A stretch of 45,337 nt of DNA, from IMG/VR virus record IMGVR_UViG_3300024432_000025, positions 1-45,337 of that record. One strand, given 5' to 3'. Made by a program: the position numbers and the translations under genes. Origin of the DNA: a virus. Positions 1 to 45,337 of this stretch are shown here, piece after piece (the stretch's first letter is position 1; the number at the start of each line of letters is the position of its first letter). The notes beneath the pieces are model-generated. The model did not search any database. It was given only the letters and a program-made list of their open reading frames with translations, and was not told the DNA's origin.

Positions 1-567
1 AGCCTCAAGCAACGCCTTCTTACATACTTTACAGTAGAGCCATGATCTATCAAACATATTCCCTCTCTGCCTCCACTTAGGTATTGTAATAAAGACTGTT
101 CTCTTACAAGTCGGACAGTAGATAGTTCCAACCTGTATAGGCTCTACTATCTCCTCTTCCCAAACCCTATCACCTAGGAGAATAGCTTGTGAATGAGTAG
201 TATCAGTTATTTTCTCCTCACCCTCTGGTGTCCCGAGCTCGTCTATCCTGTAGGCTTCATGGACTACTGCCGGCAACTTCCCCCTGTAATCCCTATACAA
301 CAGAGCTCTCTCCTGGGCAGTCTCAAAATCAGTATAACAGTAGATTCCATTACTACCCATCAGGGACTCAGTTACCATATCCTTCCCATACTCCAGCTCG
401 GCAGGGGGGCAAGATAACTCCCGAAAAATAAGGGGGTTGAGTCCAAACTCCCCCCCTATCGCACTTGAGAATAACCCACCCCCTTCCTTCACCTTCAGTA
501 CCTTGAACACACACTCCTGTTTCCTACCAAGGATAGCTATAATCTCCTCTTTCGTTGGGTCTCTCAT
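1..567 (-). CDS. Zinc-ribbon protein, N-terminal 189 codons (gene crosses the window ends)
   Basis: The frame is open from an ATG at 567 to base 1, and the ATG is preceded by AGGAG at a good distance. If the 14-base terminal overlap is collapsed, it continues for 25 codons at the right end (45246-45323), giving about 214 residues. The C-terminal third carries two CxxC pairs (YCPTCKR and YCKVCKK) about 30 residues apart, a four-cysteine zinc ribbon. The N-terminal part matches no family I recognise. It follows the amidase gene in the leftward operon. Function is unknown; small zinc-ribbon proteins in phages are often nucleic-acid binders. Confidence 0.75.
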   Translation of the reverse strand, partial: MRDPTKEEIIAILGRKQECVFKVLKVKEGGGLFSSAIGGEFGLNPLIFRELSCPPAELEYGKDMVTESLMGSNGIYCYTDFETAQERALLYRDYRGKLPAVVHEAYRIDELGTPEGEEKITDTTHSQAILLGDRVWEEEIVEPIQVGTIYCPTCKRTVFITIPKWRQRGNMFDRSWLYCKVCKKALLEA

Positions 568-582
568 TGTGATTTCTCCTTC

Positions 583-1197
583 TTATATTCCTAACCTACC
601 CTTAACAATCTGCACTATGCTATCAATGTCTAGGACACCCCTCTCAGCTTGTTGAAGAAGCTCAACATCCCCAGGACAGCACCACTCGAACCACCAGTCA
701 AAGGTGGCTCCGGGACAGGCTGAGTTCCCCCATGCTCTATGGGGTCTTATATCTACTATATCATACTCCCAGTTCAAGGCTTGAAGAAGCTCATTCAAAG
801 CAATTAGCTGTGGGACAACTGGATGGTCAAACTCAAAGTTCCCATACAAACATACCCCCACCATGTTGTGATTCTGCCCACCAACAGCTGCTCGTTGGGT
901 TTCCAGATCACCAACTAGGTAGGTGTTACCACTGGGAAACACAACCAGATGGTAGCCTATGCCTACCCACCTATGATACCTCCTATGGTATGTATAACAC
1001 TTCATTAGCTCCTCAAACTCAGCTTCCATAGTAGGAGTGGGATAGGTTGGATTACCCCAGTGATGGATAGACACTACTGATATAGGAACAGGACGCTGAG
1101 GATATACATAGCAGCCCAGGAACACATCATCAGCTAACTCTTTCCTAGCATCATAGACCTCCAGGTCTCCTATCTTTATCTTAGGTAGTGTTATCAT
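583..1197 (-). CDS. N-acetylmuramoyl-L-alanine amidase (endolysin), PGRP/Amidase_2 fold
   Basis: The 204-residue protein would hydrolyse the bond between MurNAc and L-Ala in peptidoglycan at lysis. The zinc ligands expected for the family are visible: the HHWGNP segment (H45 or H46) and RPHRAWGNSACPG (H153, C161), with the GYHLVVFPSG strand between them. There is no signal peptide and no separate wall-binding domain, so export would need a holin. The ATG overlaps the stop of the preceding gene (ATGA), with GGGAGG just upstream. It lies in the leftward block, far from the virion module and the holin-like genes. The family assignment is firm; the role as endolysin is inferred from family and size. 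Confidence 0.88.
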   Translation of the reverse strand: MITLPKIKIGDLEVYDARKELADDVFLGCYVYPQRPVPISVVSIHHWGNPTYPTPTMEAEFEELMKCYTYHRRYHRWVGIGYHLVVFPSGNTYLVGDLETQRAAVGGQNHNMVGVCLYGNFEFDHPVVPQLIALNELLQALNWEYDIVDIRPHRAWGNSACPGATFDWWFEWCCPGDVELLQQAERGVLDIDSIVQIVKGRLGI

Positions 1198-1391
1198 TTC
1201 CTACCTCCCCAATAATCTATGGCTTCAAGAATGGAGTTTAGCTGGATGACAATATCCATCTCTAATTTGGTCATTCTTCTGCTAGTATTTAAGAGTTCTC
1301 TCCTCGCATCAGCTATCTTATTTACCACTCCTTTGCTTACTGACTGAATAGGAGACCCACAGCAAGGACACCTCTCTGGTTTTCTAAACAT
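1194..1391 (-). CDS. Small CxxC zinc-finger/helical protein
   Basis: The protein has 65 residues with an N-terminal CPCC knuckle (residues 8-11) followed by a long predicted helix with heptad-like hydrophobics. A GGGAGG site precedes the ATG, which follows the stop of the upstream gene directly (TAAATG). The end overlaps the amidase start by four bases, so the three genes are probably translationally coupled. Function is unknown. Its position next to the amidase could suggest a lysis accessory, but no transmembrane segment is seen. Confidence 0.7.
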   Translation of the reverse strand: MFRKPERCPCCGSPIQSVSKGVVNKIADARRELLNTSRRMTKLEMDIVIQLNSILEAIDYWGGRK

Positions 1392-2285
1392 TTAGTCTAC
1401 CCTCCCTCTACTACTCCAAGAGTTCACAGCCCGGTTCCTCAGTGCTTGGAATATCTTAGGATCATCGGCCCTACTCAGCCTGAGCATCCTATGTTCAGGA
1501 TGCTTAATACTGCCAGACACATAGAACTTCCCATCTATGGTACTACCTCTCGTTGCTATATGGGAGTGACTATATGGTCTATCCCTGGGTAGAGCATAGT
1601 CCATATCTATATGCCTATACATAGTCTTGGCTCTTCTCTTCTTCCAGAGGAGTGATTTAGGAGGTTCTACTTCCACAAAGAACCACTCCCCTTGTCTTTG
1701 ATACTCCTTGTTCTTCAGCCCTAATGGTATCAAAGACTCATAAGCCCTATCAACAGTAGTCACCCTCTTTGGTAGCTCACAGAGGAAATAATTATCTTCA
1801 TCTGTTGAGCTAAGATACCACTTACCCTCATAGTACAGAACTATAGCCTCTGGAATGTGCTCCTCCTGCCTATAACAATGATCCTGCTGCCCACTAGGTA
1901 AAACCTTGAATTGCTCTTGAGTAAGCAGCCTCCTTCTATGAGGGCAACCCAAGTAGCCCTCCTCTGTATCAAAACACCACTTCCCTGTCTCTACCCAACT
2001 CTCCTTCCTCTTATCAACAACCTTGAACTCCCTAATAGGAATCCTTGCTAAGTCCATAGTGGAGAAAGACAGGGTAATATCGGCCTTCCCAAGGCACAGT
2101 TCCTGGTGTTGAGAGGTTGATACTGAGTACTTATCACTATTAGCCACCATTCCCTCTGGTGTCCTTACCATCAACAGGAACCCCCAATAGCTATAGAGAG
2201 TATCTCCCCCTATAGACATATTACTGGCACTACCCACCTCCTTCCCAGCTACAAACTCATCTACCAACTGACCTTGTGATTTCAT
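1392..2285 (-). CDS. Hypothetical 297-residue phage protein
   Basis: A single long frame with a GGGAGGAG site before ATG. It is soluble and rich in aromatic and charged residues, with scattered Cys and His (for example CPHRRR and HSHIATRG) but no clear metal motif or known fold. It is the first gene behind the strong leftward promoter at 2518-2546 and is separated from it by a folded leader of about 225 nt. It is therefore likely among the earliest leftward products. I do not recognise the family. Confidence 0.75.
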   Translation of the reverse strand: MKSQGQLVDEFVAGKEVGSASNMSIGGDTLYSYWGFLLMVRTPEGMVANSDKYSVSTSQHQELCLGKADITLSFSTMDLARIPIREFKVVDKRKESWVETGKWCFDTEEGYLGCPHRRRLLTQEQFKVLPSGQQDHCYRQEEHIPEAIVLYYEGKWYLSSTDEDNYFLCELPKRVTTVDRAYESLIPLGLKNKEYQRQGEWFFVEVEPPKSLLWKKRRAKTMYRHIDMDYALPRDRPYSHSHIATRGSTIDGKFYVSGSIKHPEHRMLRLSRADDPKIFQALRNRAVNSWSSRGRVD

Positions 2286-2309
2286 CTAATCTCCTCCCTC
2301 ATAAACTAA

Positions 2310-2455
2310 GGGGAAGGGAACTGAGTCAGTGTTACCCCTGATGATCAATCGCCTGTAACATGGTTAGCTGAAAGCCTGCTCAGGAGCTTTGGAGTGGGTC
2401 TCTCCGTGCTCTACCTATGTCCCTTGAGCCCACAGTAGACAGCATTCCCTTCCCC
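2310..2455 (-). promoter_or_regulatory. Folded 5' leader (candidate structured regulatory RNA)
   Basis: This lies in the untranslated leader of the 1392-2285 gene. Two perfect complementary 11-base arms (2310-2320 and 2445-2455; GGGGAAGGGAA with its complement) enclose 124 nt. Inside, arms 2435-2444 and 2407-2414 (8 pairs with a 2-nt bulge) interleave with 2429-2433 and 2394-2398 (GTGGG/CCCAC), a possible pseudoknot. Further hairpins lie at 2371-2390 and 2331-2359. The outer helix is strong; the inner 4-5 bp helices could be chance. It matches no riboswitch consensus I know. Confidence 0.45.
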
Positions 2456-2517
2456 TCAATCTTCAACTTACTACTGATCGCATTCTATTCACCCTATTCT
2501 TTCAAAATCGTGCCACT

Positions 2518-2546
2518 ATTGTACCACTATTGAACCAGTGTGTCAA
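2518..2546 (-). promoter_or_regulatory. Leftward early promoter
   Basis: TTGACA (2546-2541), a 17-base spacer ending AGTGG, then TACAAT (2523-2518), read on the minus strand. It faces the leftward block that begins with the 1392-2285 gene. The motif AGGGGACTTGT lies 20 bases upstream of its -35 (2577-2567). Confidence 0.8.
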
Positions 2547-2566
2547 GCATTTTACCCAAATACACC

Positions 2567-2619
2567 ACAAGTCCCCTCTTAGAACACTTGTTCTAACCAC
2601 CACAACACAGGGGACTTGT
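2567..2619. promoter_or_regulatory. Nested inverted repeats between divergent promoters (candidate operator)
   Basis: An outer 11-base inverted repeat, ACAAGTCCCCT (2567-2577) and AGGGGACTTGT (2609-2619), brackets an inner palindrome AGAACACTTGTTCT (2581-2594). The inner site contains GAAC-N4-GTTC, the skeleton of the Gram-positive LexA/SOS box. The outer arms each sit upstream of one of the two divergent -35 boxes. This is the layout expected for a dimeric regulator controlling both early promoters, though a role in replication initiation cannot be excluded. Confidence 0.6.
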
Positions 2620-2628
2620 AGAAAAGGC

Positions 2629-2657
2629 TTGACATATCAACCAGTCTGTGGTATAAT
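2629..2657 (+). promoter_or_regulatory. Rightward early promoter
   Basis: TTGACA, a 17-base spacer ending CTGTGG, then TATAAT: a consensus promoter with an extended -10 (TGG before TATAAT). It reads into the small-gene cluster starting at 2699. CAGGGGACTTGT ends nine bases upstream of the -35. Confidence 0.88.
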
Positions 2658-2698
2658 AATCACAAAGGTCGAAATAGGTATAGAGAGGGAGGGACACA

Positions 2699-2896
2699 AT
2701 GAATGAGACATGCAACGAATGTGGTGAGTCAGTAGCCTCCGGCTCAGGTAGGTTTGTCAATCGAGTGATAGACCTTAATGAGACAGAAGACAGGGTATAG
2801 ATGGGTAAGCCCTTCCCCGAAGGGGAGTTCATCTGTGCTAAGTGTTGGGATAAAGATTGGAGTAAGGAAGGAGACCAATGCAACGAGACTGGCTAA
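2699..2896 (+). pseudogene. Small Cys4 zinc-ribbon gene interrupted by an in-frame TAG
   Basis: Reading from the first ATG after the early promoter (GAGGGAGG site), 33 codons end in TAG at 2798-2800. The same frame continues immediately with ATG for 31 more codons to TAA. The first half carries CNECG and FVNRV, the second GKPFPEGEFICAKCW. Together they make one four-cysteine ribbon of a type common in phages; each half alone has only two ligands. It is either a nonsense-mutated gene, two coupled peptides that assemble, or a product of amber readthrough. TAG is used as an ordinary stop elsewhere in the window. Confidence 0.6.
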
Positions 2897-3072
2897 GCAT
2901 ACTAACCCCTTACCACAAAGGAACAAAGATCAGTGTGAAGATCGAGAAGATACTGGAGTCCAAGTTCCAGAAGCTCCTACGGTTCTATAACAAAGTCCCT
3001 CTTGTGCTACCCCCCCGTCTGGTAGATGTTGGACTGGTAGCACTACGCAGGGAGCTAGAGAAAGGAGGATAA
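2878..3072 (+). CDS. Small basic helical protein
   Basis: The protein has 64 residues, is lysine-rich and mostly helical by composition, with no motif. AAGGAAGGAG precedes the ATG, which overlaps the end of the zinc-ribbon gene in another frame. The stop overlaps the next start (TAATG). It is a real small early gene by signal quality and packing; function unknown. Confidence 0.65.
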   Translation: MQRDWLSILTPYHKGTKISVKIEKILESKFQKLLRFYNKVPLVLPPRLVDVGLVALRRELEKGG

Positions 3073-3346
3073 TGTCGGTAAGAGCATATAGGGTGATAGA
3101 GATACAATATGAGAAGCAAAACAGCTTCAACCTGTGGCGTGACGGGAAGTTAATGGACTTCCTTGATGGAGGGGTTGCTTCTACGACAGTCTGAATGAGG
3201 ACAGTGTTGGGTTGACAGAAGTCTCAATCAAGGTACTCCAGAAAGCTCTACAAGAGGTAGAGCTAGAGCCGGAGGTAAGAGAGATAATACAAAAGGACAT
3301 AGAAGCATGTAAAGATAGTGGGTATGTCCAATACTACTGCTTCTAG
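3072..3346 (+). pseudogene. Small early gene broken by a frameshift
   Basis: From ATG (AAAGGAGG site) the frame runs 40 codons to TGA at 3192 (start MSVRAYRVIEIQYEK). From about 3175 the -1 frame continues without a break as FYDSLNEDSVGLTEV and ends YVQYYCF at TAG 3344-3346. The two parts read as one protein of about 90 residues, with the shift near GATGGAGGGG. No canonical slippery heptamer is present. A lost base in the G run, a real mutation, or programmed frameshifting would all explain it. Confidence 0.6.
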
Positions 3347-3357
3347 GAAGGAGGACG

Positions 3358-3537
3358 ATGCTACCAAAGACAGTCGACATGGTACTTAAGAAGGAGACCA
3401 AGAACACCATCCGCTATCAGGAAGTAGAGAAGGAAGGAGAACTACCAACCCTCAATACTCTCTACATCCAGAAGCAGGTTCTTGGGAACAACCCACCAAC
3501 AAAAATAGTGGTAACTATCGCTGAGTACAACAACTAA
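3358..3537 (+). CDS. Small hypothetical early protein
   Basis: 59 residues from ATG with GGAGG six bases upstream. A lysine-rich N-terminal half is followed by a probable beta-rich half ending VVTIAEYNN. It resembles the short beta-rich peptides found in phage early operons, but I cannot name a family. It sits in the tight rightward series behind the 2629 promoter. Confidence 0.65.
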   Translation: MLPKTVDMVLKKETKNTIRYQEVEKEGELPTLNTLYIQKQVLGNNPPTKIVVTIAEYNN

Positions 3538-3548
3538 TCACTCAGTCA

Positions 3549-3576
3549 TGGGGCTTCAGTCTACACTGGAGCCTCA
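3549..3576 (+). other. Hairpin between early genes
   Basis: Arms 3549-3559 and 3566-3576 pair over 11 positions (including G-T pairs) around a six-base loop. No T run follows, so it is more likely a processing or attenuation hairpin than a full terminator. Confidence 0.4.
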
Positions 3577-3607
3577 TAGCGGAAGGATTAGTGAAAGGAG
3601 TGAAGGA

Positions 3608-3700
3608 ATGAACACACTTTTACAGGTGAGATGGTCACTTGCGGTGGAGCAAATGACCATACTCAGTAAAGCAAGAAAGCTAAAGAAAGGAGGTAAGTAA
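3608..3700 (+). CDS. 30-residue basic peptide
   Basis: A short frame with GAAGGA before ATG; the C-terminus is lysine/arginine-rich (KARKLKKGGK). It ends directly before the ATG of the next membrane peptide, whose Shine-Dalgarno AAAGGAGG lies inside its last codons. It could be a leader peptide coupling translation of that gene. Function unknown. Confidence 0.45.
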   Translation: MNTLLQVRWSLAVEQMTILSKARKLKKGGK

Positions 3701-3784
3701 ATGAGAATCAATCCTTGGATCGTTGCTCTAATAATGGCTGGAGTACTACTGATCGTAGCTTATGCTCTGTGGATAGCACAATAA
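3701..3784 (+). CDS. 27-residue single-span membrane peptide
   Basis: After MRINP the peptide is almost wholly hydrophobic (WIVALIMAGVLLIVAYALW), a single transmembrane helix. The AAAGGAGG site is good. It is one of several one-helix peptides in this genome; roles such as membrane perturbation or superinfection effects are possible but unshown. Confidence 0.6.
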   Translation: MRINPWIVALIMAGVLLIVAYALWIAQ

Positions 3785-3797
3785 AAGGAGATACCAA

Positions 3798-4169
3798 ATG
3801 AACTGTGGTACCTGTAGGAAAGAGATTGGAACCAAGGAGGAAACATCATACCAAGTTATGAGGGGAGCAGGATACCTTGGGCCTGCTGTAGTTATAGGAC
3901 ATTACTGCGGGGAGTGTCTATCTAATGGGGTCAGTGAAGTAGACATAAAAGCTCTTGTAGAGAAGTTCATAGTGAGTATATCCTCCGAGGGAGGGGAATC
4001 TCTAAAAGACCTCGTAGAAGTCATGGTCTCAGCAGCAGACTATATCCTTACTCCACAAGAGATGACAGTGGAGAACTTGGGGAGTATCTGGGATAGGTTT
4101 GTTACTGTTAGCTACGACAACTTCATAGAGTCAGCGAAGGCTATTGTTGAACAACTAGAGAAGGACTAA
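3798..4169 (+). CDS. Zinc-knuckle hypothetical protein
   Basis: 123 residues. An N-terminal CGTC pair (residues 3-6) and a CGEC pair (about 37-40) form a four-cysteine zinc site; the rest is acidic and helical. An AAAGGAG site lies eight bases before ATG. No wider similarity is recognised. Confidence 0.7.
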   Translation: MNCGTCRKEIGTKEETSYQVMRGAGYLGPAVVIGHYCGECLSNGVSEVDIKALVEKFIVSISSEGGESLKDLVEVMVSAADYILTPQEMTVENLGSIWDRFVTVSYDNFIESAKAIVEQLEKD

Positions 4170-4170
4170 C

Positions 4171-4467
4171 ATGGGTGGTAACATTACAGTAAGGCTATGG
4201 ACTAAGGAGGACTTAGCTCGGATAGGTAAGGACAGGGAGCTAACAACTATATTTATGAATGTCAAGTCCTTCAGCCAGGAGATGCTTGCCTACTATCCTT
4301 ACCATCTCCGCCATACCTATGTTACATATTGGGTTGGTGAGGAACTAGCAACCTTCTATGCAACTGATGATGAGATGGCAGTGTGGTTCTTGAGACAGCA
4401 GTATGTAGTCCTTCCCTACTCACTACAAGAGAAGACCACTACATGGAGGAAGGTAGAGACCGTATGA
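4171..4467 (+). CDS. Hypothetical 98-residue protein
   Basis: It follows the previous gene after one base, and its stop overlaps the next ATG (ATGA), so it is probably coupled. It is aromatic-rich (YYPYHLRHTYVTYW) and soluble. No motif or family is recognised. Confidence 0.65.
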   Translation: MGGNITVRLWTKEDLARIGKDRELTTIFMNVKSFSQEMLAYYPYHLRHTYVTYWVGEELATFYATDDEMAVWFLRQQYVVLPYSLQEKTTTWRKVETV

Positions 4468-4670
4468 CTGGAACACTAGAGTCTATTGAGTTCCCAGTCA
4501 ACAAAGCAGTACGAGAGATAATAGACCTAATGTGGCCAAACCCCAGAAACGTACCCCTTTCCCAGAAGTCCCTGGACAAAATACAGGTACTCAAGAGCGT
4601 CCTTCAGGGAGTGTATGATGAGGGGTTTCAAGAGGGAGTAGACGACAACAATAAGGATTTTTGGGAGTAA
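4464..4670 (+). CDS. Hypothetical 68-residue protein
   Basis: The ATG at 4464 is chosen because it overlaps the upstream stop and has AGGAAGG upstream; a longer frame from 4383 would overlap the previous gene heavily. The protein is acidic at the C-terminus (FQEGVDDNNKDFWE). Its layout resembles the next gene (short helix, conserved L-x-x-L spacing, then an acidic tail), and the two may be distant paralogues. Confidence 0.6.
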   Translation: MTGTLESIEFPVNKAVREIIDLMWPNPRNVPLSQKSLDKIQVLKSVLQGVYDEGFQEGVDDNNKDFWE

Positions 4671-4684
4671 AAAGGAGGACACAA

Positions 4685-4915
4685 ATGACAGTCAATGAAG
4701 CACTAGGACTTGTTACTGCTGAGGTGTTCCCAAGGAGTTTCAACTTACTATCCCCCCAAAACGAGGCTAAAACTCAGAGACTCCTTACTATCCTACAGGA
4801 GCTAGAGGCCTCAGCTAGAGACCGAGGCTACCAAGAAGCACAGGATACAGTCTGGGATTGGCTCGACCCTGACACAGCACGAGAGGGGCTAAGATCAGCT
4901 CGGTATGGGGATTAA
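4685..4915 (+). CDS. Hypothetical 76-residue protein
   Basis: The start at 4685 has AAAGGAGG at ideal spacing, unlike the longer frame from 4661. The protein is helical with an acidic C-terminus and no cysteines. Its segment KTQRLLTILQELEASARDRGYQE resembles LDKIQVLKSVLQGVYDEGFQE of the preceding product. Function unknown. Confidence 0.6.
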   Translation: MTVNEALGLVTAEVFPRSFNLLSPQNEAKTQRLLTILQELEASARDRGYQEAQDTVWDWLDPDTAREGLRSARYGD

Positions 4916-5111
4916 GATGGAGCAATTACAAGATAACTATACTTGGAAGTTCAGGGGGGCAATGAAGGTAGCTGGATGGCTCTGTCTCAACTGTAAAAAG
5001 GTTCTTGATCCTTTTGACAGAGGTAATCCATCCCCCTTCTGCTATTGCCCTTCCTGTCTGAAGCGGTTGAATACTACTCTAAGCCAATCCTTCTTCAATA
5101 GAGGGAAATAG
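4905..5111 (+). CDS. Small zinc-ribbon protein
   Basis: 68 residues with CLNCKK (about 27-32) and CYCPSC (about 46-51), a four-cysteine ribbon. The start at 4905 overlaps the upstream gene by 11 bases; an ATG at 4917, just after that gene's stop, is the alternative. Neither has a strong Shine-Dalgarno, which suggests coupling. Probably nucleic-acid or protein binding. Confidence 0.6.
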   Translation: MGIKMEQLQDNYTWKFRGAMKVAGWLCLNCKKVLDPFDRGNPSPFCYCPSCLKRLNTTLSQSFFNRGK

Positions 5112-5133
5112 TTAAGACATAAGGAGGAAGGTT

Positions 5134-5214
5134 ATGATTACAGGGGATAAGATATGCTGGATACTGATTGTAGCAGCAGTGATCTACCTGACTGTGGCCA
5201 TATCACTATGTTAA
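5134..5214 (+). CDS. 26-residue single-span membrane peptide
   Basis: AAGGAGGAAG precedes ATG. After MITGDK the peptide is one hydrophobic helix (CWILIVAAVIYLTVAISLC). Its end overlaps the next ATG by seven bases. The layout is the same as the peptides at 3701 and 7547. Confidence 0.6.
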   Translation: MITGDKICWILIVAAVIYLTVAISLC

Positions 5215-5390
5215 GCGAACGAGAGATACGTAAGCATATTCAAACTATCGAGAGGAGATTGGAGCAAAGGACTGCCGAAGGTACAGTTACCCCAGAGGCA
5301 GTCTTAACAATCCAGTCATACCTCAGAGGAGTTAGATACTCACTAGGAGAGAAGGAGGGAGAAAATGGAGAACAAGGAAACAACCATTAG
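5208..5390 (+). CDS. Small helical hypothetical protein
   Basis: 60 residues from the ATG at 5208, chosen over 5154 because it overlaps the upstream stop and gives a sensible start (MLSEREIRKH). It is charged and likely a helical hairpin. The end overlaps the next gene. Function unknown. Confidence 0.55.
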   Translation: MLSEREIRKHIQTIERRLEQRTAEGTVTPEAVLTIQSYLRGVRYSLGEKEGENGEQGNNH

Positions 5391-5505
5391 TAAGGGGGCG
5401 ATGAAACTGGAAGAACTCATCAGGTTCTATCAGCGTACCTATGATTATACAAGAGTGGAAGCAATCAAGAGTATCAGGTACGACCTTAAGGACATAGAGG
5501 ATTAG
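5365..5505 (+). CDS. 46-residue hypothetical protein
   Basis: The ATG at 5365 has AAGGAGGGAG upstream. The protein is charged and helical (KLEELIRFYQRTYDYTR), with no motif. It overlaps the previous gene by 26 bases in another frame, typical of this packed cluster. Confidence 0.55.
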   Translation: MENKETTISKGAMKLEELIRFYQRTYDYTRVEAIKSIRYDLKDIED

Positions 5506-5535
5506 GAGAGACACCAAAAGGAGAAGGAGACAACT

Positions 5536-5778
5536 ATGATTAAGGTATACAAAATCACAGGTTTCCCCGACCAGTTAGGAGTAATAGTGAAGAGCTCAGA
5601 TGATCCTCAAAAAACCATCTCCATAGTCCTCATAAGAGAGGCAAGTGAGAGAATCACTAGTCAAAACATTCTGGAGAAGGTAGAGAAGGGGGTCATCAGT
5701 CTGATCGCTGAGTATCCAGAGACAGACGAGGGATGGATAGAGGCTATGGAGTTGAGGGATGCAATAGCTTCTCAATAA
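5536..5778 (+). CDS. Hypothetical 80-residue protein
   Basis: GGAGAAGGAG precedes ATG. The first half looks beta-rich and the second helical and acidic; there are no cysteines. No family is recognised. It belongs to the rightward early cluster. Confidence 0.65.
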   Translation: MIKVYKITGFPDQLGVIVKSSDDPQKTISIVLIREASERITSQNILEKVEKGVISLIAEYPETDEGWIEAMELRDAIASQ

Positions 5779-5794
5779 CAGAGGGAGGAGACCC

Positions 5795-5956
5795 ATGAAG
5801 ACATACTGGTTTACAATTACAGCAACTGTGGGTATAGAAGCAGAGAACAGAGAGGATGCCCAAGAGGAGCTTGAAGCTAGGGACTGGGCAAGTCTGGACT
5901 ATGAGGTGGATTGCTTTGAGGAGGCTCCCAATAGCCCCTCAATAGCCCAGAACTAA
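5795..5956 (+). CDS. 53-residue acidic protein
   Basis: GGGAGGAG precedes ATG. The product is strongly acidic (ENREDAQEELEARD), begins with a beta-like MKTYWFTITATVGIEAE, and resembles small ferredoxin-fold-like phage peptides. It is the last gene before the intergenic control region at 5957-6129. Confidence 0.6.
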   Translation: MKTYWFTITATVGIEAENREDAQEELEARDWASLDYEVDCFEEAPNSPSIAQN

Positions 5957-5958
5957 CA

Positions 5959-5985
5959 TTCAATAGCTACCCCAGTACTATTGAA
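5959..5985. repeat. Inverted repeat with CAATAGC direct copies
   Basis: TTCAATAG (5959-5966) and CTATTGAA (5978-5985) are perfect inverted arms with an 11-base loop. CAATAGC also occurs directly twice just upstream (5930-5950), and AATAGCC once downstream. There is no T run, so a protein site or processing hairpin is as likely as a terminator. Confidence 0.4.
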
Positions 5986-6040
5986 TAGCCGTAAAGCACT
6001 ATTCAGAAGGACTACCCGCAGGGGACTTATGGCCAGGGAC

Positions 6041-6069
6041 TTGACAAGGGTTGGAGTTTGTGATAATAT
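6041..6069 (+). promoter_or_regulatory. Promoter of the 6130 gene with shared upstream motif
   Basis: TTGACA, 17 bases ending TGTGA, then TAATAT. CAGGGGACTTAT ends ten bases upstream of the -35 and matches CAGGGGACTTGT at the 2629 promoter, which suggests common regulation. Confidence 0.7.
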
Positions 6070-6129
6070 GATGATGGTGGCAATCCGATCTAGCCGCTAA
6101 TAACAAAACATCGGGGAACGGAGGTTACA

Positions 6130-6636
6130 ATGCAAGAGTCAACTTTACAAGCAATCCTTGACGATATGTCTATAGCTGAGATAGAGGCTATGAGGGATAA
6201 GAACAAGGATAATGAAAAGTCAGTGGTAGCCTATAACAACTACCTTGAAGCCCGTAGACTAAAGGACGAGACCAATAGGGCCAAGACCGAGTTTGGTAAA
6301 GTCGCCGAGGGCATCCGAAGCAAGCTACCCAAACCACCCATAGGCACGGAGATGGTGGATATACACTATCACCATACCAATGAGGGTGTATGGGTGATTG
6401 CCCACAAACCGTTGTCTACCACGATCATCGGCAAGGGTGGTAGTGGCAAGGTGGGCTCTGGGGCTCACCGAATCAATGTCAAGGAGGTGGGCACCGACAA
6501 CACGGTTGTTGACCACGGGGACTTTGACACGGGCGTTCTGGCTTGTGCCAAGCTGGGGGTTGAATACGGCGAGGGAAGCGCTGTCAAAGCCTTGAGAGAT
6601 AAGGGATACCTTGTTAAGTATTTGAGGGACGCCTAG
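6130..6636 (+). CDS. Hypothetical 168-residue protein, possible DNA-binding regulator
   Basis: It starts at ATG with CGGAGG upstream and is transcribed from its own promoter as a single-gene unit ending in a strong terminator. The N-terminal third is charged and helical. After residue 95 comes a Gly/Ser-rich linker, then a compact C-terminal domain (DNTVVDHGDFDTGVLACAKL onward) that could be a winged-helix type fold. Codon use is richer in G and C than its neighbours (ggcaagggtggtagtggc style), hinting at separate origin. The shared AGGGGACTT operator motif makes a regulatory role attractive but unproven. Confidence 0.65.
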   Translation: MQESTLQAILDDMSIAEIEAMRDKNKDNEKSVVAYNNYLEARRLKDETNRAKTEFGKVAEGIRSKLPKPPIGTEMVDIHYHHTNEGVWVIAHKPLSTTIIGKGGSGKVGSGAHRINVKEVGTDNTVVDHGDFDTGVLACAKLGVEYGEGSAVKALRDKGYLVKYLRDA

Positions 6637-6641
6637 TTAAC

Positions 6642-6680
6642 ATACCCCCCTTGTTGATCGGACAGGGGGGGTATCTCTTT
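6642..6680 (+). terminator. Intrinsic terminator
   Basis: ATACCCCCC (6642-6650) pairs with GGGGGGTAT (6666-6674), and the stem extends inward through TGT/ACA around loop TGATCGG. CTCTTT follows. It ends the 6130 transcription unit; the T run is short, so efficiency is uncertain. Confidence 0.75.
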
Positions 6681-6684
6681 GCCC

Positions 6685-7028
6685 TAAAATGCTGGCTCGG
6701 GAGTGTGCCAACATCCCACCACAGACCACCACAAGCCCACCACATAGCCTTGGAGGTGCCAACCATACCCCACTATCCTCAACCGTAACTAACCATCCCC
6801 ATTACCTCGACCGAACCACCATAGCTTAACATAACCCTCCATACCAACTACAACTCTCAGTGCCTATCAAATCCACCTACCGCCCATAGCCTTAAGCTCT
6901 ACCCAACTACTCAACTACCCAACGGTATCCCCCTACCCATCTGACCGACCAAGCGTGGCTAAGGAGCGAAGTTACTCTTATAGAGGAATCCATTTTTCAC
7001 TAAAACCGTTTTTCTGTATAGAAAGGGG
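6685..7028. other. Non-coding C/A-rich, G-poor tract with short direct repeats
   Basis: About 340 bases with no credible gene on either strand. The + strand is rich in C and A and poor in G. CCACCACA occurs three times at 6716, 6726 and 6737 (10-11 base spacing), followed by several AACCRT/AACCAT words. Such strand-biased iterated sequence fits a replication origin or a protein array, but there is no direct proof. Confidence 0.45.
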
Positions 7029-7057
7029 TTGTTTTTCTCCTCCTTCTGTGTTAGAAT
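7029..7057 (+). promoter_or_regulatory. Probable weak promoter of the HNH gene
   Basis: TTGTTT, 17 bases ending TGTGT, then TAGAAT, placed 18 bases upstream of the HNH start codon. The -35 is poor. Confidence 0.4.
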
Positions 7058-7074
7058 ATTTATAGGAGGAAGAT

Positions 7075-7530
7075 ATGAAAAATAAAAACCCCCGTAGGGA
7101 GTATCAAAGAAAGTGGAGACAAGCCCACCCTGACTATCAAAGAAACTGGCGTAAGAAGCATCCGGATTATGTAGCCTCTTACAGTCGTCTTTGGAATAAG
7201 AAGTATCCTAACTACTACAGAGATCGAGCTGAAAGGGAGGTTCCTAGTAGTACAGAATTAGTTCTGACACACTATGGTAAAGGTAAACTCGCTTGCATAA
7301 GATGTGGTTACACTGATACAAGAGCTTTGACTCTTGACCATATTAACGGTGATGGAGCCAAACAAAGATTCCAAGACAGAGTGGCGCATAAGGGAACAAA
7401 AGGTGGGAAAGCCCTTTATCGTTTCCTCCTGAAGGAAGACTTGCCGGAAGGTTATCAGACACTATGTATGAACTGCCAATTCATTAAAAGAGTAGAGAAC
7501 AACGAGGTAAGAAAGTATACTCCTGAGTAG
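7075..7530 (+). CDS. HNH endonuclease (free-standing homing type)
   Basis: 151 residues with ATAGGAGG before ATG. The first 55 residues hold three copies of a basic W/Y-R-x-x-HPDY-type repeat (QAHPDY, KKHPDY, KKYPNY), likely for DNA binding. The nuclease core shows CIRCG, then LTLDHINGDG with the catalytic His, then CMNC, the two CxxC pairs of a zinc-bound HNH fold. It would nick or cut DNA. It stands alone between the G-poor tract and a convergent cluster, as homing endonucleases often do. Confidence 0.85.
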   Translation: MKNKNPRREYQRKWRQAHPDYQRNWRKKHPDYVASYSRLWNKKYPNYYRDRAEREVPSSTELVLTHYGKGKLACIRCGYTDTRALTLDHINGDGAKQRFQDRVAHKGTKGGKALYRFLLKEDLPEGYQTLCMNCQFIKRVENNEVRKYTPE

Positions 7531-7546
7531 AGAAACTCAGTTTAGG

Positions 7547-7627
7547 CTAAAATAGTTTCGACAAAATAACCATAACCAAGAGAGACACACCTACTGCAAT
7601 TGCTATAACTAAAATAGTCTCTATCAT
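7547..7627 (-). CDS. 26-residue single-span membrane peptide
   Basis: The frame MIETILVIAIAVGVSLLVMV continues to a short KLF tail, one transmembrane helix. Its ATG overlaps the stop of the zinc-ribbon gene upstream (ATGA), so it is probably translated by coupling. It is the last gene of the leftward cluster. Confidence 0.6.
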   Translation of the reverse strand: MIETILVIAIAVGVSLLVMVILSKLF

Positions 7628-7785
7628 AGTAGTGAGTGTATGTGATCTGGCTCCCTTAGCTCCACATGGCTACCACATCGGCTACAACGATACCTATTCA
7701 GGCACCCCATAGCAAGAATCCTTGTTGTGTAGAGTTGCCATTTATGACCCCGGAATAAACAAAATGGCCAATACCACCAGTGCAT
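7624..7785 (-). CDS. 53-residue zinc-ribbon protein
   Basis: AAAGGAGG before ATG, which overlaps the upstream stop (TAATG). The sequence begins MHWWYWPFCLFRGHKW and has RCSRCG near residues 34-39, so a Cys/His zinc site is likely. Short W-P-x-C-L-x-x-H-x-W proteins of this kind recur in phages. Function unknown. Confidence 0.65.
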   Translation of the reverse strand: MHWWYWPFCLFRGHKWQLYTTRILAMGCLNRYRCSRCGSHVELREPDHIHSLL

Positions 7786-8012
7786 TATTCCTCCTTTAGC
7801 TCTTCTAGCACCTTAGCTTGCTGTTCCTTAGCCTCTGCTATTTGCCTATTAAGTTCATCAATCCTATCTAGTAACTCCTCTCTCTTTAGATTGGAAGCTA
7901 CTCGCTCCGGCTGGTTGTACCACTCTTGATACTCCTCCATGAACTTAGTAATCTCTCGATCAACCTTCACAATGTGTTCGTGTATCTCAGCTATAGTTCT
8001 AGGTTTTGTCAT
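7785..8012 (-). CDS. Coiled-coil hypothetical protein
   Basis: 75 residues, almost entirely charged heptads from residue 15 onward (LLDRIDELNRQIAEAKEQQ), a long coiled coil. It overlaps the upstream gene by 14 bases. Probably a scaffold or assembly accessory; no family named. Confidence 0.65.
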   Translation of the reverse strand: MTKPRTIAEIHEHIVKVDREITKFMEEYQEWYNQPERVASNLKREELLDRIDELNRQIAEAKEQQAKVLEELKEE

Positions 8013-8208
8013 CTACTGCCACTACTATTTCATGTGTTAGAGTTCCCCCACAGCTACTGCAGGTTTCAACACAGTTTAGGTGTTCCCCATCGTGCCTCCA
8101 TCTTTGGGTAGTTGGGGTAATCTGACGGCACTTCGGACAGTATGAGGTACTAAAAAGAATCTGGTTACCCTCCCCATCTATGAAGTATCTGTCAAGTAAG
8201 TTATCCAC
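7999..8208 (-). CDS. Zinc-ribbon protein, GTG start
   Basis: 69 residues. CPKC (about 24-27) and CSSCG (about 50-54) give a classic four-cysteine ribbon with a short linker. The start is GTG, inside the end of the upstream membrane-peptide gene, so coupling is likely. Probable nucleic-acid binding. Confidence 0.65.
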   Translation of the reverse strand: MDNLLDRYFIDGEGNQILFSTSYCPKCRQITPTTQRWRHDGEHLNCVETCSSCGGTLTHEIVVAVDDKT

Positions 8209-8296
8209 TAAGAGCTCCCGACCTAGGTGGTCTCAAGAACAATATTATAAGGTACAGGAGAGCTACTAACATAATGAAGTTTGGAGCTTCCCCCAT
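8201..8296 (-). CDS. 31-residue single-span membrane peptide
   Basis: ATG with AGGAGG five bases upstream. Residues 7-24 (FIMLVALLYLIILFL) form one transmembrane helix, followed by a basic tail (RPPRSG). The end overlaps the next gene start. Confidence 0.6.
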   Translation of the reverse strand: MGEAPNFIMLVALLYLIILFLRPPRSGALSG

Positions 8297-8305
8297 GTTA
8301 TCCTC

Positions 8306-8773
8306 CTATACATAGGGCTCCGCAACACGTTCATCAGCATAACTCAAGTTACTTCCGCAGTTTGGGGGAGGTACGCAACAACTCTCAGTGCATAGGATTG
8401 GGGAAGGGGTTTTTGTCTTCCTTATCTCACCTTCCTCCATTATCCTAATTAACTTAGCATAGATAGAGATGTCTCCTAGTCTTTGACCTACTCCTTCTAC
8501 TTCACCTTCCCTACCTTGTGACATTAACCACAACGCAGCATCTAACTGCTTTAGGGTATCAATAACAGCCACTACCTCTGGTTTAGTATGGTCAAGTCCG
8601 GGGTATAAGGCTAGTATCTTTGATCTCCTCTTGAAGTTACCCAGAGGATCACCACCACCAGCATAGTCCTTGTTCTTGGCTGAGTGGAGTATCATCTCTT
8701 CTAAGGCTAGACTGTTGAACCTAGGATGCCCATTAGGTGCTCGTTCCATAAGTAGCTGTATTAGTATGCTCAT
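8306..8773 (-). CDS. Nucleotide-modification-associated domain-like protein
   Basis: 155 residues. The segment HSAKNKDYAGGGDPLGNFKR followed by a VIDTLKQLDAALWLMSQGREGEVEG helix pair resembles the small all-helical phage domain named Nmad1/DUF1599, thought to act in DNA-base or nucleotide modification. The C-terminal 35 residues are Pro/Cys-rich and look disordered. The start overlaps the upstream stop by four bases. The family call is by eye and the activity is not established. Confidence 0.6.
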   Translation of the reverse strand: MSILIQLLMERAPNGHPRFNSLALEEMILHSAKNKDYAGGGDPLGNFKRRSKILALYPGLDHTKPEVVAVIDTLKQLDAALWLMSQGREGEVEGVGQRLGDISIYAKLIRIMEEGEIRKTKTPSPILCTESCCVPPPNCGSNLSYADERVAEPYV

Positions 8774-9018
8774 ACTTCCACCATTCCTAACTTATCACAT
8801 AGCTTCTCAAAGTCAGATTGCCATAGTACCTTAGGGATTAGGCTAGAATCAAGTAACTTCATTTTTGTTGCTACCTCTCCCATAATCTTGCGCTGAGCAC
8901 CCAAGCAGAGTTTCATAAGTTCTGACCATGTGAAGTTGCTAAAGTGGAATCTCTTGAAAGGCACATCATAACCTAAGATGTCATAAACATCCTGCTCTGT
9001 TAGTTCTAACTCACTCAT
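8770..9018 (-). CDS. Hypothetical 82-residue protein
   Basis: Acidic, helical, coupled on both sides by four-base overlaps. No motif is recognised. Confidence 0.6.
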   Translation of the reverse strand: MSELELTEQDVYDILGYDVPFKRFHFSNFTWSELMKLCLGAQRKIMGEVATKMKLLDSSLIPKVLWQSDFEKLCDKLGMVEV

Positions 9019-9398
9019 ACTTCCAACTCCTTCATTTGGGCCTCTATCTCCCTGACCTTAACCTTATTTCCCTTTCTCTCATGGTAGTCCCGTAGTGTCC
9101 TTAGCCCATTGTACCTCAACGGATCAGTACTCTTCCGGGGTCTACCTCTTGGTCTCTTGCTCATCCTAGCCTCCTTTTTAGTTTGTCTTTCTGTCTCCTT
9201 TTCCTCAGCCTTTCTTACCCACCACCTCACATACTCTTCATACCAAGCTAAATAACAATCTATATGGAAATACAACGTATACCAACCTGCCTTCCCCTTG
9301 GTAGAGGTTGTTACTGCTAGAGTTCCTTTCTCTAGTTCTCTACCAGGACAAGACTTATATCCACATGAATGACCCTCTCTTACTTTCCTTACCTGCAT
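9015..9398 (-). CDS. PARP-like zinc finger plus AT-hook protein
   Basis: 127 residues. The N-terminal half has C12, C17 and FHIDC (H, C near 46-49) in a spacing like the PARP-type finger (C-x-x-C...H-x-x-C) with W/Y aromatics between. Residues about 80-90 carry KRPRGRPRKS, a textbook AT-hook, and the C-terminus is charged and helical. This is a DNA-binding protein and the first gene behind the leftward promoter at 9503-9531, so a regulator or DNA-organising factor is plausible. Confidence 0.65.
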   Translation of the reverse strand: MQVRKVREGHSCGYKSCPGRELEKGTLAVTTSTKGKAGWYTLYFHIDCYLAWYEEYVRWWVRKAEEKETERQTKKEARMSKRPRGRPRKSTDPLRYNGLRTLRDYHERKGNKVKVREIEAQMKELEV

Positions 9399-9502
9399 GT
9401 TACCCCCTTTTGTTTTAAGAATTAAATATAACTATCTATCTATAGAGATATTAATTATTTGTTGGTTATTTACAAAGACCTTAAGATTAACCTTGTGATG
9501 GT

Positions 9503-9531
9503 ATTATACTATAAAACACTACCCTTGTCAA
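9503..9531 (-). promoter_or_regulatory. Leftward promoter of the 7547-9398 cluster
   Basis: TTGACA (9531-9526), a 17-base spacer ending ATAG, TATAAT (9508-9503) on the minus strand. The leader to the first ATG is about 100 bases and AT-rich (runs of ATAGATAGAT). Confidence 0.82.
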
Positions 9532-9570
9532 TAGTTTTGTAGACCAAATTATCCAAATCACCTGGTTGTA

Positions 9571-9711
9571 GACAAAATAAGCTGCCAATAGTGATTACCT
9601 ACTGGCAGCTGGGCCTCGTTGCCAAAGCAACAAGGGGAGTTAATTGTGGATAGTGCTAGCTGACAGGGCCAGCTAGTAGCCTCAACTGAGGCTACCCTAC
9701 CCACTGTGCAC
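9571..9711 (-). ncRNA. Candidate phage small RNA of about 140 nt
   Basis: It has a consensus promoter upstream and an intrinsic terminator at the end. From 5' to 3' on the minus strand: an 8-bp closing helix (9697-9704 with 9646-9653) encloses a hairpin at 9676-9695 (GTAGCCTCA arms) and one at 9656-9676 (CTAGCTG arms, 7-nt loop). Then come a single-stranded CTCCCC stretch, an 8-bp tetraloop hairpin at 9615-9634, and a long hairpin at 9580-9610 followed by TTATTTTGT. There is no start codon with a ribosome site inside. The CTCCCC stretch could pair with GGGGAG-type ribosome sites, suggesting riboregulation. It matches no RNA family I know. Confidence 0.7.
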
Positions 9712-9717
9712 AGCCCA

Positions 9718-9746
9718 ATTATACCACAAGGAGTCCATAATGTCAA
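9718..9746 (-). promoter_or_regulatory. Promoter of the small RNA
   Basis: TTGACA (9746-9741), a 17-base spacer ending TTGTGG, TATAAT (9723-9718): full consensus with an extended -10. It lies back to back with the virion-module promoter 20 bases away. Confidence 0.85.
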
Positions 9747-9765
9747 GTCAACTATTCCTTGGCTA

Positions 9766-9794
9766 TTGACTAATTAGCAGAAGTGTGGTAGTAT
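9766..9794 (+). promoter_or_regulatory. Promoter of the virion module
   Basis: TTGACT, a 17-base spacer ending TGTGG, TAGTAT. It reads into the terminase small-subunit gene after a leader of only about ten bases. Confidence 0.75.
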
Positions 9795-9810
9795 CTATTG
9801 TGAGGCTATT

Positions 9811-10395
9811 ATGCAGCAACTTGCCGACCCCTTAGACGAGGGAATTAAACAATTCCGGGGACAGAAGAGGGAGTTTCTACTTCTCCGTGTGTCGGGTCTT
9901 GATAAGAAACAAGCCCTAATAACATCGGGTACTCCGGAAGGCACATATAACAACTGGCTTCACAAAGACCCCCGCTTTGTAGTGTTCTACAGGCGTGTAG
10001 ATGAGCTTAGTGTTTCCCATCGTAAGCAAGCAATTACCTTTTTGAGGAGGGATAACCAACTCCAAGCAGTCCTTCTTGAGGGGAAGATCATAGATAGGAT
10101 GAAGGAGGAGGTAGAGTCTGGTGAGTATGTGTTACTCCGAACCCACTTAGCCAGGGAGGTCTACACCAGGCTACTTAATGAGGTGGATTTCCAGCCTGCA
10201 ATTAGAGATTTAACTTGGGAGGACAAGAGGAAGCAACTATTTGTAGCAGGGGATGTGGTTCATAGGGAAGGAGACATTATAGATGGTGAGTTCACCGAAG
10301 CAGAAAGTAGCGAGGAGACGCAATCTACAAAAGGCTTTGCTCTCCCGGAAAGTGAACAAGGGTCTCCACAGACAGAGGAGACGAATAAGGGCTAG
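9811..10395 (+). CDS. terS: Probable terminase small subunit
   Basis: 194 residues directly upstream of the large terminase. The N-terminus (EFLLLRVSGLDKKQALITSG) resembles the helix-turn-helix DNA-recognition part of small terminases, followed by a helical region that would oligomerise and an acidic, Ser/Glu-rich tail after residue 150. It would recognise the packaging site and stimulate the large subunit. The call rests on position and fold pattern rather than a diagnostic motif. It ends in TAG, and the same frame stays open through the next basic peptide. Confidence 0.65.
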   Translation: MQQLADPLDEGIKQFRGQKREFLLLRVSGLDKKQALITSGTPEGTYNNWLHKDPRFVVFYRRVDELSVSHRKQAITFLRRDNQLQAVLLEGKIIDRMKEEVESGEYVLLRTHLAREVYTRLLNEVDFQPAIRDLTWEDKRKQLFVAGDVVHREGDIIDGEFTEAESSEETQSTKGFALPESEQGSPQTEETNKG

Positions 10396-10404
10396 GAGGG
10401 TATA

Positions 10405-10533
10405 GTGTCATTACGAAGACCTAGTAAGTCACTTGGAAAGAAGAGAAGAGTGAAGAGGCCCTTAGGGAATAAGTACCCTCATATACTTATACCACTGTCC
10501 CGACCACGGAAACGCATTATGACAAGGGTCTAG
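10405..10533 (+). CDS. Very basic 42-residue peptide, GTG start
   Basis: GGAGGG precedes GTG. The peptide is packed with Lys/Arg (SLGKKRRVKRPLGNKYP, RPRKRIM). It lies between the terminase subunits in frame with the small subunit, separated from it by a single TAG, so it is either a separate DNA-binding peptide or a readthrough extension. Confidence 0.5.
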   Translation: MSLRRPSKSLGKKRRVKRPLGNKYPHILIPLSRPRKRIMTRV

Positions 10534-10541
10534 GAGGTAAC

Positions 10542-12053
10542 TTGGTTCTTCAGATAGATAAGATTAAAACTATTGAGGAGCTTCTCTACATAGATAACAA
10601 AGAGGGCATTGTTGTACCTTTCAGTGGTAATAGGATGCAAAGGTACTACCAGAAACACAAAACTAACCGTAATATAGTGTTAAAGCACCGGCAGGGGGGC
10701 TTTAGCTCTTTCATCCTAGCGGATATGTTTATAGACTGTATTACAGTACCACATTCTATCTGTGCGGTTGTATCCCATGAGGGGAGGGCAACTCAAAGGC
10801 TCTTGGATAGGGTACATTTCTATTATAAAGCAATGGATGAGCCGAAGCCACAGACAGGAGCTGAGAGCCGAAGCGAAATTACCTTCCCTGAGCTTCATAG
10901 TAGTATTTATATTGGTACAGCAGGCTCCAGGGCATTTGGTCGAGGTGACACGATCCGGAAAGCTCTCCTATCCGAGCTAGCCCACTATGAGGATGGAGAG
11001 CGTATCCTAACAGGTGTGGAAGATGCTGTCCCTCTTACAGGAGAGCTTATAATTGAGTGTTCCCCTCTAGGAGAGGACAACGTTTTCTACAGTAGGTGGG
11101 TGAAAGCTCGTGAGGGTAGGTCTCCTTATAAGCCCTTCTTCTTCCCTTGGTGGTGGACAGAAGAGTACCAGATACCGAGAGACCCTCCTTCTTATATCAA
11201 TATCCTTCCTGAAGATCGGGGAGAGCTTACTTATACCGGGGAAGAGCTTGAACTAATTGAGAGACATGCTCCACCTTGTAAGTATTGTCCAAGTGAGTGT
11301 GGTGAGCACTTTACCGAGGCCCAAATACGGTGGAGAAGGTGGAAGATTGCTGAGAAGGGGGGTCTTTTCTTCCAAGAGTTCCCAGAAGACGAGGTATCCT
11401 GCTTCCTAACTGTTGGTGACCCTGTGTTTGACCCCTATATTCTCACAAGTTTAGCTCAAAACTGCTATGAAGGGGAGTATCACACCCAAGGATGGACATT
11501 TTGGAAGCCCCCGGAAGAAAAGATGCGGTATACCATAGGGGCAGATACCTCAGCAGGGGCTCCTGGTGGTTCTTACTCTGCAGCAATAGTTCTCAATGAT
11601 AGATGGGAGGTATGTGCTACCTTTATGGGCAGGTTGGAGCCTCATGTGTTTGCTGGTATACTAAAAGAGCTAGGAATATGGTATAATAGAGCTGAAATAG
11701 CGGTAGAGAGGAACTTTACAGGCTATGCAGTGCTTGGCCACATGAAGGACTACCCAAATCTCTACCACCAGAGAGATTTTGTTACAGGCAAAGTAACTAC
11801 CCAAATAGGATGGTGGACTAACGATCAGACTAAAGAGTACATGCGGACTCGTTTGAAGGATAAGTTGCCTCAACTAAAGCTATGGGATGTTAATTTGGTC
11901 AGACAGATGAGGGGTTATAGGTACATTAAGTTCCGACCAACAGCTCAGACCTTTGATGATCTAGTTATAGCACTAATGATTGCGGTAGCGGTTAAGTCAG
12001 TATCAGGAGGCTCTTATGGGTACCAAGGTTCTTATGACAATTGGGGTTGGTAA
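10542..12053 (+). CDS. terL: Terminase large subunit
   Basis: 503 residues, TTG start with AGGAGGT three bases upstream. The ATPase half shows a KHRQGG Walker A-like loop (48-53), VVSHEGRATQRLLDR after it, and LLSELAHYED in the Walker B region. The nuclease half shows IGADTSAG (about 330, metal-binding Asp), AEIAVERN, and FDDLVIALMIA near 470-480, the RNase H-like set seen in phage terminases. A cysteine cluster (CKYCPSEC, near 245) is an extra. It would translocate and cut DNA during packaging. The family call is confident. Confidence 0.9.
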   Translation: MVLQIDKIKTIEELLYIDNKEGIVVPFSGNRMQRYYQKHKTNRNIVLKHRQGGFSSFILADMFIDCITVPHSICAVVSHEGRATQRLLDRVHFYYKAMDEPKPQTGAESRSEITFPELHSSIYIGTAGSRAFGRGDTIRKALLSELAHYEDGERILTGVEDAVPLTGELIIECSPLGEDNVFYSRWVKAREGRSPYKPFFFPWWWTEEYQIPRDPPSYINILPEDRGELTYTGEELELIERHAPPCKYCPSECGEHFTEAQIRWRRWKIAEKGGLFFQEFPEDEVSCFLTVGDPVFDPYILTSLAQNCYEGEYHTQGWTFWKPPEEKMRYTIGADTSAGAPGGSYSAAIVLNDRWEVCATFMGRLEPHVFAGILKELGIWYNRAEIAVERNFTGYAVLGHMKDYPNLYHQRDFVTGKVTTQIGWWTNDQTKEYMRTRLKDKLPQLKLWDVNLVRQMRGYRYIKFRPTAQTFDDLVIALMIAVAVKSVSGGSYGYQGSYDNWGW

Positions 12054-12062
12054 GGAGGAATC

Positions 12063-13799
12063 ATGCTAACAGAAGAGCAGATTAGAAAAGATATAGTAAC
12101 CTTAAAGAGAACTTGGTTCCAGCGCAATGCTAAGTTTGACGATTGGTATGAGATACTTCTTCTCATTGACCAACTAAAGGCCAAGAATCTTGAGTCTACT
12201 GTTAGTAATGCGCCCCAAACCTTCTATAACATGGCGAGTTATTTGCTCACTAAAGGGGAGTTATCTCATACCACCCCCATTACCTCTGAGTCTGCCTTAG
12301 AGCTTGACCGTAAAGCTAAAGTAGACCGAGCTTGTCGCTACATGTGGGGACAGATAGACCTTAGCAGGCAACTTGGTGGAGACCCCCCTTACATTGATGA
12401 ACTAGCTTTCTACCTTCTTGTCCTTGGTTGGTATGCTACAGTTGTAATGTTTGATAATGACACAGGGAAACTCCAAACCCAGATATGGAATCCCGCCAAT
12501 ACCTACCCTAGATATGCCAATGGTAGGCTGGCAGCTTGTGTTCACTCTTACAAAATCACAGAGGAGGAAGCACTTATCAAGGCAGAGGAGAATGGATGGA
12601 GCTATGGCCAACTCAGGACAGCTTCGGGGGAGATAACTCTTGATGACTACTTTGTGTTTGATCCTACACCCCACAACATCATACTCTTCGATGGTAGACC
12701 TGTTACTTCCTGGGAGGAAAGACCTGAAATGCAAGTCCTTGTGTCCCCAGTAGGAGGCTTCCCCGACAAAGGGAGCCTAGCTACAAGACAGGGACTTAAA
12801 TGGAGGGGTCGTGTAGGTCGCAGTATCTTCGAGGTTAATGAAGAGGTCATTGCCTCCTTCAACAAATGGAAGACAATGATTTCTCAAATGCTTAGAGATA
12901 CTTCCCAATCGGCAGTCCAGGAGTTCTCAGCTAGCCCCCAAGCTACACCTGAGCAAATGAGGGAAAGAGGAGCTGTTTTCCACTATGCCCCTGGTGAGCA
13001 AGGACTCCAGAGGATAGGCCCAGCAGCTCTCCCAATGGAGCTTCAGTCTAGCCTTTTTGATATACAAGCAGAGCTCCAGAAGGGCTCGTTTAGTAATGCT
13101 GTCTTTGGTATGATGGAAGGCCAACAAGCAGGATACGCACTAAGTCTACTCGCCACATCTTCAGCTAACCAGATACTCTTTCCCTATATGGATGCCAAGC
13201 ACTTTGTTATATCTGTATGTGATAAGTTCTGGTTATCCAATCTTAAAGACTCTAAGAAAACCTTTAAGGTCAAAGGTAGGTTGGTTGAAGAGCTGGAGAC
13301 TGAGGACATCCCAGAGGATGTAGAGCTTATGGTGGAGTCAGAGGTAGCTACGCCGAAGGATTGGATGGAACGGGGCACGATAGCCAACATGATGAAGGAG
13401 CATCTGGATGAGGCCACCATTATCACTGAGATACTAAAGATGTCCGATCCTCAAGCTATCAAGCGTAGGAAGTCTTTGGATAGGGTACTTGAACACCCTA
13501 TGAGCCAGCAGATAGAGATGATAGCTGCCTACTATGCCCATGCTGACTACCTTGAAGCTAGTGGTGATATTAGACAGGCAGGGCTCTTTAGGAAGGCAGC
13601 ACAATCACTAGAAGCCCAAATGGGTGCTCCCCCTCCGGGTCAAGGTCGCCCTGAAGACATGACTCGTATCATGGCAGAGAGGGAAGCGGGAGCCCCCGAT
13701 GAAGTTACTAAGGTGAGTCCTGAGATAGCACCCCCTGAGACTAGAGGCTTTGCTCCAGGACAACTAAGACAAATAGTAGGTCAGGGTACTTTGAGGTAA
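12063..13799 (+). CDS. Portal protein
   Basis: 578 residues immediately after the terminase with AAGGAGG before ATG. The length, the helical N-terminus (RTWFQRNAKFDDWYEIL), the beta-rich middle and the long helical stem region (FNKWKTMISQMLRD) fit a dodecameric portal. The C-terminal 70 residues are Pro/Gly-rich (GAPPPGQGRPEDM) and probably disordered. It forms the DNA gateway at one capsid vertex. Assignment is by position, size and general pattern. Confidence 0.75.
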   Translation: MLTEEQIRKDIVTLKRTWFQRNAKFDDWYEILLLIDQLKAKNLESTVSNAPQTFYNMASYLLTKGELSHTTPITSESALELDRKAKVDRACRYMWGQIDLSRQLGGDPPYIDELAFYLLVLGWYATVVMFDNDTGKLQTQIWNPANTYPRYANGRLAACVHSYKITEEEALIKAEENGWSYGQLRTASGEITLDDYFVFDPTPHNIILFDGRPVTSWEERPEMQVLVSPVGGFPDKGSLATRQGLKWRGRVGRSIFEVNEEVIASFNKWKTMISQMLRDTSQSAVQEFSASPQATPEQMRERGAVFHYAPGEQGLQRIGPAALPMELQSSLFDIQAELQKGSFSNAVFGMMEGQQAGYALSLLATSSANQILFPYMDAKHFVISVCDKFWLSNLKDSKKTFKVKGRLVEELETEDIPEDVELMVESEVATPKDWMERGTIANMMKEHLDEATIITEILKMSDPQAIKRRKSLDRVLEHPMSQQIEMIAAYYAHADYLEASGDIRQAGLFRKAAQSLEAQMGAPPPGQGRPEDMTRIMAEREAGAPDEVTKVSPEIAPPETRGFAPGQLRQIVGQGTLR

Positions 13800-13809
13800 A
13801 GGAGTCAAT

Positions 13810-16800
13810 ATGACTGAACCATCCCCGTTATTTAAGATTCCTGAGTTTCCAACTCTCTACGGTGAAGAGGAGCGAAAGCGACAAGCGAAGTTAGCCGAGC
13901 AGAAGTCCCAAATAGAGGAGCTTTTCCGAACTAAGTTTGATGTAGAGGCTTGGGCTAACCTACCCGGCCCTGAACGTGCTATAAGGGAGTTCATTGCTAA
14001 GTCCGAAGGGCCGGTATCTTTCTCAGGCTTTGCGGGGCTTGTCTCTCCTTGGGAGTGGGGCTTTGACTATGGTGTTATTCCTTCCCAAGCTAGGGAAAGA
14101 CAACAAGAGGTAGAAGCCGAGTATGATGAGCTTATAAGGAAGGAGAAGGTAACTACTGTCCTTCCTCTTATCCAGAATACTCTCCGTATCCTAGCTATGG
14201 CTGGTGAAAGTGTTCCTGGGGACTTTGATAGTTTCTTCAAACTAGATAAACTAGACTTTACTCCTGAAGAGAAAGCCTATCTATACCGCTTTGAAATGAG
14301 TCTCAAGTTTGCAAAGCCAGAGGAACTTCTTAGCGGGGAGCCTTGGGGTCTACGAAAAGCCTCCCTTGAGGAAATAGAAGCAGCAACTAGGGAGGAGCCG
14401 GGAGCCAAGCTAACCCCTAACCAAGCATTGTCTACAATTGCTCTATCCCAAGATACCGAGGCTATCCGAATGGGTCTTATGATGGCCTACCCCCCGGTAA
14501 TGGTTGAGCCCCCCGATGATCGTAGGGATGCTATTATCAAACTCTACAATGAGCAGATAACAGCACTCGCTGAGTACCTTGGTGTTTCCACTACCTTAGA
14601 GGAGCCTATTAAGGAGACTGCTGGTAAGGTCTTTGAGAAACTAGCAGAAGATAGGCCGGTGCTTATCTATGATTACAACCTCGGTGGTATTCATGTAGCT
14701 AACAGGAAGCCTGACAATAGTGTATGGTCGAGGGGTAGACAGGCGGACCAAAAGCTACTTGGTTATTACGATGAAGACCAGAAGCATGTAGTCCCCATAG
14801 CTCCTGATGGTGAGCCTATTACGAACAATGATACCTTACTAGACAAAGCTAAAGACCTTGCGAGTAAGTTCTTCCAGCTAGGATTTGGGAAACCATACAA
14901 GACCTCGATCCCCGGTATAATGTTTGGAATAGCTAAATCCCTTGACGAGCCTGAAGACCTTGAGTTTCTTGCCCATAACTTACATAGGCTTGCTGGTGAG
15001 AGTGGGCTCAGTACAGAGCTCTTTATCAAGACTTATGTACCATCGGGTATATCCTCTGCAGTAGCCGACATGCTAATTGAGGGAGGAGCCCCCCCGGAGT
15101 ATATTAAGGCAAAAAGAGAAGCCGGTGTTCCTTCTGTTCCTTGGGCTACTGGTGTAAAGAAGATGAACGAAGACTTACAAAGTATCTTCACCCAGAGTTA
15201 TGAACAAAGAACAGTTGAGCACTTTGAGTGGCTAGAAGAACACCCTGAGTTTATTCCCAAACCTTCTTGGCAGGTTCCAGTAACTGAGGTAATAAGGGAC
15301 AACCCAGAACTACTCAAGAATCCCTATTACATAGCTTACCTTACTAGCGATAGTCTTATCTATACGGGTGCTTTCCTTTCGACAGCTCTTGCAATAGGGT
15401 GGATTACAAAGAACCCAACGTTAGGTTTAGCTGCAGGGGTAGCTGTTACTACCCCACAAGCTACACATGATCTATACCAAGAGCTTCTTAACTATATACC
15501 TCCGGAGGATGCTGCCAGACTAGCAATATCTATGGGGGCTGTAATCTCCTCGGTAGAAGTAGTAGGGGGTGTACCTGTTATCAGTGCTATCCTTCCTAGT
15601 GTGTTTAGGGGTCTAAGAAGAGGAATCCAAAAAGAGGTAGTGGCCCTAACTTTCAAGAGACTAGCCCTCAAAGGTATAAAGACCTTTGGTACGATTGAAG
15701 TAATGGAGACTATGGAGGAGATACTCCAAGAGGCCCTTCACAATGCTACTATCAGATGGTTTGATGAAACCAGAGACATCTTTGCTAACATGCCCGAAGT
15801 TGCTATTCGAGCTATGATTTCAATAGGCCCTATCGCTGCTGTTGGAGGAGGAGCTAGCGTCTACCATGAATCTAAACTGCAGTTACCAGAAAAGGTAAAG
15901 GAACAGCTTGATACTGATACCCAAACCTTAGTAGAGGCTGGTTTACCTCCTGATCAGGCCGAGCTTGCAGCCTATAATAAGGTAGTTAGTACGGATCAAG
16001 GTATAGCCGAAGTACAAGTAGCTCAGGAGAAAGCTCTTGACCAACGACCTTTTACCCAAGCTAGACAGAACAACAACCGTGAGGTGCTAGAGCAGAAGCT
16101 AGAAGCTGTTAATAATGACTTAGAAGCCATCTCTCGTTCTTTGGTAATACATCGTAAGCGATCGGTTGGAATGGAACTACTTTCAGTAGAGCATGCAGAG
16201 ATATTGAAAACTATGGGATTTCTTGAGGATCAAGTACCTGAGCTTCAAGCTACTAAGGCTAGGATAGTGGAGCAACTACGAGCACTGAATACTGAACCAG
16301 AGCTTCCTACCCCCCCAGAGGCTACTAGAACCTTCCCTATAGATAAGGTTATTACTTGGAAGCGACAGCAAGTGTCAGAAGCTACTAGCCCACTAGACAA
16401 ATCTTTCCTTAACCAGGAATTACGTGACTTACTGCAGTCTAAGCAACAAGGGAAACCAACTGTTCCGGAAGAGTATTTTAGGGACGTAAGAACTAAAGAG
16501 TTAGTTGTCCCACCAGAGTTGCAGCCTGTCCCTCTTGAGTTACTTCCAGAGGTAGTCCCTCCTTCGAGGGCTTCCTATATTCGTACTGGTATGAGGGAGT
16601 TCCGAGCTCAAGCCTCAGAGACCCTAACCCGTACTGAGGAACGTGTCCAACGAAAGGTTCTCAATGAAAGGTATGACAGTGAGTATGATGTTCCCCCCGG
16701 TATTCTTATTGGTCAAGTACCTGAAGGAGTTGTTGAAGCACCCCCAGTAGAGGTTCCCCCAGCCGAGGGAGCTCCACCCATAGTGCCTCCTATCAAACCA

Positions 16801-19800
16801 CCAGCCCCCCCAGGAGAGACCTTTCCTATCCCGGAAGAGTCCGATCCTGAAGTCCGTGAAATCCTTTCAAGAATGGCTCTAGCAAAGGCAGCTAGGCGGG
16901 TTGGTAAATACCTAGAGGAGCTTGGTGTTACCCCTGATATATTGGAGGGAACCCTTGACACACTACCCTCCCCTATCTCACTAGAGGACGAGCTTGCAAG
17001 TGCTAATGAGGTCTTCTCTGATCCTAAGTTCCAATCATATCTTAGGGTTGACCCCAACGTACAGGCAGCTAGAAGATTAGCTGAACAAGAGCTTTTTAGA
17101 GTCCAACTTGAGTCAGCTAACGCTGAGGAAAGTAAAGACCCGGATCAAATGTCTATTGCCAAACAAGCTGTTAAGAGCTATACTAATCGTGTAGGTCTAA
17201 GACCTCAAGACGTCCTAACTACCTTCTGGAAAGACCTTACACCAGCTCAACAGCGTAGAGCCACCACAGCTCATATCCCTAACGGTTCCATAATCCTTGA
17301 CCGAGAAGACCCCATAATTGGTAAAGTCCTTAGTAGGGCCACCTTGAACCTTGAGGATATGAGATACTTATTTGCCAACCTTGAGGGTTGGTCAGGTGAG
17401 CCTTTCCACCGTATCCATGAGCGAATAGTAACCCTCAAATCCTACGCTTTGCGTCTTCAAGATATGTACCTGGAGGAGATAACCAAGAATCCTACGTTCA
17501 AGCATATCCTACCTGATGAGGCATCTTGGGACAGAGTAACCACAGAGCGGGAATCCAGAAACCCTGACTCAGGAGTGTCCCCCCCATCAGACCTTACTGA
17601 TGTAGAGCGTTCCTTGGCTGATACGATAGATAGTAGATACAGAAAGTGGGAGCCATACGAAAGATACCTTCGATTTGTACGAGCTTATAAGATTAGTGAC
17701 AATCCAACAACAATTCAGGAAGAGCTGACCAATCCCCATTATCCCGAACAGGCTCCCCCCATTGAGGAGCTTGAGAAGGCTGTTAGAATCTATGAGCAGT
17801 ATGGTAAAGATACCTTATGGCTTTACCTAAAGGACAAGACCTGGGGAGTTGTCCCCCAAGGTTACAGTCCCAGGGTCAGGCACAAGATGAGCCTATTTCC
17901 TACCCAACTTCCTCTTGGAGCAACAAGGGGTACAGGACGACTTATGTCCAGGACAGCCCTTGAGTCCCCCCCTGCCCAAGAGAAGAACCCTGTGAGTCAG
18001 CTTGACTCCTACAACGCCAGTATGCTTACAATGTTGCTACTAGAGGAGGAGATAGACGCACTAGCTCGGAGTATCCAAAATACCGAGCAGATATGGTCTG
18101 CTCCTGACCAAGTAGAAACAATTATGAGAAACTTCCTAACGGAGCTTCAAGGTGTCCCCCAAGAAGGAGGCTGGCTCTTTGACATCATACAGACAGCCCA
18201 ACGTTATGCTTTCACAATCTTTGTACAGCCGGATAAGGGAATCAGAAACATCCTTCAGCCACTCATGGCTTTCCCCTTTAGACACAGGTTAGTTACAGGC
18301 TACTATGAGTTTCCTAACCTTCCCGCTCCTTTTAGAAAGAAAGCATCAATCGTCTTTGCTGATCTAGTTGATGAGTCAGGAAGAGCCCTCCGGGAGTGGA
18401 TGTTCTTCACGGGTCGAAAGGGTTTAACTGCCAACCCCTTTGAGCTAATGGCAAGGGTGTGCGAGAGACTACCCCTAATGGCTTGGACAGATAAGGGCTC
18501 TAGGATGTGGGAGTTCCTAGCGTTGGTCCCAAAGACTTGGGGAGCTTCTGAGCAGTATGTAAAAGATGGTAATGTAGATAAATGGGTCAGGGATAGCGGG
18601 GCAAATACCTTAACCCGGAAGCAGCAGGAGTACGCTGTATGGCTTCTAGCACAACAAGAAGTCAATTGGGTAATCCCTGGCCTTCAAGACCTAACAGGGC
18701 CTGAAGCAGCAGGCTTCTGGGTAACTAGGCAAGTAATCACTAATACCCTCTATACCTATAGACGTTGGGGGATGGCTCCTGCCCATCATGGGGTTACAGG
18801 TCGAGCCGTTGGGAGTCTTCTGAACTTTCCTAGGAGTACAGCTCAGTACATAGTTAGGCTATTTGAGAAGACTGCCGATCCTGAGTCCTCAATGAGGGAC
18901 AGAACAGAGGCAGTTAGGAAAATCGCCTTCCTTTGGCTATTCTCTGAAATATCTAATGTGATACTCAAGTGTCTACTAGGAGGGAAGAGAGATGAGTATG
19001 GTCTTACCAATATGCTCTTATGGGAGATAGGAGGTCTTTCCCTTTCAGCAGCTCGTGAAGCTACAGAAGCAATTACCGAGACAATACTAGCTTTAATTGG
19101 TAGTGGTGAAGAGAAAGAACGTGCTTGGACTCGGCTTTCAACTGTGCTACCTTCCACTTTTAACCTTATGTTGGGATTCTACTCAATAGCTTGGGATGTT
19201 GTGGAGCTAATGCAGAAGGAAGGGGGCGGTTTAGACGCTTTCTACATACGGAGAATACGAGCCCTCATTGATGATAGCTACGGAGGCCCCAAAGAGCGAG
19301 AAAAGGTTGAACGTACTTGGCTTGAGGCTTTCCAGAAGGTAGTAGCAGGCACTGATCCCCCTGAACCCGATATTCTTGAGCAGATACTTATAGACCTAGA
19401 TACCGAGATAGAGAGACTAGGGGGAATGATCCTTGTAGGGGATGAGTTTACTACCGATGATGTGTATACTACCAAGCAGCTTGGTGGAAGGATAGATGCT
19501 ATCCTAAAGAGGGGTTCTCCTACCTGGGTACATAAAGATAACCGGTTCCCCAATATAGCTATCTTCCGTCAGGAATGTACAGATGGTTGGAAACCATACG
19601 AGATTCTATCATCTAAGCCGGCAAGTATCAGGAGGGAGTGGAGACTTAACCACTTTGAGGAAGAAGCCAAGATGATATTCTGGGGTAAGTATAGCTTCAA
19701 GGCTAGTCCTTTTGTAACTGACCCTGGACTCAGGAAAGAAGGCAAAGCTATGGAGCTTCTGAAACTCATAGACCTATACAAAATAGAGTTTAACCTTACT

Positions 19801-19869
19801 CGTAGTATGGTTCCAGGAGCCACCTGGAAAGACATCCTAGCAGAAGAGGCAAAGGGCTTGACAGAGTAG
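13810..19869 (+). CDS. Giant 2,019-residue virion-associated protein
   Basis: The single uninterrupted frame takes 13% of the genome. Residues 1-480 are mixed alpha/beta. About 510-590 and 600-690 hold hydrophobic stretches (STALAIGWITKNPTLGLAAG; AMISIGPIAAVGGGASVY). About 760-840 is helical coiled coil, and about 970-1010 is a Pro-rich linker (PPVEVPPAEGAPP). The remainder is long and helical with a further hydrophobic stretch near 1715-1770. There is no lytic transglycosylase, peptidase or polymerase signature I can see. Between portal and scaffold, with membrane-active segments, it best fits an internal ejection-type protein that enters the cell with the DNA; that is inference. Confidence 0.7.
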   Translation: MTEPSPLFKIPEFPTLYGEEERKRQAKLAEQKSQIEELFRTKFDVEAWANLPGPERAIREFIAKSEGPVSFSGFAGLVSPWEWGFDYGVIPSQARERQQEVEAEYDELIRKEKVTTVLPLIQNTLRILAMAGESVPGDFDSFFKLDKLDFTPEEKAYLYRFEMSLKFAKPEELLSGEPWGLRKASLEEIEAATREEPGAKLTPNQALSTIALSQDTEAIRMGLMMAYPPVMVEPPDDRRDAIIKLYNEQITALAEYLGVSTTLEEPIKETAGKVFEKLAEDRPVLIYDYNLGGIHVANRKPDNSVWSRGRQADQKLLGYYDEDQKHVVPIAPDGEPITNNDTLLDKAKDLASKFFQLGFGKPYKTSIPGIMFGIAKSLDEPEDLEFLAHNLHRLAGESGLSTELFIKTYVPSGISSAVADMLIEGGAPPEYIKAKREAGVPSVPWATGVKKMNEDLQSIFTQSYEQRTVEHFEWLEEHPEFIPKPSWQVPVTEVIRDNPELLKNPYYIAYLTSDSLIYTGAFLSTALAIGWITKNPTLGLAAGVAVTTPQATHDLYQELLNYIPPEDAARLAISMGAVISSVEVVGGVPVISAILPSVFRGLRRGIQKEVVALTFKRLALKGIKTFGTIEVMETMEEILQEALHNATIRWFDETRDIFANMPEVAIRAMISIGPIAAVGGGASVYHESKLQLPEKVKEQLDTDTQTLVEAGLPPDQAELAAYNKVVSTDQGIAEVQVAQEKALDQRPFTQARQNNNREVLEQKLEAVNNDLEAISRSLVIHRKRSVGMELLSVEHAEILKTMGFLEDQVPELQATKARIVEQLRALNTEPELPTPPEATRTFPIDKVITWKRQQVSEATSPLDKSFLNQELRDLLQSKQQGKPTVPEEYFRDVRTKELVVPPELQPVPLELLPEVVPPSRASYIRTGMREFRAQASETLTRTEERVQRKVLNERYDSEYDVPPGILIGQVPEGVVEAPPVEVPPAEGAPPIVPPIKPPAPPGETFPIPEESDPEVREILSRMALAKAARRVGKYLEELGVTPDILEGTLDTLPSPISLEDELASANEVFSDPKFQSYLRVDPNVQAARRLAEQELFRVQLESANAEESKDPDQMSIAKQAVKSYTNRVGLRPQDVLTTFWKDLTPAQQRRATTAHIPNGSIILDREDPIIGKVLSRATLNLEDMRYLFANLEGWSGEPFHRIHERIVTLKSYALRLQDMYLEEITKNPTFKHILPDEASWDRVTTERESRNPDSGVSPPSDLTDVERSLADTIDSRYRKWEPYERYLRFVRAYKISDNPTTIQEELTNPHYPEQAPPIEELEKAVRIYEQYGKDTLWLYLKDKTWGVVPQGYSPRVRHKMSLFPTQLPLGATRGTGRLMSRTALESPPAQEKNPVSQLDSYNASMLTMLLLEEEIDALARSIQNTEQIWSAPDQVETIMRNFLTELQGVPQEGGWLFDIIQTAQRYAFTIFVQPDKGIRNILQPLMAFPFRHRLVTGYYEFPNLPAPFRKKASIVFADLVDESGRALREWMFFTGRKGLTANPFELMARVCERLPLMAWTDKGSRMWEFLALVPKTWGASEQYVKDGNVDKWVRDSGANTLTRKQQEYAVWLLAQQEVNWVIPGLQDLTGPEAAGFWVTRQVITNTLYTYRRWGMAPAHHGVTGRAVGSLLNFPRSTAQYIVRLFEKTADPESSMRDRTEAVRKIAFLWLFSEISNVILKCLLGGKRDEYGLTNMLLWEIGGLSLSAAREATEAITETILALIGSGEEKERAWTRLSTVLPSTFNLMLGFYSIAWDVVELMQKEGGGLDAFYIRRIRALIDDSYGGPKEREKVERTWLEAFQKVVAGTDPPEPDILEQILIDLDTEIERLGGMILVGDEFTTDDVYTTKQLGGRIDAILKRGSPTWVHKDNRFPNIAIFRQECTDGWKPYEILSSKPASIRREWRLNHFEEEAKMIFWGKYSFKASPFVTDPGLRKEGKAMELLKLIDLYKIEFNLTRSMVPGATWKDILAEEAKGLTE

Positions 19870-19886
19870 ATTAAATGTGGTATAGT
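19858..19886 (+). promoter_or_regulatory. Promoter of the scaffold-capsid genes
   Basis: TTGACA overlaps the last codons of the giant gene, then a 17-base spacer ending ATGTGG, then TATAGT. A dedicated promoter would raise capsid and scaffold output over the upstream genes. Confidence 0.8.
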
Positions 19887-19912
19887 GTTATTAACTAACA
19901 AAGGAGGAACCA

Positions 19913-20386
19913 ATGGCAGACAATGATGATGGAGGCAAGACAGATGGGGATGACGGTGATAAAGGTCATCCAGAAAGTGTTTCTTGGACTCAGTTTGTAG
20001 GTGAAAGGGTGAAAGCCCAAAAAGCCGAAGCTAAGCTCAAGGAGCAAGTGTCCGGCCTCGAAGATCGAATCAAGGATGCTCCCAGTGCCGAAGCTCATAA
20101 GAATCTCCAGGGAGAGCTAGATGATGTAAAAGCCAAACACCAAACAGTATCTGATGAGCTCAAAGCCAACAAGGAAAAGTCAGCCTCTGGATTGAGAGAG
20201 TCCTTAAAGACACGAGGACTTTCTGATGAGGAAGTTAAAGACCTGACAGAGACTGAAATGACAAATCTTCTAAAGGTGCTGGAGAGAACAAAGACAAAAC
20301 CAGACTTAGGTAGTGGGGGAGGAGTTGGTGCACTAACAGGTTCACCAATGCAACTCGCCCAACGAGCCTATGCAGACAAACACTAA
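19913..20386 (+). CDS. Capsid scaffolding protein
   Basis: 157 residues, AAAGGAGG before ATG, directly before the capsid gene. An acidic N-terminus (DNDDGGKTDGDDGD), a long charged coiled coil (QKAEAKLKEQVSGLEDRIKD) and a short C-terminal segment fit phage scaffold proteins that shape the procapsid and then leave. No protease domain is attached. Confidence 0.75.
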   Translation: MADNDDGGKTDGDDGDKGHPESVSWTQFVGERVKAQKAEAKLKEQVSGLEDRIKDAPSAEAHKNLQGELDDVKAKHQTVSDELKANKEKSASGLRESLKTRGLSDEEVKDLTETEMTNLLKVLERTKTKPDLGSGGGVGALTGSPMQLAQRAYADKH

Positions 20387-20398
20387 AGGAGGAAAACA

Positions 20399-21376
20399 AT
20401 GGCGTTCACACTTGCTGAACTAAGCAAGATCGAGACCGATGTCTTGCGTAAGTCTGTGATAGATACCCTGATCATGGAAGCTAACCTAACGGAGTTAGTC
20501 CCCTGGGAGACTATTGGGCAGCTTTCTACAGGGATTGTCAGAATCCAGGACTTGCCTAGCGTTGGTTCAAGACGTATAAACGGTGCTTACACTGAGTCAA
20601 CAGGTCATGTGGAGCACGCTATGGAAACTATGTCCTTGCTTGGGTTGGACATAGACACTGATAAGGCAATCGCTAGAGCTAAGAATACCATTGCTGATGC
20701 CAGGGCTATTCAGCAAACTATGGCACTCAAAGGTATGGCTTACAAGTTCAATGACATGGTTATCAATGGCGATCCTACCAGTGATCCCCAAGAGTTCAAG
20801 GGTCTAAGGGTAAGGGTAAATGACCTTAACACCGAGGGCCACACCGAGCAGAAGATTGATGCAGCCTGTGCTGGGGTTGGTATCCTTAACTCTTCGGCAG
20901 TCAGTCAGACATTCCTGGACAAGCTGGATCAGCTTATCTACTCTATCATAGGACATAACCCCAGCTATCTCTTGATGAACAAGAAGATGCTTCTGGCACT
21001 TCGTTCCTTACTACGAAGGGAGAAGCTCCTTGACAACACCAGGGATATGTTTGATAGGGTAATTGATGTCTACCAGGGAGCCCGGTTAATTGACATTGGT
21101 GTAGGGGCTGACCAGAGCACCGAGATTATCACTAACACTGAGACTAGTGCTGGTGTAGATGGCTCTAGTGAGCATACTTCCATCTACGCAGTCAGCCTTG
21201 GTATAGGTGATAGGACTTGGGGGATTCAGGAATATCCTATGGAAGTAACTGACCTTGGTGAGTTGGAAGCCAAACCAAGTTACCGAACCCGTGTAGACTG
21301 GCCTCTGGGCCTCGCTACTGTAGAGCCTCGCTCCTTGAGCAGGATTTACGGTATCGTACCAGATGCTTCAAGCTAA
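20399..21376 (+). CDS. Major capsid protein
   Basis: 325 residues with AAAGGAGG before ATG. Its place after the scaffold and its own promoter upstream, plus the pattern MAFTLAELSKIETDVLRKSV then PWETIGQL and the C-terminal SYRTRVDWPLGLATVEPRS, fit the HK97-fold capsid families that keep their N-terminus uncleaved. It builds the icosahedral shell. The fold is inferred from order and general sequence. Confidence 0.82.
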   Translation: MAFTLAELSKIETDVLRKSVIDTLIMEANLTELVPWETIGQLSTGIVRIQDLPSVGSRRINGAYTESTGHVEHAMETMSLLGLDIDTDKAIARAKNTIADARAIQQTMALKGMAYKFNDMVINGDPTSDPQEFKGLRVRVNDLNTEGHTEQKIDAACAGVGILNSSAVSQTFLDKLDQLIYSIIGHNPSYLLMNKKMLLALRSLLRREKLLDNTRDMFDRVIDVYQGARLIDIGVGADQSTEIITNTETSAGVDGSSEHTSIYAVSLGIGDRTWGIQEYPMEVTDLGELEAKPSYRTRVDWPLGLATVEPRSLSRIYGIVPDASS

Positions 21377-21431
21377 GAGTAAGAGAGTAAACCTCTTTTG
21401 CTAAAATAAGATAGAAAGAGGAGGAAACCCA

Positions 21432-21857
21432 ATGATCATAGATGCTTTAGGAATGTTAAGGTATGATGGAAGTTCGCCTGATCTCGGAACAGCTACTGAG
21501 GATGGCTCAGTAACCCTAACTAGGGACGGCACTACTGGCAAGGTAGTGATTATGATTAACAAGACAGGAAAGAATGGTATTCCTATTGTCGTTGTAACAG
21601 ACGATGATACGGGTACGTCTACCGATAGGACTCTCACTGTGACTATCGAGGCTGCTGATGAGCTAGCCTTTGATACTACACAGGAAGTGGTAGCTACCTT
21701 CCCCGTCGTTACTCATGGTGCCTCTGCTACCTTAATGGTCAGGCGAGTCCATACCCAGAAGAAGTACCTGCGGTCAGTGATCACCCTTGCGAACTCCAAT
21801 GGGACTATGGCAGTAGACTTCATGGTCTTCATCGGCACAGGCTTGATGAACACCTAA
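21432..21857 (+). CDS. Capsid-adjacent decoration-like protein
   Basis: 141 residues, AGAGGAGG before ATG. It is beta-rich with Thr/Val repeats (DGSVTLTRDGTTGKVVIMIN) and no helices. It resembles the small beta proteins encoded right after the capsid in Bordetella-phage-like podoviruses (Bbp16 type), which cement the shell. Function is inferred from position and composition. Confidence 0.6.
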   Translation: MIIDALGMLRYDGSSPDLGTATEDGSVTLTRDGTTGKVVIMINKTGKNGIPIVVVTDDDTGTSTDRTLTVTIEAADELAFDTTQEVVATFPVVTHGASATLMVRRVHTQKKYLRSVITLANSNGTMAVDFMVFIGTGLMNT

Positions 21858-21868
21858 AGAACGTAAGT

Positions 21869-21905
21869 ATGGAGGGGGGTATCAGGTAGCTGTTTCCCCC
21901 TCCAT
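21869..21905 (+). other. Strong intergenic hairpin
   Basis: ATGGAGGGGG (21869-21878) and CCCCCTCCAT (21896-21905) pair perfectly around a 17-base loop. No T run follows, so it probably acts as an RNA processing or stability element that separates the capsid-gene messages from the fibre genes. Confidence 0.55.
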
Positions 21906-21919
21906 GACTAGGAGATAGT

Positions 21920-22399
21920 ATGATAAAAACTATCGTGTTTGAGTCCGGTTATATGGTCATTACAGACGATAAAGACCAGCAAACTAGGAAGCCTATTGCC
22001 GACATACTAAGGGCTGCGGATATACCCGACCTAGCAGCTTCCAAGATAACCAGTGGTACGTTTGCTGCTGCTAGGATAGCTACCAGTGCTATAGAGACTG
22101 CGAAGATAAACGCTGACGCTGTAGATGGAACTAAGATCGCGGACAATGCAGTGGACTCCGAACATCTAGCTGCTGGTGGGATAGACACGGAGCACCTTGG
22201 TAATCTCCAGGTCACAGCCGGTAAGATAGCTTCTGACGCAGTGATCACGGCCAAGATACTGGATTCCAATGTTACTTCTGCTAAGATCGCTGACGCAGCT
22301 ATTACAGTAGGGAAATTGGCTTCTGCTACCCGTACTGCCTTATCAATAGGAGGCAGGATAGGAGAGACTAGAATTGGACAGAGCTTTATATCTAGTTAG
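21920..22399 (+). CDS. Repeat-type fibre protein
   Basis: 159 residues. From residue 35 the sequence is a run of short repeats (KITSGTFAAARIATSAIETA, DAVDGTKIADNAVDSEHL, DAVITAKILDSNVTSAKIAD), the A-x-x-I-x-x-x-K-I pattern of trimeric phage fibre shafts. It ends in a short cap (GETRIGQSFISS). It would be a head or tail fibre. The start has AGGAGATAGT upstream. Confidence 0.72.
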   Translation: MIKTIVFESGYMVITDDKDQQTRKPIADILRAADIPDLAASKITSGTFAAARIATSAIETAKINADAVDGTKIADNAVDSEHLAAGGIDTEHLGNLQVTAGKIASDAVITAKILDSNVTSAKIADAAITVGKLASATRTALSIGGRIGETRIGQSFISS

Positions 22400-22413
22400 A
22401 AAGGAGGAACTAA

Positions 22414-23370
22414 ATGGGAGTTCATAATTGGGCTATTGGTGATATAATCACTGAAGCCATAATGGATACTGTCCTTATCCAGTATGTGGTTAACGCAGAT
22501 GTAGATGCTGCTGCAGCCATAGCCTGGACTAAGATGGCACCTTTGGTTGATACCCATATCCTGGTAGGTGATGGCTCCGATGATGCAGTGGACGTTGCTG
22601 TATCCGGGGACATAACAATGGCTAATGATGGCACAGTAGCAATTGCTGCTGGAGTCATTCTGGATGCGGATGTCAATGCTAGTGCTGCTATCGCATGGAG
22701 CAAAATGGCTGCACTAACAGCAGCTCACCTCTTGGTGGGTAGTGCTGGTGGGGTAGCTACAGATGTAGCTATAACGGGCGATATTGGTTTCAACAACACA
22801 GGTGTAACAGCCATAGCTGCAAGTGCAGTAGTTAATGCTGATGTCAACGCTGCAGCTGCGATTGCTTGGAGTAAGATGGCTGCCCTAGCTGCTACACATA
22901 TCTTAGTAGGGAATGGAAGCAATGTTGCTGTTGATGTCGCAGTCTCTGGTGATGTCAGTATGGCTAACGATGGGACTGTAACCATTGCAGCTAATGCAGC
23001 TACTATAGCTAAGGTAGAGGATGCTCTTCTCAGTGGGGTTGTTAGTGTAGGCCCAATCCTACAAGTGGATGCCCTGAGCCTTACAGTCTACTTCCCATTC
23101 AAGGTAACGATCAACAAAGTTCGTAGTTTCCTGACAGTGGTCATTGGTGCAGCTGATTCAGTTGTTACCCTGAAAGACCATGATGGCGATGCTATGGGTG
23201 ATGGTGTGCTGACCATTGCTGTTGCTGGTGTTGCCGTTGCGGATGAGGACTCTTGCAGTCCTACCACGAACAATGTGATTGCTGCTGGTGAGAAGATAGA
23301 ACTGGCCATTGACGGTGGAGCCAATGCGGGAGAAGCGATCTTCTTCATTGAGTATACTAGAACAGCATAA
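22414..23370 (+). CDS. Fibre protein with three 57-residue repeats
   Basis: 318 residues, AAAGGAGG before ATG. Three tandem copies of a unit with NADVDAAAAIAWTKM, then HILVG, then DVAVSGDI and a NDGTV turn fill residues about 27-197. The C-terminal 115 residues are non-repetitive and beta-rich (FPFKVTINKVRSFLTVV), likely the tip or receptor-contact domain. A repeated beta-prism shaft with a terminal knob is the natural reading. Confidence 0.75.
   Translation: MGVHNWAIGDIITEAIMDTVLIQYVVNADVDAAAAIAWTKMAPLVDTHILVGDGSDDAVDVAVSGDITMANDGTVAIAAGVILDADVNASAAIAWSKMAALTAAHLLVGSAGGVATDVAITGDIGFNNTGVTAIAASAVVNADVNAAAAIAWSKMAALAATHILVGNGSNVAVDVAVSGDVSMANDGTVTIAANAATIAKVEDALLSGVVSVGPILQVDALSLTVYFPFKVTINKVRSFLTVVIGAADSVVTLKDHDGDAMGDGVLTIAVAGVAVADEDSCSPTTNNVIAAGEKIELAIDGGANAGEAIFFIEYTRTA
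22492..23004 (+). repeat. Three tandem 171-base repeats inside the fibre gene
   Basis: Units begin at 22492, 22663 and 22834, exactly 171 bases apart, each opening with a GCNGATGTNNANGC-like stretch that codes ADVxA. Repeat number could change by recombination and alter fibre length. Confidence 0.75.
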
Positions 23371-23380
23371 GGAGGAAAAG

Positions 23381-23554
23381 GTGAACTTAGATGTAGATGC
23401 TGAGGTGAGTAACCTCACCCAGGAAGTACAGGCCCTAGAAGCAAAGCTCCAGGAGATTACGAAGGCCTATGTGGAGGAAAAGCAAGCAATATCCCTCGAA
23501 ATCGTCAAGCGAACTGGAGCTATCGAGTACCTAAAAACTAAGGGGGAGGGTTAA
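23381..23554 (+). CDS. Coiled-coil protein, GTG start
   Basis: 57 residues, AAGGAGGAAAAG before GTG; an ATG frame from 23309 would overlap the fibre gene and lacks a ribosome site. It is one continuous coiled coil (LTQEVQALEAKLQEITKAY). Probably a small structural or assembly accessory. Confidence 0.6.
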   Translation: MNLDVDAEVSNLTQEVQALEAKLQEITKAYVEEKQAISLEIVKRTGAIEYLKTKGEG

Positions 23555-23582
23555 TCCCTCCCCTTCCCCTAGGAGGTATATT

Positions 23583-23768
23583 ATGCCAACACCGGAAGTT
23601 GAAGCCTTAACCCAGATAAGCGATGATGCACAAACTAAAGCTGCCTTATCCTCCTGTATAGCTACTGAGATAAGAGCTGGTAGGAGTGCTGAAGAAGCCA
23701 GAGCTATGTGCTACACTATGATAAAAGAAAAGACAGGTAAAGAACTAGCTCCCCAGGGAGGTGAATAG
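23583..23768 (+). CDS. Small helical hypothetical protein
   Basis: 61 residues, TAGGAGG before ATG. The protein is helical with two cysteines and a basic end (MIKEKTGKEL). The stop overlaps the GTG of the next gene. Small helical proteins in this position of virion modules are unassigned. Confidence 0.6.
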   Translation: MPTPEVEALTQISDDAQTKAALSSCIATEIRAGRSAEEARAMCYTMIKEKTGKELAPQGGE

Positions 23769-24529
23769 TGCCTAGAGATGTGGATTTGGGAACCCCACCT
23801 ACCGAGGCTGTTGAGGCTGCTACCGAAGCTATAAATACTGCCTTCCAATCGGGGGGTATAACCCATGCCCAATATGTATCAATGGTAACAGCACTCCAAC
23901 TCCTTGATAACTTCATATCGGGGAGTCGTGGGTTAGTTACCGAGGATAACTCTGCAGCTATCAAGACAGCAGTTGAACTAATCGACAATATGATCTCAGG
24001 TAATGAGGCTCAGGTGGATGTCATAACGCTTCCACAGCGTGAGCCCTTCATGTTCCGTCCTGGACAAGCTACTTTGGCTAGTGGTATGGTGGCCTCTGGA
24101 ACAAGGAGTGGTAGTGCTGAGGCGCAGACCGATGCAGCAAATACGACCAAATGGCTTACCGAGATCAACTATACGCCAGAACGTGCTGGTTTGATAGATG
24201 GTAAGTCAAGTGGTGGTGTTGTCCACGGCCAGATTTGCATAGGGATCAAGTCTAGCGCAGCCACGCCCAATGGGAAGCTCACAGCCCGGATACGAAAAGT
24301 GGGTGGTGCCTGGATAACTTGTCTGGCGTTGACTGGTGCTTTCGCACTGTCGGCTACTGAGATTTTCAAGGTGTACGATATACCCTTCCTGCTGACTGTA
24401 ACCAACTTCAATGCCGTACCGTTTGAGTTCGCTATCGGTGTTGAAAGTGACCATGCTACCAACGACGCTATTGCACGGATCATGGAGACCAGCTTCATCG
24501 CTGGAGAGTTTGAGCCGGGGACATCATAA
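23768..24529 (+). CDS. Hypothetical virion protein, GTG start
   Basis: 253 residues, GGGAGGTGAATA before GTG. The first 75 residues are helical (EAATEAINTAFQSGGITHAQ); the remainder is beta-rich and Gly/Ala/Thr-rich, typical of surface or tail-tip beta sandwiches. From about 24040 base composition shifts to more G and C than the genes before it. It overlaps the lectin-like gene by one base. Confidence 0.62.
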   Translation: MPRDVDLGTPPTEAVEAATEAINTAFQSGGITHAQYVSMVTALQLLDNFISGSRGLVTEDNSAAIKTAVELIDNMISGNEAQVDVITLPQREPFMFRPGQATLASGMVASGTRSGSAEAQTDAANTTKWLTEINYTPERAGLIDGKSSGGVVHGQICIGIKSSAATPNGKLTARIRKVGGAWITCLALTGAFALSATEIFKVYDIPFLLTVTNFNAVPFEFAIGVESDHATNDAIARIMETSFIAGEFEPGTS

Positions 24530-25215
24530 TGCAAGTGAAGGATAGGCTCTCATATCAAGCCCTAGAGCGGTTTGTGCTGGCACAGAAGCCAGACCTATGG
24601 CTGCCTATGCGTTATATGAGCGGTGTGGCCTTCATCACTAGAGATGCCTATGGACATGCTGGTACTAAGGTTGGGGCGGTGCCCACGACAAATGGCTACT
24701 ACTTTGATGGTAGCAATGATAGGCTGGTGATAACCTGTCCTAAACTGAACTACACCTCAGGTGACTTCTCCATCATGGCAAGGATCAACCCAAGCAACCT
24801 GACTGGTTACCACGATCCCATCATACGGGGGCTGGAGAGTGGCCCTGCGCAGGGCGAAGGATGGGAGATGCGAATACGGGACTCGGTTGGTGTACGGTTC
24901 GATACATTCCAAAACAATGCTATCCAAACATCAAATGGTGGTGCTAATATCTTATCGGTGGGCAAGGGCTGGACAGTTGGCATTGATCGGATAGGAGCCT
25001 CTGTGAGGTGCATCATCAATGGCCGCGACGTGACCTCAACAGCAGGTACTCACATAGACCCCACCACCTCAGCTAGAACCGCCAAGATAGGGATACGGGA
25101 GGACGAGACATCTTATCCCTTTGCTGGACTCCTAGTCGACCTTGTAGTGTATGGACAAGCTATGGGTCAGCTGTCCCACCTAGCCTACCATGAGCTGATG
25201 GAGGAAATTGCATGA
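24529..25215 (+). CDS. LamG/concanavalin-like jelly-roll protein (candidate receptor binder)
   Basis: 228 residues. The order LWLPMRYMSGV, GYYFDGSNDRLVI, DFSIMARINPS, WEMRIRD, WTVGIDRIGASVRCIINGRD and PFAGLLVDLVVYGQAM follows the strands of a LamG-type lectin domain, including FDGSNDRL. Such domains bind glycans, so adsorption to the host surface is likely. Codon use is richer in G and C than in the neighbouring virion genes, suggesting recent exchange. Confidence 0.72.
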   Translation: MQVKDRLSYQALERFVLAQKPDLWLPMRYMSGVAFITRDAYGHAGTKVGAVPTTNGYYFDGSNDRLVITCPKLNYTSGDFSIMARINPSNLTGYHDPIIRGLESGPAQGEGWEMRIRDSVGVRFDTFQNNAIQTSNGGANILSVGKGWTVGIDRIGASVRCIINGRDVTSTAGTHIDPTTSARTAKIGIREDETSYPFAGLLVDLVVYGQAMGQLSHLAYHELMEEIA

Positions 25216-25433
25216 GCCACAAACGGTTGTTTGCAGACCTGGCCCTACCGGAGCCTCTGAGTCCTGCCGCGGAAGGTAGGTTCAATGCAGCCTGCCAAGT
25301 CCTTCGGCTCCTCAAAGCCGATGCTGTGAAGATAAATGAGGGCTTAGACAACGAGGAGGACACCGCCAGAGTAGTTACCCAAATCTGTAGGCATAATGAG
25401 GGGAAACCTTGTGACCCTTGGGAGGACATATAA
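25212..25433 (+). CDS. Small hypothetical protein
   Basis: 73 residues, coupled by a four-base overlap to the lectin-like gene and two bases from the next. It is helical and acidic with C-terminal CRHNEGKPC. Function unknown. Confidence 0.55.
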   Translation: MSHKRLFADLALPEPLSPAAEGRFNAACQVLRLLKADAVKINEGLDNEEDTARVVTQICRHNEGKPCDPWEDI

Positions 25434-25682
25434 ATGGAACCAGTCATCCAAATAGGACTTCTCCATAGTGGTTTAGTCAAGATCATCACAGCCTCCCCGG
25501 AGACAATCCTATCTATCGGGGACTTCCTTGAGCTATACTCTATGTTTCTTGAAAAGGTAGAGGAGTTCCAAAAAGAGACACTAGATAGTTTTGATGACCC
25601 TGTAACCCTACCTCCTCTCGGGGTGGAGGACGCAGCTAAAGCTGTTGAAGCAGCAGAAGAACTACTAAAGAGGGCAAGATGA
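25434..25682 (+). CDS. Small hypothetical protein
   Basis: 82 residues. It starts ATG right after the preceding stop, with the weak site GGGAGG inside the previous gene. Helical and acidic at the C-terminus (AAKAVEAAEELLKRAR). It overlaps the next gene by four bases. Confidence 0.55.
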   Translation: MEPVIQIGLLHSGLVKIITASPETILSIGDFLELYSMFLEKVEEFQKETLDSFDDPVTLPPLGVEDAAKAVEAAEELLKRAR

Positions 25683-25885
25683 GTTTTGAAGGTCGCTTAG
25701 ACAGTATTGACAATAGACTGGTAGCCATGCAGGAAGCTATCAACATTATCCACTATAAGGTAGGGGAGATAGAAGGTAAACTAAACAATGGGAATATTCC
25801 TCTTATCCTCAAGTATGTTGTCTTCCCCCTTATCTGTATTGTCGGGGCTATCACTGGCATTAAGATCATACCACTAGGAGGGTAA
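25679..25885 (+). CDS. Coiled coil plus one membrane span (holin/spanin-like)
   Basis: 68 residues. Residues 1-38 form a coiled coil (LDSIDNRLVAMQEAINIIHY), 43-62 one transmembrane helix (ILKYVVFPLICIVGAITGI), then a short tail. This coiled-coil plus single-anchor layout is common among small phage lysis or tail-anchoring proteins. A holin role is possible but cannot be told from sequence. Confidence 0.6.
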   Translation: MSFEGRLDSIDNRLVAMQEAINIIHYKVGEIEGKLNNGNIPLILKYVVFPLICIVGAITGIKIIPLGG

Positions 25886-25886
25886 G

Positions 25887-27467
25887 GTGAGGTCAGGTGC
25901 TACACAAAGTACCCCAAGTGCTATGCCTCTTGTCACTATTACAGTTGATGGTGACACTCATTCCAATGCTAGCGGTGGTAGGTTACTATCTGTCTATGCT
26001 GATGAGCAGGTATGGGGTGGCCAATATACCATAGAGCTAGACAACTCCGATGAGACTCTCTATGCTGAGGACTACAAAGGTCTACCTATCACTATCAACT
26101 TCGCCTTTGCCGATGAAGCTGGCTCAAGCCTAGCTCCGCTATGGGTGGAAGACCAGAAGACCATCTACCGGGAAGGTAAACGCATCTTAGTACTCAATTG
26201 CATAGATGCTTGGGGTCTACTAGCACGAGCCCAAACAGCCTTCGAGACAGGTGCTCAGTGGAACCAGGAGTGGCAGAAGACAGGTAATATCGAGGGTAGG
26301 CTTTTACCCTCCGGAGCTACCATTACCGAGGGTATGGAAAACCTTATCAAAGCCTGCTATGATATAACCATTGTTTACGATGGAGCTAACGATGGTATAG
26401 TAGATGCTCTAATAGACCTCATTGGCCAGGATGTAATCATAGCTGATGATGATGAAATAGCGGATGTTCGGAAGCCCCCCATTAGTATTAAAGACCCTAT
26501 CTCTGGTGTCCGGCAGCTTATGGAAATGACTAAGATGTACCTGTTGTGGAAGAACCCAGGAGGTACAGCAGGCTTCTATACTATCCAGCCCAGTGAACAT
26601 GGACTAGAGGCAGGTAATACCTTCGATGTTGATAATAAGTTCTTCAGCAACGTTACGGAAGCCTCCATAGTTATCCCCAATAGGATTGTGTTCTATGCAC
26701 TTAATGAAGCCGGCACTGCTTATGTATCAGGGACAGCCAATAATGAGGCTTCCCAGAAATTACTAGCAACTAATGGTTGGGATGGTGTTATACCTAGGTA
26801 CTACCTTCTCTCCAATATGAGTATAGATGCTCGGCAGAGTGAGGTTAACTTGGCTATCCTAGCTGATGCAGCCTTAGATACCATTGAGGGTGAGAGAAGC
26901 CAGGGGAAAGTAATAGCTCCTATGCATTGTGGTACTGAGCTTTTCGACCTAGTTAGAGTAGTAGAGACCAGAAATGGCTCCCCTGTCAACATAGATGGTT
27001 ATGTCCACCATATCATCAGGGAGTATCGAAGTGGAGTCTACCAGATTACCCTTGAGCTTGGTGGGGTCACTACAGGCTACACCCCTCCAGGAGGAAATAT
27101 CCCACTACCTCTAGCTGAGTATGCCCCTCCTAAGAACCCTGGTGCTCCTGGCTACCACAACACTATCACCATAGCTGGTGGAGCAGTTCTAATTGATGGA
27201 GACGGGGTTTTAGTTAATGCAGGGATAAGTGACACAATAGGAATGTACCGTCTCAAGTGGGGGGATAACAATGCTTATATCACCATTGAAGAGAATGGCA
27301 ACCTTTACCTATCAGCATTACAAGCAGGAGCTAATGTGGTAATTGCTGATACTCTTGCTCCTGTTGTTGACAACTCATTTGACTTAGGGTCAGAGAGTAA
27401 AAAGTGGAAGGACATCCATCTAAGCGGGTTAATAGGACTACCTTCCCATGCTGCTGATCCAGTATAG
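25887..27467 (+). CDS. Tail/baseplate-type protein with fibre-like C-terminus
   Basis: 526 residues from GTG with GGAGGGTAAG upstream. The N-terminal 380 residues (VTITVDGDTHSNASGGRLLS, then WGGQYTIELDNSD) resemble tail-hub or distal tail proteins that handle long beta domains. After a Pro-rich joint near 400 (YTPPGGNIPLPLAEYAPPK), the C-terminus carries NSFDLGSESKKWKDIHLSG, a motif typical of phage fibre tips. It probably connects the tail with the fibre encoded next. Confidence 0.65.
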   Translation: MRSGATQSTPSAMPLVTITVDGDTHSNASGGRLLSVYADEQVWGGQYTIELDNSDETLYAEDYKGLPITINFAFADEAGSSLAPLWVEDQKTIYREGKRILVLNCIDAWGLLARAQTAFETGAQWNQEWQKTGNIEGRLLPSGATITEGMENLIKACYDITIVYDGANDGIVDALIDLIGQDVIIADDDEIADVRKPPISIKDPISGVRQLMEMTKMYLLWKNPGGTAGFYTIQPSEHGLEAGNTFDVDNKFFSNVTEASIVIPNRIVFYALNEAGTAYVSGTANNEASQKLLATNGWDGVIPRYYLLSNMSIDARQSEVNLAILADAALDTIEGERSQGKVIAPMHCGTELFDLVRVVETRNGSPVNIDGYVHHIIREYRSGVYQITLELGGVTTGYTPPGGNIPLPLAEYAPPKNPGAPGYHNTITIAGGAVLIDGDGVLVNAGISDTIGMYRLKWGDNNAYITIEENGNLYLSALQAGANVVIADTLAPVVDNSFDLGSESKKWKDIHLSGLIGLPSHAADPV

Positions 27468-27475
27468 GTTAAGCG

Positions 27476-28378
27476 ATGTATTATAACACTACTGATGATG
27501 AGCTAAGAATCTATAATGCAATCATGGGATGGGGAACAATCCCAATAGTCTGGGATGGGGTAGGTGGTGTTGGTTCCCCAGGAGCAGACTATTGCCTATA
27601 CTACAATACTGCCAATGATGAGATAAGGGTCTATGATGTAGACAGGGGTGACTGGGGAACAATAGTGATAACCTGGGATGAAGATGAGAACTTCACAACA
27701 TGGACAGAGTATGATATACACAACAATCTCAGCCAAACTCCTACGGTATCCACATTTACTAATGTAACTAGAACCTATACCTGTTTACTTGCTAAGGATT
27801 GTGGGGTGGGTTTCTTCTCAGGTAACTTTGAGATACTACTAACCACCCAACTCACAAGTGCTACTGAGGAAGGGTTTATATGTGTTTTTGTCCTATCTAA
27901 AACAGGGATACTTGTATACCGACAACAACCTCCCTGGACTACTGTAGAGATTAACCTCTACAGACGAACAAACCCAGCCCAGTATGAGATTCAACTTGGG
28001 GAATGGATTGATGGTAATTGGTATAACGATATTTATATCTGTGCTGCTGGGACTCCGTATTATCTAAAGCTGGAAAGAGTGGGGGATGTACTTTCTCTGT
28101 TTATTTATAGTGATGAGGCTAGAACAAATCTTTTAGATACTCTTTCAATTACTTTGCAGAGTATTGAGGCATATCGTTATGCTTTCGCTCCCCATGCTGC
28201 TGATACAGATGTTGCAGGTCTTATTACAGGCTGGGTTAGTGGTTTAAGTAACTTGCGAACAACCCAAAGTCCAGGAGTAGACTATGGTTTATATTATAAT
28301 ACTGCTAATCATGTTGTAAGGATTTATGATGTGGATGGGCAGTGGTGGGGAACAGTGGAAATAACTTGGGATGCGTAG
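27476..28378 (+). CDS. Fibre-tip protein with repeated YYNTANDE units around a lectin-like core
   Basis: 300 residues. A unit of form YYNT-A-N-D-E-(I/L)-R-(I/V)-Y-D...WGTI-x-I-T-W-D occurs three times: residues 1-25, about 42-63 and the C-terminal 30. Between the second and third lies about 200 residues of beta-rich sequence (YDIHNNLSQTP onward) like a jelly-roll lectin. No clear ribosome site is present eight bases after the previous stop, so coupling is likely. Probably the outer adsorption element. Confidence 0.65.
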   Translation: MYYNTTDDELRIYNAIMGWGTIPIVWDGVGGVGSPGADYCLYYNTANDEIRVYDVDRGDWGTIVITWDEDENFTTWTEYDIHNNLSQTPTVSTFTNVTRTYTCLLAKDCGVGFFSGNFEILLTTQLTSATEEGFICVFVLSKTGILVYRQQPPWTTVEINLYRRTNPAQYEIQLGEWIDGNWYNDIYICAAGTPYYLKLERVGDVLSLFIYSDEARTNLLDTLSITLQSIEAYRYAFAPHAADTDVAGLITGWVSGLSNLRTTQSPGVDYGLYYNTANHVVRIYDVDGQWWGTVEITWDA

Positions 28379-28410
28379 GCATCCTGAGTCAAAAGAACCT
28401 AATGAGGGTA

Positions 28411-28439
28411 TTGACTTAACAGTCATTAAGTGATATAAT
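28411..28439 (+). promoter_or_regulatory. Internal virion-module promoter
   Basis: TTGACT, a 17-base spacer ending AGTGA, TATAAT. It drives the two small paired genes, the membrane protein and the stalk/adaptor protein. Confidence 0.78.
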
Positions 28440-28456
28440 GTATAGGGAGGTGAGCT

Positions 28457-28612
28457 ATGGCAGCTACAACAATTGTGAATATTATCATAACAACAACAAA
28501 CCTGTCGGCGACTGAAAGGGCTAAGTTGTTAGGTGATCTAATAGCTGTTCTGAGGTTCAGAACAATGACACCAGCATTAACTTCGAGTAGTATTACTTTA
28601 GCAATAACATAG
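28457..28612 (+). CDS. 51-residue small protein of a paired set
   Basis: GGGAGG before ATG. Layout: a beta strand (TTIVNIIITT), a helix (SATERAKLLGDLIAVLRF), then a second strand (SSSITLAIT). The next gene has the same plan, so the two are probably paralogues, possibly forming a heteromer. Function unknown. Confidence 0.6.
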   Translation: MAATTIVNIIITTTNLSATERAKLLGDLIAVLRFRTMTPALTSSSITLAIT

Positions 28613-28621
28613 GAGGTTGAC

Positions 28622-28780
28622 GTGGCAGAGTTAGACACCATTACAGTCGAGTTTGCGGGAATATCTGATGATGATGTTGAGCAGGAAATTATTGGTAGGG
28701 TAATGGAGATTCTGAAGAGCAGAACTGTTACTTCAACCAAAGTAACAGAAGGGACAGCATCCTTGGATATAATAATCTAA
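28622..28780 (+). CDS. 52-residue small protein, partner of the previous gene, GTG start
   Basis: TAGGAGG before GTG. Strand (DTITVEFAG), helix (DDDVEQEIIGRVMEILKSR), strand (GTASLDIII): the same strand-helix-strand order as the upstream gene product but acidic. Probably arose by duplication and divergence. Confidence 0.6.
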   Translation: MAELDTITVEFAGISDDDVEQEIIGRVMEILKSRTVTSTKVTEGTASLDIII

Positions 28781-28792
28781 TAAGGAGTCACA

Positions 28793-28981
28793 GTGAAGAG
28801 GAAACTACGAGTCAGAGCCTTTCTAGCCATAGAGCTAGTGACAGCCTACCTTGCCATCATAGTAGTCCTGGTCTTCATGGGTAAGCTAGATGGTATGCAG
28901 GTACTAGCCTCTGTAGGGCCAATAGTAGCCATAATTGTTGAGCGGTTCTTTGGGGATCATAAGCCTAATATAACCCCATAA
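28793..28981 (+). CDS. Two-span small membrane protein (holin candidate), GTG start
   Basis: 62 residues with a basic start (KRKLRVR), hydrophobic helices at about 8-29 (AFLAIELVTAYLAIIVVLVF) and 36-52 (VLASVGPIVAIIVERFF), and a short charged tail. Size, two spans and basic end fit a class II holin, which would release the amidase. AAGGAG lies upstream of the GTG. Confidence 0.6.
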   Translation: MKRKLRVRAFLAIELVTAYLAIIVVLVFMGKLDGMQVLASVGPIVAIIVERFFGDHKPNITP

Positions 28982-28991
28982 GGAGATACCT

Positions 28992-30971
28992 ATGCAATTA
29001 GTAGCTATGATAGGAGCACTCAGAATTGAGCTCCAAGATGTAGCAGAGGCTGTACATTCTGATACTGAACTATCTCGTGCTGTCCAGAAGACAGTTAGTT
29101 TGATGTCTAGGCACTTGCCCAAGAGGTCTATAGTAGAGACTACCCTAGCGAGAGTTATTACAGAGGAGACCTTGACTATATCTAGTGATACAGGAACACT
29201 AGCTTATAAGCCCATCAAGGTAGGCTCTCTAGCTATCACAGGAAAGACCCTTGATACTCACTACCAAGTCAACTACCTTACAGGAGTTGTTACTGAGGTT
29301 GGAAGCGGACTACCGGACACAGACTACACAGCCACCTATGAGCTAGACTCCCACATCTTTGACCTAAGTTCTATTCTTACAGACTACGTTAAGATAGAGT
29401 GGGTAGAGTACCCCCTAGAAGACGGCATCTCTTCACGCCCAACGTATGACCTTGTCGGGGGCTTCCTTCTATTTCGAAGGGAGGTAGAGCTCACAGACGA
29501 CTACCATCTTCGTGTTGTCTACCATAGTAAGTGGACTATGCCCGGAGTCAGTGATGGAGATTACCCTTCCCATCTTGATGATATAGTTATTATTGGTAGT
29601 GCTGGCCAAGCGCTTATTTTCAAGGCTGAGGCGTACATGCAGTTAGCTCGTTCTACCGCCAGTGGTGTACTAACAGTGTTGGCAACTTTAGATAACCTAG
29701 TAGCACCTACCACCCCTCTTGCTCCTAACATGGATGATGTCACACCGCCAGGGGACTACAGTGTAGATGCCCTAGCAGCTCCTGATCTACCAGCTGCACC
29801 AACTGCTCCTACCACCCCCGACATATCAGATATTACTCCTCCTTCGGACTATACCTTTGTTAAGCCTAGTTGTGGGGACTTCCCGGCAGCACCATCGGCT
29901 CCCTCTGCGCTGGACTTGGGGGCTCTCACACCTCCAACAGACTATACCCTCAACAAACCCTTCTTTGGTTCTGCTCCTACTCCACCCACAACTCTTTCTT
30001 TTACACTTACAGGCTATGAGGCTGCTGCGGATGCGATAGAAGCACTCATTGCCGATGCTAAGCTCTTTCTATCTGTAGGGAGTGGATACATCAACCAAGC
30101 TACTCGTGGGGACAATGTAGCTGCCAACTACGGTCAGTATGCTAATGTCGCTATGGAAGCAGCTGCTCAGCGTAACAATGAGGCCGTACACCGGCTGAGG
30201 TTGTTAGAGGAATATGTAGGGACATACAGAGGCGATGTAGACAAATATGCTTCTGAGGTTACTGCCTATCTAGGTAAGTACCAAGGGGAGGTACAAACTG
30301 AGACTGCCGGTATCAACGAGTTCTTAGCTAGAGTCAACAAGTATCGAGTTGAAGTAGACGACTATAACCAGCGTATCAATGAGTACAGAGAGGAAGTCAA
30401 CTCCTACCTAGCAGAGGTCAATAGCTACTCCGCCCAGGTAACGGGCCTATCCAACAAGTTCCAAACTGAGGTACAGGCAGAGAACGCTGGGGCTAATGCA
30501 CTAGGAGCCAACGTTACTAACTACCGAGCTCAGATTGAAGAAGAGTCCATGAAGCTGACTAAGTATGCTCAGGAAGTACAAGGCTATCGCTCAGAGGTAG
30601 AAGAGTACGCTGCTTTGATGAGCGGAACTATGGCTAAGTACCAGGGCCAAATCCAAGCTGAGGTAGTCAGCGTCAACAACTTCGCAGCCCAGGTCACTAA
30701 ATACCAAGCCGAGATAGCCGAGGAGAACCTAAAGAACATCAAGTATGATGCTCAGGTAAGGAGCTACCTAGGTGAAGTAACCCAGTACCAAGCAGCCATC
30801 GGAGCCATCATAGCCAGAGCTACCCAAGAGTCTGCCCAAGTACCGAACTACATCAGTGTCGCTGGTAGATACCTAGCATCAGGACAGTCAAAGATAAACG
30901 AGTTCCTCGCTGCGTTAGGAGTCAAGATAGAGCTCCCGGTGCAGAGGGCTAGTGCTGAGCAGCGAGCATAA
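28992..30971 (+). CDS. Adaptor/stalk protein with coiled-coil shaft
   Basis: 659 residues with AAGGAG before ATG. Residues 1-235 form a compact domain (DYVKIEWVEYP, FLLFRREVELTDDYHLRV) like neck/adaptor domains. About 236-335 is a Pro-rich linker with three TPPxDYT-type repeats. About 345-625 is one long coiled-coil region with recurrent KYQxEVQ/EVNSY elements, and the end is short and basic. It may link the portal to the tail or form a needle or stalk. It overlaps the convergent nucleotidase gene by 23 bases. Confidence 0.62.
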   Translation: MQLVAMIGALRIELQDVAEAVHSDTELSRAVQKTVSLMSRHLPKRSIVETTLARVITEETLTISSDTGTLAYKPIKVGSLAITGKTLDTHYQVNYLTGVVTEVGSGLPDTDYTATYELDSHIFDLSSILTDYVKIEWVEYPLEDGISSRPTYDLVGGFLLFRREVELTDDYHLRVVYHSKWTMPGVSDGDYPSHLDDIVIIGSAGQALIFKAEAYMQLARSTASGVLTVLATLDNLVAPTTPLAPNMDDVTPPGDYSVDALAAPDLPAAPTAPTTPDISDITPPSDYTFVKPSCGDFPAAPSAPSALDLGALTPPTDYTLNKPFFGSAPTPPTTLSFTLTGYEAAADAIEALIADAKLFLSVGSGYINQATRGDNVAANYGQYANVAMEAAAQRNNEAVHRLRLLEEYVGTYRGDVDKYASEVTAYLGKYQGEVQTETAGINEFLARVNKYRVEVDDYNQRINEYREEVNSYLAEVNSYSAQVTGLSNKFQTEVQAENAGANALGANVTNYRAQIEEESMKLTKYAQEVQGYRSEVEEYAALMSGTMAKYQGQIQAEVVSVNNFAAQVTKYQAEIAEENLKNIKYDAQVRSYLGEVTQYQAAIGAIIARATQESAQVPNYISVAGRYLASGQSKINEFLAALGVKIELPVQRASAEQRA

Positions 30972-31500
30972 TCTCTTCAACTAACCTTTGCCAGCTACGA
31001 ACAGTAGTAAAGTTCCCCTCAACATTCAGGCAACGTTGGTTCCAGGGTCTACGGAATAGGAACTTCTTTGTTGTCTTTCTATACCTAAGTAGCTTCTCAG
31101 TCCTATCATCCACTGCAATAGTAAAGTCCTCGCTATAGATAGGGTCATTAGCTCCCAATTGGGCAAAGTAGACTCCTCCAATGTACTCGTTCAGACCCCA
31201 CTCTACAAGCCACTCATGAGTGCAATCAGCAAGGAATCCTGGTCTAGCTGTGACAATAGTAATACTATCTTCCACTAACAGTCGTTGTAACCCCTCTCTT
31301 ACTCCTTCATAGACAGGAGCTTCCTTACTTTCTATAGCCTCCCGAACCATCCCCCACGCATCTGGAATACCTAAGACCTCCTCTAGGCGATAGTATCTAA
31401 TGTCGTTCTCATAGACAAACGCACCATACTCCTGGCGAATATGGTGCAAGACAGGAGCCATAAGGTTACAGATCACTCCATCTAGGTCTAATGCTATCAT
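30949..31500 (-). CDS. HAD-family 5'(3')-deoxyribonucleotidase-like protein
   Basis: 183 residues. HAD motif I is DLDGV (D5, D7 as nucleophile and acid/base), motif II TAR (about 100), and the C-terminal acidic motif VDDR (about 131). With no large cap domain it matches the small NT5C-type phosphatases that dephosphorylate deoxynucleoside monophosphates. It may tune the nucleotide pool during replication. It is the last gene of the leftward block and converges on the virion module. Confidence 0.78.
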   Translation of the reverse strand: MIALDLDGVICNLMAPVLHHIRQEYGAFVYENDIRYYRLEEVLGIPDAWGMVREAIESKEAPVYEGVREGLQRLLVEDSITIVTARPGFLADCTHEWLVEWGLNEYIGGVYFAQLGANDPIYSEDFTIAVDDRTEKLLRYRKTTKKFLFRRPWNQRCLNVEGNFTTVRSWQRLVEEIMLAAQH

Positions 31501-31551
31501 CGTGTTCCTCCTTTATATGCTGCTAGAGTATCTAAACTGGTGTATAAAAGA

Positions 31552-31701
31552 TCAGAGTGTTGTCTGGTCTACGGGAGTTACACTCTGCAAATCCATGCGC
31601 ATCTCCATCGCCTTAAGCTTTGCTTCCATCTTCTCGATCTGTGCAACCAGTAGCTCGTGTAGCTGCTCCAGCCTCTCGATGCGCGCTAATGGCCTGTTCA
31701 T
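31552..31701 (-). CDS. 49-residue coiled-coil peptide
   Basis: GGAGGAG before ATG, which overlaps the upstream stop. Heptads run through residues 3-40 (LARIERLEQLHELLVAQIEK). Its bases are richer in G and C than its neighbours. Function unknown. Confidence 0.6.
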   Translation of the reverse strand: MNRPLARIERLEQLHELLVAQIEKMEAKLKAMEMRMDLQSVTPVDQTTL

Positions 31702-31922
31702 GTCTCCTCCATTCCTAGCTCTTGGTGTATATCTCTCACATAATCGTATATGTGAAGGTAGTCTGGCAGCCTCGATAATATCTCCCTGAGTAGCTTACGC
31801 TGGGCAGCAAGATTTGTTGTTTTAACCTCTCCAATCCAAAACTTTGAAACCCTTACGTCCTCAGCGAGGAGATGCTGCCCCAAGGACTTAGCCATCTCTT
31901 CCTCAGTCAGTAGTATGCTCAT
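31698..31922 (-). CDS. MSILLTE-family small protein A
   Basis: 74 residues from ATG with GGGAGGAG upstream. It begins MSILLTEEEM, has AAQRKLLREILSR in the middle, and ends IHQELGMEET. It is clearly homologous to the product at 34730-35011, an in-genome paralogue. Function unknown. Confidence 0.65.
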   Translation of the reverse strand: MSILLTEEEMAKSLGQHLLAEDVRVSKFWIGEVKTTNLAAQRKLLREILSRLPDYLHIYDYVRDIHQELGMEET

Positions 31923-32179
31923 GTCTCCTCCCCTGCTTCCTTGCATAGCTTCTGCCAGTCGGCTTCTGGAATCCTAAAGTACACATGACCACTGTCCATA
32001 CTAAGAACAAACTCATCGGAGATAACATACTGGTATCCCTCGAGCCTCTCCCTGAACTTCCGCAGTTGGGAATCACAGAGAGCAAAGTGCCCCAACCGGT
32101 CTTTGCGAAGGTCTGCGCCCATAATAACAGTATCCATCTCCTCCTCTGTCAATCCCCAAGACTCATTCTTTGAACTCAT
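31919..32179 (-). CDS. Small hypothetical protein
   Basis: 86 residues from the ATG with GGGAGGAG upstream; a longer frame starting 18 bases earlier lacks a site. GLTEEEMD near the start recalls the MSILLTE family, but the rest diverges. It overlaps both neighbours by four bases. Confidence 0.6.
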   Translation of the reverse strand: MSSKNESWGLTEEEMDTVIMGADLRKDRLGHFALCDSQLRKFRERLEGYQYVISDEFVLSMDSGHVYFRIPEADWQKLCKEAGEET

Positions 32180-32370
32180 GTCTTCTCCTCCCACCAAGCA
32201 TCTTTGAGTAGACCTGCTATGCCACCGCAGTCATCAAAGAATGCTATGGAATCTTCATTTAATTCCTCGATTAAAAACTCCCTATCGTTCTTGAATGCCT
32301 CCCAACATTCCTTATCCATCCACACATCAGGTAGTACAATTGTCCCTTCTAGCCTAACTATTAATGGCAT
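32176..32370 (-). CDS. Small acidic hypothetical protein
   Basis: 64 residues starting at ATG after GGGAGGAAGTG (a GTG three bases upstream is possible). It has a beta-like start (MPLIVRLEGTIVL), then an acidic helix. The end overlaps the next gene. Confidence 0.55.
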   Translation of the reverse strand: MPLIVRLEGTIVLPDVWMDKECWEAFKNDREFLIEELNEDSIAFFDDCGGIAGLLKDAWWEEKT

Positions 32371-32690
32371 CACTTCCTCCCTTCGTCGAGCTTCCTCACC
32401 GCTTCGAGGGAGTCAGGAATCAAGTTAAGAGCCTTCCCCAATAGATTTGCCTCATCAAGTAGCTTAAAGTCAACCATGCTACCATGAATAAATCCATCGT
32501 TGACTTGTGCCTTTAGCAATCGTGCCCGTTCTCGTACGGATAAAATCCTTTCTAGTTCTTCCTTATCTGCGATCAGGGCTTCAAGCACAACCTTGGTTGT
32601 GAGTAGCATCGTGTCAATAGGTTCCCTCGTAAGTGTAGCCCTCAAAGCGTGTTCTTCAAATAGCTCGTTTAGCCGTTTCTCAAGCGTCAT
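32370..32690 (-). CDS. Helical hypothetical protein
   Basis: 106 residues, AGAGGAGG before the chosen ATG. It is helical and charged (LEKRLNELFEEHAL, EALIADKEELERIL), with no motif. Coupled on both sides. Confidence 0.6.
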   Translation of the reverse strand: MTLEKRLNELFEEHALRATLTREPIDTMLLTTKVVLEALIADKEELERILSVRERARLLKAQVNDGFIHGSMVDFKLLDEANLLGKALNLIPDSLEAVRKLDEGRK

Positions 32691-32875
32691 GTCCCCTCCT
32701 CTATCCATCTCTGGGACTCTATTAACTTGTTAATACCTTCCACTGTCGTCTCCCTCCCTACAGCATTTCTCAAATCAAGGAGCTTATCTATAAGCCCATA
32801 TATTTTCAACACTATCTCTATTCGTAGCCCCTCTACGTTAGGCTCCTCCGGTACCCTGTCTTCAGTACCAATCAT
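32687..32875 (-). CDS. Small helical hypothetical protein
   Basis: 62 residues from an ATG that overlaps the stop of the phosphoesterase gene, with GGGAGG upstream. It is helical (LRIEIVLKIYGLIDKLLDL). Function unknown. Confidence 0.58.
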   Translation of the reverse strand: MIGTEDRVPEEPNVEGLRIEIVLKIYGLIDKLLDLRNAVGRETTVEGINKLIESQRWIEEGT

Positions 32876-33651
32876 CGATACAACCTCCCCAACGCATCCC
32901 AATCAGCCCATTGTGGTAGTATATGGTAGGGGTATATCTTCCCATCTACCTCCTTCAGTATCACAGCCCCCTGAGCCATTACTGGTCTAAGGGAGTCCCT
33001 CTTCGTAGGGTAGTCTAACTTCAATGGGTCACAGCAGATACCACAGTCTATACATAGAAACTCACCACTAGAGTCGGGGGATAGTCCCACCAAATGTCCA
33101 TGTCCCGACACTATGTTCTGGTGATATTTCTCAGCTAACCTTTGAGGTACACGACCCGGTATCATTGAGATATTCCTTGGATGAGTGATCCTCCACTCGT
33201 TACCTTGTGGGTCAACTACTATACACCAGTAGTAGTCTGTAGCCTCAACCCTAGTTGGCATTGAAGCTAGTCTCATTAAGTCTTTATGGTCTAGCTGTTC
33301 AGCCAGCTTTCTCAGGAGGAGAGCATCGTGGTTCCCCATTATGAAAGTCCAGTCAGGTACATACTTTACCATCACAGTAGCTACCTCTTTGGCCTTTTCA
33401 GCTTCTGTCTTCCATATAGACTCCATTGGGTCATTGGTAAAGATAGAGAAGGCTGCCTGGTTAAAGAAGTCCCCGCCGGAGATGCCCTGCTTGACCTTCC
33501 ACTTCTTAGCTAGCTCAAGCATCCTCAAGACAAACTCCCCATCTTGGTAGGGAACCTGCATGTCCATTAGGATAAGGACACTACCTTGAAGTCTTGGAGC
33601 CTTGTCATAACTCCTTCTATCTGACTTTAGTCTAAGGTTGTCTTGATTCAT
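32872..33651 (-). CDS. Calcineurin-like metallophosphoesterase
   Basis: 259 residues. Metal-binding motifs appear in order: LILMDMQVPYQD (first Asp, with Gln in place of the usual His), GGDFF, GNHD (about 106-109), THPRN and GHGHLVG near the end. It would be a phosphodiesterase acting on nucleotides or nucleic acid. The DMQ variant of motif I recurs in phage enzymes near replication genes. The C-terminus has a CIDCGICC cysteine cluster of unknown use. AAGGAGGAG lies upstream of ATG. Confidence 0.8.
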   Translation of the reverse strand: MNQDNLRLKSDRRSYDKAPRLQGSVLILMDMQVPYQDGEFVLRMLELAKKWKVKQGISGGDFFNQAAFSIFTNDPMESIWKTEAEKAKEVATVMVKYVPDWTFIMGNHDALLLRKLAEQLDHKDLMRLASMPTRVEATDYYWCIVVDPQGNEWRITHPRNISMIPGRVPQRLAEKYHQNIVSGHGHLVGLSPDSSGEFLCIDCGICCDPLKLDYPTKRDSLRPVMAQGAVILKEVDGKIYPYHILPQWADWDALGRLYR

Positions 33652-33680
33652 TAATCACTCCTCCTTACTTTACATAACTC

Positions 33681-33696
33681 GGCTTCACTAGAAGCC
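33681..33696 (-). other. Small hairpin in the phosphoesterase leader
   Basis: GGCTTC and GAAGCC arms pair perfectly around a tetraloop, 30 bases upstream of the phosphoesterase start. Possibly a processing or attenuation site. Confidence 0.35.
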
Positions 33697-33726
33697 CCAG
33701 AAGGCCCCTTAAAGACCTTTCCCGAC

Positions 33727-33951
33727 CTAGATTGCCTTGGTTACGAGAACATCCACAACTAAATGCTTCGCTTCCTCAAATATATCCCTTGTACAGCCGG
33801 GACACAGATCAAGTGGGAACTTTGGGGACTCAGCATCCACAATACAGACATACAAGCTCCTAACCCCACACTTGATCCTTACACAGGGGTTGATAGGGAC
33901 ACGTTGCTCCATAAAACCACCACAACTATTACACCTAACTGCGTTTATCAT
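33727..33951 (-). CDS. Zinc-finger hypothetical protein
   Basis: 74 residues. CNSCGG (7-12) and CPGC (about 50-53), with CGV between, can form a zinc site. It overlaps the methyltransferase gene end by 17 bases. Function unknown. Confidence 0.6.
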   Translation of the reverse strand: MINAVRCNSCGGFMEQRVPINPCVRIKCGVRSLYVCIVDAESPKFPLDLCPGCTRDIFEEAKHLVVDVLVTKAI

Positions 33952-34612
33952 TGTTACCTCCTATCTCTTTAACTCTATCTTCAATCCTTCTATAATACTC
34001 AGGGTCTATCTCCCACATCCACATATCCCTACCGGTCTCTAGGGCAGCTATGAGGGAGGCCCCACTACCCCCATAAGGATCAAGAACCCAATCCCCTATA
34101 TCAGTAGAGTTAACTATGATCTTCTTATAGAGCTCTACCGGCTTCTCGGTGGAATGTATCCGGTCAGTCCCCATCCTTGGTATACTCCAAATATCTGGCT
34201 CCCTCTTAGCCTTGAACTTCCACTTACCCTTAGCCCCCAGCAGTATTACCTCATACTGGTTGCCAAAACTACCTTTAAGGTCTCCTGCAGTCCAGTTGCC
34301 CTTGTCCCAGATTATCATGTTCCTCCACAAGGATTGGAAACGCTCCTGCATCCACCAGATGTTTCTCCAGTTAGTAAACACCCAGAAAGACCTGTCAGGC
34401 TTGAGTATCCTGATGCACTCCTGGATAGTCCTCAGCTGGTCTTCTTGGCTTTGCTGAACTAATGATTGACTCAGCTTCCCATCCCCCCCTGACTTCCTAT
34501 GATGAGTCACATAGTCAAAGTAAGGTGGGTCGAGCAAACATAGGTCTACTGAGTCACTTTCCATCTGGGTTAAGTCCTCCATACAGTCTTTACATAATAG
34601 TTGGTAGCTCAT
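33935..34612 (-). CDS. DNA methyltransferase (N4-C/N6-A, beta-class order)
   Basis: 225 residues from the ATG at 34612. The catalytic motif DPPYF (29-33) comes first, then the SAM-binding motif VLDPYGGSGASLIAALE near 185-200 preceded by STEKPVELYKKI, the order of beta-class amino-methyltransferases. No restriction enzyme is nearby, so protection against host restriction or regulation is likely. The target sequence cannot be told. TGA of the preceding 39-residue frame lies one base before this ATG. Confidence 0.88.
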   Translation of the reverse strand: MSYQLLCKDCMEDLTQMESDSVDLCLLDPPYFDYVTHHRKSGGDGKLSQSLVQQSQEDQLRTIQECIRILKPDRSFWVFTNWRNIWWMQERFQSLWRNMIIWDKGNWTAGDLKGSFGNQYEVILLGAKGKWKFKAKREPDIWSIPRMGTDRIHSTEKPVELYKKIIVNSTDIGDWVLDPYGGSGASLIAALETGRDMWMWEIDPEYYRRIEDRVKEIGGNNDKRS

Positions 34613-34613
34613 A

Positions 34614-34733
34614 TCAGCTCCACCACCCAATAACTAACCAACCAAGACTCATATAGGTATCCCCAACTGAACTTCGGGTAGGCCAACTCAACCTAAAATC
34701 TGACCGTCTTCCTAGAAATATGGTTACTATCAT
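34614..34733 (-). CDS. 39-residue peptide ahead of the methyltransferase
   Basis: Its ATG overlaps the upstream stop, with GGAGG four bases away; it ends W-W-S at TGA just before the methyltransferase ATG. It is hydrophobic and aromatic toward the end (LGWLVIGWWS). It may be a leader peptide or a small membrane peptide. Confidence 0.45.
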   Translation of the reverse strand: MIVTIFLGRRSDFRLSWPTRSSVGDTYMSLGWLVIGWWS

Positions 34734-35011
34734 GTTCCCTCCTCCATTCCTAGCTCTTGCCGTATCGCCTGTAATGAGACTTCAGTTAAAACAAAATGCT
34801 GTTTGTCAAACTCAATAAGCCCTTGTTCAGAATATCCTCCCCACAATACTACCATAGAACCCCTTGTCAGTATCTCGCCGAGTAGCTTGCGTTGGCCGGC
34901 GAGAGAAGCCTCTGTTGCAACTTCATCCTCTATCGGTGTGAAAGGAACTGCTGCTTTGGAGCAGTTAAGTATGACAGCATCTTTCTCCCTTTCCGTCAGT
35001 AGTATACTCAT
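34730..35011 (-). CDS. MSILLTE-family small protein B
   Basis: 93 residues with GGGAGG before ATG. It shares the MSILLTE start, AGQRKLLGEILTR and the end IRQELGMEEGT with the gene at 31698-31922, so the two are paralogues. Function unknown. Confidence 0.65.
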   Translation of the reverse strand: MSILLTEREKDAVILNCSKAAVPFTPIEDEVATEASLAGQRKLLGEILTRGSMVVLWGGYSEQGLIEFDKQHFVLTEVSLQAIRQELGMEEGT

Positions 35012-35208
35012 GTTACCTCCCATAAATCTACCTCTATCCTAAGCTCCGTAGAGCTAACACTACAACCAAACTGGTGGAGTTCCCCCTCCTGAGTGATCTT
35101 GTTAATATCACCAACCAACCCCGAGACTATCCTGGAAAGGCAGGGTACGAGCTTTGGGGACTCTAGCTCATCCTTGTAGATAAAGTACCTGCTAATAAAC
35201 CTCTTCAT
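35008..35208 (-). CDS. Small hypothetical protein
   Basis: 66 residues from ATG with GGAAGGAG upstream. Mixed, with two cysteines; no motif. It overlaps the next gene by four bases. Confidence 0.58.
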   Translation of the reverse strand: MKRFISRYFIYKDELESPKLVPCLSRIVSGLVGDINKITQEGELHQFGCSVSSTELRIEVDLWEVT

Positions 35209-35212
35209 TACT

Positions 35213-35434
35213 TCACTCCTTCCAGTATCCAAGAACTCGTTTTGAGTCCCATTGAGTTATGTAGACAATATCCAACTCTCCAAGTAGCAACAGTGCTCTC
35301 CGATTTACTGAAATATCCTTACAATCAAGCTCTGCTTCCCCTCCACTGCAATGCTCCTTTACCATTTCTTTCAGACTCTCGAGTAACTTTTCATGCTCTT
35401 TGGCCAGAGAATTGTACTCCTCATGTATACCCAT
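35213..35434 (-). CDS. Small hypothetical protein
   Basis: 73 residues, GGAAGGAG before ATG, which touches the PolA stop codon. The first half is a charged coiled coil (LAKEHEKLLESLKEMVKEHC). Function unknown. Confidence 0.6.
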   Translation of the reverse strand: MGIHEEYNSLAKEHEKLLESLKEMVKEHCSGGEAELDCKDISVNRRALLLLGELDIVYITQWDSKRVLGYWKE

Positions 35435-37119
35435 TATTTCACTCCTTCCAAACCACCATAATTACTACCTACCTTCATAGAACAGGGGAAGTCCGGGAAG
35501 GCTAATGCTAGTTCCCTTCCTACTTCTAAGACAGACTCCAACATATCCTTCGGAACCTCCCATATCATCTCATCATGTATCTGTAGCACCAACTTTATGT
35601 CCGTAGATAGAGCAAGGATACTCCGAGTCAGTTCTTCCTCCATATACAGCATCATCAGCTTAACAATATCTACCGCCGTACTCTGAACAACGGTACTTAA
35701 CGCTTCCCGCTCCCCCTCCTCTCTTAGCTTCCACGACCCTGATTGTAGCTCAGGTATGGGCCTCTTCCTTCCAAACAGGTTGGTAACAAACCCATCCTTC
35801 TTTGCTTGTCTCTTGACCGACTCAATATACTGAGTCATTACCTTAAATCTATCAAAGTAGTTCTGTTGGAACTCACGAGCTTCTGATACAGGAATACCCA
35901 TCATCTCTGCCAGTGTATATTCATCCGCCCCATAGATCGTAGCATAGTTCCCCTGCTTGGTATCGTAGCGTCTCTTTGCCATCACCTCCTTATCGTCCGT
36001 CCACCCTAGCAACTGTATAGCTGCAGTTATAAACGGGTCTTCCGTTGCTATTGCCTCAAGAAGCAATGGGTCTTGACTCAGGATCGCTATGACTCTAAGC
36101 TCCAGCTGGTCAGCATCAATACTTAGATACACATACCCCGGTGGGGCTACAATACAATCCCTTAGTTCATTGTTAGTAACATTCTGGAGATTGGGGCCGG
36201 AGGACTTCCATCTTCCTGTCTCGGTATAACCAAAGTGAGTATGTATTCTACCTAGGAGGTCTACTGCTCTAAAGGCCGGCACATAGGTAGTGATGGTCTT
36301 CATCTCACTTCGATACTTCAACAGTAGATTAGCTACAGGATGGTTAAGGGGCTTCAGACTCTCCTCTGATACGGAGTCCTTATTAGCCTTTGTCTTCCTA
36401 GTGCCTATTATGCCTCTATCCTGCAGAGCTTTGGCTACTTGGGGGTTACTAGCTAGGTTAATGTCACCTAGCTCTTCCTTTAGCTCTTGTTCCATCCCTG
36501 CAGCCTTAACTACAGCATCTTGCTCTACTTCCGTTAGTCTAACCTGGTCTATGAGTAGCCCCCATCCCTCCATTTCCACAACTAGGTCTATGCAGGGTCT
36601 ATCTATAGTTTCATATAGGGGTGGGTGAGGCAGCTTATCCCACAAACCAAAAGTATTACAGGCATGGATAATACACATACCCCCCATCTTTACATGGTCT
36701 ATACCAATATTTCCCTGATCCTTCTTCTTCCATTGGGAGGTCACCGAAGGACACTGTTTAGAAAGAACAGTCAACGATAGCCTTTCTAAGCTATTCTCCA
36801 ACAACCCGGATGAGTAAGCCAGTAGCTTAGTATCCTCATACCTTTGGATAGAGAACCCTAGCTTCTCCAGTATTGGTATGTCAAAACTAGCATTGTGAAT
36901 AATAACCTGGGAAGCACTAGCTACTATCTCCTTTAGTAGTTCATCCTCTGGGTTGAAGAAGTAGACTCCTTGTTCTGGGCTAGCAGCTACAGCTATACCC
37001 AACGGTAGCCTATTATCCAAACTAACAGTCTCCACATCAAGAGCTATTGTAGGCTGGTTGGATAACAGGTTGGATACCTGCTCAATGGAGTCAAGCTCGA
37101 AGTTACCAACCAGCCTCAT
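35434..37119 (-). CDS. polA: Family A DNA polymerase with degenerate 3'-5' exonuclease site
   Basis: 561 residues, the replicative polymerase. The exonuclease half has ExoI (LDVE, D28/E30) and ExoII (HNASFD, D80), but the usual Y-x3-D of ExoIII reads MCIIH (148-152), so both key residues are changed. The polymerase half has motif A SIDADQLELR (D335), the O helix KRRYDTKQGNYATIYG with Tyr at 392 (the Pol I Phe762 position), and motif C IHDE (515-517). There is no 5' nuclease domain. Tyr at that position usually lowers discrimination against dideoxynucleotides. Proofreading may be weak or lost. Confidence 0.93.
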   Translation of the reverse strand: MRLVGNFELDSIEQVSNLLSNQPTIALDVETVSLDNRLPLGIAVAASPEQGVYFFNPEDELLKEIVASASQVIIHNASFDIPILEKLGFSIQRYEDTKLLAYSSGLLENSLERLSLTVLSKQCPSVTSQWKKKDQGNIGIDHVKMGGMCIIHACNTFGLWDKLPHPPLYETIDRPCIDLVVEMEGWGLLIDQVRLTEVEQDAVVKAAGMEQELKEELGDINLASNPQVAKALQDRGIIGTRKTKANKDSVSEESLKPLNHPVANLLLKYRSEMKTITTYVPAFRAVDLLGRIHTHFGYTETGRWKSSGPNLQNVTNNELRDCIVAPPGYVYLSIDADQLELRVIAILSQDPLLLEAIATEDPFITAAIQLLGWTDDKEVMAKRRYDTKQGNYATIYGADEYTLAEMMGIPVSEAREFQQNYFDRFKVMTQYIESVKRQAKKDGFVTNLFGRKRPIPELQSGSWKLREEGEREALSTVVQSTAVDIVKLMMLYMEEELTRSILALSTDIKLVLQIHDEMIWEVPKDMLESVLEVGRELALAFPDFPCSMKVGSNYGGLEGVK

Positions 37120-37274
37120 GTCTCTTCCCTATCAACTGCTGCATCTATCATAGCTTGGATTTGTGTTATCTCCTTGTCTAGCCCCTCTATGTATTTCTGA
37201 TAAAGGTGTTTAGATTCCTCCTTCTCCCTCTTGGTTTCCCGTAAATATATCACAATGTCATTGATACTCTTCAT
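37116..37274 (-). CDS. Small helical protein before PolA
   Basis: 52 residues from the ATG with AAAGGAGGGAG upstream (a longer frame from 37388 has no site). It is helical and charged. Its stop overlaps the PolA start, and its start overlaps the stop of the nuclease-tail fragment at 37271. Confidence 0.58.
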   Translation of the reverse strand: MKSINDIVIYLRETKREKEESKHLYQKYIEGLDKEITQIQAMIDAAVDREET

Positions 37275-37318
37275 AGTCCTACTCCCTCCTTTAGCCTCTT
37301 CAACAATGTCTTTCCCAT
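37271..37318 (-). pseudogene. Displaced 3' end of the ERCC4-type nuclease gene
   Basis: Sixteen codons read MGKTLLKRLKEGVGL and stop, matching the last codons of the intact nuclease gene (MGKTLLKRLKDGIGL and stop) at both protein and DNA level. The stop overlaps the next ATG in the usual operon manner. The frame upstream is not recognisable as nuclease. It looks like the original gene end left behind when about 275 bases entered between it and the rest. Confidence 0.6.
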
Positions 37319-37350
37319 CATTGCAATCCATATCTCCCTCACGCCCCGCC

Positions 37351-37548
37351 TCAATGCTTCCTCTTTGTAAAGCAATCATGTATGACAAAGGAGCCTATTA
37401 CAAGCGGTACGATAACCAAGAGACAGAATCCCCACATAATTAGGCTTCCAAAGGCATTTTCAATCACCCACGCAAAAGGCATCAGCCCAAACCCTATAAT
37501 CAACGCTAGAATAAACGCACCAAATGAGTCTTTTTCTCGATAACTCAT
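37351..37548 (-). CDS. Two-span small membrane protein
   Basis: 65 residues. Hydrophobic helices lie at about 10-28 (AFILALIIGFGLMPFAWVI) and 34-54 (LIMWGFCLLVIVPLVIGSFV), with a basic tail (FTKRKH). GGGGGTAAAG precedes ATG. It lies between the intact nuclease gene and the displaced nuclease tail, so it is probably part of the inserted segment. Confidence 0.6.
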   Translation of the reverse strand: MSYREKDSFGAFILALIIGFGLMPFAWVIENAFGSLIMWGFCLLVIVPLVIGSFVIHDCFTKRKH

Positions 37549-37592
37549 TCTTTACCCCCTTTCCATCGCCGTAATCTCTTTTGGTTTTTCAC

Positions 37593-38300
37593 TCATAACC
37601 CTATACCATCCTTCAATCTCTTCAGCAATGTCTTCCCCATACCCTCCACCTTCAGCACTTCCTTCTCATCAGCGTTGAGGATGTTCCAGATAGTATCATA
37701 CTGATAGACCAACTTCACAGCTGTCTTCTCCGACAACCTCGGACACAGCCCCATAAGCCTAGGTACTACAGGGTTAGTGCTAATCTTAGTGGGAACATGA
37801 GGAGCCCTGATCCTCCTGAACAAACTACGCTTCTCCTCTGGCCTAGTCCTTTGTTCAAAGACTGTCCGAATCAACCCCATACTACACTCAAAAGTGGGAG
37901 CCCAAAGTATCTCTATCCCTAGCTCTGACAGACCTACTATCAGGCCTATAGCATAGCTATATGTTGTATGGGGGTACACCCTTGACCTATAATACCCATT
38001 ATTACTCTGCTTATGGATAGCCAAGAGCCCATCGTTCTGATCGAACACCCCCTCCACTAGAAGTATCACTGTCTTATATTGCTCAGCACACCTAGTTAAC
38101 TGGGACTCCAACTCCCCCGACCTTGACTTCTGCATAAGGTTGTTGATCTCTGATCGCTCTATCCCAACTGGATTATTGTTCCTGTCTAAGAAGGCGTAGT
38201 CCGCCGAGTCAAGAGTAGCCACTGTCGTTAGCAATCTTAATAACTGAGGGATATTTGGGTGCTGAGTTAGCTCCCTCCTATCTATTGTAAGCTCATTCAT
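37593..38300 (-). CDS. ERCC4/XPF-type nuclease with C-terminal helix-hairpin-helix
   Basis: 235 residues. The nuclease core shows DYAFLDRN then VGIERSEINNL (E48, R49), the ERCC4 G-x-E-R signature with Ser in place of the usual Lys, and VILLVEGV as the following strand. Residues 185-235 (LSEKTAVKLVYQYDTIWNIL, then EVLKVEGMGKTLLKRLKDG) form a tandem helix-hairpin-helix that binds DNA without sequence preference. It would cut branched or flap DNA during phage recombination or repair. Confidence 0.82.
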   Translation of the reverse strand: MNELTIDRRELTQHPNIPQLLRLLTTVATLDSADYAFLDRNNNPVGIERSEINNLMQKSRSGELESQLTRCAEQYKTVILLVEGVFDQNDGLLAIHKQSNNGYYRSRVYPHTTYSYAIGLIVGLSELGIEILWAPTFECSMGLIRTVFEQRTRPEEKRSLFRRIRAPHVPTKISTNPVVPRLMGLCPRLSEKTAVKLVYQYDTIWNILNADEKEVLKVEGMGKTLLKRLKDGIGL

Positions 38301-38475
38301 CTGATCTCTCTTTCATCCATTCCTCGATAGTGCTACCAATAGAGTGGTTCTGAACAATCTTTTGCTCTGTAGGATACCCAAAACCAGTGTTAGTTACCCT
38401 ATAGGAGACAGAAGAGTACTCCTGAATATACAGACACTTACCTGTCTTCCTGTCTTTGATGACCATAACAGTCAC
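38293..38475 (-). CDS. 60-residue hypothetical protein, GTG start
   Basis: GGGAGG precedes GTG; ATG nine bases later is the alternative. It is beta-rich (CLYIQEYSSVSYRVTNTG) with a short acidic helix. It overlaps the nuclease start by eight bases. Confidence 0.58.
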   Translation of the reverse strand: MTVMVIKDRKTGKCLYIQEYSSVSYRVTNTGFGYPTEQKIVQNHSIGSTIEEWMKERSDE

Positions 38476-38513
38476 TTAAACCTCCCTGTAAACCAACTCT
38501 GTCTTCCATAAGT

Positions 38514-38807
38514 TCATTCATTAAATACTTCCTCAATATCAAGCATAACAGTTCTCATTATCTCATCTACAAAGTTCCCAAACCAAGGGGTTTGGACAAA
38601 CCACTCATTTGTAGAACAAGAAGGAAGCTCCTCTCTCAGGAGTCTCTCCAGCTTCTCTTTGCGTTTCTCTAAGTGTTCACGAATATCCTCTATAAGGGAA
38701 TCACGTTCCAGTTTCTCTTCTTCAAGTACTTGCTCGGATACCCCAATGTCTCTCACTGCAGCTCCCTGTATAAAAAGCTCCTTTGGCTGATCTACATATT
38801 CTCTCAC
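38514..38807 (-). CDS. Coiled-coil hypothetical protein, GTG start
   Basis: 97 residues from GTG with GGGGGT upstream. Residues 25-58 form a charged coiled coil (EEEKLERDSLIEDIREHLEK). Its GTG overlaps the TGA of a displaced gene end at 38804, the signature of an original operon junction. Function unknown. Confidence 0.6.
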   Translation of the reverse strand: MREYVDQPKELFIQGAAVRDIGVSEQVLEEEKLERDSLIEDIREHLEKRKEKLERLLREELPSCSTNEWFVQTPWFGNFVDEIMRTVMLDIEEVFNE

Positions 38808-38866
38808 AGCAACCCCCTATGCTCAGCATATACCTCCCAGAAACTAAGGGCCTCTTCGGTTGAACC
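38804..38866 (-). pseudogene. Displaced 3' end of the Sak4-like ATPase gene
   Basis: The frame reads STEEALSFWEVYAEHRGLL and stops. SFWEVYAEHR matches SFWECYREYRN near the end of the ATPase gene that lies just upstream of the homing endonuclease, and its stop overlaps the next gene start. It overlaps the 3' end of the homing endonuclease gene in another frame. It is best explained as the original ATPase terminus, displaced by the insertion. Confidence 0.55.
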
Positions 38867-39317
38867 CCTTTGCTTGTTGGTAGAACCACTCTCTTCTCTG
38901 TAAGGCTTCATCAGAAGTAACCTTGTATCCATCTTTTCTTGACCCCCTCATCCTTTCCCTATTCTGCTCTTGCTTCAATCTCTGGAACTCTATACAAAGC
39001 TCAGCAACTTTCCTCTTCACCTTCAAGTAAGGGACTAACTCCTCAAGAGTAGATAAAGCCTGCCTGGAGTTGACAGTCCAAGTAAAACACTCCTTGCAAT
39101 TAGCTTTCCTTTGACTGGAGAGGATATGTCCCTTCCCTACTACCTCCTGAATCCAATAGATAATAGACTCATCCGTGTTACCTACTGTTAGGGCAAGCTC
39201 ATAGGCAAAATATCCTGGTCTGCAGGCACTATCAAGTGTTCTATGAATCTTGTTTATCCCTATGCAGCCCTCACCATCAATGAATCCGGCTAAGTAGATT
39301 GCATCTTCAGTTTTCAT
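38844..39317 (-). CDS. LAGLIDADG homing endonuclease
   Basis: 157 residues with one LAGFIDGEGCIGI motif (9-21; Asp and Glu for metal binding), so it would act as a dimer. A second half with conserved W and basic residues (RRMRGSRKDG region) fits the single-motif family. There is no strong ribosome site; a possible TTGACA/TATGAT promoter overlaps the ATPase gene end. It lies at the 3' end of the ATPase gene, whose original terminus seems to survive downstream. A free-standing mobile gene. Confidence 0.88.
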   Translation of the reverse strand: MKTEDAIYLAGFIDGEGCIGINKIHRTLDSACRPGYFAYELALTVGNTDESIIYWIQEVVGKGHILSSQRKANCKECFTWTVNSRQALSTLEELVPYLKVKRKVAELCIEFQRLKQEQNRERMRGSRKDGYKVTSDEALQRREWFYQQAKGFNRRGP

Positions 39318-39347
39318 AGCTTCATCATAGAGGGAAATGTTTTTTTG

Positions 39348-40181
39348 TCAAAGGATATTTGTTCCTTGCTGGTTTCTATACTCCCTATAACATTCCCAAA
39401 ATGAGCGTCCCGTGATATCAAACACTCTACTTACATCCACTGCCCTACCCTTATCCTTCACTAGGCTAAACCCATAAGTCCCTATTGGCTCTTGGTAGAG
39501 CACAGCCACAGTATCAAACCTAAAGATATTATGTTTCTCACCTTCAGGCTTTACCTTAAACTCGGAGGCAAGGATACCCATAACTCCCTTCTTAGGGAGT
39601 TTCTCTATAGGTAGATACTGACCTACCGATGTCGTAGCCATCACATTGAACTCTGAGTTGACTACAGCATCATCAAGGAGTAGCTCGTTGTGGAGTCGCT
39701 TGATTAGGCTCCAGTCCTGCAGCCCATCAAAGCCCCCAAAGCTCACCTTCTTAGCTTGTTCCCTCAACCTTAGTATATGCTCAACAGGGTCTTCCCCAAA
39801 TACCCTCCGTGAGTAGTATGTCTGAGCCATGTCCCAGAATCTACCTAGCATATCAAAACACAACCAGTCATTTGGGGTAAGGGTTTCTTTCTGCTCCCTA
39901 TAGCTCTCCATCATCTTGTCCCAATCAGCTCTTACCGGGATGATAGTGAGATTAGGGAGGTCTTTTGGTTCAAGACCCATCTCCCCTATTGCTTTGCTAG
40001 TCCCATCATCAGGATCAAGGATCACTACCTTGTTGTCCGGGTAGAGGAGAGCTAAGCCAAGCAATGATACAGTCTTGCTGGTGCTGCTGTCCCCTACTAA
40101 CAGTACTTTCTCCCTCATTATAGCTGTAGCTGCCGTAGTCTTCCCCCCCTTATTTGTCCCGGTGGTCTCGGTTGTACTCAT
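39348..40181 (-). CDS. RecA/Sak4-like recombination ATPase
   Basis: 277 residues with AGGAGTGTCAA before ATG. The Walker A loop is GDSSTSKT (30-37), with Ser where Gly is usual before Lys; Walker B lies in WLCFDMLG. The pattern (KVVILDPDDGTSKAI, LPNLTIIPVRADW) fits the phage Sak4-type single-strand annealing or RecA-like ATPases. Together with Cas4-like and ERCC4-type nucleases it forms a recombination set. The end (SFWECYREYRNQQGTNIL) may have been rebuilt by the homing endonuclease insertion. Confidence 0.75.
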   Translation of the reverse strand: MSTTETTGTNKGGKTTAATAIMREKVLLVGDSSTSKTVSLLGLALLYPDNKVVILDPDDGTSKAIGEMGLEPKDLPNLTIIPVRADWDKMMESYREQKETLTPNDWLCFDMLGRFWDMAQTYYSRRVFGEDPVEHILRLREQAKKVSFGGFDGLQDWSLIKRLHNELLLDDAVVNSEFNVMATTSVGQYLPIEKLPKKGVMGILASEFKVKPEGEKHNIFRFDTVAVLYQEPIGTYGFSLVKDKGRAVDVSRVFDITGRSFWECYREYRNQQGTNIL

Positions 40182-40193
40182 TTGACACTCCTT

Positions 40194-40361
40194 TCATGGA
40201 GGGACACCATAGGCCCCCCCTTCTCTTTCAGTTGCTTTGACTACAGGTTGGTTCTTCTCCAGCCATAGCTTCTTTGCTACCTCTATGGCCTCCTCCCTAC
40301 TACAAGCCTCTACCTCGTGGAAGGGAGCATCAACATGGTGGAAGAAAACTTTCTACTTCAT
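40194..40361 (-). pseudogene. Small gene interrupted by TAG at codon 3
   Basis: ATG AAG TAG, then an open, protein-like frame (KVFFHHVDAPFHEVEACSRE, IEVAKKLWLEKNQP) to TGA; 52 residues follow the TAG. No ATG, GTG or TTG near the start of the open part could replace the first one. The gene was functional until recently, is read through the amber codon, or has a sequencing error. Confidence 0.55.
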
Positions 40362-40364
40362 TAC

Positions 40365-40541
40365 CTATACCTCTCTATCCTCCTCACAGGCTTTTATTGC
40401 TCGCTTTAGCTCGTCAATAGAGACTTTCGCTAATTTGTCACCAATCCACAGGGCAAGATACCTCTTATCCAAAAGATCACCCAACTGTACCTCCCGCACA
40501 TCCTCTCCCTCAAGAAAGTTCGATATTGTTGTAGTAACCAT
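40365..40541 (-). CDS. 58-residue hypothetical protein
   Basis: AAGGAGAG before ATG. The protein is mixed, with a helical end (IDELKRAIKACEEDREV). It ends just before the amber-interrupted gene. Function unknown. Confidence 0.6.
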   Translation of the reverse strand: MVTTTISNFLEGEDVREVQLGDLLDKRYLALWIGDKLAKVSIDELKRAIKACEEDREV

Positions 40542-40553
40542 TACTTTCTCTCC

Positions 40554-40661
40554 TTACCATTCTAAATATCCCACAATACGAGCAACGACAGCAGCAACTA
40601 CCCAACCAAGAAATCCTGCTATAAGACAGAATAAAACTTGCCAAACGTCTATAGTAATCAT
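40554..40661 (-). CDS. 35-residue single-span membrane peptide
   Basis: AAAGGAGAGG before ATG. One hydrophobic helix (VLFCLIAGFLGWVVAAVVAR) follows a short polar start. Its ATG overlaps the stop of the Cas4-like gene. Confidence 0.6.
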   Translation of the reverse strand: MITIDVWQVLFCLIAGFLGWVVAAVVARIVGYLEW

Positions 40662-41308
40662 TTCCTCTCCTTTATCAGCTTCTTCCGCCAACAGGCAGTA
40701 TCTTGGCACATCTTAATATTCTCACAGTATTGCCACTCCCATTCTTCACAGTCAGGGGATGGTATGAGGGTCAAATCCAAAGATTCCTCCAGTATGTCCT
40801 TTCTTACCAACATCACCGTCCAGTTCCTGTCCACTTCCTCCTGTGTAGTAACTATATGGTAACACTCCAACTTAGGGAAAGGAGGCTTATAGTCTCCACA
40901 GACAAACATCACTACCAGATCATACTCCAGGGTATTCAGTGCCTTACAGTACCCCAATATCTGCTTCTTCCATCCTTTGGACTCTTCCAAGTTAAAGTTC
41001 CTTAGTGACTGCCGGGTAGACTTGACCTCTATACCACTCATTACATCCGGGGTACAGTTGATCCCATCAACCAGAACAACTACCTCCTCTTCCTTCGAAA
41101 ACATATAGGCTTGAAAAGCATACCCTGTCAGAAACAACAAACACTGGTCATCCGTTGGTGGTGGAGACATTCCCATCTTTCTGAACCATGCTTTCCGTGA
41201 GCAATAGATGAGATCAGATAGGTGTATTCCTGTCCTCTCCTCTACTGCAGTCTCCCTAATGTTGTCATAGACTATATTCCTTAGCTCAGGGTTAATGGAG
41301 ACTTCCAT
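40658..41308 (-). CDS. Cas4-like exonuclease (PD-(D/E)XK, 4Fe-4S type)
   Basis: 216 residues. The nuclease core reads TPDVMSGIEVKST, with D88, E94 and K96 as catalytic residues. One cysteine near the start (YCSRK, C36) and three near the end (C195, C201, C206) match the four ligands of the Cas4 iron-sulphur cluster. It would degrade DNA ends to give single strands for recombination. No CRISPR array or cas gene is present, so it is a phage recombination nuclease rather than part of an immunity locus. Confidence 0.85.
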   Translation of the reverse strand: MEVSINPELRNIVYDNIRETAVEERTGIHLSDLIYCSRKAWFRKMGMSPPPTDDQCLLFLTGYAFQAYMFSKEEEVVVLVDGINCTPDVMSGIEVKSTRQSLRNFNLEESKGWKKQILGYCKALNTLEYDLVVMFVCGDYKPPFPKLECYHIVTTQEEVDRNWTVMLVRKDILEESLDLTLIPSPDCEEWEWQYCENIKMCQDTACWRKKLIKERK

Positions 41309-41487
41309 TACTCCCTCCTTCCTACTGACCCAACAAAAGCCACCATCCCCAGCATCTCTGATAGGCTAAAGATAGTTGTACGAATCTCCTGTTTCATCTT
41401 GTTATCGTGGAGTAGGGCAAACCTTGTTCCATCCCACTTGATTATTACCTTCTCCTCCGGGGTATCAACTAGCACTTGCTCAATCAT
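41308..41487 (-). CDS. 59-residue hypothetical protein
   Basis: The start lies inside the end of the next upstream gene and the stop overlaps the Cas4-like start (TAATG). Beta-rich N-terminus (EEKVIIKWDGTRFALLH), helical C-terminus. Function unknown. Confidence 0.6.
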   Translation of the reverse strand: MIEQVLVDTPEEKVIIKWDGTRFALLHDNKMKQEIRTTIFSLSEMLGMVAFVGSVGRRE

Positions 41488-41965
41488 GTTTCCCCCTTAC
41501 CCCGGCTATTGCTCCCATGTACTCTCCTAGAGCATCCTCCCCAACATCCGGGATAGTTATTGTGAAGCTCCCTCTTTCGTACTGAACTAGAGCCTTAGCC
41601 CCAGGGTAGAACATTTGTACCTCACGAGCCTTATTAGAACGAGCTTTATCTTCCACAAAGACCTTATTCCTTATCTCAGCTTCCTGTTCCCCAAAGAGCT
41701 TTAGCTCCTCATACTTGGCTTTGAGCTTATCAAGGTCAATCTTCCTATCCTTCACTAACACTCTCCTATAGACAGACTTATAACGTCTATCATGCACCTG
41801 GAGAGAGATTCCGAAGGGAGTGGTAGCATTCCAGTACCCATAACAGGTAAAATGTACATTCTCAATGGTAAGATAGTAGCCTTTAAGCTCATCCCCTTTG
41901 TCAGGGAAAAGAGTTAACAATATTCTGGGAAGCTCCTCGTGAGGATGCCTCACATTTACTTTCAT
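41480..41965 (-). CDS. Hypothetical 161-residue replication-block protein
   Basis: The ATG at 41965 has AAAGGAG at good spacing; the open frame extends back to 42082, but that part is structured non-coding sequence. Residues 1-90 are beta-rich with aromatic residues (FTCYGYWNATTPF), then a long charged helix (LDKLKAKYEELKLFGEQEAE). Function unknown. Expression may be controlled by the folded leader just upstream. Confidence 0.65.
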   Translation of the reverse strand: MKVNVRHPHEELPRILLTLFPDKGDELKGYYLTIENVHFTCYGYWNATTPFGISLQVHDRRYKSVYRRVLVKDRKIDLDKLKAKYEELKLFGEQEAEIRNKVFVEDKARSNKAREVQMFYPGAKALVQYERGSFTITIPDVGEDALGEYMGAIAGVRGKHD

Positions 41966-41972
41966 TACAACT

Positions 41973-42216
41973 CCTTTCCAAAAGGGCTTGCTGCATGTCA
42001 TGGGTACTCGTGTTCGCTTCCCCGATACCATGACTTGGCAGAGTCCAGGACTCCAGCGAATACCTATCAGCAAGCCCCTCACTACTCAAGTGGGACAGTG
42101 GAGATTCAGTGTGACCACTGCCTGAGAGACTGTCCCACCTAAAGAACTCTCAAGTATCTCTTTCTTGGAAGGGGCAGTATGTTGCACCTCATCAGTGCGA
42201 TTTCAACAACTACCCC
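41973..42216 (-). promoter_or_regulatory. Structured leader RNA with two pseudoknots (candidate riboswitch-like element)
   Basis: Three domains, minus strand 5' to 3'. A: hairpin 42171-42216 (8-bp base). B: CTTGAGAG (42147-42154) pairs with CTCTCAGG (42121-42128), while GTGGGACAGT (42129-42138) pairs with ACTGTCCCAC (42090-42099), an interleaved pseudoknot with an inner 5-bp hairpin. C: a 10-bp outer helix (42068-42077 with 41984-41993) encloses TTCGCT/AGCGAA (42055-42060, 42013-42018) interleaved with GTCATGG/CCATGAC (42028-42034, 41997-42003). A CCTTT/AAAGG hairpin (41973-41985) would hide the next ribosome site and shares two bases with the outer helix. Confidence 0.6.
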
Positions 42217-42258
42217 TACCATCTAGGTGATTGTGCTACTTATGGGAGGCACACTTCC

Positions 42259-42462
42259 CTAGTTATCTCTCTTTGCAAGTATGACAGCACTCCCTATATT
42301 GAGTATCACAGAGAGAACCCTCAGACCCACCTCGATTGGAAACTCTGTTAAGGACTCTGTTGCAAGAGTGCTTGTATCCCTTGCAGTCTTAAAGGAGTCA
42401 CAGGCTGCCTCAGTAGCAAGTTCACCTAACTCCTTTAGAGCTTCCTTCGTCTTCTCGTCCAT
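42259..42462 (-). CDS. 67-residue helical/membrane-like protein
   Basis: AAAGGAGG before the ATG at 42462, preferred over the longer frame from 42507. The helical, acidic start is followed by a hydrophobic end (VGLRVLSVILNIGSAVILA), perhaps one membrane helix. It precedes the structured leader. Confidence 0.58.
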   Translation of the reverse strand: MDEKTKEALKELGELATEAACDSFKTARDTSTLATESLTEFPIEVGLRVLSVILNIGSAVILAKRDN

Positions 42463-42478
42463 CTTTACCTCCTTTGCC

Positions 42479-43180
42479 TTAGACCTTCTTATAGACTGTC
42501 CTACCATTGACTTCCTCTACTACCAACAGCCCATCATCAATAAGCCCTTGAACTAGCTCACCAGACTGGATCATCGGCAAAAGAGGACTACCTCTAAGTG
42601 ATGTGTTCAGACTAGCAGCTGACTTGAACTGTGCTGCTGTCTTTCCGTCAGCCAGGTCAATAACTACTCCTGCTAGTTCCTCTTCAGTTGAGGCTTCAGT
42701 AGGAGCGGGAGCGTCGACTTTAGAAGTACCCTTCTTGATCTCCTTGACCCCCACCACCACATAGTCGTTCTTGACTCCCCCACCATCCTTAGTCTGGTAC
42801 TCCATAGCAACCTTCTTGAAGGCTAGTCTCTTCCCTATGAGGTTACCAGGGTCACCGATTCTAGAGTCAGGAAGGATGAGCTTGTGAGCCTCACAGCTAG
42901 GGATGAAGTGCTCCACCCAGAAGCTACCTTTGTAGTCAGAACAGTTAATCCTAAGATTGTATTCCTGACTAATATCCATAGATAGTTCTTCGGTTGACTC
43001 CAGGACTACAACATTCTCACCATCCAAACTTAGGAACTCCTGGGGGCCTTTCCCATACTTCTGACTGTCCCCCCAATCTCCGTAGTCAGCAGCTACCACA
43101 TCCATCTCAAGGGACTGGAGAGCCTCCCTTACCTGGGTGAATCCACCCTCTTTGGCTTCATCTGATCTTGTAATTGGCAC
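42479..43180 (-). CDS. Candidate single-stranded DNA-binding or replication accessory protein
   Basis: 233 residues, AGGAGG before ATG. The central part is beta-rich with aromatic and basic residues (RINCSDYKGSFWVEHFIP, RLAFKKVAMEYQTKDGG), consistent with an OB fold. A Pro/Ala/Thr linker (DAPAPTEASTEEE) leads to a C-terminal winged-helix-like domain (PLLPMIQSGELVQGLIDD). Next to the RepA-like ATPase, an ssDNA-binding role is a fair guess but not shown by a motif. Confidence 0.5.
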   Translation of the reverse strand: MPITRSDEAKEGGFTQVREALQSLEMDVVAADYGDWGDSQKYGKGPQEFLSLDGENVVVLESTEELSMDISQEYNLRINCSDYKGSFWVEHFIPSCEAHKLILPDSRIGDPGNLIGKRLAFKKVAMEYQTKDGGGVKNDYVVVGVKEIKKGTSKVDAPAPTEASTEEELAGVVIDLADGKTAAQFKSAASLNTSLRGSPLLPMIQSGELVQGLIDDGLLVVEEVNGRTVYKKV

Positions 43181-43225
43181 TTGATTCCTCCTTGTTAATA
43201 CTTACTACACTCTACAACTCAGTAT

Positions 43226-43456
43226 TTACCTCATAACTACCTCCTCAATGGTTACACGATAAGTCTTTTCAGGATCGAGCTTCCACCTGAGATGCTCCTC
43301 ATCTTTAATCCCATCCATATTCGAACCATCCCCCAAATCAACAATCTGACCTGCTATCCAAAGAGCAGGAACATCGTGACCCTCAGAGTAGAAACCTTTA
43401 TCAAACTCACTGACCTCCGGTTTACCCCTGACTACCAACACTACCTTATCTGACAT
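43226..43456 (-). CDS. Hypothetical 76-residue protein
   Basis: GGAAAGGAG before the ATG at 43456; the longer frame from 43540 overlaps the ATPase gene. Beta-rich (KVVLVVRGKPEVSEF), acidic. Function unknown. Confidence 0.6.
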   Translation of the reverse strand: MSDKVVLVVRGKPEVSEFDKGFYSEGHDVPALWIAGQIVDLGDGSNMDGIKDEEHLRWKLDPEKTYRVTIEEVVMR

Positions 43457-43458
43457 AC

Positions 43459-44169
43459 CTATCTCCTTTCCAATAGACCATCTGTTAGCTGTATATTCAT
43501 GGGTGGTAGCTCTCTCTCTGCCTGCCTTGCCCGGAACCATAACTGTCTCCCACCCGGCTGCTCTACCTCATACATTATAGAATCTACCCAACCACCTAAT
43601 TTTGAGTGACCTCTAATCAGATCAACAAACGATCCCGATTGGATAGACTTGTTACTATGATGGACTACTATAATAGATGCTTCATTCTCCGTTCTGAGAT
43701 GCTCCATGTTCTTAATGAGGTTTGCCATATCTCTGCTATCATTCTCATCCCCACCAAAAAAAGCAGATAGACAATCAAGTATGATAACATCAGGAGAGAT
43801 AGCTTTTACACTCTCAGCTAACCAGGCAAAGTTATTCACATCATCTATGTATAAATAACCAGGGGATGCCTCGTACAATACCTGGGGGGGGATTACAAAG
43901 TGCTTCGACATCTTCTTCAGTCTCCAGAAGTAGTCAAGGGGGGTAAGCTCAAAGTTTATAATCAGTACCCTAGCTTGCTCTACCCTAAATCCCAGCCATT
44001 CTACTCCTGTTGCTATACAGAAACCAAGCTGTTGAGCCACTACTGACTTGCCAACCTTCGGCGCTCCAAAGATTATCATTCTTCCCATTCTGGGAAGGAG
44101 GTCTTGAACATAGAACTGAGTCTTAGGCATATGTTGATTGATATACTCTGATATGTCATGGAATTGCAC
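43459..44169 (-). CDS. RepA/DnaB-like AAA ATPase (helicase or replication loader)
   Basis: 236 residues. Walker A GAPKVGKS (35-42), Walker B VIILDCLSAFF (about 130), a sensor-like HHSNKS (about 172), and a GHSKLGGWVDS segment fit the RepA/AAA_25 group of hexameric replication ATPases. It would unwind DNA or load the replisome for PolA. It is the first large gene behind the promoter at 44193-44222. Confidence 0.8.
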   Translation of the reverse strand: MQFHDISEYINQHMPKTQFYVQDLLPRMGRMIIFGAPKVGKSVVAQQLGFCIATGVEWLGFRVEQARVLIINFELTPLDYFWRLKKMSKHFVIPPQVLYEASPGYLYIDDVNNFAWLAESVKAISPDVIILDCLSAFFGGDENDSRDMANLIKNMEHLRTENEASIIVVHHSNKSIQSGSFVDLIRGHSKLGGWVDSIMYEVEQPGGRQLWFRARQAERELPPMNIQLTDGLLERR

Positions 44170-44192
44170 ATTCGATCCCCTTCGTGCCTATT

Positions 44193-44222
44193 ATGATACC
44201 ACAATTACACAAAGATTGTCAA
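44193..44222 (-). promoter_or_regulatory. Leftward promoter of the replication genes
   Basis: TTGACA (44222-44217), an 18-base spacer ending TTGTGG, TATCAT (44198-44193). A second TTGACA lies 12 bases further upstream. Confidence 0.68.
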
Positions 44223-44260
44223 TACCTTCGTGTCAAGTCGCCTGTGCTAAGGCAGACACA

Positions 44261-44395
44261 CTACTTCTCCCTACCTTTCCAATCTTTGGCTGGTGTGAAC
44301 TTTACCGGGAGAAGGGTCTTCTTATTCCTTACACTGATAGACAATTCCTCTCCCCTCTTTATGTGCTCAATACGCTCACGATTTCTCTTACCCAT
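44261..44395 (-). CDS. 44-residue basic peptide
   Basis: ATG overlaps the end of the upstream gene. The peptide is very basic (MGKRNRERIEHIKRGEE, NKKTLLPVKF). It lacks a clear ribosome site and is probably coupled. It may bind nucleic acid. Confidence 0.5.
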   Translation of the reverse strand: MGKRNRERIEHIKRGEELSISVRNKKTLLPVKFTPAKDWKGREK

Positions 44396-44708
44396 CGTGG
44401 AACTGCTGCCACTTCAACCGAGCATTTATTTCTAACAGGGTTCTTCTCGCAGCTGTATTCCATGCACTTTCGGGCTCTCGTGGGTTAATAAGAACAAGTA
44501 GATTTTGGTCTATCCACCTCACCACCGCCTGTATACCAGCATCACACCCCTCTTTCCATGCCAAATCCATATTCTGTGCCATAGTTCCCACATAAGGGTT
44601 CTTAGGTCGCCACGTCCTCTCCTGCTCTACCAGAGCTTCTGTGCCATCCGTGACCTCATTTGGAACATCCCTCATGGAGGATGGTTGCCTAAGCGTATCC
44701 TCAGCCAT
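44388..44708 (-). CDS. Hypothetical 106-residue protein
   Basis: The ATG at 44708 follows GGAAGGAG; an ATG three bases upstream is possible. Acidic N-terminus, helical and tryptophan-rich C-terminus (WKEGCDAGIQAVVRWID). The pattern recalls the small acidic proteins at 4464 and 4685 (GYQEAQD/GFQEGVD). Function unknown. Confidence 0.58.
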   Translation of the reverse strand: MAEDTLRQPSSMRDVPNEVTDGTEALVEQERTWRPKNPYVGTMAQNMDLAWKEGCDAGIQAVVRWIDQNLLVLINPREPESAWNTAARRTLLEINARLKWQQFHDG

Positions 44709-44859
44709 CATTCTCCTTCCGTACCCACCCTTCCCCACCACAGAGAGGACACTTCTCATAGGTCTCTCCAAACTCCCTTCTTGCTTGTTTAATAAGGGAG
44801 TAACCATATGTAGCTACAATCCCAATACCTACTCCTATTACTATAAGTACTGCTACCAC
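44701..44859 (-). CDS. Membrane-anchored zinc-knuckle peptide, GTG start
   Basis: 52 residues from GTG with AAGGAGGG upstream. Residues 2-20 form one transmembrane helix (VAVLIVIGVGIGIVATYGY), followed by a basic stretch and CPLCGGEGW, a DnaJ-like CxxCxGxG element. It is the first gene after the tRNA. A longer start at 44904 (GTG) is possible. Confidence 0.55.
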   Translation of the reverse strand: MVAVLIVIGVGIGIVATYGYSLIKQARREFGETYEKCPLCGGEGWVRKENDG

Positions 44860-44961
44860 TTTACATTCCCTCCTTTCTGTACCCGCCCTATTCGACCCAC
44901 CCACTAAGCCCTAATTGATCATCAGGATGAACCGGACGCACTAGGCATCACCTCCTTCCTT

Positions 44962-45036
44962 TGGTGGGCTCGGCAGGGATCAAACCTGCGACCTGTCGAT
45001 TATGAGCCGATTGCTCTACCACTGAGCTACGAGCCC
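44962..45036 (-). tRNA. tRNA-Met (anticodon CAU), CCA encoded
   Basis: A full cloverleaf of 72 bases plus encoded CCA. The acceptor GGGCTCG pairs with CGAGCCC, the D arm is GCTC/GAGC, the anticodon loop is CTCATAA, and the T arm GCAGG/CCTGC has loop TTTGATC. The anticodon stem has one A-C mismatch at its base. CAU could mean elongator Met, or Ile if the first base is lysidine-modified; the 5' G1-C72 pair argues against an initiator. Confidence 0.9.
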
Positions 45037-45039
45037 GTA

Positions 45040-45237
45040 ATAGCCCCTGCAAGGCTAGGGATTTGCACCCTAGAATTGAGATTTAGTAGCAGAGACTAAT
45101 CTGTTTCCCATCGGACACTCTTTGGGGTTGCTCTGCTGGGCTCCGATTAAGCCTTTTCCTGCGGTACTCCGCTCGGTGGTGCCCCCACCTTATCTCTGTC
45201 GCCCAAGGCAGCGATACTATTCCACCACCTCGCAGAG
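45040..45237 (-). ncRNA. Structured non-coding segment with tRNA-like pieces
   Basis: No gene fits here. A long hairpin (45167-45237) pairs CTCTGC/GCGGAG, then tandem G-A pairs, then GGTGGTG/CACCACC, around an inner TCGC/GCGA hairpin. Its 5' part resembles a tRNA-Leu start (GAGGTGGTGGAATAG). At 45083-45099 there is a 5-bp stem with a 7-base loop, and at 45055-45073 a T-arm-like stem with loop TGCAAAT. No complete cloverleaf can be drawn. Either decayed tRNAs or another folded RNA. Confidence 0.4.
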
Positions 45238-45245
45238 GACTATGC

Positions 45246-45337
45246 TTAGATATATGTCTTCTCCTGAAAGTCGGTATCTACTGATGTTGCCTCTATCGCA
45301 TGATGCCCAAACTCAGGTCGTATAGCCTCAAGCAACG
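45246..45337 (-). CDS. Zinc-ribbon protein, C-terminal end (continues at position 567-1)
   Basis: After collapsing the 14-base terminal overlap, the frame from the left end continues as IRPEFGHHAIEATSVDTDFQ and ends EKTYI at TAA (45246-45248). Without collapsing the overlap the frame is lost. See the entry at 1-567. Confidence 0.7.
   Translation of the reverse strand, partial: LLEAIRPEFGHHAIEATSVDTDFQEKTYI

Follow-up and report, generated by a model that had tools for sequence, protein, structure and literature searches.

We wondered what an uncultivated phage, represented by the IMG/VR virus record IMGVR_UViG_3300024432_000025, might encode between its virion genes and its leftward gene cluster. 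The whole record of 45,337 bases was analyzed and is referred to here as the window. Its rightward virion genes are headed by a terS-like gene (9811-10395), orthologues of which precede terL throughout the family; terL itself, a PHROG terminase large subunit, lies at 10542-12053. Leftward from 9398 follows a group of small genes, the leftward cluster, whose first gene occupies 9398-9015. The gap of about 412-413 nt between terS and this cluster holds three promoters and a predicted transcription unit:

9766-9794, plus strand: promoter before the terS-like gene 9811-10395, TTGACT-17-TAGTAT with TG, weaker
9746-9718, minus strand: promoter P1, TTGACA at 9746-9741, 17-nt spacer, TATAAT at 9723-9718, extended -10 (TG), 12/12 consensus
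9574-9711, minus strand: predicted 138-nt noncoding RNA, starting about 6-7 nt past the -10 and ending in a U-rich tail
9531-9503, minus strand: promoter P2 of the leftward cluster (first gene 9398-9015), perfect TTGACA-17-TATAAT

A perfect promoter sequence faces a stretch without a gene

An initial annotation of this DNA had described a perfect TTGACA-17-TATAAT promoter with an extended -10, firing leftward into some 140 nt without a gene. Both parts held, as P1 matches the consensus at 12 of 12 positions on the minus strand and no AUG was found in the approximately 138 nt of predicted RNA downstream of it. Within one mismatch of TTGACA-17-TATAAT, the whole window contains six sites where 0.29 are expected. 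The unit lies, as annotated, between the virion promoter (9766-9794, plus) and the leftward cluster promoter (9531-9503, minus). The annotation had added that a regulator would act at such a place; here the location was borne out, and the argument goes no further than position.

An extended core, GTGGTATAAT or GTGGTATAGT, is common to three of the strongest promoters (2629-2657, 9718-9746 and 19858-19886), as if reflecting a single preference of the host sigma factor or common ancestry. Between the terminator described below and the -35 of P2, the minus strand carries a direct repeat, GTCTACAA, at 9573-9566 and 9544-9537 (29 bp apart), a possible candidate operator.

The predicted transcript is strongly folded and ends in a terminator-like hairpin

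Folding of 9711-9574 gave -68.6 kcal/mol (z -6.14), with centroid and minimum-energy structures in agreement. The initial annotation had judged five helices plus a full transcription unit very unlikely to arise by chance and had proposed folding as a check; none of 200 shuffled sequences folded as well. The predicted structure, all on the minus strand, comprises:

9646-9704: 8-bp closing helix (9704-9697 with 9653-9646) around two hairpins, in the minimum-energy and centroid structures
9696-9675: first enclosed hairpin, 9 bp
9674-9658: second enclosed hairpin, 7 bp
9636-9645: 10-nt linker AAUUAACUCC, single-stranded in the predicted fold
9614-9635: 9-bp hairpin with a UUUG tetraloop
9574-9610: hairpin resembling an intrinsic terminator, 12 bp with a loop of 7 nt, -19.9 kcal/mol, tail UUAUUUU

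The 8-bp helix enclosing two hairpins was thus recovered as annotated, as was the terminator hairpin followed by U residues. Two details needed correction: in the likely transcript the tetraloop hairpin exists but is 9 bp long instead of 8, and of the supposedly unpaired CTCCCC the last CC is paired, the single-stranded stretch being AAUUAACUCC. CTCCCC is wholly free only when the transcript is extended by six bases upstream from its likely start.

The fold does not depend on the terminator, since the RNA without it still reaches a z of -5.0. Computed on partial transcripts, the 5' domain attains its final fold after 66 nt have been made. The predicted RNA is also a GC island, with 51% GC against 29% and 38% in its flanks; such islands are a signature used for finding noncoding RNAs in intergenic regions (PMC8723152). 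The hairpin at 9574-9610 is the only convincing terminator-like site within 8.5-11 kb, in a scan that returned two sites overall against 2.3 in shuffled sequence and hence no excess; its U tract is interrupted (UUAUUUU).

In a fold scan across the whole window, every other 140-nt segment was higher in energy, the runner-up reaching -59.2. When the best-scoring segments were refolded with 300 shuffles, only segment 2521+, a hairpin lying between the promoters of another pair, equaled the z of the RNA. Segment 10991+, with an apparent z of -9.5, was discarded when its value dropped to about -4.1 with more shuffles.

The other pair consists of divergent promoters spanning 2518-2657 (2546-2518, minus, TTGACA-17-TACAAT; 2629-2657, plus, TTGACA-17-TATAAT). 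Between its two members is an inverted repeat, AAGTCCCCT...AGGGGACTT, which contains the perfect palindrome TTAGAACACTTGTTCTAA, a fit to the GAACNNNNGTTC LexA/DinR-type box; the repeat may represent a damage-responsive operator. Elsewhere in the window, a LAGLIDADG endonuclease domain at 38844-39317 inside the leftward replication cluster is probably a free-standing homing endonuclease.

Strand bias of the fold points to RNA

Inverted repeats are symmetric in DNA, and terminase recognition sites are often near terS. The repeats might therefore function as DNA next to terS, as an operator or as a site for packaging or recombination, and the promoter would be a coincidence. We compared the two strands of the same DNA and found that the minus strand folds to -67.7 kcal/mol and the plus strand to -54.5 (z -3.2), about 13 kcal/mol apart. 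The minus-strand structure contains 40 Watson-Crick pairs (24 G-C, 16 A-U) and five G-U pairs, one per helix; it has neither A-C nor internal mismatches. A G-U pair on the minus strand corresponds to a C-A mismatch on the opposite strand, and symmetric DNA under no selection should gain both equally. The 5:0 ratio (one-sided sign test, 1/32, for a structure that was itself picked on the minus strand) is modest evidence for selection on the leftward RNA. Since the opposite strand folds worse and the non-Watson-Crick pairs are G-U in all five cases and never A-C, the folding would belong to the leftward RNA and not to a DNA palindrome. The element is, moreover, absent from relatives with the same terS and terL, and we consider a DNA-level function very unlikely. 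A packaging RNA resembling phi29 pRNA was ruled out because relatives with the same terminase do without the RNA.

The related phages found lack the RNA

Relatives were collected from IMG/VR by two scans based on terL and one based on terS, which yielded about 36 loci readable upstream of terS, several of them near-duplicates. A single-query scan with terS returned no relatives, and the family came from the terL and alignment scans. Comparison of terL with GTDB genomes gave no match and hence no clue to the host. In most of the approximately 36 relatives, the rightward terS promoter stands back to back with a near-consensus leftward promoter, and P1 sits where they have the latter, approximately 65 nt before terS. 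In relatives for which terS and the p9018 gene could both be placed, 136-323 nt separate the two, versus about 412-413 nt in the window.

Neither blastn, nor a single-sequence covariance model, nor inspection by eye found the RNA in these relatives. Mutations that break the helices without compensation had been named as what would speak against the RNA; the related loci were read, and there was nothing to compare helix by helix as they are without the RNA altogether. Loci L015 and L016 carry a strongly folding stretch upstream of the leftward promoter, which is not a transcript from that promoter. The extra ~200 nt of the window thus appear to be a lineage-specific insertion or a sequence that has evolved beyond recognition. 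Homology of the P2 leader to the relatives' leaders was considered and rejected, as the P1 and P2 leaders are both unlike them (z 1.05 and 0.26) and a profile search was negative. With neither leader matched in relatives, the added and the ancestral promoter could not be assigned.

Broader searches returned no homologue. Rfam release 15 at gathering threshold reported only a tRNA in the whole window, and relaxed thresholds gave only chance-level matches at the locus. Distant blastn against phages and plasmids found no homologue of the RNA. Degenerate motif scans of viral and genome contigs, which need exact seeds and would let distant homologues escape, gave 0, 0 and 0 matches, or chance matches that the covariance model rejected. 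The covariance search proposed in the initial annotation was run with a model built on one sequence, which has little power for diverged homologues; it found none and thus gave no covariation support. The collections searched may omit records very near the window.

Upstream of terS in five relatives (L051, L023, L005, L018 and L054), the leftward transcript has a conserved leader, approximately AAAGNTAGNTNCAAANCTACGNTGTAATATA, which scored z 7.1 and 4.3 against shuffles for two members; a profile search did not find it in the window. A CAGGYTATTTG-like motif recurs in or near the interval separating the terS promoter from the leftward promoter in L020, L036, L018, L014 and L006 and is a possible candidate operator of the phage group. 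In L005, terL appears to be interrupted at 3595-4570 by an in-frame insert, after which the match resumes at residue 173, approximately 1 kb further on; the insert is probably an intein. The terL matches of L037 and L039 are broken in a similar way.

Ribosome-blocking RNA, terminated leader or stand-alone RNA

The initial annotation had further proposed that CTCCCC pairs with ribosome-binding sites, so that the RNA would act by blocking them. The linker is indeed partly complementary to G-rich start regions, with a best duplex of -15.5 kcal/mol at gene 38807, and its internal 10-mer complements slightly outnumber those of shuffles (p about 0.035). Over 75 start regions, however, the mean duplex of -9.6 equaled that of shuffled segments, 55% of which were at least as good, and the best duplex is weaker than the shuffled median best of -17. 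A generic 16S anti-Shine-Dalgarno sequence pairs better with these regions on average (-11.4), the CC end of CTCCCC is paired in the transcript, and the adjacent genes (-11.6 and -10.3) do not stand out as targets. Perfect 9-11-nt sense complements of the linker show a weak excess, their count being reached by 3.5-14.5% of shuffles; they sit inside genes or transcripts, away from the tested start regions, and the longest, 11 nt, lies within a gene. The pairing proposal was therefore not upheld, and ribosome-binding-site blocking through CTCCCC seems unlikely to be the function of the RNA.

The main rival is a serious one. P1 may be a strong promoter, early or late, whose transcripts normally end at 9610-9580 and are extended into gene 9398-9015 and past it only through antitermination, by a Q-like protein or an RNA similar to HK022 put. 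In that case the short RNA would be a by-product or a regulatory leader, as in lambda pR'-6S-tR' or Gifsy-1 IsrK. This possibility has to be taken seriously because the unit points at the leftward cluster, with its terminator directly upstream and in the same direction, and because it stands where relatives keep their cluster promoter, approximately 65 nt before terS. The two adjacent hairpins at the 5' end also recall the two-stem putRNA just past PL (PMC9378689). The cluster, however, owns the perfect promoter P2 downstream of the terminator, and none of the approximately 36 relatives has a comparable structured, terminated unit at the site. No antiterminator family was detected among 28 window proteins, a subset of the genes, scanned with Pfam. 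Forbidding the 3' arm of the terminator left the upstream fold unchanged, with no competing antiterminator fold. Taken together, a terminated leader is conceivable but on the whole improbable.

We favor, with somewhat better than even confidence, a noncoding RNA of about 138 nt that is terminated, stands alone and would act as a folded, phage-encoded small RNA. That the predicted terminated RNA exists at all is likely; that it acts in trans is about an even call, and we infer trans action as well as its transcription and stability. As the unit carries a terminator and the next genes have the perfect P2 to themselves, it would not be needed to express them. Of the private transcription unit originally annotated, the promoter, strand-specific fold, terminator, GC island and lack of a start codon stand, and the pairing with ribosome-binding sites falls away. 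The main sigma70-type RNA polymerase of the host would start at P1, and the transcript would fold during synthesis and stop at its own terminator, 48 nt before P2. The folded body and the linker AAUUAACUCC might then bind a host or phage protein or a transcript, rather than block ribosome-binding sites in general. It is doubtful, if conceivable, that this is an undescribed class of RNA, one that a single phage lineage gained in the gap separating terS from the leftward cluster and that serves as a folded, protein-binding regulator of host or phage factors.

Discussion

The lambda 6S RNA (pR' leader) resembles the present unit in that a strong promoter gives a terminated RNA of small size, directly followed by an operon that is read in the same direction. 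It differs in that the present operon has its own perfect promoter past the terminator and no Q-like protein was detected among the 28 scanned. Lambda OOP and P22 sar are likewise short phage RNAs made separately at regulatory crossroads (PMC12197685). OOP is antisense to cII and sar to ant, whereas the RNA described here overlaps no gene on the opposite strand and perfect sense complements of its linker do not exceed 11 nt, so it is not of the antisense type. Gifsy-1 IsrK is a short RNA heading a phage operon, possibly in terminated form (PMC4825925); IsrK has a long mRNA isoform, a point on which the predicted RNA may differ.

HK022 putRNA offers two neighboring stem-loops just downstream of a phage promoter. 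It is approximately 70 nt long, constrained in sequence, and acts in cis on the nascent transcript to suppress terminators (PMC9378689). The present RNA, in contrast, carries its own terminator and holds its two hairpins inside a closing helix, an architecture that sets it apart from putRNA. To the trans-acting PreS, VpdS and SprY (PMC12197685) it is similar in size class and proposed trans action, but no sequence relation to them was found.

A review (PMC12197685) covers small RNAs of phages that possess a promoter and a terminator of their own, and at the level of sequence the present RNA would work like them. It has the promoter, the terminator and the lack of coding capacity of a phage-encoded small noncoding RNA, understood as a kind and not as a homologous family. 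It would thus be an orphan phage-encoded small RNA that belongs to none of the systems compared, and it is at present a well-supported candidate. A unit of promoter, fold and terminator with strand-biased G-U pairs can be detected from one genome without homologues. If transcribed, the RNA would be compact, noncoding and an orphan within a group of uncultivated phages and, as other members of the group do without it, a lineage-specific regulatory addition.
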